A stretch of DNA of 64,000 nucleotides, taken from Sphingomonas hankookensis (GTDB lineage Bacteria > Pseudomonadota > Alphaproteobacteria > Sphingomonadales > Sphingomonadaceae). Below are positions 1-64,000 of this stretch, one piece after another. The stretch's first letter is position 1; each line of letters opens with the position of its first letter. The stretch lies in NCBI RefSeq assembly GCF_001619955.1, contig NZ_LQQO01000001.1, positions 496,001 through 560,000 of the forward strand. Direction: 5' to 3'. Made by a program: the position numbers and the translations under genes. The notes beneath the pieces are model-generated. The model was not told the origin of the DNA and did no database searches. It saw only the letters and a list, made by a program, of their open reading frames with translations.

Positions 1-981
1 CGGGTCGAGCAGCTCGGGCGAGCGGATAAAGGTATTGCGGTGCAGCCCGCCCAGTCGCGCGAACTCGGCATTCTCCAGGCCCGGGATCGTCCGGAACAAC
101 CGCACCTGCTCGCCATGCTTCAGCTTGGTCTGAAACCCGACGATGTTCCACAACGTACCGGTGGCATTGTCCTGCCGAAGTTGAACAACAGCATGCGGCC
201 AACGCCCGGTACGCGGATCATCCAACCCGACCGGCTTCATCGGGCCGAAGCGCAGCGTGTCGAGGCCGCGTTCCGCCATGACTTCGATCGGCATGCAGCC
301 TTCGAAATAGGGCACATTCTCCCATTCGCGGAACTCGGCCTTCTCGCCCGCTAGCAGGCCGGCGTGGAAGGCTTCATACTGTTCGCGGTTCATCGCGCAG
401 TTGATGTAGTCCTTGCCGTCGCCCTTGTTCCAGCGGCTCTGGAACCATGCCTGTTCCATGTCGATCGAATCGAAATGGACGATCGGGGCGATGGCGTCGA
501 AGAAGGCGAGCGCCTCGGCTCCGGTCGCGCCGCCGATATCACCGGCCAACGCGGGGGCAGTCAGTGGGCCGGTGGCGACGATCGTCATGCCGGCATCGGG
601 TAGGGTATCGACCCGTTCGCGGACGATGGTGATGTTGGGATGCGCTTCCAGCGCGGCAGTCACTCCCGCCGAGAAGCCGTCGCGATCCACGGCCAGCGCC
701 GACCCCGCCGGGACCTTGTGCTCGTCGCCCTTCGCCATGATGAGCGATCCCAGCGCGCGCATCTCGGCATGCAGCAGCCCGACCGCATTCGATTCGGCAT
801 CGTCGGAGCGGAAGCTGTTGGAACAGACCAGTTCGGCCAGGTCGTTGCCCTGATGCGCAGGCGTGTTGTCGCCGCCGCCACGCATTTCCGACAGGCGGAC
901 CTTGGCGCCGGCCTCCGCCAACTGCCATGCGGCTTCGGAACCGGCGAGGCCACCGCCGATGATGTGAACGTCATATTGCAT
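1..981 (-). CDS. trmFO: TrmFO, folate/FAD-dependent tRNA m5U54 methyltransferase (3' part cut by window edge)
   Basis: The protein starts at the ATG ending at 981 and reads [20 protein letters not shown], an FAD-binding Rossmann GxGxxG signature. It is followed by the TrmFO-typical SEMRGG and [12 protein letters not shown] blocks and later [19 protein letters not shown]. TrmFO uses methylenetetrahydrofolate and FADH2 to methylate U54 of the tRNA T-loop in the cytoplasm; the cysteine in the [10 protein letters not shown] block is part of the family signature. About 327 residues are present and the frame runs off the left edge, so the C-terminal part is missing from the window. The gene stands alone on this strand with a promoter-like sequence directly upstream. 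The family assignment is very secure. Confidence 0.95.
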
Positions 982-988
982 GGCAGGC

Positions 989-1016
989 GTCTAGGCCGAT
1001 CAACGATAACGGGCAA
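989..1016 (-). promoter_or_regulatory. Putative trmFO promoter
   Basis: On the minus strand TTGCCC is separated by 16 nt from CTAGAC. The -10 element ends only 8 nt before the ATG, so transcription would begin at or within a few bases of the start codon, which predicts a leaderless or nearly leaderless mRNA. This was read by eye; no transcript data support it. Confidence 0.45.
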
Positions 1017-1076
1017 TGAACGTACGCCGCGGACCATCGTTTTATGGACAGGGTGCCGGCACGACGGGATGAACGC

Positions 1077-1508
1077 ATGAAAATCTACACGATCGGCTAT
1101 GAAGCGGTGACCATGGCGGAATTCGTCGCGGCGTTGCAGACTGCCGGGGTTCGCCGGGTCATCGATGTGCGTGCGCTACCACTGTCGCGCCGACCCGGCT
1201 TTTCGAAGTCGTCGCTCGCCGCCGAACTCGCGACGCACGACATCGATTATGTCCATCTGAAGGCGCTCGGCACGCCGAAACGTGGGCGCGACGCGGCGAA
1301 GAAGGGCGACGTCGCTACGTTGCGCGCGGTCTATGACGAGCAGCTCGAACTGCCCGAGGCTCAGGCACAGGCCGCGATCATGCTGGACCTGGCGGCGGAG
1401 ATGCCGTCGGCGCTGCTATGCTTCGAGCGGGAGCCGGCGCATTGCCACCGGACGTTGCTGCTCGAAGCGGTCGGGCAGGGGGCGGAGGTGATCGAGCTGT
1501 ACGCCTAG
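1077..1508 (+). CDS. DUF488 domain protein
   Basis: A 143-residue protein beginning MKIYTIGYEAVTMAEF. DUF488 proteins typically begin with this I-x-T-I-G-Y motif and continue with VIDVRALPLSRRPGFSKS, LKALGTPK and a late CFEREPAHCHR block, all present here. The histidine/cysteine cluster CFEREPAHCHR near residue 120 is characteristic and may bind metal or substrate. The biochemical function of the family is not established. I chose the ATG at 1077 because conservation begins exactly there; an in-frame ATG at 1044 would add eleven unlike residues. It is a single gene followed by a palindromic repeat. Confidence 0.85.
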   Translation: MKIYTIGYEAVTMAEFVAALQTAGVRRVIDVRALPLSRRPGFSKSSLAAELATHDIDYVHLKALGTPKRGRDAAKKGDVATLRAVYDEQLELPEAQAQAAIMLDLAAEMPSALLCFEREPAHCHRTLLLEAVGQGAEVIELYA

Positions 1509-1510
1509 AC

Positions 1511-1644
1511 CCTCCCCGGCACGGGGAGGGGGACCATTCGCAGCATGGTGGAGGCGGGTATCCCCATACGGAACGGTAGCGTTCGCGGGCATTCCCCTGC
1601 ACCATCGCCTCGGCGACGGTCCCCCTCCCCGCAGGCGGGGAAAG
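1511..1644. repeat. Intergenic palindromic repeat, family B, copy 1
   Basis: The element is bounded by two hairpins. The left one has CCTCCCCG, a 3-nt loop and CGGGGAGG; the right one contains CCCCGCAGGCGGGG. Both are followed or preceded by GGGGGACC/GGTCCCCC, so the ends also pair with each other. A second member lies at 35456-35586. It fills the gap between the DUF488 gene and the convergent DUF952 gene and could end transcription from both sides. Confidence 0.75.
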
Positions 1645-1648
1645 ACCT

Positions 1649-1996
1649 TCAGCCCGTGATTGGCCGCTTCACCTTGCCGTCCTCATCCCGGTGCAGCGGC
1701 CCATACGCCACCACCGCGTTGAGCGGCAGTGGAGCATAGAGGTGCGGGAACAACTGACCGCCACGCGACTCCTCCCACTTCACCGCATCACCCAACGCCG
1801 CCAGATCGACTTCCGCCACATGCAGGTCGTCCTGCCCGGCGAAATGCTTGTCGACCGTTTCAGTTAACTGCTCGAAGGTCGATAGATGGACATAGCCGTC
1901 TGCCAGATCGACCGGCGCGCCGGCAAAGCTGCCATCGGCCTCCAGCGCCGCCATCTGCTCGGCGGTCAGCACCTTGAACGCGGTGGCTGGCGTCAT
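1649..1996 (-). CDS. DUF952 domain protein
   Basis: A 115-residue protein with the DUF952 signature: an N-terminal FKVLTAEQMAAL, then DGYVHLSTFEQL and ETVDKHF, followed by LHVAEVDLAALGDAVKWEES and a C-terminal FPHLYAPLPLNAVV. The family fold is related to ADP-ribosyltransferase-like proteins, but its function is unknown. It has no signal peptide, so it is probably cytoplasmic. Its start overlaps the gyrA stop by 4 nt (1993-1996), so it should be co-transcribed with and translationally coupled to gyrA. The family call is secure; the role is not. Confidence 0.85.
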   Translation of the reverse strand: MTPATAFKVLTAEQMAALEADGSFAGAPVDLADGYVHLSTFEQLTETVDKHFAGQDDLHVAEVDLAALGDAVKWEESRGGQLFPHLYAPLPLNAVVAYGPLHRDEDGKVKRPITG

Positions 1997-4776
1997 TCCT
2001 CGACATCCCCTTCGCTGATCGTGTCGGGACCGGTGCCGTCGTCGAGCACGATATCGCCCTCGGCCGCCGGCATCGCCGCGCGTTCCTCGGCAACGATCGC
2101 TTCGGCCTCGTTCTCCGGCGTCTCGTCCTCGTCGATCTTCGCCGCCGACACGACCTGCTCGCCAAAGCCCACGCGGAAGATGGTAATCCCCTGCGTATTG
2201 CGACCCGCGACACGGATGTCGCCCACGGTGGTGCGGATCAGCTTGGCCTGATCGGTCACCAGCATCAGCTGTTCGCCATTATGCGCCGGGAAGCTGGCAA
2301 CGACCGGCCCGTTGCGATCGGACGTGACGATGTTGGTGATCCCCTGACCGCCGCGCCCGGTACGGCGATATTCATAGGCCGAGGTGCGCTTGCCGAAGCC
2401 GTTGGCGGTGACGGTCAGGATGAATTCCTCCGCCGCCTCGAACTCGGCCATGCGTTCGGCAGGCAGCGTGATTTCGCGGTCGCCTTCCTTCCAAGGCGCG
2501 GCCTTGAGGTACTGCTCGCGCTCCTCGGCGCTCGCCTCGAACCCGCCCAGGATCGACAGCGAGATGACGTCGTCGTCCTTGCCCAGCGAGATACCGCGCA
2601 CGCCGGTCGACGTCCGGCTCTGGAACTCGCGCACATCGGTCGCGGCGAAGCGGATCGCCTTGCCCGCCTTGGTCGCCAGGAGCACGTCGTCGGTTTCCGT
2701 CAGCAGCGCCACGCCGATCAGGCGATCGTCGCTGTCGTCGTCGAAGCGCATCGCGATCTTGCCGGCGGTCGGAATGTTCGCGAACGCGTCCATCGAGTTG
2801 CGCCGCACCGTGCCGTTCGCGGTCGCGAACATGACGTGCAGGTCGCTCCACCGCTCCTCGTCCTCGGGCAGCGGCAGCACGGTCGAGATCGTCTCGCCCG
2901 CCGCCAGCGGCAGCAGGTTGACCATCGGCCGTCCGCGCGTCGCCGGACCGCCCTCGGGCAGGCGCCACACCTTCATGCGGTACACCTTGCCCGCGGTCGA
3001 GAAGAACAGCACCGGGGTGTGGGTGCTGGTCACGAAAAGGTTCGTGATCGCATCCTCATCCTTCGTCGCCATGCCCGCGCGTCCCTTGCCGCCGCGCTTC
3101 TGCGCACGGAAGGCATCGAGCGGGGTGCGCTTGATATAGCCCTGCACCGTGACCGTGACGACCATGTCCTCGCGCTCGATCAGGTCCTCGTCATCGATGC
3201 CGTCGGCGGCACCGGCGATCTCGGTCCGGCGCGGCGTCGCGAATTCGGCGCGGACGTCGACCAGTTCCTGCCGCATGACGGCATAGAGCTTGGCACGGTT
3301 CCCGAGAATCTCGAGCAGGTTCCCGATGGACCCGGCCAGTTCCTTCAGCTCCTCGCCGATCTCGTCGCGGCCGAGCGCGGTCAGGCGGTGGAGCCGCAGG
3401 TCGAGGATCGCGCGGACCTGGAGGTCCGACAGGCGGTAGACGTCGCCGGTCGTGTCGGATTCGACCGCCTCGACCAGCTTCAGATAGGGCGCGATCTCCG
3501 CCACCGGCCATTCGCGCGCCAGCAGCGCGGCGCGGGCGGCGGCGGGGCTTTCCGACCCGCGGATGATCCGCACCACCTCGTCGAGGTTGGTGACCGCGAT
3601 CACCAGACCCAGCAACAGGTGCGCCCGCTCGCGCGCCTTCGCCAGTTCATACTTCGACCGGCGCGTAATGACCTCTTCGCGGAAGCCGACGAACGCGTCG
3701 ATGATTTGGCTGAGGTTGAGCAGTTCGGGACGACCGCCGCGGATCGCCAGCATGTTCGCCGCGAAGCTCGACTGCGCCGGCGTGTGCCGCCACAGCTGGT
3801 TCAGCACCACGTCGGGCGTCGCATCGCGCTTCAAGTCGATGACGATCCGCACGCCTTCGCGGTTCGATTCGTCGCGAATGTCGCTGACGCCTTCGATGCG
3901 CTTGTCCTTGGCGGCCTCGGCGATCTTTTCGACCAGCCCCGACTTGCCGACCTGGAAGGGAATTTCGGTGAGCACGATCGAGCGCCGCTCGCCGCGCGCC
4001 TCGACGATGTGGCGCGACCGCAGGATGATCGACCCGCGACCGCCGGCATAGGCAGCGCGCGCGCCGGCGCGACCGAGCATCAGCGCGCCGGTCGGGAAGT
4101 CCGGTCCGGGCACGATCTCGCACAGTTCCTCATGGGTCAGCGGCTCGCCACCCTCGACCCGGCGGTCGATCGTCGCGAGACAGGCATCGACCACTTCGCC
4201 CAGATTGTGCGGCGGCACGTTGGTCGCCATGCCGACCGCGATACCGCCTGCACCGTTGACCAGCAGGTTCGGGAAGCGCGCCGGCAGGACCGCCGGCTCC
4301 CGTTCCGACCCGTCATAGTTCGGCACGAAATCGACCGTATCCTTGTCGAGATCGTCGAGCAGCGCCATCGCCGACTTGGCGAGGCGCGCCTCGGTGTATC
4401 GCATCGCGGCGGGCGGATCGGGGTCCATCGACCCGAAGTTCCCTTGACCGTCGATCAGCGGCAGCCGCATCGACCAGGGCTGCGCCATGCGCGCCAACGC
4501 GTCGTAGATCGCGGTATCGCCATGCGGGTGATATTTACCCATCACGTCGCCGACGATGCGCGCCGACTTGCGATACGCCTTGCCCGGCACGAAGCCGCTT
4601 TCCTGCGCCGAATAGAGAATGCGCCGATGCACCGGCTTCAACCCGTCGCGCACGTCGGGGAGCGCGCGCGAGACGATGACGCTCATGGCATAGTCGAGAT
4701 AGCTCGACCGCATCTCGTCCACGATCGAGATGGGGGCGATATCGGATGGGTCGGCGATCAGCGTCGCGTCTGTCAA
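1993..4776 (-). CDS. gyrA: DNA gyrase subunit A
   Basis: GyrA cleaves and rejoins DNA in the ATP-driven supercoiling reaction with GyrB. From the chosen start the protein has about 927 residues. It shows the winged-helix/tower core ([20 protein letters not shown]), the quinolone region [17 protein letters not shown], the catalytic tyrosine in [12 protein letters not shown] (about Y127), and a GyrA-box-like QKRGGKGR opening the C-terminal beta-pinwheel. The C-terminus is acidic and longer than in E. coli (875 residues). I chose the TTG at 4776 ([12 protein letters not shown]) because the upstream in-frame TTG at 4842 lies inside the predicted -35 element and the extra residues look non-coding. 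The residue equivalent to E. coli Ser83 is threonine. Confidence 0.96.
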
Positions 4777-4814
4777 AGTTCGATGCTTTCGGGGAATGTT
4801 TCGGTTGCATGGCA

Positions 4815-4842
4815 GATTAGCCGGTCGGGGGCGGAAAGCCAA
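4815..4842 (-). promoter_or_regulatory. Putative gyrA promoter
   Basis: TTGGCT and CTAATC are separated by 16 nt on the minus strand; GCTAATC fits the GCTANAWC -10 described for Caulobacter housekeeping promoters. The predicted start near 4808 leaves a leader of about 32 nt before the TTG codon at 4776, and rules out translation from 4842. Confidence 0.5.
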
Positions 4843-4874
4843 GTCTCGCGACCGGGATCAGGGCGGTTCGGAAC

Positions 4875-5981
4875 ATGGTGCGGCGCAGCGTGTTGCCCCT
4901 GACGATGCGCGATCTTCAGCAAGCCTTTAACGCCCTGCCGCCGGCCGCCGCCGATCTGGGCACCATCGTCCTGTTGATCCTCGCGGCGCTGCTGCTGCAC
5001 GCCGCCACCTTCCGGGTACTTCGCCGTTTTGCCGAGCGAACGCCGGGGTCGGTTGATGACGTTTATGTCGACCATGCGTGGCGACCGATGCGCTGGATTC
5101 TCGTCGCGATGGCGCTTGCCAGCGTCCGCAAGCCGCTGCGCCTGCCCGACCGCTGGGACGATTTGTGGACGCAGATGGCGGGACTGGTCGTGCCGCTGCT
5201 GATGGGCTGGTTCGCCATCGCGATGATCCGCGCGTCGGTAAAGGCGGTGGAGGTCGCAACCGACATCACCGTCGCCGACAATCTGCGCGCGCGGCGGCGG
5301 CGGACGCGCAGCGCGATCCTCGGCCGGATCGCGATCATCGCCATCGGCTTCATCACCGTCTGCCTGATGCTGCTCTCCATCCCCAGCATCCGCTCGGTCG
5401 GCGTCACGCTGATGGCATCGGCGGGCCTTGCCGGCCTTGCGGTCGGTGCCGCGGCCCAGCCGGCGCTCAAGAACATCATCGCCGGCGTGCAGATGGCGTT
5501 CACCGAACCGATCCGCATCGACGACGTTGTCATCATCGAGAATGAATGGGGCCGGATCGAGGAGATCCGCCTGACCTATGTCGTCGTCCGGTTGTGGGAC
5601 GAACGGCGCCTCGTCGTGCCGGTGTCGAAATTCCTCGAATCGAGTTTCCAGAACTGGACGCGGACGACCAGCGGCCTGTTGGGATCGGCCTTCTTCTGGC
5701 TGGACCCGACGACCAACATCCCGCGCCTGCGCGAAAAGTTCGAGGAACTGGTCAAGGCCGATCCGCTGTGGGACGGGCGCGGGCATGTGTTGCAGGTGAC
5801 CGATACCAAACCCGACGCGATCGAGGTCCGCATCCTCGCCACCGCGTCCGACGCCGCCCGCGCGTTCGACCTGCGCTGTTCGCTGCGCGAGGGGATGCTG
5901 GCCTATATCCGCGACGAAATGCCCGAAGCCCTGCCGAAGCGGCGGCTGTTGGTGGAGGAGCAGGAAGCGCCGCCCCACTAA
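4875..5981 (+). CDS. MscS-family mechanosensitive channel
   Basis: A 368-residue inner-membrane protein. It has hydrophobic segments near residues 25-45, 75-90, 100-125 and 155-175, then the pore-lining Gly/Ala-rich helix GLAGLAVGAAAQPALKNI and the beta domain with IRIDDVVIIENEWGRIEEI, all hallmarks of the MscS superfamily. Such channels open under membrane tension and release solutes on hypo-osmotic shock. The sequence does not let me distinguish MscS from MscK- or YnaI-type members. It is divergent from gyrA. The start at 4875 gives a short N-terminus; ATG at 4905 (MRDLQQAF) is an alternative. Confidence 0.88.
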   Translation: MVRRSVLPLTMRDLQQAFNALPPAAADLGTIVLLILAALLLHAATFRVLRRFAERTPGSVDDVYVDHAWRPMRWILVAMALASVRKPLRLPDRWDDLWTQMAGLVVPLLMGWFAIAMIRASVKAVEVATDITVADNLRARRRRTRSAILGRIAIIAIGFITVCLMLLSIPSIRSVGVTLMASAGLAGLAVGAAAQPALKNIIAGVQMAFTEPIRIDDVVIIENEWGRIEEIRLTYVVVRLWDERRLVVPVSKFLESSFQNWTRTTSGLLGSAFFWLDPTTNIPRLREKFEELVKADPLWDGRGHVLQVTDTKPDAIEVRILATASDAARAFDLRCSLREGMLAYIRDEMPEALPKRRLLVEEQEAPPH

Positions 5982-5983
5982 TC

Positions 5984-6082
5984 CGTCATTCCGGCGGAGG
6001 CCGGAATCCATGGACACGGACGGCCTCGGCTGGAACCGCGACCTCACCCCATCCGTCGATTCCGGCCTTCGCCGGAATGACG
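5984..6082. repeat. Intergenic palindromic repeat, family A, copy 1
   Basis: The outer arms CGTCATTCCGGC (5984) and GCCGGAATGACG (ending 6082) are perfectly complementary. Each arm also folds alone as ATTCCGGC, 4-nt loop, GCCGGAAT. It exactly fills the space between the mscS stop and the convergent DUF885 gene, and is related to the copies at 22415 and 33544, although its centre is less like theirs. Confidence 0.75.
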
Positions 6083-7918
6083 TTAGGCCCTATTGGCAGC
6101 GATGAACGCGTCCACGTTGCGGCCCAGCACCGTCATCGGCACGCCACCGCCCTGCACGACCAGATCGTTGAACGCCTTGAAGTCATAGCGCGGTCCGAGC
6201 GCCGCCTGCGCCTTCGCGCGCAGCCGCACGATCTCCGAATGACCGACCTTGTAGCCGCATGCCTGACCCGGCCAGGAACAATAGCGGTCGACCTCGCCCG
6301 ACACTTCGTCGACGCTCGATCCGTTGGTCGTGGCGAACCAGTCGATCGCCTGCTGCCGGGTCCAGCGCTTGGCATGCAGCCCGGTGTCCACCACCATCCG
6401 GCACGCGCGGAACGCCAGCGACTGCAGATAGCCCAGCCGCCCGACGGGATCGCCGTCATAGGCGCCCAGTTCATCGCCCAGCTGCTCGGCATAGAGCGCC
6501 CAACCCTCTGAAAAGGCATTGAACGCCATCAACGAGCGGATGAGCGGCAGGCGGAACGTATATTCGCCCTGCCACACATGGCCCGGTATCGCTTCGTGAT
6601 ACACCAAAGTCGGCAGCGAATAGCGCGTCCAGATGCCGGTGGTCCGCAGGTTGATCCACATGCGGCCCGGCGTCTTGCCGTCGATCGATCCCGCCCCGCC
6701 ATAGGCGCCGGGCGCGCCCGCTTCCTCGACCGGCGGAATGCGCTTCACCTCGACATTGCCCGGCGCCAACGTATTGAACGCTCGCGGCATCCGCGCGCGG
6801 ATATCGTTCAGGCGGTTCTGGACGAGGGCCATGATCTGCGCCCGGCCCGGATCGCCTTCTGGAAAGACGAAGCGCGGATCCTTGCCCAGCGCCGTCATCC
6901 GCTCGCCGACCGATCCGGCGGTATAGCCCAGCTTGCGCAGGATCGGGTCCATCTGCCCCTGCAGCCGCGCCAGTTCGTCGCGGCCCTGCGCATGCACCTG
7001 ATCGGGCGTCATCGGCGTGGTGGTCGACGCGCGCAACGCCCAGGCATACCAGCGATCGCCATCGGGTCGCGCCCACATGCCCGCATCGGCTGTCGCCTTC
7101 GCACGGTCGGCGCGGACGGCCGCGATCTGCCGGTCGAGCGCCGGGCCGACCTTGTCGCGCGCAATGGCGGTGGCGCGTGCGGTCCAGTCGCCGGGAATGT
7201 CCTTCGTCCGCCGGGCAAGCGAGGTGACGATGTCCCATGTCGCTGGGTCACCGCCACGCGCCTTGCCCAGCTGCGTCAGCGTCTTGTCGAGCAGGAAGTC
7301 CGGCGCGACCACCCCGCGTGCCGATGCCGCGCGCATCCGGTCGGTTTCGCCATCCAACTGCGCGGCATAGCTGTCCAGCCGCGCCAGATAGGCATCGGCA
7401 TCGGCCTTGTTCGCGATGCCGTGGTCGCTGTCGAGGAAGCGCGGCACGTCCAGATAGGCCCCGACATTCTGGATGACGACATAGGGCGTGTTGCGCCACC
7501 CGCCGACGGCGACATCGCCGTAAGGGAGGGCAAAGCCGTCCAGCGCGGTTTCGAACGCGGTTCGCACGACATCGACATCGGTACGGGTCGTGGGCGACAG
7601 CGCGTCGGTATCGATGGCCTTGAGCGTTGCGACATGCGCTTGCAGATGCTCCGCCAGGCGCCGCTGCCCCGCCGCCGACCGGTCGCCCAGCCGGGATTTC
7701 AGCGCGGCGCGCGGGCCGGTATCGATGCCCAGCCCGGTCGCGCTTTCGGGTGAATCCTGCAGCCAGCTTTCGGCGATCTGCGACAGCGTGGCTTCGGCCG
7801 CGCGGTCGGCGGGGCTCGCAATGGCCTTGGTCACAGTCTGCTGCGCACGGGCAGGCAGGGCGGCGGCGAGCGTCGATGCGGCAGCACCGGCGATCCAGTC
7901 GCGGCGGGTGAGGTCCAT
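6083..7918 (-). CDS. DUF885 family metallopeptidase, Tat-exported
   Basis: A 611-residue protein starting MDLTRRDWIAGAAASTLAAA, a Tat signal with twin arginines, a hydrophobic stretch and an ARA cleavage site. The body matches the DUF885 family, whose zinc site is the motif LVYHEAIPGHVWQ (HExxxGH); a second conserved block, FSEGWALYAEQLGDELG, probably supplies a further ligand. Members are periplasmic or secreted peptidases of unclear substrate. The ATG at 7918 is preferred over 7936 because it places the RR motif at the expected distance. It is a single gene that ends against a palindromic repeat. Confidence 0.85.
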   Translation of the reverse strand: MDLTRRDWIAGAAASTLAAALPARAQQTVTKAIASPADRAAEATLSQIAESWLQDSPESATGLGIDTGPRAALKSRLGDRSAAGQRRLAEHLQAHVATLKAIDTDALSPTTRTDVDVVRTAFETALDGFALPYGDVAVGGWRNTPYVVIQNVGAYLDVPRFLDSDHGIANKADADAYLARLDSYAAQLDGETDRMRAASARGVVAPDFLLDKTLTQLGKARGGDPATWDIVTSLARRTKDIPGDWTARATAIARDKVGPALDRQIAAVRADRAKATADAGMWARPDGDRWYAWALRASTTTPMTPDQVHAQGRDELARLQGQMDPILRKLGYTAGSVGERMTALGKDPRFVFPEGDPGRAQIMALVQNRLNDIRARMPRAFNTLAPGNVEVKRIPPVEEAGAPGAYGGAGSIDGKTPGRMWINLRTTGIWTRYSLPTLVYHEAIPGHVWQGEYTFRLPLIRSLMAFNAFSEGWALYAEQLGDELGAYDGDPVGRLGYLQSLAFRACRMVVDTGLHAKRWTRQQAIDWFATTNGSSVDEVSGEVDRYCSWPGQACGYKVGHSEIVRLRAKAQAALGPRYDFKAFNDLVVQGGGVPMTVLGRNVDAFIAANRA

Positions 7919-7975
7919 GGCAGTTCCTTCGGGCAAGATCGTTCGCGGCGATACTTGTCGCGCGAACGCGCGGCG

Positions 7976-8410
7976 TCAATCGGCCGCCACGACCTGAACC
8001 ACCGCGCCGCTGACGCCGACGATCCGGACGCGCGCCCCGGCCGGCAGGTCGGGGCCGCGTGCGATCCACTCGCTGTCGCCGACGCGCACCCGCCCGCTGC
8101 CGCCGACAATCGCCTCGACCACCGTCACCGACTGGCCGATCAGCCGTGCGCCTCGATCGTTCAGCAACGGATCGTCGCTGTCGACCGGATAGTCGGCATA
8201 CCAGCGCCGCCCGATCAGCACCGTGATGACGCTCCACGCCCCGAACACCGCCAGCTCCGCACTCACCGTCAGCGCCGGGAACAGCAGCGCCAACAATCCG
8301 GTGATCCCGGCGGCGATCGCGATGAAAACCAGGAAGACGCCCGGCACCGCCAGTTCGGCCACGCCCAGCGCGACCGCCAGCAGCAACCATGCATAGCCGC
8401 TGTTGATCAT
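7976..8410 (-). CDS. NfeD family membrane protein
   Basis: A 144-residue protein with two or three transmembrane helices (about residues 5-22, 24-45 and 50-68) followed by a small C-terminal beta-barrel domain containing LIGQSVTVVE, GRVRVGDSEW and AGARVRIVGV, the OB-fold NfeD domain. Short NfeD proteins are nearly always encoded beside a slipin/stomatin, and here the ATG overlaps the slipin stop by 4 nt (8407-8410). The pair probably forms a membrane-microdomain or quality-control complex; the exact job is not known. The call is based on architecture and neighbourhood. Confidence 0.88.
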   Translation of the reverse strand: MINSGYAWLLLAVALGVAELAVPGVFLVFIAIAAGITGLLALLFPALTVSAELAVFGAWSVITVLIGRRWYADYPVDSDDPLLNDRGARLIGQSVTVVEAIVGGSGRVRVGDSEWIARGPDLPAGARVRIVGVSGAVVQVVAAD

Positions 8411-9390
8411 CGCACCGGTGGCTCGAACGGTCCGGCGGGCCGCTCGCGCACCGGCTGGGCAGGCGCGGGGGCAGGGGCCTTGCCATCGCCCAGCGCTTCC
8501 TTGGCGAGCTGGCCGATGCCGCCCAGCGTACCGATCAGCTGGGTCGCCTCGACCGGGAACAGGATGGTCTTGGCATTGGGGCTGGTGGCGAACTTGCCGA
8601 CCGCCTCGACATATTTCTGCGCGATGAAATAATTGATCGCCTGCGTGCCGCCCGCCTCGATCGCGTCGCTGACCACCTGCGTCGCCTTGGCCTCGGCCTC
8701 CGCCGCGCGCTCGCGGGCTTCGGAATCGCGGAAGGCGGATTCGCGCCGCCCTTCGGCTTCGAGGATGCGGGCCTGCTTCTGGCCTTCGGCGCGCAGGATC
8801 TCGGACGCACGCGCCCCTTCCGCCTCCAGGATATTGGCCCGCTTCTCGCGCTCCGCCTTCATCTGGCGACCCATCGCATTGACGATATCGGCCGGCGGGC
8901 GGATGTCCTTGATCTCGACTCGGGTGATCTTCACGCCCCACGGGTTCGTCGCATGGTCGACCACGCCCAGCAGTCGCGCGTTGATCTCGTCACGCTTCGA
9001 CAGGGTTTCGTCGAGGTCCATTGACCCCATCACGGTGCGCAAATTGGTCGTCGTGATCTGCTGGAGCGCGACGTACAGGTCGGACACTTCATAGGCTGCC
9101 TTGGCCGGGTCCAGCACCTGGAAGAACACGACGCCATCGGTCGATACCATGGCATTGTCGCGGGTAATGATTTCCTGACCCGGTATATCGATCACCTGCT
9201 CCATCATGTTCACCTTGCGGCCGACCCGATAGAAAAAGGCGGGGTAGAAGTTGAACCCCGGCTTCGCGACGGCGGTGAAGCGGCCGAAATGCTCGATCGT
9301 ATATTGATGCCCTTGCGTGACGATCTTCACGCTCGCGAACAGGTACAATACGACCATCAGAACGATAGCGGCGATCAGGCCCAAGAGCAT
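8407..9390 (-). CDS. SPFH/Band 7 protein, slipin (stomatin-like)
   Basis: A 327-residue inner-membrane protein with one N-terminal helix (MLLGLIAAIVLMVVLYLF). A Band 7 domain follows (SVKIVTQGHQYTIEHFGRF, GQEIITRDNAMVSTDGVVFF, WGVKITRVEIKDI), then a long Glu/Ala/Arg-rich coiled coil (about residues 180-240) and a Pro-rich tail. Slipins oligomerise at the membrane and scaffold proteases, usually with NfeD as here. I chose the ATG at 9390, which has GGGGA six bases upstream; the in-frame ATG at 9432 has no ribosome-binding site and overlaps a CTAGAC promoter-like element. It is divergent from the CitE-like gene. Confidence 0.9.
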   Translation of the reverse strand: MLLGLIAAIVLMVVLYLFASVKIVTQGHQYTIEHFGRFTAVAKPGFNFYPAFFYRVGRKVNMMEQVIDIPGQEIITRDNAMVSTDGVVFFQVLDPAKAAYEVSDLYVALQQITTTNLRTVMGSMDLDETLSKRDEINARLLGVVDHATNPWGVKITRVEIKDIRPPADIVNAMGRQMKAEREKRANILEAEGARASEILRAEGQKQARILEAEGRRESAFRDSEARERAAEAEAKATQVVSDAIEAGGTQAINYFIAQKYVEAVGKFATSPNAKTILFPVEATQLIGTLGGIGQLAKEALGDGKAPAPAPAQPVRERPAGPFEPPVR

Positions 9391-9441
9391 CGGTCGTCCC
9401 CAGCTTGTGTTTTGTCCCTTGCTGTCTAGCATGACCGACCG

Positions 9442-10242
9442 ATGGAACCAGCGATAACCCTAGCACCGCGGAGCGTTTTGTTCGTGCCCGCGGTCCGACC
9501 CAGCATGATCGCCAAGGCGGCGGGCCTGCCCGCCGACCTGATCGTCCTCGACCTCGAGGACGCGGTACGCGACGCGGACAAGGCAGGCGCGCGCGAGGCG
9601 CTGCCGGTCTCGCTCGAATTGCTGCATGGTCGTTGCGCCGGGGTCAGGATCAATGCGCCCGGCACGCCCTATTTCGCAGAGGATCTTGCCGCGATCCGGT
9701 TGGCCAATGTGGCGCTGGTGGTGGTGCCGAAGGTGGAATCGCCCGCCGACCTTGCGCAACTCGCCGGTCATCCGGTGCTGGCGATGATCGAGACGCCCGC
9801 CGGGGTGCTGGCGGCACCGCAGATCGCGGCGACGCCCGGCGTGGTCGGCCTGATGGTCGGCACCAACGACCTCGCCGCATCGCTGCGCCTGCCGCCGGGT
9901 GCCGGGCGGGGGTCGTTGTCGCATGCATTGCAGACCGTCGTCATCGCCGCGCGGGCGGCAGGCGGCTGGGCGATCGACGGCGTCTTCAACGCACTGAAGG
10001 ATGCCGCCGGACTGGCGCAGGAATGTGCCGATGGGCGCCTGATGGGCTTTGACGGAAAGTCGCTGATCCATCCCGACCAGATCGCGGTGGCGAACACGGC
10101 CTTTTCACCCAGCGCCGCCGAAATCGAAGAGGCGACGGCGCTGGTCGCTGCCGCGCGGGGCGGGGCGGAGCGGTTCCAGGATCGCATGATCGAGGACATG
10201 CACGTCGAAATGGCACGCCGGACGCTGCAACGCGCGCCTTGA
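9442..10242 (+). CDS. CitE-like HpcH/HpaI aldolase / citrate lyase family protein
   Basis: A 266-residue TIM-barrel lyase. The N-terminus RSVLFVPAVRPSMIAKA is the typical CitE opening (LFVPG-like). Magnesium and substrate residues are visible in ADLIVLDLEDAV, VPKVESPADL and LAMIETPAGV, and the C-terminal GKSLIHPDQI block is conserved. Such enzymes cleave or form CoA thioesters such as citramalyl-CoA or malyl-CoA; without CitF/CitD neighbours it is a stand-alone enzyme, not classical citrate lyase. Its substrate cannot be told from sequence. It is monocistronic and divergent from the slipin operon. Confidence 0.85.
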   Translation: MEPAITLAPRSVLFVPAVRPSMIAKAAGLPADLIVLDLEDAVRDADKAGAREALPVSLELLHGRCAGVRINAPGTPYFAEDLAAIRLANVALVVVPKVESPADLAQLAGHPVLAMIETPAGVLAAPQIAATPGVVGLMVGTNDLAASLRLPPGAGRGSLSHALQTVVIAARAAGGWAIDGVFNALKDAAGLAQECADGRLMGFDGKSLIHPDQIAVANTAFSPSAAEIEEATALVAAARGGAERFQDRMIEDMHVEMARRTLQRAP

Positions 10243-10245
10243 CGC

Positions 10246-10273
10246 TTGCCCGTAACGGTTCGGGTCGATAGTG
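10246..10273 (+). promoter_or_regulatory. Putative promoter of the M28 peptidase gene
   Basis: TTGCCC, a 16-nt spacer and ATAGTG. The -10 ends 6 nt before the ATG at 10280, so the mRNA would be leaderless. The spacer register is ambiguous by one base. Confidence 0.35.
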
Positions 10274-10279
10274 GGGCGC

Positions 10280-11701
10280 ATGACGCTCCGCCCGATCCTC
10301 GGACTCGCCGCCCTGCTGTGCAGCACGCCGGTCCTTGCCCAGTCGATCACGCCGCAGATGCTGCGCGACCATGTCGCGGTCCTTGCCAGCGATACATACG
10401 AAGGACGGGAACCCGGGACGGCCGGTGGCGATCGTGCGGAAGCCTATGTGTTGCAGGCATTTGCCGATGCCGGCCTGAAGCCGGGTGCGCCTGACGGCCG
10501 CTGGCGGCAGGAAGTGTCGCTGACCAACGTCCGCTCGGTATCGAGCAGCGGATCGGTCACGCGCGACGGTCGGACGACTCCGCTGCCCGGCCTAGTGGCC
10601 ACGGGCAAGATGCCCGACACGCGCATTGCCGGGGTCGGCATGGTCTATGCCGGTGGGCTGGACGGTGCGGCGCTTGCGGCGGGACCGGTTCGCGACAAGG
10701 TCGTCGTGATGACGCTGGGGCCGGGGCGTAGCGCGAAGCTGGAGGCGCTCGCCCGTGCCGGTGCCGCCGCCGCGATCTTCGTGGCGCCCGCGACGCTCAA
10801 GGAAGCGGAACTGCGCGAGGCGTTCGGCCATGCCACCGTCCGCGACGGCAGCGTCGAACCGATGCTCGTCGCCTATCTTTCGGAAGCGCAGTCGGCCGCG
10901 CTGCTCGGCCCGCAGGCCGCCACGCTGACGAAGGCGGGCGCCGCCAAGGATTTTCACGCCGTTGCGCTGGACGGCACCGTCGCCCTATCGGCGGTCACCG
11001 TCCGCAACCGCTACACCACCGCCAACATCGTCGGCATGATCCCGGGCACCGCGACGCCGAACGAAGCGGTGCTGCTATCGGCGCACTGGGATCATATCGG
11101 CATCTGCCGTCCCGAAGGCGCACCCGACCGCATCTGCAACGGCGCGGCGGACAATGCCAGCGGCACCGCGATCCTGATCGAGGTCGCCAAGGTCCTCGCC
11201 AAGGGGCCGCCGTCCAATCGCAGCATCTACTTCGTCGCGACCACCGCCGAGGAAAAAGGGCTGATCGGTGCCGATGCCTATGCCGCTGCGGTCGCCGAAA
11301 CCCCGCTGAAGATCGTCGCGAACCTCAATATCGACACCGCCGCGATCGTGCCGACCGGCATGCCGGTGGCGATGGTCGGGCGGGGCAACCATCCGAAGAT
11401 CGACGCCATCGTCGACGCCACCGCCCGCGCGATCGGCCGCAAGGTCGATACCGATACCGAAGCGAACATCATGGTGCAGCGCCAGGATGGCTGGGCGTTC
11501 GGTAAGCGCGGCATCCCTGCGGTGATGGCCACCGGTTCGGTCAGCGACATGAAGCGGCTGTTCGCCTATCTCGACGGCCCGTATCACAAACCCAATGACG
11601 ACCTCGCGCACATCGACCTGTCGGGTGCCGCCGAGGATGCCGACCTGCACGTGGCGCTCGCCCGTGCGCTTGCCGATCCCGCCCGCTACCCCGCCAACTG
11701 A
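10280..11701 (+). CDS. Exported M28-family zinc peptidase
   Basis: A 473-residue protein with a Sec signal peptide (MTLRPILGLAALLCSTPVLA, cleavage after the ALA-Q region), a PA domain insert (about residues 120-220), and an M28 catalytic domain. Zinc ligands are visible in order: SAHWDHIG (His/Asp), GAADNASGTA (Asp bridging both metals), TAEEKGLIG (general base Glu plus Glu ligand), NLNIDTAA (Asp) and GPYHKPND (His). The family contains periplasmic aminopeptidases that trim peptides. The ATG at 10280 is chosen over 10271 because the signal peptide is then of normal length and it coincides with the predicted transcription start. guaB follows 18 nt downstream, so co-transcription is possible. 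Confidence 0.9.
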   Translation: MTLRPILGLAALLCSTPVLAQSITPQMLRDHVAVLASDTYEGREPGTAGGDRAEAYVLQAFADAGLKPGAPDGRWRQEVSLTNVRSVSSSGSVTRDGRTTPLPGLVATGKMPDTRIAGVGMVYAGGLDGAALAAGPVRDKVVVMTLGPGRSAKLEALARAGAAAAIFVAPATLKEAELREAFGHATVRDGSVEPMLVAYLSEAQSAALLGPQAATLTKAGAAKDFHAVALDGTVALSAVTVRNRYTTANIVGMIPGTATPNEAVLLSAHWDHIGICRPEGAPDRICNGAADNASGTAILIEVAKVLAKGPPSNRSIYFVATTAEEKGLIGADAYAAAVAETPLKIVANLNIDTAAIVPTGMPVAMVGRGNHPKIDAIVDATARAIGRKVDTDTEANIMVQRQDGWAFGKRGIPAVMATGSVSDMKRLFAYLDGPYHKPNDDLAHIDLSGAAEDADLHVALARALADPARYPAN

Positions 11702-13177
<1,476 letters not shown>

Positions 13178-13199
13178 TCGGCACGCCGTCACAGGCGCA

Positions 13200-13240
13200 C
13201 GCAACGCCCGGCCCCGAAATCGGGTGCCGGGCGTTTGCGG
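13200..13240 (+). terminator. Terminator-like hairpin after guaB
   Basis: A long stem pairs CGCAACGCCCGGC (13200-13212) with GCCGGGCGTTTGCG (13226-13239) across a short loop that itself contains CCCG/CGGG. Only a weak T run is present, as is usual in GC-rich genomes. Confidence 0.7.
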
Positions 13241-13324
13241 GTACGTTGACGGCCATCCGCATCCCGCTGGATTGATCTAGGTTATGTTGGTAGCGTCGCG
13301 CATCAATTTTCAGGAAGTTTCGGC

Positions 13325-14506
13325 ATGAATCCCGCAGCGCGGACCCAGGCGGCAATCGATCTGGTCGATGCGATCATCGATGCAGCGAAGAGCGGCGGTG
13401 CGGCGGCGGATCAGGTGGCGAAGCGTTTCTTCGCGGCGCGCCGCTATGCCGGGTCGAAGGACCGTCGTGCGATCCGCACGCTGGCCTATGACGCCGTCCG
13501 ACGATTCGGACCGGTCCCGGTATCGGCCCGCGCCGCGATCGTCGCGATGGCCGACGCGGACGCGGCGCTGGCAGCGACGTTCGACGGATCGTCCTATGGC
13601 CCAGCGCCCATTGCCGCCGACGAACCGCGCGCCGAAACCGGTCTGGCGCCCGCCTGGCTGGTCGACGCCTTTCGAAGCTCGGAATTGGGCGATGCCGACC
13701 TCGCCGCGCTGCTCGAGCGCGCACCGCTCGATATTCGGGTCAACCGCCTCCGCACCGACCGGGACGCCGTTCTTGCCGAGCTGGGAGGCGAGCCTGCGGC
13801 CGATCTGCCCGACGCGATCCGTTTGCCCGCCGAGGCGCCGCTCGATCAGGACGGCGTGTTGCAGGACGGCCGCGCCGAGGTGCAGGATTTCGGCAGCCAG
13901 ATCGTGTCGCTCGCCGTCGGCGCGACACCGGACGGCTTCGCGATCGACCTGTGCGCCGGCGGCGGCGGCAAGACGCTCGCCATTGCCGCGCAGATGGCGG
14001 GGCGGGGGCGGATCCTCGCCACCGATACCGATCGGCCGCGCCTGTCGCGGCTCGCGCCGCGTGCCGCCCGTGCCGGCGTGACCATCGCCGAGCCCCGTCT
14101 GCTTGATCCGGGCAAGGAAGCGGCGATGCTGTCCGATGTTGCAGGTCAGGCGGACTGGGTGATGGTCGACGCGCCCTGTTCGGGCACCGGCACCTGGCGC
14201 CGCAATCCGGAGGCGCGCTGGCGGCTGACGCCGGATCGGCTCGACCGGGTCGTGGCGACCCAGGCACGGTTGCTCGACGTGGCGGCGGGTCTCACCTCTC
14301 CGACCGGCACCATTACCTATGTCGTCTGTTCGCTGCTGGACGCCGAAGGCAGGGGCCAGGTCGATGCGTTCCTGTCGCGTCATCCCGATTGGCGCGCGCT
14401 GCCGCTTGCATTGCCGCGCGGCCGCGTCCACGGTCGGGGCATGCGCCTGACCCCGGCATCCGACTCTACCGACGGTTTCTTCGTCGCACGGCTCGGCCGG
14501 GCATAA
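13325..14506 (+). CDS. RsmB-like rRNA (cytosine-C5) methyltransferase
   Basis: A 393-residue protein. The N-terminal part (to about residue 130) is the helical NusB-like RNA-binding region. The Rossmann methyltransferase domain follows with the SAM-binding motif IDLCAGGGGKTLAIAAQM and ILATDTD, the catalytic-site motif VMVDAPCSGTGTWRRNPE, and YVVCSLLDAEG carrying the second family cysteine. RsmB methylates C967 of 16S rRNA in E. coli; here the exact target is inferred from architecture only. TPR-protein translation starts just after its end, so the two may be co-transcribed. Confidence 0.87.
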   Translation: MNPAARTQAAIDLVDAIIDAAKSGGAAADQVAKRFFAARRYAGSKDRRAIRTLAYDAVRRFGPVPVSARAAIVAMADADAALAATFDGSSYGPAPIAADEPRAETGLAPAWLVDAFRSSELGDADLAALLERAPLDIRVNRLRTDRDAVLAELGGEPAADLPDAIRLPAEAPLDQDGVLQDGRAEVQDFGSQIVSLAVGATPDGFAIDLCAGGGGKTLAIAAQMAGRGRILATDTDRPRLSRLAPRAARAGVTIAEPRLLDPGKEAAMLSDVAGQADWVMVDAPCSGTGTWRRNPEARWRLTPDRLDRVVATQARLLDVAAGLTSPTGTITYVVCSLLDAEGRGQVDAFLSRHPDWRALPLALPRGRVHGRGMRLTPASDSTDGFFVARLGRA

Positions 14507-14534
14507 GGTGCCACTCGCTCGGTCGGAGATGTTG

Positions 14535-15056
14535 ATGCGGTTCACCTCGGTTTCGGTCGCGGGCGCGCTGGTGCTGGTTTGTGCATCGGCCTCGCTCAGC
14601 GGTCAGCGTCCCGACAATCAGGTCGATCCGCGTTCGATGGCGCTGCTGCAACAGGGGCGCGCCGCGCAGGCTGCCGGCGACACCAATGCCGCGACCGGCC
14701 TGATCGAAAGCGCGCTGGTAATCGATCCGCGCAACCGCGCTGCCTATATCACGCTTGCCGATATCGCTCGCGCGCAGGGGCTGCCCGGCAAATCGATCCG
14801 CCTGTACCGCGAGGCGCTGAGCCTCGAACCGAACGACGTCGCCGCGCTGAAGGGCGAGGGCGAGGCGCTGGTCCAGAAGGGCGCCGTCAATCGTGCCAAG
14901 GATACGTTGGCCAAGCTCAAGACGGTTTGCGGCGCGACCTGTCCGGCAGCGAACGAACTGGCGGCGGTTATCGCCAAGGGCCCGCCGGTCACCGCGACCG
15001 CGCAGCAGACCCCGCCGGTGGTTCCGGGCGCGCCGAAGCCCGCGACGCCGCAATAG
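14535..15056 (+). CDS. Exported TPR-repeat protein
   Basis: A 173-residue protein with a signal peptide (MRFTSVSVAGALVLVCASAS) and about three tetratricopeptide-like helix pairs: LLQQGRAAQAAGDTNAATG, SALVIDPRNRAAYITLADIA and GLPGKSIRLYREALSLEPND. A Pro/Thr/Ala-rich tail follows. It contains two close cysteines (VCGATCP) that may form a disulfide in the periplasm. I chose the ATG at 14535 because CGGAG sits six bases upstream; the ATG at 14529 is too close to it. No specific function can be given; TPR proteins mediate protein-protein contacts. Confidence 0.8.
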   Translation: MRFTSVSVAGALVLVCASASLSGQRPDNQVDPRSMALLQQGRAAQAAGDTNAATGLIESALVIDPRNRAAYITLADIARAQGLPGKSIRLYREALSLEPNDVAALKGEGEALVQKGAVNRAKDTLAKLKTVCGATCPAANELAAVIAKGPPVTATAQQTPPVVPGAPKPATPQ

Positions 15057-15079
15057 ACGCTGGTTCAAGGAAGTTTGGA

Positions 15080-15235
15080 TTCACGCGAAGGCGCGGAGAC
15101 GCGGAGGGGTTGCGTCTCTGGCGGGCGGCCCGCGAACGGGAGACGTCTTGCCGGGCTCTGGCAGATACTGACGCCGCTGGCGCGGGGTGACGTCGCGCCA
15201 AGCGCAACCCCTTCGCGTCTCCGCCTTCGCGTGAA
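15080..15235. repeat. Intergenic inverted repeat, family C
   Basis: Two arms of about 33-35 nt are complementary: the left arm at 15080-15114 starts TTCACGCGAAGGCG and ends GGGGTTGCG, the right arm at 15203-15235 starts CGCAACCCC and ends GCCTTCGCGTGAA. The 88-nt centre shows no gene. It lies between the convergent TPR and rsmA genes and has no second copy in the window. Confidence 0.7.
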
Positions 15236-15245
15236 CCTCTTCTTT

Positions 15246-16079
15246 CTAAACCGATAAAGCCCGCGCCAACGTCACGAACTCGGCGACCGACACCGTCTCC
15301 GCCCGCCGCGTAACATCGATCCCGACCGCTTCCGCAGCCTCGATCGCGCCCGGCACCGCCTTCAAGCTCTGCCGCAGCATCTTGCGCCGCTGACCGAATG
15401 CCGCCGCCGTCAGCCGCTCCAGCACCTTCAGCGAAACGCCCTCCGGCGCATCGGTCGGCACGACATGGACCACCGCCGACATGACCTTGGGCGGCGGGGT
15501 GAAGGCACTGCGATGCACCGGCATCGCGATCCGCGCCGTGCTCCGCCACTGCGCCAGCACCGCCAGCCGGCCATAGGCATCGTCATTGGCGCCCGCGACG
15601 ATACGGTCCGCGACCTCGCGCTGGAACATCAGCGTCAGGCTCTGCCACCATGGCCGCCAGTCGCTCGACAGCCAGCCGACGAACAACGCGGTGCCGACAT
15701 TGTACGGCAGGTTCGACGCGATGTGCGGCCGCCCTTCGAACAGCGCGGGAGCATCGATCTCGAGCGCATCTCCCTCGATCAGCCGCAGCCGTCCCGGGAA
15801 CAACGCCCCTAGCTCCTCCAGCGCGGGAATGCAGCGATGGTCGCGCTCGATCGCCGTCACCTTCGCGCCCGCCAGCAGCAATGCCCGCGTCAGGCCACCC
15901 GGACCGGGTCCGACCTCCAGCACCTCCTGATCCTGCAAATCACCAGGTACGCGCGCGATCCGGTCGAGCAACTGCTGGTCGAACAGGAAATTCTGCCCCA
16001 GCGCCTTGTTCGCCGACAGCCCGTGCCGCTGGATGACGTCACGCAGCGGCGGGAGCGGGGTAAGCGGCGCGACACTCAT
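15246..16079 (-). CDS. rsmA: 16S rRNA (adenine1518-N6/adenine1519-N6) dimethyltransferase
   Basis: A 277-residue KsgA/RsmA enzyme that dimethylates two adenines in helix 45 of 16S rRNA late in 30S assembly. Visible motifs: [17 protein letters not shown], the SAM site [28 protein letters not shown], the catalytic [14 protein letters not shown] (NLPY), and VMSAVVHV. I chose the ATG at 16079 ([10 protein letters not shown]), which overlaps the pdxA stop as ATGA; the longer frame upstream is a shadow of pdxA. It is the last gene of the lptD-surA-pdxA-rsmA operon. Confidence 0.96.
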
Positions 16080-17074
16080 GCGACGGCGGCCCGGCGCGCG
16101 GCCGCCTCGCCCGCCATGCGGATCGCCGCGATCATCGCGCCCGGCTCGGCCACGTCTTCCCCGGCGATATCGAACGCGGTGCCGTGATCGGGCGACGTCC
16201 GCACGATCGGCAGGCCCAGCGTGATGTTGACCCCATCGTCGAAATGCAGCGTCTTGATCGGGATCAGCGCCTGGTCGTGATAGGCGCAAAGCGCCGCATC
16301 ATATTTCGCCCGCGCGCGCGGATGGAACATCGTGTCCGCCGCCAGCGGTCCGACGATGTCGATTCCCTCGGCCCGCAACTGCGCGACCGCCGGTTGCATC
16401 ACCTCGATCTCCTCGCGGCCGATCGCGCCGCTCTCGCCGGCATGCGGGTTCAGCCCCGCCAGCGCCAGCCGGGGCGCAGCGATCCCGAAGTCGCGAGTCA
16501 GCCCCCGCGCCGTCGTTCGCGCTCGCGCGACGATCAGTTCGACGGTCAGCGTCGACGGCACGTCGGCCAACGGCTCGTGGATCGTGATCGGCACCACGCG
16601 CAGCGTCGGTCCCGCCAGCATCATCACCGCATTCTCACGCGCCACGCCGCACCGCTCCGCGACGAATTCGGTCTGCCCCGGATAGGTGAAGCCGATGCGA
16701 TACAGCTCCGCCTTGGAGATCGGCGCGGTGACCAGCCCCGACGCGGCATCCGACCGCGCCAGTCCCGCCGCCAGCTCGAGCGACTGCAGCGCGCAGCGTG
16801 CCCCGCCGATATCCGGCCGCCCCGGCACGATCGCATCGCCATCGACCACCGACACGACGGGCAGCGCACGGTTGAACACCTTCGCCGCGTCGCGCGGATC
16901 GTCGATCCGCTCTACCGGCCCGGTCCAGACCTGCGATACCGCCCGGACGTCGCCGACCGCGAAGAAGCAGGGCAGCGCCTCCGTCTCCCGGCGCGCCCAT
17001 GCCTTTGCGATCACCTCCGGGCCGATACCCGCCGGATCGCCCATCGATATGGCGAGCGGAGCGACAACCGGCAT
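16076..17074 (-). CDS. pdxA: 4-hydroxythreonine-4-phosphate dehydrogenase
   Basis: A 332-residue enzyme of pyridoxal-5'-phosphate synthesis (the DXP-dependent route). It begins with the family motif [17 protein letters not shown]. It continues with [28 protein letters not shown] and [13 protein letters not shown], and ends with [16 protein letters not shown] and [20 protein letters not shown], which contain the metal-binding histidines. It is full length. The order surA-pdxA-rsmA is widely conserved in Proteobacteria and supports the call; it overlaps rsmA by 4 nt. Confidence 0.96.
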
Positions 17075-17087
17075 CGCGCCCGCCCCC

Positions 17088-18467
17088 TCAACGATACTCG
17101 ATCACCGCATCGCGCCGCAGGTCGCGCATCATCCGCTGGGCACGCAGGTTCACGCGCTCCTGTTCCAAGCCCTGCTGGATCTGCGCCGCGCTCGGGATGC
17201 CGGCGGTGCGCGGGTCTTCGCGACCGCACAGGATCAGCACGCGGACGCCGTCCTTGGGGGAACCGAACGGCGGCGTCGCCTGTCCGACGTTCAGCTTCAG
17301 GATGATGTCCTGCAGTGCCGGCGGCAGGCTGCGCAGCACCACCGAGTCGTTGTCGACGACTTCGGCCTTCTGCGCCTGCGCGATCTTGGTCGCATCGCCG
17401 CAACCGCGGATCGCCTGCGTTGCCTCGGTAAAGGCGGCGACCTTCGCGCTCGCCTGCGCCTCGGTCGTGCCGGGGGCGAACGGCAGGAACAGCTGGCGCA
17501 GCGCCAGCTTGGCGTCGCGCGGATCGGCCATCAGCACCTGCCGCTTGTCGGCCAGGTACAGGATCGAATAGCCGCCCGGCACCTCGATCGGGCCGGCGAT
17601 CTGGCCGACCTGCATCTGGGTGGCGGCGCGCTGCAACGCGTCGGGCAACATATTGAGCCGGACGAAGCCCAGGTCGCCACCGACCGCGCGGGTCGATGCT
17701 TCGGAGAAGTTGCGCGCGAAATATTCGAACGGAGCGCCCTGGCGGATCTGTTCGATCATCTTCTGCATCGCGCCCTGCACCTCGGGCGCGCGGTCGGGCG
17801 TTGCCGCCATGTAGATTTCGCGAAGGCTATATTCTTCGGTGCCTTTCGATTCCTCCATCCGCTTGATGACCGCGGCGACTTCTTCCTCGCCCACGTTCAC
17901 GAACGGTTCGACCTGCCGCCGCAGCAGCCGGCTCCACGCCAGTTCGCCCTCGATCTGGCGGCGCAGCGACCGCTCCGACGAGCCGGCGGTGCGCAGATAG
18001 GCACGCAGCTGTTCCGGCGTCTGGTTGAAACGCTGCTTGGCCAGCCGGTTGAAGCTCTGCTCCAACTCGGCAGGCGTGACGGTGATGTCCTTTGCCTTCG
18101 CCTGCTGGATCTGCAGCGTCTCGTCGATCAGCTGACGCACGACCTGCGCGCGCAGCACTTCGCGATCCTCGGCGGTCAGCTTGTAATCGTTCAGCGCGAC
18201 GATCAACGCCATGCGCTGGTCGACATCGGTGCCGGTCAGCACCGTGTCGTTCACGATCGCGGTCGGCTTGCGGATATTGGGGTCCAGCTTGCCGAAGATC
18301 GTCGGGTTGCCCGGCAGGTTCAGGTTCGCGCCGGGCACGTCCTGCCCGTCGCTAACCGTCTGCGCGGCCAGCGTTGCGGCGGCGGCGATCGCGACGAAAC
18401 CGGCGATCGAACGGCCGATACGGCCGGCATTCACGATGTTCTTGGTCACTTGGTCGTCATATCCCAT
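17088..18467 (-). CDS. surA: SurA-like periplasmic peptidyl-prolyl isomerase/chaperone
   Basis: A 459-residue protein. After an N-terminal hydrophobic signal (IAGFVAIAAAATLAAQ) comes a SurA N-domain (IVNDTVLTGTDVDQRMAL, LRAQVVRQLIDETLQIQQA). A parvulin domain follows with FEYFARNFSEAST, VGGDLGFVRLNMLPDALQRA and GPIEVPGGYSILYL, and a second, weaker rotamase-like part. SurA delivers outer-membrane proteins including LptD to the BAM complex, which fits its place directly after lptD. The start is not certain: ATG at 18467 is used here, with GTG at 18449 as an alternative. Confidence 0.9.
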   Translation of the reverse strand: MGYDDQVTKNIVNAGRIGRSIAGFVAIAAAATLAAQTVSDGQDVPGANLNLPGNPTIFGKLDPNIRKPTAIVNDTVLTGTDVDQRMALIVALNDYKLTAEDREVLRAQVVRQLIDETLQIQQAKAKDITVTPAELEQSFNRLAKQRFNQTPEQLRAYLRTAGSSERSLRRQIEGELAWSRLLRRQVEPFVNVGEEEVAAVIKRMEESKGTEEYSLREIYMAATPDRAPEVQGAMQKMIEQIRQGAPFEYFARNFSEASTRAVGGDLGFVRLNMLPDALQRAATQMQVGQIAGPIEVPGGYSILYLADKRQVLMADPRDAKLALRQLFLPFAPGTTEAQASAKVAAFTEATQAIRGCGDATKIAQAQKAEVVDNDSVVLRSLPPALQDIILKLNVGQATPPFGSPKDGVRVLILCGREDPRTAGIPSAAQIQQGLEQERVNLRAQRMMRDLRRDAVIEYR

Positions 18468-18535
18468 GCGCGGATGATCAGGGCGGTGCCGCATCATTCG
18501 GGCAAATTCATGGCCCGCCGCGCCTGAACAGAGCC

Positions 18536-20773
18536 TTATCGTCCCAGGTTCTTCAATGCCAGCGTTACCAGATAGCTGCTGCCGCTGCGCGCGTCGCCGA
18601 TCCGCTGGTAATCGCGCTTCCAGGTGAGGCCCAGCCGCAGGCAGTCGTCCTCATACTGCACGCCCAGCCGGTGGCGGATCGGGTCATAGCCGTCCGACAG
18701 CGACAGCGAATCCTCCGACTTGTCGGTCAGGTCGACGGTGGCGGAGGCGAAGGCCGACCAGAACGGCCCGAACGCCGCCCGCGCGCCGACGCGGATTTCC
18801 TCGCGATCCTGCAAATCTTCCAGCTCGTCGATGTCGCGGTTGAGCCGCAGATAGCCGACCTGGACATAGGTCCGCCGGCTGCCGACCGTCGCGTCCACTT
18901 CGTTGCGGCGGATCTTCAACCCGTCCTTGTCCAGCCGGTAGCGGTGGGTGAAGGTCACCAGTTCGCGGAACCGCATGTCGGTGCGACCGACGATATCGGA
19001 AAAGCGGTCGTCCAGCCCGGTGCCGCTGGGCAGGATGCTCGCCCGCTGGCTGGTGCGATAGCTTTGCCCGACCGTCGCCGCCACCGCCACGCCCGGCAGG
19101 TCGAGCGCATAGTCGAGGCCATAGGTGACGCGCGACGAATCCTCGAACCGGTCATATCCGGCGAAGCGATTGAGCGCGAAGAGGTTCGAATCCTCCAGAT
19201 CGACCGCGCGCGCATCCTCGTTCGGCACGGCGAGATTGGAGATCCTCGGCGATGCGACCAACTGCACCCGCGGGGAAATACGCTGCGTGCCGCGCCCGAT
19301 CGCGCCGACGAACGGCCAGCGGACATCGACCGCCAGCGCGGCGATCCCGCGCGGGGTGAACCCTTCGTCGCCGCGATAGCTGAGCACCGCCGTATCGATC
19401 GTGTCGCGCGCGTTGTACGCATCGGCACGGCCATAGGCGGTGAACGTCACCTCCTGCCCCAGCGGGGTATAGCGGGTCAGGTCCCAGCGCGCGGCGACGA
19501 AGGCGCGCTGCGTATCCTGTCCCTCGCTGCGGCTGATCGCCAGCGTGTTCAGCTGCACCTGCGCGACGCCGCCCAGCAATCCGTTGAAGCGGCGGCGATA
19601 GTCGATCTCGGGCAGCGCGATCGGCTGCATCCCCTGATCGTCGCCGACGCGCAGCGTCTGCACCGCCCAGCCGCTGATCGACAGCATCGAATCGCGGTCG
19701 ATCCGCTCGACCGTCACATTGTTGCGCAGCCGGTCGTCACGCGAAATGTCGTAGCGGCGCAGGAACGTCTGGTCGGTGGCATAGCGCAGCGACCCCGACA
19801 CGCTCCAGTTCGGGTCGAGCTGGAATCGGCCGACCGTATCGATATAGCCGCGGAACGACCGCTCGGTCCCGGTCGGCGACGCGCCGAGCACCAGGTCGTC
19901 GCTGCGCCGGCTGACCGTTGCATAGCCCTGCACCCGGTACGCGCCCTTGCTCGACAGCGACCGGTAATCGGCCTGCAGCATCGGCAGGACGGCGGTGAAG
20001 ACATGTGGGGTGATTGTCAGGTCGCGATTGGGCGCGAGGTTGAAATAATAGGGGACCGCGACTTCCAGCCCGTTGACCCGGTCGAGCCGGATCGACGGCG
20101 CCAGCAGCCCCGAATCGCTGCCATCGCCGATCGTGTGCGAGAAGGACGGCAGCGGGATGGTCGGCAGGCCGAAGATAGTCAGCCCCGCGCCGGTATAGCG
20201 AATGCGCTTGCGCGTCGGGTCGTACCGGACCTTCAGCGCGGTGATCTTCCACGACGGCTCCTTGGGACAGCCGGCGGAGTTCGTGACCGAACAGGGTGTA
20301 TAGGCGGCACTTTCGACCGTCACCACGCCGTTTTCCGACCTGGTGCCGCGCTTCGCCGCGATCCGGCCGCCTTCGTCCAGCACGACCAGCATGTTGTCGA
20401 CCACGCCGTCCTTCAGGCTGTCGGTCAGCTCGATCCGGTCGCCATAGGCGACGTCACCTTCCGGGTTGGTGACCGCAATATTGCCGTCGGCCACGACCTG
20501 TCCGGTCTTGCGGTTCCACGTCACCCGGTCGGCACGCAACCGGTTGCCCTCGCGCAGCAGCCGCACCTCGCCGGTCGCGGTCACGACATCGGCGTTGCTG
20601 TCATATTCCAGCAGGTCTGACGAAAAATCGATCTGGTCGCTGGTCGCGGGCGTCGGCAGCGCGCTTCCCGGTGGCGGAGGCGGAAGGCTGCGATCCTGCA
20701 GGTCCTGTGCGACCGCAGGGCCGGCGATCGCCAGCGTCAGGCCAAGGGCAAGCGACCCCAACGAACGCTTCAC
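18536..20773 (-). CDS. lptD: LPS-assembly protein LptD (OstA/Imp)
   Basis: A 745-residue outer-membrane protein. The signal peptide is MKRSLGSLALGLTLAIAG with AVAQ cleavage. An LptA-like OstA beta-jellyroll follows (DLLEYDSNADVVTATGEVRL, DRVTWNRKTGQVVADGNIAV). Then comes the large beta-barrel domain with the family block VTVESAAYTPC, YFNLAPNRDLTITPHVF and SLSDGYDPIRHRLGVQY. With LptE it places lipopolysaccharide (in sphingomonads possibly glycosphingolipids as well) in the outer leaflet. It is first in the operon with its chaperone surA. Confidence 0.95.
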   Translation of the reverse strand: MKRSLGSLALGLTLAIAGPAVAQDLQDRSLPPPPPGSALPTPATSDQIDFSSDLLEYDSNADVVTATGEVRLLREGNRLRADRVTWNRKTGQVVADGNIAVTNPEGDVAYGDRIELTDSLKDGVVDNMLVVLDEGGRIAAKRGTRSENGVVTVESAAYTPCSVTNSAGCPKEPSWKITALKVRYDPTRKRIRYTGAGLTIFGLPTIPLPSFSHTIGDGSDSGLLAPSIRLDRVNGLEVAVPYYFNLAPNRDLTITPHVFTAVLPMLQADYRSLSSKGAYRVQGYATVSRRSDDLVLGASPTGTERSFRGYIDTVGRFQLDPNWSVSGSLRYATDQTFLRRYDISRDDRLRNNVTVERIDRDSMLSISGWAVQTLRVGDDQGMQPIALPEIDYRRRFNGLLGGVAQVQLNTLAISRSEGQDTQRAFVAARWDLTRYTPLGQEVTFTAYGRADAYNARDTIDTAVLSYRGDEGFTPRGIAALAVDVRWPFVGAIGRGTQRISPRVQLVASPRISNLAVPNEDARAVDLEDSNLFALNRFAGYDRFEDSSRVTYGLDYALDLPGVAVAATVGQSYRTSQRASILPSGTGLDDRFSDIVGRTDMRFRELVTFTHRYRLDKDGLKIRRNEVDATVGSRRTYVQVGYLRLNRDIDELEDLQDREEIRVGARAAFGPFWSAFASATVDLTDKSEDSLSLSDGYDPIRHRLGVQYEDDCLRLGLTWKRDYQRIGDARSGSSYLVTLALKNLGR

Positions 20774-20870
20774 TAGTCTCGCTTCCCCAAACCGTTTGGC
20801 GCCCGACCCGCGGACGCTCGTTCCGCGCTATTGCATCGTGGCGCGGGAACCGCAATCGCCCTTGGCCCGC

Positions 20871-20899
20871 TTTACCTGCCCATCGCGACGCGCCTAGAA
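20871..20899 (+). promoter_or_regulatory. Putative pepA promoter
   Basis: TTTACC, a 17-nt spacer and CTAGAA. The predicted start near 20906 gives a leader of about 33 nt with GAGGAAA just before the ATG at 20939. Confidence 0.4.
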
Positions 20900-20938
20900 G
20901 GTGCCTGCGCCGCGTGCGCCACTGTCTTGAGGAAACCC

Positions 20939-22414
20939 ATGTCGATTTCGATCCAGTTCGCGTCCCAGCGGGGAACCGCCACCGCCCTCGTCCTGCCCAT
21001 CGCCGCCGGCGGTCTGGCGCGGGTCGATGCCGCGGGTCTGGAGCCGCAGGTCGCCTCGCTGGTGGCGGGTGCCGCCAAGGCCGAGCGCTTCGACGGCGAA
21101 GCCGGGTCGATGGCCGAAATCTTCGTGCCGGGCGAGGGGGATAGCGCCGGTCGCGTCATCCTGCTCGGCATCGGCGACGGCGAAGGGCCGGCGCTCGAAA
21201 AGGCCGGCGGTGCGCTGACCGGCCGCTTCCTGCTGTCGGGCCTGACCGACCTGACCGTCGACTTCACCGGCACCGACGTGTCGGCCAGGGCCATCGCCCG
21301 CTTCGCGGCAACCGCGGCGCAGCGCGGCTGGCGGCAGGACGGCTATCGCACCAAGATGCCCGAAAAGTCGAAGCCGACGCTGACCGGCCTGACCATCGTC
21401 GGCGCGCCCGAGGGCATCGACGATGCCTTCGTCGCCGCCGATGCGATCACCAAGGGGCTGGACCTGACCCGCACCCTCGTCACCGATCCGCCCAACATCC
21501 TGTACCCGGTCAGCTTCGTCGAGAAGTGCCGCGAGCTGGAAGCGCTGGGCGTCGAACTGACGATCCTCGACGAACGGCAGATGGCCGAACTCGGCATGGG
21601 CGCGCTCTTGGGCGTCGGTCTGGGCTCCGAAAAGGAATCGCGCCTGCTCGCGATGCGCTGGACCGGCAAGGCCGAGGGCGATGTCGACCTCGCGCTGGTC
21701 GGCAAGGGCGTGACCTTCGACACCGGCGGTATTTCGCTCAAGCCCGGGCCCGGCATGGAGGACATGAAGTGGGACATGGGCGGCGCGGGCGCCGTCGTCG
21801 GCGCGATGAAGGCGCTGGCCAGCCGCAAGGCGAAGGCGAACGTCGTCGGCGTGGTCGGGCTGGTCGAGAACATGCCCGACGGCAAGGCGCAGCGTCCGGG
21901 TGACGTGGTGACGTCGATGTCGGGCCAGACCATCGAGGTGCTGAACACCGATGCCGAAGGCCGCCTCGTCCTGTGCGACGTGCTCACCTGGGTCCAGAAG
22001 ACGCATCGCCCCAAGACCATCGTCGATCTCGCCACCCTGACCGGTGCGATGATCATCAGCCTCGGCAACGAACATGGCGGCCTGTTCGCCAACGACGATT
22101 CGCTGGCCGACGAGCTGCTCGCCGCCTCGCGCGAATCGGGCGACCTGTTGTGGCGCTTCCCGCTGTCGCCGGCGTACGACAAGCTGCTCGACAGCCCGAT
22201 CGCCGACATGAAGAATATCGGCCCGCGCGGCGCCGGGTCGATCACCGCCGCGCAGTTCCTCAAGCGCTATATCGAGGACGGCGTACGCTGGGCGCATCTC
22301 GACATCGCCGGCATGGTGTGGGCCGACAAGCCCGGCAACCATCACGACAAGGGCGCGACCGGTTTCGGCGTGCGCCTGCTCGACCGGTTCGTGGCGGATA
22401 ATTTCGAGCAATGA
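20939..22414 (+). CDS. pepA: Leucyl aminopeptidase (M17)
   Basis: A 491-residue cytosolic dizinc exopeptidase that removes N-terminal residues; in E. coli it also acts in recombination and regulation. The N-terminal macro-like domain covers about residues 1-160. The catalytic domain carries GKGVTFDTGGISLKPG (Lys and Asp ligands), MKWDMGGAGAVVGAM, and the signature NTDAEGRLVLCDVL with metal-binding Asp and Glu and the active-site Arg. The ATG at 20939 follows GAGGAAAC; the open frame upstream to 20831 has no family similarity. It is divergent from lptD and followed by repeat copy A2 and holC. Confidence 0.96.
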   Translation: MSISIQFASQRGTATALVLPIAAGGLARVDAAGLEPQVASLVAGAAKAERFDGEAGSMAEIFVPGEGDSAGRVILLGIGDGEGPALEKAGGALTGRFLLSGLTDLTVDFTGTDVSARAIARFAATAAQRGWRQDGYRTKMPEKSKPTLTGLTIVGAPEGIDDAFVAADAITKGLDLTRTLVTDPPNILYPVSFVEKCRELEALGVELTILDERQMAELGMGALLGVGLGSEKESRLLAMRWTGKAEGDVDLALVGKGVTFDTGGISLKPGPGMEDMKWDMGGAGAVVGAMKALASRKAKANVVGVVGLVENMPDGKAQRPGDVVTSMSGQTIEVLNTDAEGRLVLCDVLTWVQKTHRPKTIVDLATLTGAMIISLGNEHGGLFANDDSLADELLAASRESGDLLWRFPLSPAYDKLLDSPIADMKNIGPRGAGSITAAQFLKRYIEDGVRWAHLDIAGMVWADKPGNHHDKGATGFGVRLLDRFVADNFEQ

Positions 22415-22510
22415 CGTCATTCCCGCGCAGGCGGGAATCCATACACGCTGACGTCGCGGCTCCATCGCGATCGTTAGCGGCTATGGGTTCCCGCCTGCGC
22501 GGGAACGACG
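22415..22510. repeat. Intergenic palindromic repeat, family A, copy 2
   Basis: Two hairpins, ATTCCCGC-GCAG-GCGGGAAT at 22419-22438 and a matching GTTCCCGCctgcGCGGGAAC at the right end, flank a centre with ATCCATACACGC and AGCGGCTATGG. The same centre words occur in copy 3 at 33544. It starts right after the pepA stop codon. Confidence 0.8.
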
Positions 22511-22523
22511 AAAGGGCGCGGAC

Positions 22524-22961
22524 ATGAAAGTCGACTTCTACCACCTGACCCGCAGCCCGCTCGACCGGGTGCTGCCGCGCATCGCCCAGCGTCTCCACGA
22601 CGATGGCGAGCGCCTGCTGCTGCTGTCGGACGACGCCGACCAGCGCCGTCACCTCGACATGCTGCTGTGGACCTATGCCCCCGACAGCTTCCTGCCGCAT
22701 GCCGAGGCCGGCTCAGGCGACGACGCTTGCCAAGCCGTGCTGATCGCCCCCGAACCGACCGACGCCAACGCCGCACGCAACGTCGCGATCGTCGACGGTC
22801 GCTGGCGCGACGAAGCGCTCACCTTCGACCGCGCGTTCCACTTCTTCGGCGAGGATCACATCGCCGCCGCCCGCACCGCATGGAAGGGGCTGGCCGACCG
22901 CGAGGACGTCGAGCGCCGCTACTGGCGGCAGGGTGACGGCGGCTGGGAGCAGGCGGCGTAA
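22524..22961 (+). CDS. holC: DNA polymerase III subunit chi
   Basis: A 145-residue protein with the HolC fold: MKVDFYHLTRSPLDRVLPRI, then VLLLSDDADQRRHLD-like (here LLLLSDDADQRRHLDMLLW), then DSFLPHAEAG and PVLIAPEPT-like (QAVLIAPEPTDANAARNVAI). The C-terminus has RWRDEALTFDRAFHFF. Chi links the clamp loader to SSB at the replication fork. It lies downstream of pepA with a repeat in between, an order common in alphaproteobacteria. Confidence 0.92.
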   Translation: MKVDFYHLTRSPLDRVLPRIAQRLHDDGERLLLLSDDADQRRHLDMLLWTYAPDSFLPHAEAGSGDDACQAVLIAPEPTDANAARNVAIVDGRWRDEALTFDRAFHFFGEDHIAAARTAWKGLADREDVERRYWRQGDGGWEQAA

Positions 22962-22964
22962 CGC

Positions 22965-22992
22965 TTGCCTGTCGCGCGCCGCCCGACTAGGG
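22965..22992 (+). promoter_or_regulatory. Putative ndk promoter
   Basis: TTGCCT, a 16-nt spacer and CTAGGG lie just after the holC stop. The leader would be about 43 nt and contains GCAGGAG upstream of the ndk ATG. Confidence 0.35.
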
Positions 22993-23041
22993 GGACCGGC
23001 GACAATCCTTCCAACACCATAACGCAGGAGCCGCGACCACC

Positions 23042-23464
23042 ATGGCCGCTACCCGTACCTTTTCGATCATCAAGCCCGACGCGACCCGCCGCAACCTGAC
23101 CGGCGCCGTCACCAAGATGCTGGAGGAAGCCGGCCTGCGCGTCGTCGCCTCGAAGCGCATCCAGATGACCCGCGAACAGGCCGAAGGCTTCTACGGCGTG
23201 CACCGCGAGCGTCCGTTCTTCAACGACCTGGTGTCGTTCATGATCTCCGGCCCGGTCGTCGTGCAGGTACTGGAAGGCGAGAACGCCGTGCAGAAGAACC
23301 GCGACGTCATGGGCGCGACCAATCCGGCGAACGCCGAGCCGGGCACGATCCGCAAGGAACTGGCCGAATCGATCGAAGCCAACTCGGTCCATGGTTCGGA
23401 TTCGGAAGAGAATGCGAAGATCGAGATCGACTTCTTCTTCAAGCCGGAAGAGATCGTCGGCTGA
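23042..23464 (+). CDS. ndk: Nucleoside diphosphate kinase
   Basis: A 140-residue enzyme that balances nucleoside triphosphate pools. It starts [19 protein letters not shown] and shows [18 protein letters not shown] and [20 protein letters not shown]. The catalytic-histidine motif [20 protein letters not shown] contains the phosphorylated His of the NDK signature. Length and motifs are standard for the bacterial hexameric/tetrameric enzyme. An AGGAG ribosome-binding site precedes the ATG, and a good terminator follows. Confidence 0.97.
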
Positions 23465-23486
23465 TTTTGGTCGGTCGATGGAGACG

Positions 23487-23522
23487 GGCCCGCTTCCCAT
23501 TGGGAGGCGGGCCTTTTTCTTT
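23487..23522 (+). terminator. Rho-independent terminator after ndk
   Basis: A 12-bp stem (GGCCCGCTTCCC with GGGAGGCGGGCC, one G-T pair, loop ATT) is followed directly by TTTTTCTTT. It is the best canonical terminator in the window. Confidence 0.9.
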
Positions 23523-23625
23523 GTCTGAAGGCTCATACCACCCCACCCGTTCGGTTCGAGCAGCCTCGAGCCTGCCGAGTTTTGGGGAGAACGCGATTTT
23601 CTAATTTTGAAACGCGACCGCACAT

Positions 23626-23654
23626 TTGTCCGATCGCTTAAATATATATGTAAT
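23626..23654 (+). promoter_or_regulatory. Putative sigma70 promoter of the small Cys-rich gene
   Basis: TTGTCC, a 17-nt spacer and TGTAAT, embedded in AT-rich sequence (AATATATATG) unlike the rest of the window. The predicted leader is about 68 nt and carries AAAGGAA just before the ATG at 23729. Confidence 0.4.
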
Positions 23655-23728
23655 GGTTCTATTTGCATTGATGTTGCGTTTGGTGCGAGTAAGTTTGCCT
23701 TGCGACTCACGTTGCAAAGGAAACAAGT

Positions 23729-24004
23729 ATGACAAGATCTTCGAGAATGCGTCTATTTGTAGCTTGTGCCTTTTCGCTCGCAAGCACAATGTCTGTGCCG
23801 GCTTTGGCCGAGAGCAGGCAAGCTGTTTGCGCTCGCGCTGCGAAAAACTACTGCGATGCCAACCCCGACGAATACGCATCGTATCAGGAATGTGTTGGGA
23901 CCGAGTACGAGGATTGTCTCGAAGGAATTCCTGGCCCCCCTTCGAAACCACCGACCGATCCGAACCCACCCTATTGTTGGCAGTACAACATTCAATGTCC
24001 GTAA
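23729..24004 (+). CDS. Small secreted cysteine-rich protein, unknown
   Basis: A 91-residue protein I do not recognise. It has a clear Sec signal peptide (MRLFVACAFSLASTMSVPALA-like region, cleavage near ALA-ES). The mature part of about 60 residues holds six cysteines (motifs AVCARAA, NYCDANP, QECVGTE, EDCLEGI, YCWQYN, QCP) and a Pro-rich segment PGPPSKPPTDPNPPY. Even cysteine number and export suggest three disulfides. AAAGGAA provides a good ribosome-binding site, and the gene has its own promoter-like sequence upstream and hairpin downstream. The surrounding 600 bp are visibly less GC-rich than neighbours, a possible sign of transfer. No function is proposed. Confidence 0.6.
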   Translation: MTRSSRMRLFVACAFSLASTMSVPALAESRQAVCARAAKNYCDANPDEYASYQECVGTEYEDCLEGIPGPPSKPPTDPNPPYCWQYNIQCP

Positions 24005-24012
24005 ATCACGGT

Positions 24013-24040
24013 GTGGGGTGCGGTTTGTACCGCACTCCAC
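24013..24040 (+). terminator. Hairpin after the small Cys-rich gene
   Basis: A 12-bp stem GTGGGGTGCGGT / ACCGCACTCCAC with loop TTGT (one G-U pair) begins 8 nt after the stop codon. There is no T run, so it may be a stability hairpin rather than an intrinsic terminator. Confidence 0.6.
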
Positions 24041-24160
24041 GAACAGCTAACTCCGAACGATACAACATGGTCGCGTAGCCGGACTGATCTACGCCACTTC
24101 ATCGAATTGAAGTGAGCGCGATCCAGCGCCGCCGCTCGGCCCGCGCATCCTCCGCGCCGC

Positions 24161-24520
24161 TCACCGACCGCCCGCCTCCAGCAATGCGCGTGGTGCCGCC
24201 AGTTCCCAGCTGCGCGCGATGCGATCCTCGACGAGCGTCCAGTCGACATCGCCGGTCAGCGTTATCGCGACCCAGCCCTTCGCCGCGAGATAGGCGGGCA
24301 GGGAATAGGTGTCGGGTGCCGCCTCGATCAGCATCGCCTGTTCGTCGCTGCTGCCGGTCCGCACGCACAACACGGTGCGTCCGTCGCCATGATGGTCGTC
24401 GCGAAACTGCGCGAATTGCCGGTCGTGGACGAAGAAGGTCGGCTCACCGTGGGTGGTTCGCTCGTCCACCTCCGGCAACACCTTCACGGCCTCACGGATA
24501 CGGTCGAGCATCTCGGTCAT
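24161..24520 (-). CDS. MmcQ/YjbR family DNA-binding-like protein
   Basis: A 119-residue protein of the MmcQ/YjbR (CyaY-like fold) family. The tell-tale elements are LPEVDERTTHGEPTFFVHDR near residues 14-34, CVRTGSSDEQAMLIEA, the SLPAYLAAKGWVAITLTGD segment and the C-terminal DWTLVEDRIARSWELAAPR. Function is not established beyond proposed nucleic-acid binding. It overlaps the purN stop by 4 nt and is therefore likely the last gene of a purM-purN-mmcQ operon. Confidence 0.83.
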   Translation of the reverse strand: MTEMLDRIREAVKVLPEVDERTTHGEPTFFVHDRQFAQFRDDHHGDGRTVLCVRTGSSDEQAMLIEAAPDTYSLPAYLAAKGWVAITLTGDVDWTLVEDRIARSWELAAPRALLEAGGR

Positions 24521-25086
24521 CGCGTCACATACTCCGCCAGCGTTTGCGGGTAGAGGCGATGTTCCTCCACCAGCACCCGTGCCGCCAGACTGTCCGGCGT
24601 ATCGTCGGGCAGGATCGGAACGCGCGCCTGGGCCAATACGCTCCCGGCATCCAACTCTTCGGTGACGACATGCACCGAACAGCCGGCTTCCCGGTCACCC
24701 GCCGCAATGGCGCGCGCATGGGTGTCGAGGCCCTTGTAGGCGGGCAGCAGCGAAGGGTGGATATTGACGATCCGGTCGCGCCACTTCGCCACGAAGTCAC
24801 CCGACAACAGCCGCATATAGCCCGCCAGCGCGATCGTTTCGACGCCCGCCTCGCGCAGCGCGCCGTCGATCGCCGCCTCATACTCCGCCTTCGCCATGCC
24901 CTTGGGCGAAAGGGAAAAGGTCGCGATGCCCTGTTCGGCGGCATGGGTCAGGCCGGCGGCATCGGGCTTGTCCGACGCCACCAGCACGACCTCATAGGGA
25001 CAGTCCGCCGCCTTCGCCGCCGCGACCAACGCCGCCATGTTCGACCCGCGCCCCGAAATCAGGACACCGACACGATGCCTAGCCAA
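24517..25086 (-). CDS. purN: Phosphoribosylglycinamide formyltransferase
   Basis: A 189-residue enzyme that transfers the formyl group of 10-formyl-THF to GAR in purine synthesis. It starts [19 protein letters not shown] (phosphate loop). It carries [16 protein letters not shown] and the catalytic [18 protein letters not shown] (Asn and His), with the catalytic Asp in [16 protein letters not shown]. It is full length and overlaps purM by 8 nt, giving tight coupling of two consecutive-pathway enzymes. Confidence 0.96.
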
Positions 25087-26185
25087 GATGCGTCGCGCTC
25101 CAGTCCGCGCGCGCGCTCCACGTGCCCGCGCTGCCCTTCACGGTGCAGCCCTTGTCGCCCGCCTCGACCGTACCGATCCGCACGACCGTCTCGCCCGCTT
25201 GCGTCAGCGCTGCGGCGACCGCCTCGGCATCGTCGGCCGCGACCAGCACCGCCATGCCGATGCCGCAGTTGAAGGTCCGCGCCATCTCCTCCGGCTCGAT
25301 ATTGCCCTGCGCCTGCAGGAACGCCATCAACCGCGGCTGTTCCCACGCATCGGCATCGACCTGCGCATGGGCGCCCTCGGGCAGGACGCGCGGGATATTC
25401 TCCAGCAACCCGCCACCGGTAATATGGGCGAGGCCATGGATGCGCCCCTCGCGGAGCAGCGGCAGCAGCGACTTCACGTAGATCTTCGTCGGCGCCAACA
25501 GCGCGTCGATCAGCAACACGTCCTGATCGAACAGGGCAGGGCGGTCGAGCTTCCACGCCTTGTCCGCCGCCAGCCGCCGCACCAGCGAAAAGCCGTTCGA
25601 ATGCACCCCCGACGAAGCGAGGCCCAGGATCACGTCGCCGACCGCCACCTTGTCGCCGGTCAGCAACTGCTCGCGCTCGACTGCCCCCACGCAGAAGCCG
25701 GCGAGGTCGTAATCCTCGCCCTCATACATGCCCGGCATTTCCGCCGTCTCGCCGCCGATCAGCGCGCAGCCCGCCTGGCGGCACCCTTCGGCGATCGATC
25801 CGACGACCCGCTCGGCGGTCTCGGCGACCAGCTTGCCGGTGGCATAATAGTCGAGGAAGAACAGCGGCTCGGCGCCCTGCACGATCAGGTCGTTGGCGCA
25901 CATCGCGACCAGGTCGATGCCCACGCCGTCATGGGCGTTGTGCTCGATCGCGAGCTTCAACTTGGTGCCCACGCCGTCATTGGCGGCGACCAGCAACGGG
26001 TCCTTGAACCCCGCCGCCTTGGGATCGAACACCCCGCCGAACCCGCCCAGTTCGGCATCCGCCCCCGGGCGCCGCGTCGATTTCGCCAACGGCCCGATGG
26101 CACGGACCAGGGCATTGCCCGCCGCGATCGATACGCCTGCCTGTGCGTAGGTATAGCCGCCGCCGCGGTCCGCTTCGTTGCTCAT
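25079..26185 (-). CDS. purM: Phosphoribosylformylglycinamidine cyclo-ligase (AIR synthetase)
   Basis: A 368-residue ATP-dependent enzyme that closes the imidazole ring to make AIR. Motifs: [17 protein letters not shown] at the N-terminus, [18 protein letters not shown] (metal/ATP site), [34 protein letters not shown] and [18 protein letters not shown]. The last 35 residues resemble the typical PurM end. It is the first gene of the pur operon and divergent from the DUF2066 gene; GCTAACC just before its ATG is a possible -10 element. Confidence 0.97.
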
Positions 26186-26244
26186 GATTGCCGGTTAGCT
26201 ACATCGCGCTTGGATTTCCACGCCTGCTTCGTCAAAAGGCGGCC

Positions 26245-27489
26245 ATGACTTTGTATCAGCCCCGCCGCATCCTTGCCGCCGTCGCCTTGGGCGTCGTCGC
26301 CACGGGCGCGGTCGTGGCGCAACAAGGCGGCGTCGCCGCGATCGACAGCTCGGGCAGTTTCGAGGTGAACGGCGTGCGCGTCGATGTCGCCGGCCCCTCT
26401 GCTGATGCCGCCCGTACCGCCGGCTGGCGCATCGCCCAGCGCAAGGGGTGGCAAATGCTGTCGCAGCGCCTGACCGGGCAAGCCCGCTCGCTGCCCGACG
26501 GCACGCTCGATTCGCTGGTCAGCGGCATCGTCGTCGAAAGCGAACAGATCGGGCCGAAGCGCTACATCGCGCGGTTGGGCGTGCTGTTCAATCGCGGCCG
26601 TGCCGCGTCGATCCTAGGGATAGCCGGGGTTTCCGAACGCAGTCCCGCCATGCTCGTCCTGCCGCTCATCTGGGACGGTGGGACGGGCACGGTGTTCGAA
26701 CGCGCAACCCCGTGGCAGGCGGCATGGGCGCGCTTCCGCACCGGCGGCAGCGTCATGGACTATGTCCGCCCCAGCGGCACCGGCGCCGACGGCCTGTTGC
26801 TGAACGCCGGACAGGTGACCCGGCGCGGGCGCGGCTGGTGGCGCACCGTCCTCAACCAATATGGCGCGTCCGACGTGCTGATCCCGCAGGTCCACCTGTA
26901 CCGCCAATGGCCCGGCGGCCCGGTGATCGGCACCTTCACCGCCGGCTACGGCCCCGACAACCGCCTGCTCGGCAGCTTCTCGTTGCGGGTGGAGCAGGGC
27001 GACGCCGTCCCCGCGCTTCTCGACGAAGGCGTCCGCCGGATCGACGCAATGTATCAACAGGCGTTGCAGTCCGGCACGCTGCGCCCCGACGTCGTCCTCG
27101 CCGCGCCGCCGCCCGGCACGCCGGTCGCCCCGGTCGAGGAGGAAATCACCGACCTGACCCTGACCGATCCCACCGCCACGCCGACGCCCGCGCCTGCCGC
27201 CGAGGCGGTCACGCTGTCGATCCAGGCCGACACCCCCAATGTCGCTGCCGTCGAATCGACCGAAGCGGCGCTGCGTGCCGTTCCCGGCGTCCGTTCGGCC
27301 GCGACCTCCAGCCTTGCGCTGGGCGGCGTATCGGTGCTGCGCGTCACCTTCGACGGCGATGCCGCGATCCTTGCCGCCGCGCTGGAGGCCCGCGGCTGGC
27401 AAGTCCAGCAGGGTGAGGGCGCGCTTCGCATCCGCCGCCGTGCCGCCGCCGCCACGCCCCCGCCGCCCGCGAGTACGCCGCAGGGATGA
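26245..27489 (+). CDS. Exported DUF2066-like protein
   Basis: A 414-residue protein starting [19 protein letters not shown], a probable signal sequence or anchor ending near VVAQQ. The middle ([43 protein letters not shown]) matches the DUF2066 pattern. Then come a Pro/Thr/Ala linker and a C-terminal domain ([17 protein letters not shown]) that resembles a small ferredoxin-like fold. Function is unknown. The order DUF2066-hdaA-ppk-ppx is common in sphingomonads; the stop overlaps the hdaA start by 4 nt, so expression is coupled. Confidence 0.7.
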
Positions 27490-28124
27490 CCCAGTCGCGT
27501 ACCGGATCGGCCCAGCTTTCCTTCTCGCTCGAACTGCCCGCCGGCGCCCGGCAGGACCTGTTCCTCGTCGGGCCGTCGAACGAAGCCGCCGTCCATCATC
27601 TCGACCATTGGGAGACGTGGCCAGTCAAGGCCGCGCTGCTGGTCGGCCCGCGCAAATCGGGCCGGACGCTGCTCGCCCGCTCGTTCGTCGCGCGCAGCGG
27701 CGGCACGATCGCCGACGATGCGGAGCGGTGGAACGAGACCGAACTGTTCCACGCCTGGAACCGCGCGCAGAGCGAAGGTCAGCCGCTGCTGATCGTCGCC
27801 GATGCCCCGCCGCCCATTTGGCGGATCGGCCTGCCCGACCTGCGTTCGCGCATGGGGGCGACGCCGGTGCTGCGGCTGGAAGCGCCCGACGAACTGCTGA
27901 TCGAAACACTGCTGCAATATCTGTTCGACAGGAAGGAGCTCGTCGCCGCGCCGGATGTCGTGCGCTGGCTTGCCCGCCGGGTCGAACGGAGCCACCTTGC
28001 GGTGCTTCGGATCGTCGAGGCTTTGGAGGAAGATGCGATGTTGCGCTCGACGCGCCGTTTGACGATCCCGACCGCGCGCGCCGCGCTGTCCGACAGCCCG
28101 CTGCTCTTGGACCGCCTGCTGTGA
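27486..28124 (+). CDS. HdaA-like regulator of DnaA (RIDA)
   Basis: A 212-residue DnaA-like AAA+ protein lacking the DnaA DNA-binding domain. Near the N-terminus AQLSFSLEL resembles the clamp-binding QL-x-(F/L) peptide with which Hda docks on the DNA polymerase sliding clamp. The Walker A-like loop is [12 protein letters not shown] (Arg in place of the usual Lys, as in E. coli Hda), followed by [10 protein letters not shown] as Walker B-like. Hda with the clamp drives ATP hydrolysis by DnaA to stop over-initiation. Its place directly before ppk is the usual alphaproteobacterial one. Confidence 0.8.
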
Positions 28125-30295
28125 ACGATCCGGTCCCCTCCGCCCGCACCACGGTCGCCGCCGCGCCGGAAGCGCGCTACTTCAACCGCGAACTGTCGTG
28201 GCTGGCGTTCAACCGCCGCGTGCTGGACGAAGCGTGCAACCCCGACCATCCGCTGCTCGAAAGGCTCCGCTTCCTGTCGATTTCGGCCACCAACATCGAC
28301 GAATTCTTCATGGTCCGCGTGGCCGGCCTGAAGGGGCAGCAGAACCAGGGCGTCGGCCATGAATCGGTCGATGGCCTCACCCCTTCGCAACAGCTGGCCG
28401 CGATCACCGTCGACGCCGCCGGGCTGGTCGACAGCCAGCAGCGCATCTGGCGCGACATCGCCGCCGCGCTGGCCGAAGCCAACATCTTCGTGCTCGGCGC
28501 CGACGAGATCCGCGGCGATACCGAAGTCTGGCTGGAACGCCATTTCCGCGACCAGATCTTTCCGGTCCTGACCCCGCAGGCGCTGGATCCGGCGCATCCG
28601 TTCCCCTTCATCCCGAACCTCGGCTCGGCGATGCTGTTCGACCTCATCCGCCGCTCGGACGATGTCGAGGTGCGCGAAGTCGTCCTGCTCCCGCCCGCCA
28701 TGCCGCGCTTCGTCCGCCTGCCGGGCAAGGCCGCGCGCTATGTCGCGATCGAAACGATCCTGCGCCATTTCTCCGACCTGTTCTTTCCGGGCTACACCGT
28801 GCGCGCGTCGGCCGCCTTCCGCGTGATCCGCGACAGCGATATCGAGCTGGAGGAAGAGGCCGAAGACCTCGTCCTCTATTTCCGCACCGCCATCAAACGC
28901 CGCCGTCGCGGACGGATCATCCGCCTTGAAATCGAATCGGGCATCTCCGACGAACTGGTCCAGCTGCTGCGCGACGAAATGGGCGGCAGCGATGCGCTGA
29001 TCACCGAAACCGGCGGGTTTCTCGGCATCGGCGACCTGTCGATGCTGGTCGCGGAGGATCGCCCCGACCTGAAATTCCCGCCCTTCTCCCCGCGCTTCCC
29101 CGAACGCATCCGCGAATATGGCGGCGACTGTTTCGCGGCGATCCGGGCGAAGGACATCGTCGTCCACCACCCGTACGAAACCTTCGACGTGGTGCTGGCC
29201 TTCCTCAAACAGGCCGCCGCCGACCCCGATGTCGTGGCGATCAAGCAGACGCTCTACCGCGCCGGCAAGCAGTCCGCCGTCGTCGCCGCGCTGGTCGCCG
29301 CTGCCGAAGCGGGCAAGTCGGTCACCGCCGTCGTCGAATTGAAGGCCCGCTTCGACGAGGAGCAGAATCTCAACCTCGCCTCGGTCCTCGAACGCGCCGG
29401 GGTGCAGGTCGTCTACGGCTTTATCGAGTGGAAGACCCATGCGAAGATCTCGATGGTCGTCCGCCGCGAGGAGCAGGGCTATCGCACCTATTGCCACTTC
29501 GGCACCGGCAATTATCATCCCGTAACCGCGCGTATCTATACCGACCTCAGCTTCTTCACCGCCGATCCGGTGATCGGACGCGACGCCGCGCAGGTGTTCA
29601 ACTACATCACCGGCTATGTCGAACCGCAGGCGTTGCAACAGCTCGCCATTTCGCCGCGCGATCTGCGCAACCGGCTGGAGGCGTTGATCGAGGGCGAGAT
29701 CCAGACCGCGCGGTCGGGCGGCGAAGGATCGATCTGGTTGAAGATGAACTCGCTGGTCGACCCGGCGCTGATCGACAAGCTGTATGAGGCGTCGGCGGCG
29801 GGCGTCCAGATCGACCTGATCGTGCGCGGCATCTGCTGCCTGCGGCCGGGCGTGCCGGGCATGTCCGACAACATTCGCGTCAAATCGGTCGTCGGCCGCT
29901 TCCTCGAACACAGCCGCATCTATTGCTTCGGCAACGGACAGGCGCTGCCCAATGACGATGCTTTGGTCTATGTGTCCTCGGCCGACTGGATGCCGCGCAA
30001 TTTCGACCGCCGCGTCGAATATCTGCTGCCGATCAACAACCCGACCGTCCACGACCAGGTGCTCGATCAGGTGATGGTCGCCAACCTGCTCGACACCGAA
30101 CAGACATGGGAACTCGGACCGGACGGCAGCTATCGCCGCGTCGCCAAGGGTGAGCGTCCGTTCAACCTCCACCGCTATTTCATGACCAACCCGTCGCTAT
30201 CGGGACGCGGTGCCGCGATCGAAAGCGGGTCGGCGACGGTGCCGCAGAAATTGTCGCTCCGCGCGTGGCGGGCCGCACGGGACGGCGCGGTTTGA
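28121..30295 (+). CDS. ppk1: Polyphosphate kinase 1
   Basis: A 724-residue enzyme that polymerises ATP gamma-phosphate into polyphosphate at the inner membrane. The N-terminal domain starts [19 protein letters not shown] and carries [15 protein letters not shown]. The catalytic part has [17 protein letters not shown], the [20 protein letters not shown] motif with the autophosphorylated histidine, [18 protein letters not shown] and [17 protein letters not shown] (second HKD-like site). I chose the GTG at 28121, which overlaps the hdaA stop as GTGA; the frame upstream is a shadow of the preceding genes. Confidence 0.96.
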
Positions 30296-31788
30296 TCCGC
30301 CTGCCCTGGGCCAGCCGCCCGGTCAGCGCGGCGCATAGTGCGATCATCGACATCGGGTCGAACTCGATCCGGCTCGTCGTCTATGGCGGGCCGGAGCGCA
30401 TTCCGGCCACGCTGTTCAACGAAAAGGTGCTGGCGGGCCTCGGGCGTTCGCTGGCGGAAACCGGGCGGATCGATCCGGAGGCGATGGCGCTCGCCGCCAC
30501 CGCGCTGCGCCGCTTTGCATGGCTGACCCGCGAAATGGAGGCGGAGGTGGTACGCACCGTCGCGACCGCCGCCGTCCGCGATGCCGCCAACGGACACGAA
30601 CTGGTGGCGCTCGCCGAATCGCTCGGCCTGACGGTGGAAACGCTGTCGGGCGAGGAGGAGGCACAGGCTGCCGGCAACGGCGTGCTATCCGCCATTCCCG
30701 ACGCCGACGGGATCGTCGGCGATCTGGGCGGGGGCAGCCTCGAACTGGTGCGGGTGAAAAACGGCAAGATCGGCGACCGCGTGTCGTTTCCGCTGGGCGT
30801 GCTGCGCATCGGCGCGATCCGCGACCGCCGCGCGGGCGAACTCGACCGCGTGGTGCAGCGGCTGGTGACCGAAGCCGGCTGGGCCGGGCGGGGGAAGGGG
30901 CTGCCCTTCTATCTCGTCGGCGGGTCGTGGCGGGCGCTCGCCCGGTTCGACATGCACCTGACCCACTATCCGCTGCCGATCGCGCACGGCTACACCATGT
31001 CGCTCGCCCGCATCGCCGAACTCGAACGGATCATCGCGCAGACGCCCCGCGCCGAGCTGAAGGCGGTGCCGAACCTGTCGGGCGGACGCCTGCCGACGCT
31101 CGACAATGCGACCGCCGTGTTGGCTGCGATGGCCCGGCATCTCGGTAGCGCGACGACGATGATTTCCGCCTATGGCCTGCGCGAAGGGCTGCTCTATGCC
31201 GCGCTCCCGTCGTCGGTCCGCAAGCAGGACCCGCTGATCGTCGCCGCGCATGACGAAGGCGCGCGACAGGGCCGCTTCGTCGAACATGGCGACCTACTCC
31301 ACAAATGGATCGCGCCACTCTTTCCCGACGACGCCCCCGCCGCGGTGCGCCTGCGCCACGCCGCCTGTCTGCTGGCCGATGTGGGCTGGCACGCGAACCC
31401 CGAATTCCGCGCCGAACGCGGCATGGAGATTGCGCTGCACGGCAACTGGGTCGCGATCGACGCCGCCGGTCGTGCGATCGTCGCGCAGGCGCTGCACAGC
31501 TGTCTGGGCGGCGGCAGCACCGACGGCCCGCCCGAACCGCTCGGTCGCCTGGCGCCGATCGCCGCGCTGGAGGCGGCGCACCGCTGGGGCCTTGCCATGC
31601 GTCTGGGCCAGCGTCTCAGCGGCGGTGTCGCCACCCCGCTCCAGCGCACCGACGTCCGCCGCAAGCGCGGGCAGCTGGAACTGATCGTCCCCACCGCCGA
31701 CACCGCGCTCTACGGCGAAGCGGTGCAGAAGCGCCACCGCGCGCTGGCGAGCGCCATGGGCATGGACGCGGCGCTGGTCACCCGCTGA
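30292..31788 (+). CDS. ppx: Exopolyphosphatase / Ppx-GppA phosphatase
   Basis: A 498-residue member of the ASKHA fold with the nucleotide/phosphate motif [17 protein letters not shown], then [30 protein letters not shown], and the second phosphate motif [16 protein letters not shown] helical C-terminal domain (about residues 310-490) resembles the HD-like domain of E. coli Ppx/GppA. It degrades polyphosphate, opposing the adjacent ppk. I chose the TTG at 30292, overlapping the ppk stop as TTGA; ATG at 30265 is an alternative with a 31-nt overlap. Confidence 0.92.
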
Positions 31789-31991
31789 GGCGTCGCTTTC
31801 CTACAGCGCATTGTTCTGCGAGGCTGGCGACGCTCTTTCACATCGTCGCAGCCCTACCGAGCATCGCGGACGCTCGCCCCGTCGCAAACCGTCAACTTCG
31901 GCGCAAAAGGTTACGCTTAAGTTGCTAGAATAACATGATAATCCTGTCGCGAAAGTTTCGACGTCCTGTCAACTTCGCAAACTTCCACGCC

Positions 31992-32297
31992 TCAGCCGCA
32001 GCGGAATCCAGCCACCATATTCTTCTCATCGATGGCGATGTTCAGCCGATCGGGCCGGAAATCCATCGTCACCGCCATCCCCGGCCGGATCGCCCGCACG
32101 GTCCTCGCCTTCGCCCGCGCCCTGGCATCCGCTTCCAGTGCCGGGGTGAAGGACTTGCTGACCAACGCGGCAAGCGCCGTAGTCTCGCATGCCCCGCCGG
32201 GAAGCTCCGGCGCGGCCGGCGCGGGATCGCCCGCCGTCTGCTGCGTCGTCGTACAGGCGCCCAGCGCCATGGCTACGATCAGGATGGTCGGCTTCAT
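31992..32297 (-). CDS. I78-family peptidase inhibitor lipoprotein
   Basis: A 101-residue protein with a lipoprotein signal (MKPTILIVAMALGACTTT, lipobox ALGAC with the lipidated cysteine at about residue 15). It is followed by a Pro/Ala linker and an inhibitor I78 domain: CETTALAALVSK, ARTVRAIRPGMAVTMDFRP and RLNIAIDEKNMVAGFRCG. The two Cys likely form a disulfide. The family (type member from Lentinus) inhibits subtilisin-like proteases; bacterial copies may protect the cell envelope. Its ATG overlaps the rnd stop by 4 nt, an unexpected partner. Confidence 0.82.
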   Translation of the reverse strand: MKPTILIVAMALGACTTTQQTAGDPAPAAPELPGGACETTALAALVSKSFTPALEADARARAKARTVRAIRPGMAVTMDFRPDRLNIAIDEKNMVAGFRCG

Positions 32298-33469
32298 TCC
32301 ACTACCTCCGCTCGGGTCATCTTCAGCTTTCCACCCAGCACGGTGAACCCAAGCTGACCCTCGACCAGCGCCAGCGCGTCGCGGCCGAACTGTTCGAACC
32401 GCCAGCCATTCAGGATCGAGAGCCCGTCGCGCTGCCCGGCGGCGAGCGCTTCCAGATCGTCCGACCGCGCCAGCAGCCGCGATGCGACCTTGATCTCGTT
32501 CGCCCGGATCTTCAGCAGCAGTTTCAGCAGGTCGGCGACCAGCGCGCCTTCCTTGCCCAGCGCGGGTTTGCGCTCGTCGCGGCCCGGCATTTCCCTCGCC
32601 GGCAACGGTTCGGCATCGGCCAGCGCCGCCATCATCCGTCCGCCGATATCGTTGTGCGCCCATGCCGCCGACAGCCCGCGCACCTTCGCCAGATCGCCCT
32701 GCCTGCGCGGCGGATTGCCGGCCAGATCGGCGATCGTCTCGTCCTTGACGATCCGTCCGCGCGGGAGATTCTTCCCCTGCGCCTCCAGCTCGCGCCACTT
32801 GCCCAGTGCCTTCAACCGCCCCAGCACTTCGGGCTTGCGGCTGTTGACCCGGATGCGCTGCCACACCTGTTCGGGATCGTTGAAGTAATTGGCCGGATCG
32901 GCGATCCGCTCCATCTCCTCGTCCAGCCACAGCCCGCGCCCGGTCTTGCGCAGCTTGGCCAGCATCTTGGGAAAGATCACCGACAAATGGGTCACGTCGG
33001 CGATCGCATAGTCGATCTGCCGGTCGTCCAGCGGCCGCCGCGACCAGTCGGTGAACCGCGCCCCCTTGTCGACCGTAATCCCCAGATAGGCGTCGACCAG
33101 GTTCGAATAGCCGACCTGCTCCCCCTGACCCAGCGCCATCGCCGCCACCTGCGTATCGAACAGGGGGAAGGGGGTCTTGCCGGTCAGGTTATAGACGATC
33201 TCGATATCCTGCCCGCCGGCGTGGAAGACCTTCAGCACGTCCTCGTTATCGGTCAGCAGGTGGAGCAGCGGCGTCAGGTCGATCCCCGGCGCCATCGGAT
33301 CTATCGCGGCGGCTTCCTCGGTATTGGCGATCTGGATCAGGCAGAGTTCCGGCCAATAGCTGTTCTCGCGCATGAACTCGGTGTCGACGGCTACGAAGTC
33401 GGACTGGGCGAGGCGGGTGCAGAGGGCAGCGAGGGTCTGGCTGTCTTCGATCAACGGATGGATATGCAT
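32294..33469 (-). CDS. rnd: Ribonuclease D
   Basis: A 391-residue 3'-5' exoribonuclease for tRNA 3'-end processing. The DEDDy motifs are visible: FVAVDTEFMREN (Asp/Glu), LKVFHAGGQDIEIVYNL (Asp) and DYAIADVTHLSVIF (Tyr/Asp). An HRDC domain follows (about residues 210-290). I chose the ATG at 33469; the GTG at 33472 is the longer in-frame start. A TTGTCA/CTATGC promoter just upstream places the transcript start at about this codon. Confidence 0.93.
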   Translation of the reverse strand: MHIHPLIEDSQTLAALCTRLAQSDFVAVDTEFMRENSYWPELCLIQIANTEEAAAIDPMAPGIDLTPLLHLLTDNEDVLKVFHAGGQDIEIVYNLTGKTPFPLFDTQVAAMALGQGEQVGYSNLVDAYLGITVDKGARFTDWSRRPLDDRQIDYAIADVTHLSVIFPKMLAKLRKTGRGLWLDEEMERIADPANYFNDPEQVWQRIRVNSRKPEVLGRLKALGKWRELEAQGKNLPRGRIVKDETIADLAGNPPRRQGDLAKVRGLSAAWAHNDIGGRMMAALADAEPLPAREMPGRDERKPALGKEGALVADLLKLLLKIRANEIKVASRLLARSDDLEALAAGQRDGLSILNGWRFEQFGRDALALVEGQLGFTVLGGKLKMTRAEVVE

Positions 33470-33476
33470 CACGCCC

Positions 33477-33503
33477 GCATAGCAAGGTTCCCCGCCTTGA
33501 CAA
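33477..33503 (-). promoter_or_regulatory. Putative rnd promoter
   Basis: TTGTCA (5 of 6 matches to TTGACA), a 15-nt spacer and CTATGC on the minus strand. The -10 ends 7 nt before the ATG at 33469, again predicting a leaderless message. Confidence 0.45.
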
Positions 33504-33543
33504 AAGGGGGTGGGGGAGGGAAGCGGCCAATCAACAATTCAAC

Positions 33544-33639
33544 CGTCATCCCCGCGCAGGCGGGGATCCATACACGCGAACGTTCGCGTGAGAGCCGCAC
33601 CGTCAGCGGCTATGGATTCCCGCCTGCGCGGGAATGACG
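33544..33639. repeat. Intergenic palindromic repeat, family A, copy 3
   Basis: The left hairpin ATCCCCGC-GCAG-GCGGGGAT and the right hairpin ATTCCCGC-CTGC-GCGGGAAT flank a centre sharing ATCCATACACGC and AGCGGCTATGG with copy 2. It lies between divergent rnd and aspS, close to the aspS start, so here it may affect promoter geometry rather than termination. Confidence 0.8.
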
Positions 33640-33659
33640 ACCAAGCAAGGTTACGTTTG

Positions 33660-35453
33660 ATGCACGCCTATCGCACCCATAACTGCGGCCAGCTCACGGA
33701 CGCGAACGACGGCGATACCGTCCGCCTGTCGGGCTGGGTGCATCGCAAGCGCGACCATGGCGGCGTGCTCTTCATCGACCTGCGCGATCATTACGGCATT
33801 ACCCAGATCGTCGCCGACAGCGATTCGCCCGCGCTCGCTTTGCTCGAATCGGCGCGCACCGAATCGGTGCTGACGATCGACGGCAATGTGAAGCTGCGCA
33901 GCGAGGCGACCCGGAATCCGAACCTCGCCACCGGCGCGATCGAAATCTACGCCCGCGCCGCGACGCTCCAGTCGGCGGCGCAGGAACTGCCGATGCCGGT
34001 CGCGGGCGAGGCGGAGTATCCGGAAGACATCCGCCTGCGCTACCGCTTCCTCGACCTGCGTCGCGAGCGGCTGCACGCGAACATCCTGCTGCGCTCGAAC
34101 GTCATCGCGTCGCTGCGTCGCCGGATGATCGATCAGGGCTTCACCGAATTCCAGACGCCCATCCTGACCGCCTCGTCGCCCGAAGGCGCTCGCGACTATC
34201 TGGTGCCCAGCCGCGTCCATCCGGGCAAGTTCTATGCGCTGCCGCAGGCGCCGCAGATGTTCAAGCAGCTGCTGATGGTCGCCGGCTTCGACCGCTATTT
34301 CCAGATCGCACCCTGCTTCCGCGACGAAGACGCCCGCGCCGACCGCAGCCCCGGGGAATTCTACCAGCTCGATTTCGAAATGAGCTTCGTGACGCAGGAG
34401 GACGTGTTCGCCGCGATCGAACCCGTCCTGCACGGCGTGTTCGAGGAATATGCCAACTGGCAGGGCAAGGGCCGCACCGTCAGCCCGCTGCCGTTCAAGC
34501 GCATCCCCTACCGCGATTCGATGCTGAAATACGGCAACGACAAGCCCGACCTGCGCAACCCGCTGGTCATCACCGACGTGTCGGACCTGTTCGTCGGATC
34601 GGGCTTCGGCCGTTTCGCCTCGATCGTCGAGGCGGGCGACGTCGTTCGCGCGGTGCCGGCGCCGAACACCGCTGACAAGAGCCGCAAGTTCTTTGACGAC
34701 ATGAACGCCTGGGCGCAGTCCGAAGGGTTCGCCGGCCTCGGCTACGCCACGCGCAAGGGCGGCGAATGGGGCGGCCCGATCGCCAAGAACCATGGCGAGG
34801 AAGGCATGGCCAGGATCGCCGAGGCGCTCGGCCTCGGCCCCGATGACGGCGTGTTCTTCGCCGCCGGCAAGGAAGCGCAGGCGGCCAAGCTCGCCGGCCT
34901 TGCCCGCACCCGCGTTGCCGAGACGCTGGGGCTGATCGACGACAAGCGGTTCGAATTCTGCTGGATCGTCGACTTCCCGATGTTCGAATATGACGAGGAC
35001 GCGAAGAAGGTCGATTTCAGCCACAACCCCTTCTCGATGCCGCAGGGCGAGATGGAAGCGCTGGAGACGATGAACCCGCTCGATATCCTGGCCTACCAAT
35101 ACGACATCGTCTGCAACGGCGTGGAGCTGTCGTCGGGCGCGATCCGGAACCATCGTCCGGAAATCATGTACAAGGCGTTCGAGATCGCCGGCTACTCGCA
35201 GGCCGACGTCGACACGAACTTCGCGGGCATGATCAACGCCTTCAAGTTCGGCGCCCCGCCGCACGGCGGCTCTGCGCCGGGCGTCGACCGTATCGTCATG
35301 CTGCTGGCCGACGAGCCGAACATCCGCGAGGTCATCACCTTCCCGATGACGCAGAAGGCGGAAGATTTGATGATGGGCGCGCCCAATTATGCGACGCCCA
35401 AGCAGTTGCGCGAACTGAACATCCGCGTGACTGTCGACGGTCCGAAGGAGTAA
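33660..35453 (+). CDS. aspS: Aspartyl-tRNA synthetase
   Basis: A 597-residue class II synthetase of the bacterial type. The N-terminal OB-fold anticodon domain begins [16 protein letters not shown] and includes [20 protein letters not shown]. Class II motifs follow: [20 protein letters not shown] (motif 1 area), [19 protein letters not shown] (motif 2), and [19 protein letters not shown] (motif 3). A GAD insertion domain is present (about residues 290-420). Conservation starts at the ATG at 33660; the open frame upstream runs into the repeat and is not coding. It is monocistronic. Confidence 0.97.
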
Positions 35454-35455
35454 AT

Positions 35456-35586
35456 CCTCCCCGGGACGGGGAGGGGGACCGGCCGCAGGCTGGTGCAGGG
35501 GGCTACCCTGTTCCACCACCGTCGCGGTTGCGGCGATCCCCCTCCACGATGCGGTGCATGGTCCCCCTCCCCGCGAAGCGGGGAGG
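35456..35586. repeat. Intergenic palindromic repeat, family B, copy 2
   Basis: Left hairpin CCTCCCCG-GGA-CGGGGAGG (35456-35474) and right hairpin CCTCCCCGC-GAA-GCGGGGAGG (35566-35586), with internal GGGGGACC and GGTCCCCC. Its ends resemble those of 1511-1644. It fills the gap between the convergent aspS and carbonic anhydrase genes. Confidence 0.75.
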
Positions 35587-35597
35587 ATTTGAAGGGC

Positions 35598-36221
35598 TCA
35601 AGCGTTCTCGAACGTATCGCCTTCAAGGACGCGCAGCCGCCCGTCCTCGATCGCGAAGACCGCGCCGTGGAGCTTGAGCTTGCCGGCCTCGACCCGTTCC
35701 TTGACGAACGGGAAGGTCATCAGGTTCTGAAGCGAGACCTTCACGCCCTCCTGCTCCAGAGCCTTCTGCCCTTCCGGCCCGGTGCCATGTTCCGCGACGA
35801 CCTTCTCGCGCGCATCGTCGAGCAGGTCGATCCAGTGCGCAACGAAGCCGCCTTCACCCGGTTTGGTATTGGCCAGCGACTGGGTGAGGCAAGCGTTGAC
35901 GCCACCGCACGCGCCATGGCCGAGGACGAGAACTTCTTCGACCTCCAGCTTCGTCACCGCAAATTCCAGCGCCGCCGAGACGCCATGCCGACCGCCATCG
36001 TCCTCGAACGGTGGCACGAGGTTGGCGACGTTACGCACCACGAAAATCTCGCCCGGCCGTGCGCCGAAGATCGTTGCCGGATCGACGCGGCTGTCCGAAC
36101 AGGCGATCACCATCACCTTCGGGCTCTGCCCGGTGGCCAGTTCGCTCCAGCGCTCGCGCTCCTGCTGCCATTCGGTGCCGCGGAAGCGATAATAGCCCTC
36201 TTTGAGGTCGCTGAAGTGCAT
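35598..36221 (-). CDS. can: Beta-class carbonic anhydrase
   Basis: A 207-residue enzyme interconverting CO2 and bicarbonate. The zinc ligands of beta carbonic anhydrases are all present: ACSDSRVDPATIF (Cys plus the Asp-Arg dyad) and LVLGHGACGGVNAC (His and Cys). GARPGEIFVVRNVANLVPP completes the family pattern. The length is normal. It is divergent from lipA, and its leader contains ATTTATACC close to the start, but I could not fix a promoter. Confidence 0.95.
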   Translation of the reverse strand: MHFSDLKEGYYRFRGTEWQQERERWSELATGQSPKVMVIACSDSRVDPATIFGARPGEIFVVRNVANLVPPFEDDGGRHGVSAALEFAVTKLEVEEVLVLGHGACGGVNACLTQSLANTKPGEGGFVAHWIDLLDDAREKVVAEHGTGPEGQKALEQEGVKVSLQNLMTFPFVKERVEAGKLKLHGAVFAIEDGRLRVLEGDTFENA

Positions 36222-36295
36222 CAGTGGGTCTCCATGTTTGGTATAAATCTTCCCTCGGTCGCTAGACGCACAGGCGACGCGATCGTTGCAGGCGG

Positions 36296-36323
36296 TTGTT
36301 CGTTTGCCCGTCCGTCGCTATCT
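36296..36323 (+). promoter_or_regulatory. Putative lipA promoter
   Basis: TTGTTC, a 16-nt spacer and CTATCT. The -10 ends 7 nt before the ATG at 36331, so the transcript would begin at or next to the start codon. Confidence 0.4.
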
Positions 36324-36330
36324 GGCAGCC

Positions 36331-37257
36331 ATGAACGAGATGACGCCGCTGCCCCGCCCCGAGCGGACCCGCAAGCCCGACTGGATTCGCGTAAAGGCTC
36401 CGACCGGGAAGGTCGTGCAGGAAACCCGTGCGCTGATGCGGTCGAAGAGCCTGACGACGGTGTGCGAGGAAGCGGCCTGTCCGAATATCGGCGAATGCTG
36501 GTCGAAAAAGCACGCGACCGTCATGATCCTCGGCGACACCTGCACGCGGGCCTGCGCCTTCTGCAACGTGAAGACCGGCATGCCGCGCGCGGTCGACCCG
36601 ATGGAGCCACAGCATGTTGCCGAAGCGGCGGCGGCGATGGGCCTCAATCACATCGTCATCACGTCGGTCGATCGCGACGACCTGCCCGATGGCGGCGCCA
36701 GGCAGTTCGTGAAGGTGATCGAGGCGATCCGCGCCGCGAACCCGACAACGACGATCGAGATCCTGACCCCCGATTTCCGTAACAAGCACGAAGCGGCAGT
36801 CGAGATGATCGTCGCGGCGCGCCCGGACGTCTACAACCACAATCTCGAAACCGTGCCGCGCCTCTACCCGACGATCCGGCCGGGCGCCCGCTATTACGCG
36901 TCGCTGCGCCTGCTGGAGAGCGTCAAGAAGCTCGACCCGTCGATCTTCACCAAGTCGGGCATCATGCTCGGCCTCGGCGAAGAGCGGCTTGAGGTGCATC
37001 AGGTGATGGACGACATGCGATCGGCCGATATCGATTTCCTGACCATGGGCCAGTATCTGCAACCGACGCCCAAGCACGCCAAGGTCATCGACTTCGTCAC
37101 GCCCAAGGCGTTCGACGGCTTCGCCGCCATCGCCCGTGCCAAGGGCTTTCTGCTGGTCGCATCCTCGCCGCTCACCCGGTCGAGCTATCACGCCGGCGAC
37201 GATTTCGAACGGATGCGGGCGAACCGTGACGCCAAGCTGGGCGTTGTTCGCGCCTGA
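36331..37257 (+). CDS. lipA: Lipoyl synthase
   Basis: A 308-residue radical-SAM enzyme that inserts two sulfurs into octanoyl-protein to make lipoate for PDH, OGDH and glycine cleavage. The auxiliary cluster cysteines are in [18 protein letters not shown] and the SAM cluster in [13 protein letters not shown] (CxxxCxxC). The C-terminal RSSYHA supplies the serine ligand of the auxiliary cluster. I chose the ATG at 36331 ([18 protein letters not shown]); the upstream extension is unlike the family and lies in the promoter. It overlaps the next gene by one base. Confidence 0.97.
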
Positions 37258-37757
37258 TGCCCAAGCATAGCGAAACCCGCCACCTGCCCTACACGCCGGA
37301 GCAGATGTTCGACCTGGTCGCCGATGTGGCGCGCTATGGCGAGTTCCTGCCCTGGGTCAGCGCGATCCGGGTGCGGTCGGATAGCGAAACCGAAATGGTC
37401 GCCGACATGATCGTCGGGTTCAAGGGCCTGCGGGAGAGCTTCACGTCGAAGGTGCAGAAGGAGCGCCCCAACCATATCCGCGTCGACTATCTCGACGGGC
37501 CGCTCAAATATCTCAACAACGACTGGCGGTTCAAGCCGGATGGGCAGGGTGGCACGCTCGTCGACTTCTGCGTCGATTTTCAGTTCAAGAACCGCGTGTT
37601 CGAAATGCTGGCGGGACAGGTGTTCGACCGCGCGCTGCGCAAGATGATCGGCGCGTTCGAGGATCGCGCCGCCGCGCTTTACGGCGATTCCGGCACGGGT
37701 TCCTCGGGCGCCACTTCCGGCGGCAGCAGCAGCTCGAGCGCGCACAACGCCGCCTGA
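37257..37757 (+). CDS. COQ10/RatA family START-like protein
   Basis: A 166-residue protein of the SRPBCC/START fold: HLPYTPEQMFDLVADVARY, FLPWVSAIRVRS, FKGLRESFTSKV, IRVDYLDGPLKYLNNDWRF and VDFCVDFQFKNRVFEM are the standard blocks. Alphaproteobacterial members are thought to bind ubiquinone like yeast Coq10; the E. coli homologue RatA was described as a ribosome-association toxin, a role I would not assume here. The final 24 residues are a Ser/Gly/Ala tail that lies over the 3' end of cinA on the other strand. The TGATG junction with lipA suggests coupling. Confidence 0.88.
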   Translation: MPKHSETRHLPYTPEQMFDLVADVARYGEFLPWVSAIRVRSDSETEMVADMIVGFKGLRESFTSKVQKERPNHIRVDYLDGPLKYLNNDWRFKPDGQGGTLVDFCVDFQFKNRVFEMLAGQVFDRALRKMIGAFEDRAAALYGDSGTGSSGATSGGSSSSSAHNAA

Positions 37758-38218
37758 AGGCGGATTTTCCCACGCCCCAGGTCGCCGAACTGGCGCAGGT
37801 CGGCAACGACCTTCGCCGGATCGCCGCCCTTTTCCGCGCGCGCGAACACGACGGTACCGACCGGCTTCTTCTCGCTGCCGCCACCGGGACCCGCGACGCC
37901 GGTGATCGCGACCGCGACGTCAGCCTGCGTCACCTCCAGCGCCCCCTGCGCCATGCTCCATGCCGTCGCGATGGATACGGCACCGAAGGTCTCGATCACG
38001 TCGGAGCTGACCTTGACCAGCTCGATCTTCGCCTCGTTCGAATAGGTCACGAACCCGGCTTCGAACACGTCGGAGCAGCCGGGGATCTCGGTGATCGCCG
38101 CCGCGACTAGTCCGCCGGTGCAGCTCTCGGCCAGTGCGACGCGGCGGCCGGCGTTGCGGTTCTCGTCGACCACGCGACGCGCGGCTTCGATCAGTTCGGG
38201 GGGTAGAATGCTGTCCAT
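37679..38218 (-). CDS. CinA-family nicotinamide-nucleotide amidohydrolase domain protein
   Basis: A 179-residue stand-alone CinA C-terminal domain. It has the signatures VALAESCTGGLVAAAITEIPG, FEAGFVTYSNEAKIELV and VAITGVAGPGGGSEKKPVGTV. Family members such as PncC deamidate NMN to nicotinate mononucleotide in the pyridine nucleotide cycle. The ATG at 38218 (MDSILPPELIEAA) is the first with similarity. Its 3' end overlaps the convergent COQ10-like gene by 79 nt, which is unusual. Confidence 0.9.
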   Translation of the reverse strand: MDSILPPELIEAARRVVDENRNAGRRVALAESCTGGLVAAAITEIPGCSDVFEAGFVTYSNEAKIELVKVSSDVIETFGAVSIATAWSMAQGALEVTQADVAVAITGVAGPGGGSEKKPVGTVVFARAEKGGDPAKVVADLRQFGDLGRGKIRLQAALCALELLLPPEVAPEEPVPESP

Positions 38219-38222
38219 GCTA

Positions 38223-38738
38223 TCAATTCCGCGCGGCCTGCCGGCACAAGGGCAGCCGCATCTGGGGGTTGGCGCGGTCGGCATCGACCTGCGCGAAGAG
38301 AACGATCAGCCCGGCGACGTTGCGCGGGGGCAAGGCCTGTACCAGGTTCGCCGCCCGTTCGATCCGGGGGCAATCGGCCGCATCGATATTGCCGACGACC
38401 ATCGGCGCGATCAGCGAGGCGACGATCGGCGCGGCGAACGCCGAATCGAGCAGCTGGATCGCCTGCGGCGCGGTCAGCCGGGACAATGCCGCCTTGGCCT
38501 GTGGCCATGCCGCATCGGTTTCCGCTTCATAGCGTGAGAGGAATGGCCCGCCGGTGCGCCGCAGCAGCGCGGTCGGCGGCAAGGCACTGGCGCAGCGCGT
38601 GCCGGCCTGCCGGATCAGTTCAGGGGCAACGAACAGGACCAGCGCCTCGGCCTCGGCCGGCGTGACGCAGCTTTGCGCAGTCTGCGCCGGAGCGTTGGCG
38701 CAGGCGGTCAGCGCCAGCAGGGCGGCGAGCCGCTTCAT
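38223..38738 (-). CDS. Exported protein of unknown function
   Basis: A 171-residue protein with a short signal sequence (MKRLAALLALTACANAPAQ). It could be a lipoprotein because LTAC near residue 12 fits a minimal lipobox. The mature part is helical and Ala/Leu-rich with four further cysteines (SCVTPAEAE, GTRCASALPP, ADCPRIERAA, PLCRQAARN). I do not recognise a family. It starts inside the ispDF stop (4-nt overlap) and ends 4 nt before cinA, so it is within an ispDF-unknown-cinA operon. Confidence 0.72.
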   Translation of the reverse strand: MKRLAALLALTACANAPAQTAQSCVTPAEAEALVLFVAPELIRQAGTRCASALPPTALLRRTGGPFLSRYEAETDAAWPQAKAALSRLTAPQAIQLLDSAFAAPIVASLIAPMVVGNIDAADCPRIERAANLVQALPPRNVAGLIVLFAQVDADRANPQMRLPLCRQAARN

Positions 38739-39877
38739 GCCGGCACCCGGATGGTCGCGATCGCCTGTGCGGCGATCCCTTCCTGCCGGCCGGTAAAGCC
38801 CAACCGCTCGCTGGTCGTCGCCTTGATGCTCACCTGACGTTCGGGAATATCCAGCAACGCCGCGATCCGTTCGCGCATCGCGCCACGGTGCGGGCCGATC
38901 TTCGGCGCCTCGCAGATCAGCGTCAGGTCGACGAAATCGATGACCCCGCCCTCTACCCGCACCAGCGATGCGGCGTGTTGCAGGAACTGACCCGATTCCG
39001 CGCCGCGCCATTGCGGGTCGCTCGGCGGGAAGTGCGTGCCGATATCGCCCGCGCCGATCGTGCCGAGCAGCGCATCGGTGATCGCATGCAGCACGACATC
39101 GGCATCGCTATGCCCCGATAGCCCGCGATCGTGCGGGATGAGCACGCCGCCCAGCCACAATTCCTCGCCCGCCTCCAGCCGGTGGACGTCATAACCGGTC
39201 GCGCTGCGCGACACGAGCGCGGGCAGCGCACGGGCTTCGGCGGCGGCGAAGTCGGCCGGATAGGTGATCTTTTCGAGCATGATGTCCCCTTCGACCATCG
39301 CCACGTCCAGCCCGATCGCGCGCAGCATCTGCGCGTCATCGGTCGCCTCGGCGGTAACGTCCCACGCCGCATGGGCGTTGCGGATGGCGGACACCGCAAA
39401 GGCTTGTGGTGTCTGCACCCGAACCAACCGGTCGCGGGGCACCACGTCGCCCAGCGCCTCACCAGCCAGCGCCAGCGTATCGGCCACCGGCAGCACCGGC
39501 ACCGCGCCGGGTGTATGGTCCAATGCTGCCAGCAACCGGTTGATGACGATGGCGGGCACGAACGGCCGTGCCGCGTCGTGGATCAGCACGCGCGCGGCAT
39601 CCCCGATCGCGGCCAACCCGGCGGCGACGCTCTCACGCCGCGTGGCACCGCCGGTCACGAACGCGACCTCGCCGATTGCGGCGCGGAGCAAGGCCTCCTG
39701 TCCCTCGCCGATCACGACCAGCACGTGGTCGATGCCGGGATGGCCGTCCAGCGCCGCATGGGCGTGCGCGATCATCGCCCGCCCGGCGATCGGGGCATAT
39801 TGCTTGGGCAGGCTGCTGCCCGACCGGATGCCGGTTCCGGCGGCAACGATCAGGGCGACTGTGGGTCCGGTCTGCAT
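38735..39877 (-). CDS. ispDF: Bifunctional IspDF (MEP cytidylyltransferase / MECDP synthase)
   Basis: A 380-residue fusion covering two steps of the MEP isoprenoid pathway. The IspD half (about 1-220) has the nucleotide-binding loop VAAGTGIRSGSSLPKQYAPI and VLIHDAARPFV. The IspF half (about 222-380) has GYDVHRLEAGEELWLGGV, GLSGHSDADVVLHAITDALL, GTIGAGDIGTHFPPSDP and ATTSERLGFTGRQEGIAAQA with the metal-binding Asp and His. Fusion with IspF is typical of alphaproteobacteria and lets CTP activation and cyclisation share one protein although IspE acts between them. It is divergent from dusB. Confidence 0.96.
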   Translation of the reverse strand: MQTGPTVALIVAAGTGIRSGSSLPKQYAPIAGRAMIAHAHAALDGHPGIDHVLVVIGEGQEALLRAAIGEVAFVTGGATRRESVAAGLAAIGDAARVLIHDAARPFVPAIVINRLLAALDHTPGAVPVLPVADTLALAGEALGDVVPRDRLVRVQTPQAFAVSAIRNAHAAWDVTAEATDDAQMLRAIGLDVAMVEGDIMLEKITYPADFAAAEARALPALVSRSATGYDVHRLEAGEELWLGGVLIPHDRGLSGHSDADVVLHAITDALLGTIGAGDIGTHFPPSDPQWRGAESGQFLQHAASLVRVEGGVIDFVDLTLICEAPKIGPHRGAMRERIAALLDIPERQVSIKATTSERLGFTGRQEGIAAQAIATIRVPA

Positions 39878-39968
39878 GGCGCCCGCCTAGCGCAAGCGGT
39901 GGCGGCCCGCCAGCCTTGCCCTTGGCGGGCGGATACGGTAAGGGCTGCCCAATTTTCAGGCACAATCC

Positions 39969-40960
<992 letters not shown>

Positions 40961-40964
<4 letters not shown>

Positions 40965-42010
40965 TCGCAACCGGCGCCATGCCGTCCTTTACGGAGCTGT
41001 TTGCCGGACTTCCGGTGGCGGCGCTGGTGCTGGACGAGGCGGGGTGTATCGCCCATGCCAATGGCGCGGCGGAGCTGTTACTCAACCAGTCCGACCGGGC
41101 GATGCGTGGCCTGTCGCTCGAACAGATATTGTCGCTGCCGCCAGGCTATGCCGAACAGCGCGACGGGCGCGCCTTTGCCAGCTACGACTGCGAATTGCAG
41201 CTGCGGCGCGGGGGACGGCTTCGCGTCGATTTTCACGATACGCCCGCCGCGCACGGATCGGCATGGCGGGTCATCATGCTGTACGGCGTGCGCGACGGGC
41301 ATAGCGGTTCGCAGGCTGCCGGCGCCCGCGCCGCGATCGGCGCCGCCGCGATGCTAGGCCATGAGATCAAGAACCCGCTGTCGGGCATTCGCGGCGCGGC
41401 GCAGCTGCTGTCGGGCGAGGTCGACGATCGCAGTGTCCTGACCGACCTCATCATCGCGGAGGTCGACCGCATCGCCGCGCTGATCGACCGGATGCAGGAC
41501 TTTACCGACGATCGCCCGCGCGCGTTGCAGGCGCAGAACATCTACCCGGTCCTCGCCCATGCGGTACAGCTGGCCTCGGCCGGTTTTGCGCGCGGGATCG
41601 TGATCGAGGAACGCTTCGACCCCTCGCTTCCCCCGGTGCGGATCGACCGCGATGCGTTCGTGCAGGTTCTCGTCAATCTGCTCAAGAATGCGGCTGAGGC
41701 GCTGGACGAGATCGAACGCCCCCGGATCATTCTCGGCACCGCCTATCGCCACGGCATGTCGCACAGCATTGGCGGGGGACAGCGTCGAGCGGTGCCTATC
41801 GAGCTGACCATTACCGACAACGGTCCCGGCGCGCCCGCCGATATCGCCGGCCACCTCTTCGAACCCTTCGTTTCGGGGAAGCGCGAGGGGAGGGGCTTCG
41901 GCCTGCCGATGGTTGAAAAGCTGGTCGGGGAGATGAATGGCTTCGTCCGCTATGCCCGTGAAGGATATCCGCCGATGACCGTGTTCCGCATCCACCTGCC
42001 GCGCGCATGA
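40961..42010 (+). CDS. ntrB: Nitrogen-regulation sensor kinase NtrB
   Basis: A 349-residue cytosolic histidine kinase with no membrane segment. It has an N-terminal PAS domain (FAGLPVAALVLDEAGCIAHA), the phosphoacceptor helix AMLGHEIKNPLSGIRGAAQL, and the ATPase core with VLVNLLKNAAEALDE (N box), ITDNGPGAP (G1) and GKREGRGFGLPMVEKLV (G2). It phosphorylates NtrC under control of PII and nitrogen status. The GTG at 40961 overlaps the dusB stop as GTGA; ATG at 40979 is the alternative start. Confidence 0.93.
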
Positions 42011-43461
42011 CCGACACGTCGCGCATCCTGCTGGTCGATGACGACGCGGCGATCCGGACCGTTGTCGCGCAGGCGCTTCGGCGGGAGGGGCATGCGGTGC
42101 AGACCGTGGGTACGCTGGGACAGCTCCGTGCGGAGCTGCGCGCCGGGTTGCCCGACGTGCTCGTCACCGATGTGGTCCTGCCCGATGGCGACGGGCTGGA
42201 AATGGCGGCAAAGCTGAATGCCGAATTTCCCGACCTGCCGATCATCGTCCTGTCGGCCCGCAACACGCTGACCACCGCCGTCCGAGCGACGGAGGCGGGG
42301 GCGTTCGACTATCTGCCCAAGCCGTTCGATCTCGACACGCTGGCGCTGGCGGTGCGCGGTGCGCTCGCCCGGCGATCGCGCGGCGCAGAGGAACAGCCGG
42401 TCGACGCGATCGATTCATCCTTGCCGCTGATCGGGCGCTCCCCGGCGATGCAGGACGTGTACCGCGTGATCGCGCGCGTCGTCGCGACGGACCTGACCGT
42501 GCTGGTCACCGGCGAATCGGGCACGGGCAAGGAACTGGTCGCGCGGGCGATCCACGACCTCGGCCGCCGCCGCCGCGCGCCGTTCATCGCGCTCAACATG
42601 GCGGCGATCCCGCGCGAATTGATCGAGGCCGAGCTGTTCGGCCATGAACGCGGTGCCTTTACCGGCGCGGCGCAACGCTCGGCGGGCAAGTTCGAACAGG
42701 CGGCGGGTGGGACGCTGTTCCTCGACGAGATCGGCGACATGCCGATGGAGGCGCAGACCCGGCTGCTGCGCGTCCTGCAATCGGGGGAGTTCACCAGCGT
42801 CGGCGGCGCGCGGGTCATCCGCGCCGATGTCCGCATCGTCGCGGCGACCAATAAAACGCTAGCGGCGCAGGTCCAGTCGGGTCAGTTTCGCGAAGATCTG
42901 TTCTACCGACTGAACGTCGTGCCGATCGCGCTTCCGCCGTTGCGCGAACGGCGGCAGGACGTGGCGTTGCTGGCGCGGCATTTCCTCGACCAGGCGGCAC
43001 GCGATGGATTGCCGCGCAAGACGCTGACACCCGATGCGCAGGAATTGCTGGAGGCGCATGACTGGCCGGGCAATGTCCGCGAGCTCGAAAACCTGATGCG
43101 CCGCGTCGCGGTGCTGGGCCGTGATGCGGCGATCGAGGCAGGCGATTTGCGCGGCGCGCTGGGCGATACCGCCGGACGAACGACGGCGCAGCCCGATGCC
43201 GATCTGGGTGACGCCGTCCGCGCTTGGCTGCGCCGCGTCGCCCGCGAGGAGCCGGTGGCGATGGAGGATGGCACGCTCTACGACCGTCTGATCTCCGATG
43301 TCGAACGCCCGTTGATCGAAGCGATGCTCGATCGCCACGGTAACAACCAGTTGCGTGCCGCAAAGGCGATGGGTCTCAATCGCAACACGCTGCGCAAGCG
43401 GCTCGACGAGTTGGGGATCGACCCGGCGGTCCGCGCCTATCATGCGGAGAAGGAACGCTAA
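42007..43461 (+). CDS. ntrC: Nitrogen-regulation response regulator NtrC
   Basis: A 484-residue sigma54 activator. The receiver domain (1-120) has DDDAAIRT and the phospho-Asp in DVLVTDVVLPDGDGLE. The AAA+ domain has Walker A VTGESGTGKELVARAI, the sigma54-contact loop ERGAFTGAAQRS (intact GAFTGA) and Walker B GGTLFLDEIGDM. A C-terminal Fis-type helix-turn-helix has NNQLRAAKAMGLNRNTLRKR. It activates nitrogen-assimilation genes. It starts inside the ntrB stop (4-nt overlap). Confidence 0.96.
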   Translation: MTDTSRILLVDDDAAIRTVVAQALRREGHAVQTVGTLGQLRAELRAGLPDVLVTDVVLPDGDGLEMAAKLNAEFPDLPIIVLSARNTLTTAVRATEAGAFDYLPKPFDLDTLALAVRGALARRSRGAEEQPVDAIDSSLPLIGRSPAMQDVYRVIARVVATDLTVLVTGESGTGKELVARAIHDLGRRRRAPFIALNMAAIPRELIEAELFGHERGAFTGAAQRSAGKFEQAAGGTLFLDEIGDMPMEAQTRLLRVLQSGEFTSVGGARVIRADVRIVAATNKTLAAQVQSGQFREDLFYRLNVVPIALPPLRERRQDVALLARHFLDQAARDGLPRKTLTPDAQELLEAHDWPGNVRELENLMRRVAVLGRDAAIEAGDLRGALGDTAGRTTAQPDADLGDAVRAWLRRVAREEPVAMEDGTLYDRLISDVERPLIEAMLDRHGNNQLRAAKAMGLNRNTLRKRLDELGIDPAVRAYHAEKER

Positions 43462-43529
43462 TCGCTTTGCGATACGGCCGAGGTGCGATTTGACGTGCTT
43501 TGAGCCGGGAATGTTGTAAAACGGCAACT

Positions 43530-45797
43530 ATGGTTGCAGCGTTAACGGAACCGAAGCGCGCCACATCGATCCCGGCGCAGTGGTTCCCGGCGATCGAGGT
43601 CGCCGTATTGGGGGCGGTGATCGCCGTCGGTGTCGGCAGCTATCTGCTGTTCGACGGATCGCAGAGCACGCGGGGCCAGTTGCCGACGCCGTCGCTGATG
43701 GCGCTGGTGCTGATCGCGAACCTGATCCCCGCCATGGCGCTGCTGGTGCTGGTCGGCCGGCGGATCGCGATGCGCCGCGCCGCCCGGTCGCAGATTGGCG
43801 GTACGGGGACGCTTCACGTCCGGCTTGTCGCGCTGTTCTCGATCCTCGCCAGCGTACCGATGCTGCTGGTCACCATCGTCGCGTCGTTCCTGTTCCAATA
43901 TGGCGTCGAATTCTGGTCCTCGCCACGTGCGCGCGGCATTTTCGAGAATGCCCAGGTACTGGCGCAGTCGTCCTACAATGAATTTCTCGATGCGGTTGAC
44001 GGTCAGAACGTCGCGGTCGCCTCCGACATTCGTCGCATGCTGCTGAATAATCGCTACTCGATCGACAGCGACGAATTCCGCCTGCTGTACCAGAACAGCA
44101 TCGTGTTCCGCTCGCTGAGCGATTCGGTGGTATTCGAGATTCCGCCCGACGGCCGCCCGCGTTCGCTGGCGTCTGCCTCGATCTACGAAGGCCCGTTGCG
44201 CTGGAGCATCGATCCGAAGTCGATCGCTGCCCTGCGCGCCGGCAAGCCCAGCTATGTCAGCGTCCGCAACCGGCAGGTGCAGTCGGTAACGCGGGTGATG
44301 GACACGCCTTATTATGTCTATTCCGCACGCGACATCGACCTCGCGACTTATACCGAACGTCTCAGCCGCACCCGTGCGATCCTGTCCGATTACGACGCGC
44401 TACTTGCCCGCTCCCGCAGCGTCCAGCTCCGCCTGAACATCGCACTGTTCGTCGTCTCGCTCATCATCGTCGGCCTCGCCGTCTTCGTGGCGCTAGCCGT
44501 CGCCGACCGCCTCGTCCGCCCGGTCGGCGCGCTGGTCGGCGCCGCCCGCCGCGTGGCCGGGGGCGACCTGTCGGCGCGCGTGCCTGAGCCAAACGGCACA
44601 CGACAGAAGGACGAGATCGGCACGCTGGCCAGCGCCTTCAACAGCATGACCGAACGGTTGCAGGAACAGACCGGCGAACTCGTCGCCGCCAACGCCCAGA
44701 TCGACAGCCGCCGCGCCCTGATCGAGGCGGTCATGTCGGGCGTCAGCGCCGGCGTCGTCTCGGTCGGCCCCGACCGTACGATCAAGCTCGTCAACAGCTC
44801 GGCCACCGCGCTGCTCAAGACCGGCAACACCCCGCTGGTCGGCCGTCCGCTGGGCGATGTCGCCCCCGAACTCGACGCGCTGCTGGGCGGCGAGACGCAG
44901 GACGCGATCATCCAGCTGGCGTCGGGTGGCGAGGCCAAGACGCTCGCCGTCCGCATCACTCGCGACGATGGCCAACACATCCTGACCTTCGACGACATCA
45001 CCCAGCAGCTGCTCGACCAGCGCCGCGCCGCCTGGTCCGACGTTGCCCGTCGCATCGCGCATGAGATCAAGAACCCGCTGACCCCGATTCAGCTCGCCGC
45101 CGAACGGCTCCAGCGCCGCTATGGCACCAAGCTGACCGAAGACGATGGCACCTTCGCCCGCCTGACCGAGACGATCGTCCGACAGGTCGGTGACCTGCGC
45201 CGCATGGTCGACGAATTCTCGTCCTTCGCGCGGATGCCGAAGCCCGTATTCCGCCACGAATCGATCGCCGAGCTCGCCCGGCAGAGCCTGTTCCTGCACG
45301 AGGTTGCGCATCCCGACATCGATTTCGCGCTCGAATCCGCCGGCGCCGCGCCGCTCGTCTGCGACCGTCGCCAGCTGGGACAGGCACTCACCAACATCGT
45401 CAAGAACGCGACCGAAGCCGTCGCCGCCCGTCCCGAAGGCGCCCCCCGCGGCCGGATCGAAATGGACGTCCGTTACGATGCGCAGGGGCGGATGCACATC
45501 GATACCAGCGACAACGGCATCGGCCTGCCGATCGAGCGCGATCGCATCGCCGAACCCTATATGACCACGCGCAAGGGCGGCACCGGCCTCGGCCTCGCCA
45601 TCGTTCGCAAGATCGTCGAAGAACATTTCGGAACCATATCGTTCGCCGACCGTCCCGGTGGAGGGACGATCGTATCGATCATCTTCGATCCCGCGATCCT
45701 GGCCGCGCTGGCCGGGACCGGGACAGCGGAAGATGACGATTCACAGGAGGTTACAACGCGCCACCCCATGCTTACCCGGACCGGAACGCCCGCATGA
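43530..45797 (+). CDS. ntrY: Membrane sensor kinase NtrY
   Basis: A 755-residue histidine kinase. N-terminal membrane segments are at about residues 18-40, 55-73 and 90-115, followed by a periplasmic region and another helix near residues 305-325. HAMP (ADRLVRPVGALVGAARRVAG), PAS (VMSGVSAGVVSVGPDRTIKL) and kinase domains follow, with the phosphoacceptor RRIAHEIKNPLTPIQLAAER, ALTNIVKNATEAVA and RKGGTGLGLAIVRKIVEEHF. It pairs with NtrX and links to nitrogen and redox control in alphaproteobacteria. The ATG at 43530 (MVAALTEPKRA) is preferred over 43500. Confidence 0.94.
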   Translation: MVAALTEPKRATSIPAQWFPAIEVAVLGAVIAVGVGSYLLFDGSQSTRGQLPTPSLMALVLIANLIPAMALLVLVGRRIAMRRAARSQIGGTGTLHVRLVALFSILASVPMLLVTIVASFLFQYGVEFWSSPRARGIFENAQVLAQSSYNEFLDAVDGQNVAVASDIRRMLLNNRYSIDSDEFRLLYQNSIVFRSLSDSVVFEIPPDGRPRSLASASIYEGPLRWSIDPKSIAALRAGKPSYVSVRNRQVQSVTRVMDTPYYVYSARDIDLATYTERLSRTRAILSDYDALLARSRSVQLRLNIALFVVSLIIVGLAVFVALAVADRLVRPVGALVGAARRVAGGDLSARVPEPNGTRQKDEIGTLASAFNSMTERLQEQTGELVAANAQIDSRRALIEAVMSGVSAGVVSVGPDRTIKLVNSSATALLKTGNTPLVGRPLGDVAPELDALLGGETQDAIIQLASGGEAKTLAVRITRDDGQHILTFDDITQQLLDQRRAAWSDVARRIAHEIKNPLTPIQLAAERLQRRYGTKLTEDDGTFARLTETIVRQVGDLRRMVDEFSSFARMPKPVFRHESIAELARQSLFLHEVAHPDIDFALESAGAAPLVCDRRQLGQALTNIVKNATEAVAARPEGAPRGRIEMDVRYDAQGRMHIDTSDNGIGLPIERDRIAEPYMTTRKGGTGLGLAIVRKIVEEHFGTISFADRPGGGTIVSIIFDPAILAALAGTGTAEDDDSQEVTTRHPMLTRTGTPA

Positions 45798-47176
45798 AGC
45801 TCGACATTCTCGTCGTCGACGACGAAACCGACATCCGTGAACTCGTCGCCGGCGTTCTGGAGGACGAAGGCTATGAGACGCGCGGCGCGGCTGACAGCGA
45901 TGCCGCACTCGAAGCGGTGGCCCAGCGGCGTCCATCGCTGGTGCTGCTCGACGTGTGGCTGCAGGGTTCGCGCCTCGACGGGCTTGAGTTGCTCGACGAG
46001 TTGAAGGCGCGCGATCCGTCGTTGCCGGTGCTGGTCATTTCCGGCCATGGCAATATCGATACCGCCGTCGCCGCGATCCGGCGCGGCGCCGTCGACTTCA
46101 TCGAAAAGCCGTTCGAGGCAGAACGGCTGCTCTTCCTCGTCCAGCGTGCGACCGAAACCGAGCGCCTGCGGCAGGAGGTCGCGTCGCTGCGTGCCTCGGC
46201 CGGCCGCGAGGACGACCTGACCGGCAGCTCGACCGCGATCAACAGCGTCCGCGCAACGCTGAAGCGCGTCGCCGGCACCGGTAGCCGCGTGCTCATCACC
46301 GGCGGGGCAGGGGTCGGCAAGGAAGTCGCCGCCCGGCTGCTCCATGGATGGAGCCAGCGGGCACAGGCGCCATTCGTCATCGTCAGCGCGGCGCGCATGA
46401 CGCCCGAACGTGTCGACGAAGAACTGTTCGGCGTAGAGGAGGGCGGCAATCTCGTCCGGCCCGGCCTGCTCGAACAGGCGCATGGCGGGACGCTGTTCCT
46501 CGACGAAATCGCCGACATGCCGATCGCGACCCAGGCGCGTATCCTGCGGGTGCTGACCGACCAGAGCTTTACCCGCGTCGGCGGCACGCGGGTCGTGAAG
46601 GTCGATGTCCGCGTCGTCTCGGCGACCGCGCGCGATCTTCAGCAGGAGATCATCGACGGCAATTTTCGCGAGGATCTCTATTACCGCCTCAACGTGGTGC
46701 CGGTGCAAATCCCCTCGCTGGCCGAACGGCGTGAGGATATCCCCCCGCTGGTCGAACATTTCGTCGCGCATTACGCCAACGAACGCCGGGTCCAGACGCC
46801 GGAGGTCGCGCCCGACGCAATGATCGCGCTGCAAAGCTATGAATGGCCGGGCAATGTCCGCCAGCTGCGCAACGTCGTCGAACGCACCGTCATTCTGGCA
46901 CCGGGCAACCGTATCGCGCGGATCGATATCGATCTGTTGCCGCCCGAAGTGCTCGGCTCGGCAGGCGACGGGGCGGGGGGCGCCACCGCCAGTGCGATCA
47001 TGGGATCGCCGCTGCGCGAGGCACGGGAGTCGTTCGAACGCGAATATCTGCGGGTTCAGATCCGCCGCTTTTCGGGCAATATTTCGCGCACCGCGACCTT
47101 CATCGGCATGGAACGCTCTGCGCTGCACCGCAAATTGAAGCTGCTCGGCATTACCGAAACGCGCGGCGACGAATAG
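45794..47176 (+). CDS. ntrX: Response regulator NtrX
   Basis: A 460-residue NtrC-like regulator paired with NtrY (4-nt overlap). The receiver domain has VVDDETDIREL and the phospho-Asp in LVLLDVWLQGSRLDGLELLD. The AAA+ domain has Walker A ITGGAGVGKEVAAR and Walker B GGTLFLDEIADM. The GAFTGA loop that contacts sigma54 is missing: the place reads ELFGVEEGGNLVRPGLLEQA. A C-terminal Fis-type HTH is present (GNISRTATFIGMERSALHRK). It should therefore bind DNA without activating sigma54, as described for other NtrX proteins lacking the loop. Confidence 0.93.
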   Translation: MKLDILVVDDETDIRELVAGVLEDEGYETRGAADSDAALEAVAQRRPSLVLLDVWLQGSRLDGLELLDELKARDPSLPVLVISGHGNIDTAVAAIRRGAVDFIEKPFEAERLLFLVQRATETERLRQEVASLRASAGREDDLTGSSTAINSVRATLKRVAGTGSRVLITGGAGVGKEVAARLLHGWSQRAQAPFVIVSAARMTPERVDEELFGVEEGGNLVRPGLLEQAHGGTLFLDEIADMPIATQARILRVLTDQSFTRVGGTRVVKVDVRVVSATARDLQQEIIDGNFREDLYYRLNVVPVQIPSLAERREDIPPLVEHFVAHYANERRVQTPEVAPDAMIALQSYEWPGNVRQLRNVVERTVILAPGNRIARIDIDLLPPEVLGSAGDGAGGATASAIMGSPLREARESFEREYLRVQIRRFSGNISRTATFIGMERSALHRKLKLLGITETRGDE

Positions 47177-47272
47177 CGCCGTTCGAACCATTGCGGCGGC
47201 GCGGGGTAGGGCCTAAATTACTGGCTCCGCGCCACAGGGGTGCGGCAACCGGGTGACGGTTAAAGACACTCA

Positions 47273-47287
47273 GCGGGAAATTCCCGC
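47273..47287 (+). promoter_or_regulatory. Hairpin in the hfq leader
   Basis: GCGGGA-AAT-TCCCGC forms a compact 6-bp stem ending 18 nt before the hfq ATG and just upstream of its AAGGGC ribosome-binding site. Hfq is known to repress its own mRNA in E. coli through leader binding; whether this hairpin does that here is an inference. Confidence 0.35.
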
Positions 47288-47305
47288 CAAGAACAAGGGC
47301 AAGTC

Positions 47306-47800
47306 ATGGCCGAACGGCAAGGGTCGCTTCAGGACCTGTTTCTCAACTCGCTACGCCGGTCGAAGACGCCGGTCACGATGTTCCTCGTCAAGGGCGTGAA
47401 GCTCCAGGGGATCGTGACGTGGTTCGACAATTTTTCGGTGTTGCTGCGCCGCGACGGACAGTCGCAGCTGATTTACAAGCACGCCATCTCGACGATCATG
47501 CCCGCCGGCCCGACCGACCTGTCGTCGGTGATCGAGGCCGCGGCGGAGAATACGTCGAAGCACGCACCGCTGCAGGAAATCTTCCTCAACGCCGTGCGCA
47601 AGGCGCAGGAAAACGTCACCATGTTCCTGGTCAACGGCGTGATGTTGCAGGGCCAGATCGCGGCGTTCGACCTGTTCTGCATGCTGCTCCAGCGCGAAGG
47701 CATGTCGCAGCTGGTGTATAAGCATGCCGTATCGACCATTCAGCCGGCCAATCCGCTGAACCTTGCCGAGGAACAGGCATCGGGAGCGGACGAGGCTTGA
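47306..47800 (+). CDS. hfq: RNA chaperone Hfq with two tandem Sm domains
   Basis: A 164-residue protein instead of the usual 80-100. It is two Hfq units in a row. Domain 1 (about 7-67) has [35 protein letters not shown] and [13 protein letters not shown]. Domain 2 (about 89-149) has [35 protein letters not shown] and [13 protein letters not shown]. Both keep the proximal-face YKH and the N-terminal Gln-Asp/Glu. Domain 1 keeps basic rim residues (RRSK) and the distal Lys (KLQG); domain 2 has RKAQ and MLQG. Three such chains could form a pseudo-hexamer. It ends overlapping hflX as TTGA. Confidence 0.95.
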
Positions 47801-49083
47801 GCACCGGTTTCGACCGCGACGCACAGGAGTTCACCCGCGGCGCTTCGGCGATCGTCGTCCTGCCCGACATGGGCGGGTCGGCGCGCGATGCCGATGCCCG
47901 GTTGGAGGAAACCGCCGGCCTAGCCCTCGCTATCGGGGTCGACGTCCGACACCGCGTGCCCTTCCGCGTCCGCGCCCCCAAGCCCGGCACGCTGATCGGC
48001 AGCGGACAGGTCGATCAACTGGCGCAGATGGTACGCGACGAGGATCTGCAACTCGCGGTCTTCGACGCGGCGCTGACGCCGGTGCAACAGCGCAACCTCG
48101 AAACCGCGCTGGGTTGCAAGGTCATCGATCGGACCGGGCTGATCCTCGAAATCTTCGGCGAACGCGCGCGCACGGCCGAGGGGCGGTTGCAGGTCGAACT
48201 CGCCCACCTCGACTATCAGGCCGGTCGCCTGGTCCGTAGCTGGACCCACCTTGAGCGGCAACGCGGCGGTTTCGGTTTTCTCGGCGGTCCCGGTGAAACC
48301 CAGATCGAGGCGGATCGCCGCCTGATCCGCGACCGGATGGCGCGGCTGCGGCGCGAACTGGATGCGGTTTCGCGCACCCGGACGCTGCACCGGGACCGGC
48401 GGCAGCGTGCCCCGTGGCCGGTCGTCGCGCTGGTCGGCTACACCAATGCCGGCAAATCGACATTGTTCAACCGCCTGACCGGGGCGGACGTGATGGCGGA
48501 AAACCTGCTCTTCGCAACGCTCGACCCGACGCTGCGGCAGGTTTCGCTGCCTGGCATCGACAAGGCGATCCTGTCGGACACGGTGGGTTTCGTTTCCGAC
48601 CTGCCGACTCAGCTCGTTGCGGCGTTCAAGGCCACGCTCGAAGAGGTGGTGTCGGCCGACCTGCTGATTCACGTCCGCGACGTTGCGCATCCCGACACGG
48701 CGGCGCAAGCGTCGGATGTGGAGGCGGTGCTGCGCGAGATCGGGGTCGACGACACGACCCCGCGGATCGAGGCGTGGAACAAGCTCGACCTGTTGAGCGA
48801 GGACGACCGCACCGAGATGCTGGGGGAGGCGGCGCATCGCGAGGATATCGTCGCCTTGTCCGCGCTGACCGGGGAGGGCGTGGATCGCCTGATCCGCACC
48901 GTCGGCGACCGGCTGACCGAAGGGCATCGCCGTTACCGCATCGCGCTGGCACCCGAAGACGGTGCCAGTGCCGCATGGCTCCATGCCCATGGTGAAGTGA
49001 CCGATCATTGGGTCGACGACGACCGTGCATTCTACGATGTGCGAATGGCGCCGGCCGATTATGATCGGTTTCTCACCCGATAG
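47797..49083 (+). CDS. hflX: GTPase HflX
   Basis: A 428-residue ribosome-associated GTPase that helps split stalled or heat-damaged ribosomes. The N-terminal HflX domain has [13 protein letters not shown] and [13 protein letters not shown], with the Gly-rich [19 protein letters not shown] linker. The G domain has [20 protein letters not shown] (G1), [24 protein letters not shown] (G3) and EAWNKLDLL (G4). The start is a TTG at 47797 inside the hfq stop (TTGA overlap), so it is translated with hfq, the conserved arrangement. Confidence 0.95.
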
Positions 49084-49103
49084 GGCCGCGCTCCATATTC
49101 TGG

Positions 49104-49129
49104 TTCCCGGGGACTTATCCCCCGGGGAA
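49104..49129 (+). terminator. Hairpin after hflX; gene-free stretch to 49334
   Basis: TTCCCGGGG pairs with CCCCGGGGAA across a short loop, followed by ACGTTTCTTCT. It is a plausible end for the dusB-ntr-hfq-hflX transcript. The remaining gap to mazG has a further perfect 7-bp hairpin GCCCGAT-GCTAGCT-ATCGGGC at 49263-49283 and no open frame I would call. Confidence 0.6.
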
Positions 49130-49334
49130 ACGTTTCTTCTCCATCGGCGACAAAGGTTACGCTGGATGGGGAAGGGGCCTCTAAACGCCCGGATTCATCC
49201 GACGAAAAGGGCAGGAGTCCGCCAGAGTCCGAAAAACGCCCTTCAGGACTCGACAGGCGCGTGCCCGATGCTAGCTATCGGGCGCCGCATCAGCGACTCT
49301 ACGGCCGAATTTCCTGAAATCGCTGGAAATTTCG

Positions 49335-50099
49335 TCAGGGAAGGGGGCTGATCTTCGCCCGGACCCACGCTTCTTCCAATTCCGCCAGCGTTCGGTCGCC
49401 GAAGTTTGCATCCTCGGCTTCCATCGCCGCGAACCGTCGTTCGAACTTCGCGTTGGCAGCACGCAACGCCGCTTCCGGATCGATACCCAGATGCCGCGCC
49501 CAGTTGACGACGGAGAACAGCAGGTCGCCGACCTCCTCCATCCGGTCGGCATCACTCGCCGCCTCCACCTCCGCCAGTTCCTCGTCGATCTTGGCTCGCG
49601 GCCCCGCCGCATCGGGCCAATCGAACCCGACCCGCGCCGCCCGCTTCTGCAACTTTTCCGCTCGCGCCAATGCCGGCAGGCCCAGCGCGACGCCGGCCAA
49701 CGCGCCGCCCTGTCCGGTCTTCTCCCGACGCTCCGCCGCCTTGACCTGCTCCCACAGATGGTGACCGCCAACTTCGGCGTCCCCGAAGATATGCGGGTGC
49801 CGCCGCTCCATCTTGTCGCTGATCGCATCGACCACGTCGCCGAGATCGAACAGCCCGGCTTCTTCCGCGATCCGGCTGTGGAACACCACTTGCAGCAACA
49901 GGTCGCCCAGTTCGTCCTTCAGATCGGTCATGTCGCCGCGCGCGATGGCGTCGGCCACCTCATAAGCCTCCTCGATGGTGTACGGCGCGATGGTTTCGAA
50001 CGTCTGGACCCGATCCCATTCGCATCCGCGCTCCGGATCACGCAGCCGCGCCATGATTCCGACGATGCGACCAACGATATCCCGCGGCGGAGCGACCAA
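49335..50099 (-). CDS. mazG: Nucleoside triphosphate pyrophosphohydrolase MazG
   Basis: From the chosen start the protein has 254 residues, close to the family norm. Two MazG domains are visible. The first has CEWDRVQTFETIAPYTIEEA, EEAYEVADAI and DLKDELGDLLLQVVFH; the second has IDEELAEVEAASDADRMEEV and VGDLLFSVVNWARHLG. The EExxE and ExxD clusters bind Mg. It hydrolyses NTPs and helps control ppGpp-linked stress. The frame stays open to an ATG at 50387, which would add 96 Gly/Thr/Asp-rich residues without family similarity. I prefer the TTG at 50099 because the 50387 ATG lies at the predicted transcription start. Confidence 0.85.
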   Translation of the reverse strand: MVAPPRDIVGRIVGIMARLRDPERGCEWDRVQTFETIAPYTIEEAYEVADAIARGDMTDLKDELGDLLLQVVFHSRIAEEAGLFDLGDVVDAISDKMERRHPHIFGDAEVGGHHLWEQVKAAERREKTGQGGALAGVALGLPALARAEKLQKRAARVGFDWPDAAGPRAKIDEELAEVEAASDADRMEEVGDLLFSVVNWARHLGIDPEAALRAANAKFERRFAAMEAEDANFGDRTLAELEEAWVRAKISPLP

Positions 50100-50389
50100 G
50101 TCGCCACCATCCCCCGCGGCCGCCGGATCGGTCTGTCCAACCTCTGTGCAAACTTCCGCAACAGCATGTTGCCCGGCGGTGGTTGTTGCAAGGGCGGCAC
50201 GATCGATATCCGCCCGCGTGCTAACGTCGGAACCGAAATGCCGGCCGGTAGCTCCGGTGGCACCATCGTCGCCACCACCACCGGACGCCGGACCGGCGCT
50301 ATGACGGATATCCCGGTCAGAAATACCGTCCGTCGCACGCGCGTCACGCGTCATGTGAATGCCATCGTGCCCGGTTTCGACACCCATCT

Positions 50390-50419
50390 ATCATATTCCG
50401 ATAATAAACATTATGTAAA
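50390..50419 (-). promoter_or_regulatory. Putative mazG promoter
   Basis: TTTACA, an 18-nt AT-rich spacer and TATGAT on the minus strand, five of six matches to consensus at each element. It sits just after the stop of the upstream retropepsin gene and would start RNA near 50383. Confidence 0.6.
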
Positions 50420-50420
50420 A

Positions 50421-51026
50421 TCATATCGGTTTCTCGGCTTCGAGGACCAACGTTCCGCGTACCACTCGCCAACTTCCGAGCCGCGACAGGAAATTCATAC
50501 CTACCACGTCCAGTTCACCGAAGGTCGGCGAAATCACCACTGGCAAGTCCCGCGTTTCGAGCGAGCCGATCCGCACCGTCTCGATCCGCCCGCGTGCTGC
50601 CTGGATCGTCCCGTTCGCCGTCGACAGTATCACCGGCGGCACCCGTCGCGGCGTCACACCGATCGCCCGCGCGGTCGCTTCGGAGATCGCCGTGGACGTC
50701 GCACCACTGTCGATCAGCATCCGGCGCTCGACTCCATTGAGCTGCGCCACCGCCCAGAAATGGCCATCGACCGACTGTCGGATACGCACGGTATCGCCCT
50801 CGACGCTTTGCTCGGCAACACCTAGCTGTTCTCCCATCGTTCCCGCCAATTCAGTAATGCGCTCGCGATTGCTGAACGCGACGTACAGGATCGCCACGAT
50901 CACCGCCCAGCCGAACAGCGACCGAACGACCACGCCAGCCGAGGGCCGTCGTGCCAGCAGCGACGATAACGGCAGGATCAGCATCATCAGGCCGAGCACG
51001 ACGTAGATCGCCCGATTGTCGGTCAC
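50421..51026 (-). CDS. Membrane-anchored retropepsin-like aspartic protease
   Basis: A 201-residue protein with two N-terminal membrane segments (about residues 7-24 and 33-50). A clan AA aspartic protease domain follows: HFWAVAQLNGVERRMLIDSG, the catalytic motif LIDSGATSTAIS, then AIGVTPRRVPPV, LSTANGTIQAARGRIETVRI and LDVVGMNFLSRLGSW. It matches the bacterial TIGR02281-type family, of which Caulobacter PerP is a studied member. As with retroviral proteases it should act as a dimer, each chain giving one Asp. Its substrate is unknown. It overlaps the upstream MBL gene by 4 nt. Confidence 0.85.
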   Translation of the reverse strand: MTDNRAIYVVLGLMMLILPLSSLLARRPSAGVVVRSLFGWAVIVAILYVAFSNRERITELAGTMGEQLGVAEQSVEGDTVRIRQSVDGHFWAVAQLNGVERRMLIDSGATSTAISEATARAIGVTPRRVPPVILSTANGTIQAARGRIETVRIGSLETRDLPVVISPTFGELDVVGMNFLSRLGSWRVVRGTLVLEAEKPI

Positions 51027-51787
51027 GGGACCAATTCCATCCCGTCATAGCCGGGCTCGACACCGTCCGGCAGGCTGTCACGCAGCGTCGCATAGTCCAT
51101 CGAATGATCCATGTGGATCAGGACGGTCCGACCTGCCCTGCAGTTCCGCGCGAATTTAATGGCTTGGTCAAGCGAAGGATGCGTCGGGTGCGGCGCGACG
51201 CGAAGGGCGTCGACGACCAGAATGTCGACATCGCGGTAGAGTTCGAGCATTTCCGGCGTCACGTTGCTGAAATCGGTAGCATAGCCGATCGAAGCCCGAT
51301 CGCTGTCGAACCGCAATCCGGCGGATTCGATCGATCCGTGCGGCTGATCGGTACACCGAACCGTAATCGAGCCGATGGTCAGTTCGTCGGGCAGCAAGGC
51401 GCCGGCGACCGTAGCGCGATACCCTGCCCGACCCGCGAACACATAATCGAACCGCGATGTCAGGCTCGCCAATGTGGCTGCGCGCGCATAGCCCGCCACA
51501 GGCGCACGGGCGTTGTGGAACAGCTGTCGCAGGTCGTCGATGCCGTGGCAATGATCGGCGTGGTCGTGCGTCCACAGCACGGCGTCGACGGTCGCGACAT
51601 TGGCGGCAAGCAGTTGTTCACGCATGTCGGGGCCGGTATCGATCAGGATGCGCGACCCGGCATGTTCGACCAACGCCGACACGCGCGTCCGACGATTGCG
51701 CGGTTCGGCGGGGTCGCAGGCCCCCCAGTCGTTTCCGATCCGCGGCACGCCGGACGACGTGCCCGAGCCGAGGATACGGATCTTCAT
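51023..51787 (-). CDS. PhnP-like metallo-beta-lactamase-fold hydrolase
   Basis: A 254-residue protein starting MKIRILGSGTSSGVPRIGND, the typical opening of the PhnP/YycJ-like branch. Metal-binding motif THDHADHCHGIDDLR (HxHxDH) is intact, ILIDTGPDMREQL precedes it, and a second Asp/His set is in GYATDFSNVTPEML and VLIHMDHSMDY. Homologues are cyclic phosphodiesterases or nucleases of unclear role; no phn genes are nearby, so a phosphonate role is unsupported. It is coupled to tatD by a 4-nt overlap. Confidence 0.87.
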   Translation of the reverse strand: MKIRILGSGTSSGVPRIGNDWGACDPAEPRNRRTRVSALVEHAGSRILIDTGPDMREQLLAANVATVDAVLWTHDHADHCHGIDDLRQLFHNARAPVAGYARAATLASLTSRFDYVFAGRAGYRATVAGALLPDELTIGSITVRCTDQPHGSIESAGLRFDSDRASIGYATDFSNVTPEMLELYRDVDILVVDALRVAPHPTHPSLDQAIKFARNCRAGRTVLIHMDHSMDYATLRDSLPDGVEPGYDGMELVP

Positions 51788-52563
51788 GCCAGCGTCTTGG
51801 CAAAGAGACGGTGAAAATTCCCGCGGGTCGCGTCAGCCAGATGCTCCGGTTCCTCGCCACGCAATTGCGCCAGGAAGCGGCAGGTGTCGGCGACGAACGC
51901 CGGCTCGCCGGGCTTCCCGCGATGCGGCACCGGCGCCAGGAACGGCGCATCGGTTTCGATCAGCAGTCTTTCGAGCGGCAGGTCACGGGCGACCGCCTGC
52001 AAGCTCAGCGCGCTCTTGAACGTCACGATGCCGGAAATCGAGATGTAAAAGCCGAGGTCGAGCGCGATGCGGGCGAGTTCGGCCGAACCGGTGAAACAGT
52101 GGAGGACGCCGGGAAAGGCCCCCTTCCCCAGCTCGTCCCGCAGGATCGCGGCGGTATCTGCCTCGGCGTCGCGCGTGTGGACGACGATTGGTATCCTGGT
52201 TTCGCGGCAGGCGGCCAGATGGGCGCGGAAGCTGCGTTGCTGGGCGGCGCGGTCGCTATGGTCGTAATAATAGTCGAGGCCGCTTTCGCCGATGCCGACG
52301 ACGCGGGGATGCGCAGCGGCGGCGATCAGGCGGTCGGTATCGACGTGCGGGTGCTCGTCGGCCTCATGCGGATGGATGCCGATCGTCGCCCAGACATCGG
52401 GTTCGCGCTCGGCGGTGCCGATCACCGCATCCCACTCGCTTTCGCGCGTCGAGATGTTGAGCATCGCCACGACGCCGGCAGCGCGCGCCCGTGCCAGCAC
52501 CTCCTCCGAGGCATCGGCGACACCCTTGTAGTTCAGATGGCAGTGGCTGTCGGCCAGCTTCAT
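51784..52563 (-). CDS. TatD family metal-dependent DNase
   Basis: A 259-residue TIM-barrel hydrolase. Metal-binding residues are visible in KLADSHCHLNYKGVAD (HxH), IGESGLDYYYDHSDRAAQQR (Glu), RIPIVVHTRDAEADTAAIL (His), GVLHCFTGSAELARIALDLG (His) and ERLLIETDAPFLAPVPHRGK (Asp). TatD enzymes degrade DNA in repair and death; the gene next to metG is its usual genomic place. It overlaps metG by 4 nt. Confidence 0.93.
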   Translation of the reverse strand: MKLADSHCHLNYKGVADASEEVLARARAAGVVAMLNISTRESEWDAVIGTAEREPDVWATIGIHPHEADEHPHVDTDRLIAAAAHPRVVGIGESGLDYYYDHSDRAAQQRSFRAHLAACRETRIPIVVHTRDAEADTAAILRDELGKGAFPGVLHCFTGSAELARIALDLGFYISISGIVTFKSALSLQAVARDLPLERLLIETDAPFLAPVPHRGKPGEPAFVADTCRFLAQLRGEEPEHLADATRGNFHRLFAKTLA

Positions 52564-54107
52564 GCGGGTTCGACCTCGGCAAGCGCCAGTCGCGGGAAGA
52601 TCGGCGTCGGCGGCGCGATGCGGAACCCGGCGCCCTGCTGTTCGCCATACCAGCCATGATCGCCAAGCGCCTCATGCCCCCTGCCCGACTGCCCCAACTG
52701 CGCCAACAGGGCGGCAGCCGAGGCCGGAACCACCGGTTCGATGGCGATGGCGAGATCGCGGATCGCGCGGACCAGCGTGCCGAGAACGGCATGCATCCGC
52801 TCCGGATCGGTCTTGCGCAGCGCCCACGGCGCCTGCACGTCGATATACTGGTTGCAGGCGAAGACACCGCGCATCCACGCCTCCAGCGCCTGCCCCAGCG
52901 CCAGTTCGGCAAAGGCGGAGCGGTAGCCGTCGATCGCCTCACCCACGGCCGTCAACAGCGCGGCATCGGCGGGATCACCCCGCCCCTCGTCCGGCAGCGC
53001 GCCTTCCAAATTCTTGGCGATGAACGACAGGGTGCGCTGGGCAAGGTTGCCGAAACTGTTGGCGAGATCGCTGTTGGCGCGCGCGACGATCGCCTCGTCC
53101 GAGAAGGTGCCGTCCTGCCCGAAGCTGATGTCGCGCAGCAGGAAATAACGCAGCGCATCGACGCCATAGAGTTCGGCGAGCTTGATCGGGTCGACCACAT
53201 TGCCAGTCGACTTCGACATCTTTTCGCCCCGGTTCAGCAGGAAGCCATGGCCGAACACCTTATGCGGCAAGGGCAGCTTCGCCGACATCAGGAAGGCGGG
53301 CCAATAGACCGCGTGGAAGCGGACGATGTCCTTGCCGATCAGGTGCAGCGCCGCCGGCCAGTAATGGTTCGGCGCATCGGGATAACCCGCCCCGGTCAGA
53401 TAATTGGTCAGCGCGTCGACCCAGACATACATGACATGGCCGGGACTGTCGGGGATCGGCACGCCCCAGTCGAAGCTGGTGCGCGATACCGACAGATCGG
53501 TCAGTCCGCCTTCGACGAAGCGCAGCACTTCGTTACGACGGCTTTCCGGCTGGATGAAGTCCGGGTTGGCCGCGTAGAAATCGAGCAACGGCTGCTGATA
53601 ATTCGACAGGCGGAAGAACCACGTCTCCTCGGCGGTCCATTCGACCGGCGTACCCTGCGGCGACAGGCGTACCCCGCCCTCCCCGTCGGTCAGTTCCTTT
53701 TCCTCGTAAAAGGCTTCGTCGCGGACCGAATACCAGCCCTCATACCGGTCGAGGTAGAGGTCGCCGGCATCGCGCATCGCGGTCCAGATCGCCTGCGAAG
53801 CGGCATAATGCTGCGGCTCGACGGTACGGATGAACCGATCGCACGAAATGTTCAGAATGCCCACCATGTCACGAAAATACCCGGACATTTCGTCCGCGAG
53901 ATCGCGAACCTCGACGCCGCGGTCGCGTGCGGTCTTGACCATTTTCAGACCGTGTTCGTCGGTCCCGGTCTGAAAGAAGACGTCGCGTCCGGCCTGCCGC
54001 TGGAAGCGGGCGATCGCGTCGGCGGCGATCATTTCATAGGCATGGCCGATATGCGGCCGGCCGTTCGGGTAATGGATCGCGGTGGTGATGTAGAATGGAT
54101 CGGACAT
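52560..54107 (-). CDS. metG: Methionyl-tRNA synthetase
   Basis: A 515-residue class I synthetase. The HIGH motif is in TTAIHYPNGRPHIGHAYEMI and the KMSKS loop in KMSKSTGNVVDPIKLAELYG. The connective peptide (YEGWYSVRDEAFYEEKELTD) carries no cysteine knuckle, so it belongs to the zinc-free type, and there is no C-terminal tRNA-binding EMAP-like extension as in E. coli (677 residues). It charges tRNA-Met for initiation and elongation. It lies 11 nt after holB. Confidence 0.96.
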   Translation of the reverse strand: MSDPFYITTAIHYPNGRPHIGHAYEMIAADAIARFQRQAGRDVFFQTGTDEHGLKMVKTARDRGVEVRDLADEMSGYFRDMVGILNISCDRFIRTVEPQHYAASQAIWTAMRDAGDLYLDRYEGWYSVRDEAFYEEKELTDGEGGVRLSPQGTPVEWTAEETWFFRLSNYQQPLLDFYAANPDFIQPESRRNEVLRFVEGGLTDLSVSRTSFDWGVPIPDSPGHVMYVWVDALTNYLTGAGYPDAPNHYWPAALHLIGKDIVRFHAVYWPAFLMSAKLPLPHKVFGHGFLLNRGEKMSKSTGNVVDPIKLAELYGVDALRYFLLRDISFGQDGTFSDEAIVARANSDLANSFGNLAQRTLSFIAKNLEGALPDEGRGDPADAALLTAVGEAIDGYRSAFAELALGQALEAWMRGVFACNQYIDVQAPWALRKTDPERMHAVLGTLVRAIRDLAIAIEPVVPASAAALLAQLGQSGRGHEALGDHGWYGEQQGAGFRIAPPTPIFPRLALAEVEPA

Positions 54108-54118
54108 GGTCCGAGCCT

Positions 54119-55105
54119 CTAGGCGATCCCGCGCCCCGGCGCCAGTCGTGCGACGAGGCCCGCCATTTCGAAGACGGTCGTTTCCGCCACCAGTGACAGC
54201 GCAGGTGCCATCGCCGCCAGTGACCGCGCCTTGTCATAGGCGTCCAGCGCATCGCGCAGCCCCGGTCCGGTTCGGGTACGGGCAGTCGCGGCGATCAGCG
54301 CCGGAGCCCGGTCGAGAAAGACCGAATAACGCGGCTGCGCGGTCTTGCCGGCGAGCGACTTGGCAAGGCGCGAGCGGATGCGGTTGTCGGTATCGCCGGT
54401 CGCGGCGATTTCCGACAGGTCGCGGTCGAGCGCCGCCACCGACAGCCCGGCATAGGCCAGCGCGCGGCCCGGCGATCCGTCGGCCGCTGCGACCAGTGCC
54501 GCGACCTCCGCCGCTTCGATCTCCGGAATGTGCGTGCGGACGACTGCCGCCACCTGATCGTCGGTCAGCGGGTCGAACCGCAACTGGCGACAGCGCGAGC
54601 GGATCGTCGGGAGCAATCGACCGGGCGAATGGCTGACCAACAGGAAGATCGTGCCGACCGGCGGCTCCTCCAGATTCTTGAGCAGCGCGTTGGCGCCGGG
54701 GCGCTCCAGGTCGTCGATCGCGTCGATCACGATCACCCGCCGCGACGACAGCGCCGGCTTGGTCGCGAACATCGGTTGCAGGGTGCGAACCTCATCGATC
54801 TTGATGCTGCGGGCAATGTCCTGATCGGGCTTGTCCGGGTCCTTGGGAAGGCGGACAAGCTCGCGATAATCGGGATGGGCGCCGGCCGCCATCAACTGCG
54901 CGACCCGGTGATCCTCGGCAATCTCTCCGCGCATCCGGCTGCGACCGTCGAGCGCCGTCGCGAGCAGCCGCAGCGCCATTTCGCGCGCGAACATGCCCTT
55001 GCCGACCCCTTCGGGACCGGTCAGGAGCCACGCGTGATGGAGGGCGGTGCCGTCCGCCGCTGCGGCAAAGGCGTCGCGCGCGGCATCATTGCCGATCAGC
55101 CTCAC
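54119..55105 (-). CDS. holB: DNA polymerase III subunit delta'
   Basis: A 328-residue clamp-loader subunit. The AAA+ fold begins MRLIGNDAARDAFAAA and HAWLLTGPEGVGKGMFAREM. The typical RSIKIDEVRTLQPMF, VIVIDAIDDLERPGANALLK (Walker B region), NLEEPPVGTIFLLVSHSPGR and LPTIRSRCRQLRFDPL (SRC motif, trans-acting arginine) blocks follow. It loads the sliding clamp together with gamma/tau and delta. The zinc-module cysteines of E. coli delta' are not seen. It overlaps tmk by 4 nt, a conserved gene pair. Confidence 0.94.
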   Translation of the reverse strand: MRLIGNDAARDAFAAAADGTALHHAWLLTGPEGVGKGMFAREMALRLLATALDGRSRMRGEIAEDHRVAQLMAAGAHPDYRELVRLPKDPDKPDQDIARSIKIDEVRTLQPMFATKPALSSRRVIVIDAIDDLERPGANALLKNLEEPPVGTIFLLVSHSPGRLLPTIRSRCRQLRFDPLTDDQVAAVVRTHIPEIEAAEVAALVAAADGSPGRALAYAGLSVAALDRDLSEIAATGDTDNRIRSRLAKSLAGKTAQPRYSVFLDRAPALIAATARTRTGPGLRDALDAYDKARSLAAMAPALSLVAETTVFEMAGLVARLAPGRGIA

Positions 55106-55728
55106 GGCAACAGGTCGGCTATCGCGTCGATCAGGCGCTGCGTGACCTGCTCGACCCGCCCCGACGCGTCGATCCGGCGGACCCGATCGGCCTCGTCGCG
55201 CGCGATACGGTCGAAGGTCGCCGCGACCGAGCGGTGAAACCCATCGTCGCGCGCGGCGAACCGATCGGCCGCGCCGCCGTCACGCGCCTGCGCCCGCCGA
55301 TCCCCCTCACCATCGGGAAGCGTCAGCAGCAGCGTCCGGTCGGGCAGCAAGCCGCGCGATCCGAAGCCGTGCAGCGCGAGGATGGCGGCGTCGTCGATCC
55401 CCTGTGCCCCCTGATAGGCGCGCGTGCTGTCGATGAAGCGGTCGCAGATGACCCAGCTGCCCGCATCCACCATCGGCCGGATGCGCTTTTCGACATGGTC
55501 GGCGCGCGCGGCGGCGAACAGCAGCGCTTCGGCATGCGCGCTCCACCGCCGGACATCGCCCTGCATCAGCAGGTCGCGGATCGCCTCCGCGCCCTCGCTG
55601 CCGCCCGGCTCGCGCGTCAGCACCACATGGATGCCGCGCGTCTCCAGTGCCGCCGCAAGGGCGCGGGCCTGGGTCGATTTGCCGACCCCTTCCCCGCCCT
55701 CCAGCGTCAGGAACCGGCCCGCACTCAA
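55102..55728 (-). CDS. tmk: Thymidylate kinase
   Basis: A 208-residue dTMP kinase. The P-loop is FLTLEGGEGVGKSTQARALA, followed by the DR(E/H)PGG-type VVLTREPGGSEGAEAIRDLL, then SWVICDRFIDSTRAYQGAQG (catalytic DR-x-x-DS) and the lid with RAQARDGGAADRFAARDDGF. It makes dTDP for DNA synthesis. Length is standard. It overlaps both neighbours (dac upstream, holB downstream) by 4 nt. Confidence 0.96.
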   Translation of the reverse strand: MSAGRFLTLEGGEGVGKSTQARALAAALETRGIHVVLTREPGGSEGAEAIRDLLMQGDVRRWSAHAEALLFAAARADHVEKRIRPMVDAGSWVICDRFIDSTRAYQGAQGIDDAAILALHGFGSRGLLPDRTLLLTLPDGEGDRRAQARDGGAADRFAARDDGFHRSVAATFDRIARDEADRVRRIDASGRVEQVTQRLIDAIADLLP

Positions 55729-56891
55729 GCGAACAGCGAGGTCAGGCTTGCCCAGACGCGACCGAAGAAGCCGGCTTCGGCCACGTCCTTTTCGGCGACC
55801 AGCGGCATGCGCTGTTCCCCGGTGTCGGGCGATGCGATGACCAGATCGGCGATATGCTGCCCCTTGGCGATCGGTGCCTTGATCGGACCGGTATAGACCA
55901 CCTTCGCTGTGATCGGGCTGTTGGTTCCGGCCGGCATGGTCACGGTCAGCGCACGCGGCGCAACCAGGCCGACAGTCGCGGAGTCGCCCAGCTGAACCTC
56001 AGCCGTTTCGACGCGCTTGCCGGCGGCGACGATCGGACGTGCACGCCAGGCCCCGAAGCCCCAGTTCATGAACTTTACCGATTCCGCGATCCGCTGGTTC
56101 GAGCTGGTCAGCCCGGCCAGCACCATCACCAGACGGCGACCGTCCTGTTCCGCCGATCCGGTGAAGCCATAGCCGGCTTCCTCGGTATGGCCGGTCTTCA
56201 GCCCGTCGGCGCCCCGGACGCGGCCGAGCAGCGGGTCGCGGTTCGCCTGGGTAATCGCGGCGCCTTCGCCCAGCGTCTTGCCCCAGGTGAAATCGGTCTT
56301 GGAGTAGAATTTCTTGTACAGCTGCGGATGGTTCTGGATCGTCGCGGTGGCGAGCTTCGCCAGATCGCGCGCGGTCACATAGGTGCGCCCTTCGTCCGGC
56401 CAGCCATTCGACGTACCGAAATGGCTGTTGCTCAGGCCCAGTTCCTTGGCCCGCTGGTTCATCAGGTTGGTGAACGCCTCTTCCGAACCGGCGATCTTTT
56501 CGGCCAGCACCACGCAGGCATCGTTCCCCGACAGCACGATGATGCCGTAGAGCAGGTTTTCGACGCTGACATTCTCGTTCACCGACAGGAACATGGTCGA
56601 ACCGGCCTGCGGCCCGTGCCACTTCTTCCACGTTTCCGGCGAGACGGTCGCCATGTCGTTCAGCTTCAGCTCGCCCTTCTTGATCAGGTCGAACGCGACA
56701 TAGGCGGTCATCATCTTCGCCATCGACGCGGGCGGCATTCGCCGGTCGGCATCCTTGGCATAGAGCGTCGCGCCAGACGACAGGTCGGTCATGAACGCGA
56801 CCGGTGCCGGCGTTTCGAACGGCGGCGCGGCGGCGATGCCGGGGGTGGCAATGGCGATGGCGGCGATGCTCGAAAGGGCGATCTTACGCAT
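55725..56891 (-). CDS. D-alanyl-D-alanine carboxypeptidase (PBP5/DacA family)
   Basis: A 388-residue periplasmic penicillin-binding protein of the S11 family. The signal peptide is MRKIALSSIAAIAIATPGIA. The active-site motifs are all seen: PPASMAKMMTAYVAF (SxxK), LSGNDACVVLAEKIA (SxN) and ADGLKTGHTEEAGYGFTGSA (KTG). A C-terminal beta domain (about residues 270-365) and an amphipathic end VWASLTSLFA, likely peripheral membrane anchor, follow. It trims the terminal D-Ala of peptidoglycan side chains. The ATG at 56891 is chosen because the signal peptide starts there. Confidence 0.94.
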   Translation of the reverse strand: MRKIALSSIAAIAIATPGIAAAPPFETPAPVAFMTDLSSGATLYAKDADRRMPPASMAKMMTAYVAFDLIKKGELKLNDMATVSPETWKKWHGPQAGSTMFLSVNENVSVENLLYGIIVLSGNDACVVLAEKIAGSEEAFTNLMNQRAKELGLSNSHFGTSNGWPDEGRTYVTARDLAKLATATIQNHPQLYKKFYSKTDFTWGKTLGEGAAITQANRDPLLGRVRGADGLKTGHTEEAGYGFTGSAEQDGRRLVMVLAGLTSSNQRIAESVKFMNWGFGAWRARPIVAAGKRVETAEVQLGDSATVGLVAPRALTVTMPAGTNSPITAKVVYTGPIKAPIAKGQHIADLVIASPDTGEQRMPLVAEKDVAEAGFFGRVWASLTSLFA

Positions 56892-56908
56892 GGGGCACGT
56901 GGTTCCGT

Positions 56909-57679
56909 TCAGTCCTGGGCGATGATCCGGCCGTCGCCGAAGCCGCGACGGGCGATCGACGCACGGGCGGTTTCGGCAGCGGCTCGGGTGGCGAATGGGC
57001 CTGCCTGCACCCGGTACAGCCTGCCCGTCGAACGCACAACGCCATCGACCGATTTTGCGAGCGCGGCGGCGCGGGTAGCGTCGGAAAGTGTCGCGACCTG
57101 CACGAACCACCGTCCGCGGGCCGCAGCGGGTGGCGTCTTTGCGGGCGCGGGTTGGGTTGCCGGTCGGGGCGTGGGCTTGACCGGGGCGACGGCTGGCGGT
57201 GCCGGTTGCGGCGCGGCGGCGGCGACCATCGGCGGCGGCTGCGGCAGTCGCTTACGCAAGGCGGTGAGCAATGCCGTCGGGGCATCGAGCCGACGAACGA
57301 CCGTGCCGCCCCGGACTGCCGCCTGTTCGGCCGGTGAGGGTATCGCCGGGCGAATGCGGACGGTGCGCGGCCCTTCGGTGCCAAGGTCGAGCGCGCGCGC
57401 GGTCGCTGCCGACAGGCTACCGATCGTACCGCCGGCCGGTACGGCTTCCGGTTCGACCAAGGCGATGATCGTCCGTCCGCTGGCGAGATCGGTGACTTCG
57501 GCAAAGCTGCCCGGCGGCAATCCGCGATGCGCCACGGTCAGTTTCGCATCGGCAGGACCGGTCGCGATCGCTACCGCCCCGACATCATCCAGTCGCTGCT
57601 CATGCACGACTGGCGGGGGCGTATCCGCACCGCTCTGCGTCCACCCGGCGATCAGCAGTGCCGCAGCGCCGAAGCTCAT
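56909..57679 (-). CDS. SPOR-domain protein with a degenerate RlpA-like domain
   Basis: A 256-residue exported protein starting with a short hydrophobic segment (MSFGAAALLIAGWTQSG). Residues about 45-110 resemble the double-psi beta-barrel of RlpA: LTVAHRGLPPGSFAEVTDLA, SGRTIIALVEPEAVPAGGT and LSAATARALDLGTEG. The active-site loop NDRGP of RlpA is replaced by EPEAVP. A Pro/Ala-rich linker (about 145-185) leads to a C-terminal SPOR domain (RWFVQVATLSDATRAAALAK, YRVQAGPFATRAAAETARAS) that binds denuded septal glycan. Enzymatic activity is doubtful; a septal targeting or binding role fits better. It lies between mltB and dac. Confidence 0.82.
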   Translation of the reverse strand: MSFGAAALLIAGWTQSGADTPPPVVHEQRLDDVGAVAIATGPADAKLTVAHRGLPPGSFAEVTDLASGRTIIALVEPEAVPAGGTIGSLSAATARALDLGTEGPRTVRIRPAIPSPAEQAAVRGGTVVRRLDAPTALLTALRKRLPQPPPMVAAAAPQPAPPAVAPVKPTPRPATQPAPAKTPPAAARGRWFVQVATLSDATRAAALAKSVDGVVRSTGRLYRVQAGPFATRAAAETARASIARRGFGDGRIIAQD

Positions 57680-58698
57680 CGTGCGACCGCGTCGGCCAGC
57701 AACCCGACCGACAGCGCATAGTAGTTCGAGCAGTTGTAATCGAGGATGACCCGGTAATTGCCGGTCAGCAGATACGCCGTTTCGCCCGGGCCGTCAGGCT
57801 CGATCAGCGTCGCCTGGATCGTCGGGTCGAGCTGCCGTCCGTCGTTTGGCACCACGCCGAGCGTCCGCCACTCGGCAAGGCTCCGCCACTGGCTATGCCG
57901 TTCGAACACGCGCGGACAGCGTGGCGACAGCGATCGCGGCGTCAGGATCGACCGTTCGAAGCCGGCCGGGACGCTGACGGCAAAGCCCCAGGGCTGGCCC
58001 GGGCGCCAGCCGGCATCGACGAAATAATTGGCGATCGAGGCGAGCGTGTCGGCCGGGTTCGACCAGATATTCGGCACCCCGTCGCCATCCCCGTCCCGCG
58101 CAAGGCGCAGGTAGATCGACGGCAGGAACTGCGGATAGCCGAACGCGCCGGCCCAGCTGCCCTTCAACCGGTCGCGCGGCACGCCGCGGTCGATCATCTT
58201 CAGCGTCGCGATGAACTCCGGTTCGAACAGCGCGCGGCGGCGGCCCTCATAGGCAAGCGTCGCGAGACTGCGTGGCAGGTCGAAGTCGCCGGTATAGCTG
58301 CCATAATTGGTTTCATGGCCCCAGATCGCGACCATGATCTCCTCGGGAACGCCGGTCTGGCGTTCGATCGACGCCAGCCGCGGTCGCTGCGCGGCATAGG
58401 CGGTACGCCCACGATTGATCCGGGCGGCATCGACATGGCGCATGCGATAGGGGGCGAAACGCGATACGGTGGTCGTGTTCGACGATCCTGGCTGCTGCCG
58501 ATCGAGCTCGACGACCCGCGGGTTGTAGGTCAGCGTCGGCAGGACCGCGTCGATGGTCGATTGCTGCACGCCCTGCGCCCGCGCACGGACGGCGACCTCG
58601 CGCAGATAGGCCTGGAACCCCTCCGCGTCCTGGGCCGACGCCGATGTCCCGGCCATCAGGCTGAGAACGAACGCCATCCCCGCTTTTGCCAAACGCAT
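57676..58698 (-). CDS. MltB-family lytic murein transglycosylase
   Basis: A 340-residue exported enzyme. The signal peptide is MRLAKAGMAFVLSLMAGTSA with ASAQ cleavage. The SLT_2 domain begins QAYLREVAVRARAQG. The catalytic glutamate lies in IMVAIWGHETNYGSYTGDF, followed by SWAGAFGYPQFLPSIYLRLA and DGDGDGVPNIWSNPADTLAS. A C-terminal YRVILDYNCSNYYALSVGLL resembles a peptidoglycan-binding repeat region. No lipobox is seen, so it is probably soluble periplasmic, unlike E. coli MltB. It cleaves glycan strands to give anhydro-muropeptides. The ATG at 58698 is preferred over upstream starts that lack a signal. Confidence 0.91.
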   Translation of the reverse strand: MRLAKAGMAFVLSLMAGTSASAQDAEGFQAYLREVAVRARAQGVQQSTIDAVLPTLTYNPRVVELDRQQPGSSNTTTVSRFAPYRMRHVDAARINRGRTAYAAQRPRLASIERQTGVPEEIMVAIWGHETNYGSYTGDFDLPRSLATLAYEGRRRALFEPEFIATLKMIDRGVPRDRLKGSWAGAFGYPQFLPSIYLRLARDGDGDGVPNIWSNPADTLASIANYFVDAGWRPGQPWGFAVSVPAGFERSILTPRSLSPRCPRVFERHSQWRSLAEWRTLGVVPNDGRQLDPTIQATLIEPDGPGETAYLLTGNYRVILDYNCSNYYALSVGLLADAVAR

Positions 58699-58771
58699 AC
58701 ACCGGCCTCCCGCTACCACCCGGTATTGGCACAGGGCCCCACGCCGATGGAACCCCCCGCGCGACAAAGGC

Positions 58772-58799
58772 TTGCACAAAGCGGCCTACCCGCTCTAGT
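58772..58799 (+). promoter_or_regulatory. Putative tRNA-Ser promoter
   Basis: TTGCAC, a 16-nt spacer and TCTAGT lie 15 nt before the tRNA. The predicted transcription start is about 9 nt upstream of the mature 5' end. Confidence 0.45.
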
Positions 58800-58814
58800 C
58801 GCGACATCGCCGAA

Positions 58815-58904
58815 GGAAGAGTGTCCGAGTGGTTTAAGGAACCGGTCTTGAAAACCGGCGAGGGTGCAAGCTCTCCGTGGGTTCGAATCCCACCTCTTCC
58901 GCCA
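58815..58904 (+). tRNA. tRNA-Ser(TGA)
   Basis: A 90-nt class II tRNA. The acceptor stem GGAAGAG pairs with CTCTTCC, and the 3' end has an encoded GCCA (discriminator G plus CCA). The anticodon loop reads CTTGAAA with anticodon TGA. The long variable arm and T-loop GTTCGAATC are typical of serine tRNA. It decodes UCN codons. tRNA genes often border accessory DNA, and the next 1.5 kb is indeed decayed. Confidence 0.97.
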
Positions 58905-59261
58905 ACGCGTCGTGCCAGCAGGGCGGGTGCGGTTCCATTTTGAAGTTACCCCAATGGCTTACGCTCAACGCAAGCGTCTATAGACGCTCGATGGCTTGGT
59001 AGAACGCTCGAAGGCGAATGCCGGCTTCTCTCTTTTCGAAAGCCAACCTACGGGACAATCCCAAAGGACTGGGTCGACCCATATTTAGACATTCGCGGCT
59101 AGTTCCTTGCCGCCTAACTTCGGTCATTCATTCAAGTGCGCGAGACGTGCTTCCCTAAGCGGGTTCGGGCGGATCGGCCGATCTCGCTGCCTACTGAAGA
59201 CGGGCGATGCTGATCGTGAGGTCTAGCCGATCCGCACGTCAGGCGCCGCCTGTTCATCTGG
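58905..59261. other. Gene-free stretch with one perfect palindrome
   Basis: I see no gene or recognisable element in these 357 bases. They are less GC-rich than the surroundings and contain a perfect 16-bp palindrome, AGCGTCTATAGACGCT at 58973-58988, of unknown meaning. No copy of the tRNA 3' end was seen. Confidence 0.5.
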
Positions 59262-59966
59262 CTACACCTGTCGCATGCCGCCATCGACACAAAGTTCGGC
59301 ACCTGTAATAAAGCTGGCTTCGTCGCTGAGTAGGAAGACGGCAGCGGCGGCAATCTCGTCGGCGCGCGCCATGCGGCCGAGCGGAATCGGCGCGATGAGC
59401 ATCTGCCGCATCTCCTCGGGTGCCGCAGCCATCATGTCCGTATCGGTTGGTCCCGGTGCGACGACATTGACGCGGATGCATCGCGGCGCCTGCCCGGCCG
59501 CCTAGCTGCGCGCGTAGGAGCGCAGTGCCGCCTTGGTCGCTCCGTAAGTACTGAACGGCGTCACGCCCATCGCGTCGGCGATCGAGCCGACCAGCACCAC
59601 CGATGCTCCGTCGCTGAGCACGGGCAGCGCCGCCTGAATCCCAAACAGCGCGCCGCGCACGTTGATGGCGAAGTGCCGGTCGAAATGCTCGCCAGTTTCC
59701 TCGACGATTGTTGCCGGCTCCGACAATCCGGCGTTAAGCACCATCGCGTCAATGCGACCATGCAGACGCTTGGCCTCCGCCACGACTTGCTCAAGATCGC
59801 CTTGGCACGCCGCGTCGGCTTCTACGCCGTGCGCCGATGGACCGATACTCTCAGCCGCGGCGGCAACCTCGTGCGACCGACGTCCGGTCGCGAGACCAAT
59901 TCCGCTCGCCCCACCGACTACTAGCGCGACCTTGCCTGCCATTCTTGCCATCTTCAGCCCTTTCAT
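59262..59966 (-). pseudogene. Short-chain dehydrogenase/reductase pseudogene
   Basis: On the minus strand MAGKVALVVGGASGIGLATG (NAD-binding TGxxxGIG-type) starts an SDR; NAG is seen in DAMVLNAGLSEPATIVEET and the catalytic YxxxK in FSTYGATKAALRSYARS. A TAG stop at 59502-59504 interrupts the frame exactly where family members have Trp (ARS-stop-AAGQAPRCIRVNVVAPG). The reading resumes in the same frame to the normal end, with DGGMRQV before a TAG at 59262. A second lesion is an in-frame loss of roughly 15 residues after GIGLAT, where LATG joins GRRSHEVAAAAE. Two separate lesions make an inactive relic likely. Confidence 0.85.
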
Positions 59967-60032
59967 TCGAGATGGCGAACCAGACATACGAAGCATATCT
60001 GCTATCAAGAACGCGCTCGGAGTAGCATAGAT

Positions 60033-60443
60033 ATGGCGAGCGATGCCGACCTGCAGGCCCTGTCGTGCACGGTGATGATAGACGCGCCTCTTATCCGCCC
60101 GGTGCTGGACGAGATCGCAGACGAGTGGACGATCATGATCCTGACGGTGCATGGCGGTACACGCCGAAACTCGCCATTCACCGGCCATTCGACATGCTTC
60201 AATCATAGCCGGTCAGCGAACGCCCAGGACCGTGCGCTGGGCCATTGGCATTCGGGTAACGGGAAGATCGCACAACACTCGACGAAGGCATCACTGACGG
60301 TCGGAAGCCCGTTCAACCGCGTTTCCGACCGCGATTACTGCAACCGGTTGATGGTGACGGGATCGGCTCGAACGCCTTCGAACCACCCGGCCGCCAATGC
60401 CACTGTACCGGCAGCGACTATCATCCGGTCCCGGTCCCTTTAG
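60033..60443 (+). pseudogene. Remnant of an HxlR-family transcription regulator
   Basis: The open frame starts MASDADLQALSC. Its residues 19-45, including LIRPVLDEIADEWTIMILTV and HGGTRR, match the start of the HxlR winged-helix domain (family pattern VLD-IGDKW-ILIL-GxRRF). After HGGTRR the similarity stops: the expected FNELRR...GIS-K-LTQTLR part is not readable in any frame, and the rest (Ser/Thr/Asn-rich) looks non-coding. HxlR regulators are commonly divergent from SDR genes, and here the SDR pseudogene starts 66 nt away. I call it a decayed regulator; a short functional orphan cannot be excluded. Confidence 0.55.
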
Positions 60444-60458
60444 CCCGAGTTCAGTATC

Positions 60459-62123
60459 CTACTTCCTGACCGGAACGGCTGCGAGATCGTGGTCGATCTT
60501 AGCCAGCAACGCGTCGGTAAACTGGTCGGGCAGATAGGTCTGCAACCCGTACAGCGTCGTGCCGCGCGCCATGTCGAGTTGCGGGTTCTTCAGGAACGCC
60601 GGAACATGCCGCTCCAGCACCGCGCGCGTGGCCGGATTGTCGAGGAGCTCGCCGATGGGCGTGGTCAGCGTGGTGTAGCGCCCCGAAGCCTTCGCCGCCG
60701 CCAGCGCCTGCGACACGCGGTCGATCTCGGCGCCCCACGGGTCTCGCGCTACCACGACCTTGCCGGAGGCCGCGAAGTCGGCAAGCGTGTCGTTGGCACG
60801 GGTGTAGCGTGGCCACAGCGCCATCGCGCCGCCGTTCGGATCCCCGCGCTTTACGAAGTTGGCCAGGTACGTGCTCATCGCCGCGCCGACGGCTTCGTCC
60901 TTCGCTGTCGTCTGCGCGCCATATTTGATGCGAACATTGTCGAAGAAATAGGGGATGTCTGTCGCGTGCTGGGCGCCGCCCTGCCCGATGGAATCGGCGA
61001 CGTAGGAGAAGCGATACTGCCAGACCGGCACGCCCCTGTCGGCGATCATCGCCGATGCCTCGCGCCCGCCCGCGATCATGAACCCGCTCTTGCCGCCGAT
61101 ATCGGCGCTGGTCGCGCCGATCATCATCGGCATCCGGGCAAAGCGGTCCTGTTCATAGGCCTTGCGGACATCGACCACGACCCTGCCATCGACGAACGGT
61201 CCCGAATTGGTCGGCGGTGCGCCGGGGCGGCCGGACATCTGCGCCATGTTGAGCCCGTCGAGCACGTCCTCCGCCGACAGCGCGCGCAGGCGTTGCAGCG
61301 CGTCGGGGGCGGCGGGATCGATCCCCTTGCTCCGGGCGAAGTTGCCGCCAATCGTCTCGACATCCGCCAACGTATTGCCGGTGAACGCCTTCGCATCGCC
61401 GCCAGACATCACGACCGCCTTGTTGAACAGGCCCTTCGCTTCGGGCGAAGTGACCAGCGCATGGACCGAGATGCCGCCGGCACTCTCGCCCGAGATCGTC
61501 ACGTCCGCCGGATCGCCGCCGAACGCCGCAATGTTGCGCTTGACCCATTGCAGCGCCGCGACCTGATCCATGATCCCGTAATTGCCCAACCGGCCGCCAT
61601 CGGCATTCTGCGCGGTCAGTTGCGGAAGGGCAAAGGTGCCAAAGCGGCCAAGGCGGTAGTTGAAGCTGACGAACACGACGCCCTTCGTGGCCATGTTCGC
61701 ACCGGCATAGGTCGGTGGCGACGCCCCGCCGTTCACGAAGCCACCGCCATAGATCCAAACCAGCACCGGCAACTTGCCCCTGGCTCCCGTCGGCCGCCAG
61801 ACATTGGCGTACAGGCAGTCCTCTGCCGGAGTGGTGCCGAGCGGAGCGGCGTCGCTCGGGAAGGGCTTCTGCATACAGTCCGGACTATATCGGGTGGCGT
61901 CGCGGACACCGGTCCACTTCGCTGCCGGCTGCGGTGCGCGCCAGCGTAGCGGGCCGACCGGCGGCGCGGCAAAGGGAATACCTTTCCAGCTTTCGACGCC
62001 CTCAGCGGCCTGTCCGCGGACGGTACCGTCGTCGGTACGGATCGTCGGACCGGCAGACTGGGCTGCGGCAGGACTGGCGGCCAGTGCGGTGGCGAGGATA
62101 AGGGCTGTGGTAACACGGTTCAT
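60459..62123 (-). CDS. Exported type-B carboxylesterase
   Basis: A 554-residue alpha/beta hydrolase. The signal peptide is MNRVTTALILATALAASPAA with AAAQ cleavage. The oxyanion motif VWIYGGGFVNGG and the nucleophile elbow VTISGESAGGISVHAL (GESAGG) are intact. The type-B N-terminus WKGIPFAAPPVGPLRWRAPQ and AEDCLYANVW are clear; the catalytic His is probably in GGAQHATDIPYFFDN. Such enzymes hydrolyse aliphatic or aryl esters; substrate unknown. It is monocistronic on the minus strand, next to decayed genes on one side and a LysR gene on the other. Confidence 0.92.
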   Translation of the reverse strand: MNRVTTALILATALAASPAAAQSAGPTIRTDDGTVRGQAAEGVESWKGIPFAAPPVGPLRWRAPQPAAKWTGVRDATRYSPDCMQKPFPSDAAPLGTTPAEDCLYANVWRPTGARGKLPVLVWIYGGGFVNGGASPPTYAGANMATKGVVFVSFNYRLGRFGTFALPQLTAQNADGGRLGNYGIMDQVAALQWVKRNIAAFGGDPADVTISGESAGGISVHALVTSPEAKGLFNKAVVMSGGDAKAFTGNTLADVETIGGNFARSKGIDPAAPDALQRLRALSAEDVLDGLNMAQMSGRPGAPPTNSGPFVDGRVVVDVRKAYEQDRFARMPMMIGATSADIGGKSGFMIAGGREASAMIADRGVPVWQYRFSYVADSIGQGGAQHATDIPYFFDNVRIKYGAQTTAKDEAVGAAMSTYLANFVKRGDPNGGAMALWPRYTRANDTLADFAASGKVVVARDPWGAEIDRVSQALAAAKASGRYTTLTTPIGELLDNPATRAVLERHVPAFLKNPQLDMARGTTLYGLQTYLPDQFTDALLAKIDHDLAAVPVRK

Positions 62124-62455
62124 GGGTGTGATCCCTTGCGGAAGCGGGGCCCGGAAGCGGAGCGGAGCCAGGCGCCGTTCAACGTAGCGGTAGATTGGAT
62201 CAGATTGGAAGTGGTCGTCGCTTGTAGCTGGAGGCCAACGGGCAGCGTTGCCCGCAAACCTGTTCTCACCTGCTTATTCGACTATCCAGAAGCCAACGCT
62301 CTTTCGTCATCGCACCACCAATGATGTTGCGGGACGTCCGCTCCCACTGCTCGCCGCACTTGATCAGCTAGTCCAGTACGCTCCTGATCCCCTATTACCA
62401 AAATTGACCTCGATCGGAGCCCGACGTTTTTGGGGAGGCCAAAAGTCGGCGCCTC
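62124..62455. other. Gene-free stretch between the LysR and esterase genes
   Basis: I see no gene I can support in these 332 bases. It is AT-richer than average (for example CTATTACCAAAATTGACC) and should hold the esterase promoter. Short open frames here match nothing I recognise. Confidence 0.5.
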
Positions 62456-63367
62456 CTAACCTTCGAAAACCTCGCCCGGCGCTTCGGCAAAGCCGGAAAG
62501 ATGTTCGGCCAGGACACGCGCCAGCGACCCCGGTCGCACCGAAGGCGAGATGCATATCTCCATCTGCCGGGTGGCCCAGGGGTCGGACAGCGGAACGACG
62601 TCGAGCGCCATCGACCGGGCAAAGGCGCGCGCCGCCTTTTCCGGCAGGACGCCCAAGCCGAACCCCGATTCCACCATGCGGCATACGCCGTCGAAACTCT
62701 GCACCTGCACGCGCAGGCGCAGCGCGCGGTCGGCCTTTGCCGCCTCGGCGAGCATCGTCCGGGTGAGCGCGGTCGATCCGACCAGACCTACAAAGTCGCG
62801 GTCCTGAACTTCGGCGAACTCGATCGTCTGCCGATCCGAGTACATCCCCCTTGGACTCAAGAGCGCCAAAGTATCCTGGCGATACCCCATGGTCGCGAGC
62901 CCGCGCCTGGCGGTGCCACCGATGATGATGCCGAGGTCGGCACGATTGGCCGCCACCGCCTCGACGATTGCGGCGCTCATATTTTCCTCCAGGTCGATGC
63001 GGACGTCGGGCCGCGTCGCGGCGAAGGATGCGAGGTCGGCGGGCAGGAACTGGATGATCGCCGAGGGATTGGTGTGCAGCCGCACCACCCCGCGCATGCC
63101 CCCGGCGAAATCGGCCATTTCATCGTCGATCGCCCGCGCCTGTTCCAACAGGGTGCGCGCGGTGACGAGGAGGGCGCTGCCCGCCGGGGTCAGCGTCAGG
63201 CCCGATCGGCTGCGATCGAACAGCCGCACGCCGAACTGCGCCTCCAGCAGGGCGATGCGCCGCGACGCGGCCGCGATCGCCAGATTGCCTTGTCGTGCCG
63301 CCTCGCCCAGCTTGCCGCTTTCCGCGGCACGAACGAACAGCCGTAGCGAGACCAGATCCTGCAGCAT
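62456..63367 (-). CDS. LysR-family transcriptional regulator
   Basis: A 303-residue regulator. The winged HTH is N-terminal: LRLFVRAAESGKLGEAARQG, NLAIAAASRRIALLEAQFGV and RLFDRSRSGLTLTPAGSALL, the standard LysR pattern. The effector-binding domain follows (RLHTNPSAIIQFLPADLASF, ADLGIIIGGTARRGLA, VESGFGLGVLPEKAARAF). I chose the ATG at 63367 because GGAGG lies five bases upstream; the ATG at 63379 has no such site. It is divergent from the gene at 63493 and may control it, as is usual for LysR regulators. Confidence 0.92.
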   Translation of the reverse strand: MLQDLVSLRLFVRAAESGKLGEAARQGNLAIAAASRRIALLEAQFGVRLFDRSRSGLTLTPAGSALLVTARTLLEQARAIDDEMADFAGGMRGVVRLHTNPSAIIQFLPADLASFAATRPDVRIDLEENMSAAIVEAVAANRADLGIIIGGTARRGLATMGYRQDTLALLSPRGMYSDRQTIEFAEVQDRDFVGLVGSTALTRTMLAEAAKADRALRLRVQVQSFDGVCRMVESGFGLGVLPEKAARAFARSMALDVVPLSDPWATRQMEICISPSVRPGSLARVLAEHLSGFAEAPGEVFEG

Positions 63368-63379
63368 GGCCGCCTCCAT

Positions 63380-63391
63380 CGTTCGCGAACG
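63380..63391. promoter_or_regulatory. Palindrome at the LysR gene start
   Basis: CGTTCGCGAACG is a perfect 12-bp palindrome directly upstream of the regulator, in the divergent intergenic region. It could be an operator for the LysR protein; this is an inference from position only. Confidence 0.3.
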
Positions 63392-63492
63392 GCGAAATCA
63401 ACGTTGTTCATACGGCGATATACTAGGCTGACGAAAGCGATAATTCCTGTGTTCAGGCTCCGTCATGAGAGCCACGAAAAATGGACGAGGGG

Positions 63493-64000
63493 ATGATGAT
63501 GGGACAGCGTCTCTGCACGGTTGCAGCGGCCGTAGCGGCTTTTGGATGGGCGACAGGCGCAGCGTCGCCGGCATCGGCCCAGGCGATCGACGCGGGCGAT
63601 TACGTACCGGCGCCGTCCGGTACGCATCTGGGCCTGGTCTATCAGCAATTCGCGCATTCCGGTTCACTCTATGCGAACGGCAGGAAGGTCGACGACAAGG
63701 CCGAGCTGGACGTGGCCGTCACCATCTTCCGCTATGTCGGCTTTACCAAGGTCGCGGGCATGACGCTCGACTATCAGGTGCTTCAGCCCTTCGGCCATAT
63801 CGAAGCCGGAGGCTCGACGGCCGCGCTCGGCAAGACGACCGGCTTTGGCGACACCATCCTGGTATCGACCCTGTGGGTGCACAACGACCCAGCGAACAAA
63901 TCCTATCTCGGCATCACCCCCTATCTGTTCATCCCGACCGGCGAATATGATCGGACCAAGGCGCTGAACCTGGGCGAGAACCGGTGGAAGGGGTCGTTGC
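63493..64000 (+). CDS. Outer-membrane transporter-like protein, MetA-pathway family (3' end cut)
   Basis: The frame is open to the right window edge. It starts with three ATGs (63493, 63496, 63499) after GAGGGG; the exact start is uncertain, and ATG 63481 is also in frame. A signal peptide (GQRLCTVAAAVAAFGWATGA, cleavage near ASAQ) is followed by AIDAGDYVPAPSGTHLGLVY, FGDTILVSTLWVHNDPAN and SYLGITPYLFIPTGEYDR, which match the family annotated as phenol-degradation MetA or 'transporter'. These are predicted outer-membrane beta-barrels. About 169 residues are visible. The role is unproven; the divergent LysR gene suggests inducible expression. Confidence 0.75.
   Translation, partial: MMMGQRLCTVAAAVAAFGWATGAASPASAQAIDAGDYVPAPSGTHLGLVYQQFAHSGSLYANGRKVDDKAELDVAVTIFRYVGFTKVAGMTLDYQVLQPFGHIEAGGSTAALGKTTGFGDTILVSTLWVHNDPANKSYLGITPYLFIPTGEYDRTKALNLGENRWKGSL

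Follow-up and report, generated by a model that had tools for sequence, protein, structure and literature searches.

Tandem Hfq of Sphingomonas hankookensis and its family: two regularly diverged halves and a likely three-chain ring

How does Hfq build its six-lobed ring when a single chain already holds two Hfq domains, and are the two domains equivalent? The question is raised by a locus of Sphingomonas hankookensis within a window of 64,000 nucleotides, the whole stretch of DNA analysed here, in which an open frame with an ATG start (47306..47800, + strand, as are all features of the window below) encodes an Hfq protein of 164 residues. The Pfam Hfq family PF17209 matches this frame in two stretches (E = 8.3e-58, 192.3 bits against a cut-off of 27), and each half singly exceeds the cut-off, with 104.9 and 90.7 bits, in agreement with an earlier note on this DNA that described two complete Hfq units in one frame. 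A PF17209 search of the whole 3.81-Mb genome finds these two halves as its only Hfq matches. The gene is flanked upstream by a response regulator of the NtrX kind, tentatively named from its domains (45794..47176), and downstream by hflX (47797..49083), which served as the species tree marker.

Domain 1 (47327..47512, chain residues 8–69, PF17209 match) has a net charge of +5 and carries the rim motif RRSK at E. coli positions 16–19 (47354..47365, by alignment), together with Lys29 of the chain, a gained lysine at E. coli position 28 (47390..47392), and Lys32, the retained counterpart of E. coli Lys31 on the distal face (47399..47401). An 18-residue linker (47513..47566), in which the model places a short helix at residues 73–79, leads to domain 2 (47570..47758, chain residues 89–151, PF17209 match), whose net charge is 0. 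Its rim reads RKAQ at positions 16–19 (47597..47608, by alignment), Asn110 of the chain preserves the ancestral state at position 28 (47633..47635), and Met113 replaces the distal lysine at position 31 (47642..47644); Glu occupies position 9. A short acidic C-terminal tail (47759..47797) occurs once per chain. These assignments agree with the motifs quoted in the earlier note (half 1 with RRSK and KLQG, half 2 with RKAQ and MLQG, and YKH shared by the two), and its joint of about 20 residues measures 18 between the modelled domains. The protein has the N-terminal helix and five strands of the Sm fold; it departs from classical homohexameric Hfq, with one Sm domain per chain, in having two; and it shares the two Hfq domains per chain of tandem sphingomonad Hfq, with its gene inside the tandem clade of the HflX tree.

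Two-domain Hfq has been described before. In 2010 Yang and colleagues noted two Sm-like domains in the Hfq of Zymomonas mobilis (ZMO0347) and of six other Sphingomonadales, the same arrangement as here, and their passage on this protein asks whether a ring would need only three proteins (PMC2877685). Because both points are already in that passage, neither the fusion nor the three-chain idea is new; unlike the present analysis, the text on Zymomonas Hfq contains no comparison of the halves, origin of the fusion or analysis of surfaces. Novosphingobium aromaticivorans is listed with two hfq-like copies in the relevant part of PMC3474761, and we infer that these copies may correspond to the halves of a single gene. 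What appears to be new is the regular difference between the halves: among the matches listed, a search of open-licence literature found no report of regular half-to-half divergence, of a distal-base exchange or of a single origin.

The fusion extends through most of the sampled family. An order-wide survey of 396 genomes (313 from the same family, 83 from other families) finds two Hfq matches in 300 of the 313 own-family genomes and one in the remaining 13, which fall in 7 of 54 genera, whereas in the other families one match is present in 76 of 83 genomes, none in six and two in one. The fusion is thus lineage-wide, as the earlier note had expected. The second match of that lone two-match genome is partial, covering 38 of 64 model positions on another contig (G001:C82:5520-5633). 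All 47 two-match genera carry both domains in one frame, with at least one genome read for each, and so do all 80 named loci, which are the best 80 of 587 and are biased towards likeness to the query protein; they include Sphingomonas, Sphingobium, Sphingopyxis, Novosphingobium, Erythrobacter and relatives. Sandaracinobacteroides saxicola appears to be among the single-domain members of the family. That the tandem is an artefact of assembly or annotation has next to no probability, because it recurs in all 80 named loci and in every one of the 47 genera, with one or more genomes read for each, and its halves share a mean identity of only 57%.

Beyond the order, a tandem Hfq profile was searched against 385 alphaproteobacterial genomes, five of them drawn from the same family, and 319 had a match. 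Among the matches listed, full-length ones come from the five own-family genomes only, at E = 4.0e-75 or better, and no full-length independent fusion was found elsewhere in the class; none of the other rows listed extends past model position 111 of 165, some of them read through a stop, and the best reaches 1.1e-39. Two genomes from other families of the class (G454 and G701) have two Hfq matches each, which may be two genes or a fusion.

The two halves were compared in a genus-balanced sample, in which a single genome represents each of 46 tandem genera and genus g12 is counted apart as the 47th, and set against 38 relatives with one domain (25 of other families and 13 of the own family). 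One contrast lies on the distal face. Asn28 and Lys31 occur together in 38/38 single-domain proteins, Lys28 and Lys31 in 46/46 first halves, and Asn28 and Met31 in 46/46 second halves. Positions 28 and 31 together hold one base in every single-domain protein, two in every first half and none in every second half. Counted in the alignment, the distal bases of a lobe pair number two, as in ordinary Hfq, but all are on the first half. Since the gain of Lys28 in half 1 mirrors the loss of Lys31 in half 2, the bases seem to have shifted from one lobe to the other instead of simply disappearing. The earlier note had recognised the loss of the distal lysine from the second half, which is fixed in all 46 genera, but its account was incomplete, as it missed the mirror gain in the first.

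The rim differs as well. The ancestral rim consists of R16, K17 (38/38 singles) and a Lys or Arg at position 19 (38/38 singles). All three bases at positions 16, 17 and 19 are present in 38/38 singles and 46/46 first halves but in only 2/46 second halves; among the other 44, 28 have one base, 11 none and five two. Position 17 is acidic (Asp or Glu) in 28/46 second halves, as is position 19 in 23/46. R16 is kept in 30/46 second halves, including that of S. hankookensis, which on this alignment is a mild case of rim loss because only the base at position 19 has gone, replaced by Gln. The claim that the second half has a weakened rim therefore holds broadly for the family and only mildly for the protein on which it was made. 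The placement of K47, a further rim residue, is ambiguous across a one-residue loop difference. One reading, from 81 loci biased towards the query, puts it on an Arg that is mostly Glu or Gln in second halves; the other, from the genus-balanced sample, puts it on the next Arg, which is kept in 46/46, and this reading, less favourable to the case for rim loss, was used in the rim counts. Overall net charge separates the halves without overlap, with means of +4.57 (3 to 5) for first halves and −1.70 (−4 to 1) for second halves across the 46 genera, and 4 to 6 versus −4 to 1 in a set of 230 two-domain proteins. Single-domain Hfq averages +3.9 in the other families and +4.1 in the own family.

The pockets are mostly retained. 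Both halves keep Q8, Y55, K56, H57, F25, L26, G29, V30, L32, Q33, Q52, S60 and T61 in 46/46 genera, and F42 is present in 46/46 first and 45/46 second halves. We take Q8, F42, Y55, K56 and H57 to form the proximal pocket, with the uridine and adenine pocket lists likewise assumed, and N13 and F39 to be lateral residues. Second halves also have replacements of their own: proximal position 41, which is Asn in each of the 46 first halves, is Leu in 41/46 second halves, and Gln63 is present in 46/46 second halves.

Phylogenetic analysis points to a single event. In the HflX tree, 72 tandem rows lie on one side of a single branch (one change, SH-aLRT 81), and a domain tree without g12 places the 46 first halves together (98) and the 46 second halves likewise in a group of their own (100). 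Single-domain Hfq in close relatives, which the earlier note had regarded as telling against its reading, does occur, in the 13 own-family genomes; however, the 11 that entered the HflX tree all lie outside the tandem clade, ten adjoining the tandems and one (L113) placed deeper and apart. Because these 11 of the 13 fall outside, own-family single-domain Hfq looks like the state before the fusion. Of the other two, L117, which is close to L118, was omitted and L119 yielded no HflX; the tree also took 24 of the 25 outside singles, L220 being too short. The simplest reading is probably one fusion with no later loss among the sampled genomes, the support for the tandem clade being moderate (81).

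The gene neighbourhood was compared across the tandem and single-domain loci. HflX lies 3' of hfq in 12/13 own-family and 25/25 outside single-domain loci, and it shares the strand of hfq in each of the 45 tandem genus loci listed and in the 12 g12 loci read. The NtrX-like gene is upstream in 13/13 own-family but only 6/25 outside singles, in 44/45 tandem genus loci listed and in 12/12 g12 loci; a few rows in these neighbour counts are assigned to the wrong side, since open frames overlap.

Both Hfq halves are constrained. Of 3160 pairs from the 80 named loci, 1994 have dS between 0.2 and 1.5 in both halves; over these, half 1 has a median dN/dS of 0.096 and half 2 one of 0.207, and half 2 has the higher value in 1809. 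Over 48 positions conserved in singles, second halves keep ancestral residues at a mean of 0.71, with the distal positions above it (0.91) and the six rim positions below (0.36), with 1796 of 100000 random sets as low as the rim, a result that is suggestive only and uncorrected for the five sets tried. Such numbers also bear on a reading in which the ring alternates but its halves differ simply because a spare copy has relaxed, without the difference having any role of its own. This is possible, if somewhat improbable: half 2 evolves about twice as fast as half 1 by dN/dS, and it has drifted outside the three surface classes too, where it keeps 0.59 of ancestral residues versus 0.70. Set against this are a half 2 dN/dS that is still about 0.2, the fixed or near-fixed replacements Met31, Gln63 and Leu41 in second halves, the Lys28 of all 46 first halves, and the persistence of the 28/31 pattern in the g12 genomes read.

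Genus g12 stands apart from the others. Twelve of its 27 surveyed genomes were read (L134–L145), ten of them picked for low scores, and their genomes are small (2.1–2.6 Mb). Both halves have diverged, most strongly in 10/12, in which the linkers shorten to 9–12 residues, compared with 16–20 residues across the 46 other genera. All three rim bases persist in only 5/12 first halves, and H57Q occurs in 5/12. Even so, positions 28 and 31 hold two bases in 12/12 first halves and none in 10/12 second halves.

Structure prediction addresses how the halves are arranged. AlphaFold returns the full chain with pLDDT 88.5 and pTM 0.84 from 55 aligned sequences, as two complete Hfq folds with a helix in the linker; four of the five models have a mean pLDDT of 87.6–88.5 and one of 68.2. 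A pTM of 0.84 in a chain with two domains of about 65 residues is read as a sign of defined packing, and the single-chain model accordingly predicts that the two halves pack in a defined manner. In a structure search, at least 50 matches align within model residues 1–77 to single-domain Hfq chains and so have no bearing on the ring. The explanation that accounts for the locus as a whole, to which we give a probability of roughly 0.7, is that three two-domain chains close into one six-lobed ring in which strong first-half lobes alternate with weakened second-half lobes. The earlier note had written of alternating faces, which should read alternating lobes, since each domain has both faces. In known Hfq rings, pocket residues lie between neighbouring lobes. 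A different assembly, in which six first halves form the ring and the second halves hang outside or make a second, stacked ring, is unlikely: although self-sorting is conceivable for halves that differ at so many positions, and linkers of 16–20 residues leave some freedom, the whole-chain pTM is read as too high for freely floating halves, the linkers are only 9–12 residues in 10/12 g12 genomes read, and second halves retain the pocket residues that in such rings are placed between neighbours.

Within the proposed alternating ring, first-half lobes with full basic patches would lie next to second-half lobes largely stripped of them. The pockets of all six lobes would go on binding U-rich and A-rich RNA, and the three chains together would present six distal bases at positions 28 and 31, as many as an ordinary ring, grouped as three pairs. 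The acidic tail, one per chain, would amount to one per strong rim, the same ratio of tail to strong rim as in ordinary Hfq.

These surfaces correspond to ones characterised in E. coli. Passages of PMC5606850 describe the acidic tail of E. coli Hfq as binding the basic rim residues R16, R17, R19 and K47, which are needed for annealing, and K31 as exposed on the distal face; rim bases, distal lysine and tail are the surfaces compared here in tandem Hfq. In the relevant part of a preprint (PMC12262471), R16A nearly abolishes captured sRNA–target pairs and K31A lowers them to 28%, while in regulation tests R16A is partly functional and K31A mild. Second halves resemble lobes from which several annealing features have been removed, so a ring with three strong annealing rims is suggested, in which sRNA–target pairing would run mainly on the three first-half lobes. 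The second-half lobes may not be inert, because R16 stays in 30 of the 46. A more specific scheme is tentative and somewhat improbable: a six-fold RNA chaperone would have become a three-fold ring with a division of labour, the distal bases paired on first-half lobes and the neutral or acidic second-half rims acting as built-in RNA mimics that displace paired RNA from the neighbouring basic rim, which in E. coli is the job of the acidic tail.

Whereas E. coli Hfq has six identical lobes, one half of the tandem chain has a weaker, often acidic rim, and unlike tandem Hfq the Caulobacter crescentus protein (PDB 6gwk) has one domain per chain. Eukaryotic Sm/LSm rings consist of non-identical Sm lobes on separate chains. 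The proposed ring shares their non-identical lobes, with its asymmetry set by fusion within one chain; yeast heteroheptamers are named in PMC2877685. When one short gene supplies all six lobes, it is difficult to learn how many of them need a functional rim or distal lysine. With an unequal pair in 47 genera, each half can be mutated separately within a single chain, and a ring of strong and weak lobes could help show how many RNA-handling lobes Hfq needs.

Five metagenome proteins of 241–248 residues (P0001–P0005) extend the series, with three Hfq domains each. Their middle domains have the look of second-half/first-half hybrids with varied switch points, as unequal crossing-over would give. 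These chains may also come from mis-assembly, since their contigs are 1621 bases or less and none of the 396 genomes of the order has more than two Hfq matches. A model of one three-domain chain reaches a pLDDT of only 39, from five aligned rows, and is uninformative. Should the division-of-labour scheme be true, three-domain versions would form two-chain rings.

Two further protein sequences and one feature of the locus itself complete the description. The 120-residue tandem fragment P0253 combines Asn28 in domain 1 with Met31 in domain 2 and is a possible intermediate in which half 2 had lost Lys31 before half 1 gained Lys28. P0236, a tandem of 149 residues, apparently lacks the N-terminal helix of its second domain and the greater part of the linker. 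In S. hankookensis, hfq stop and a possible TTG start of the hflX frame overlap (TTGA, window 47797–47800), an arrangement consistent with translational coupling between the two genes.
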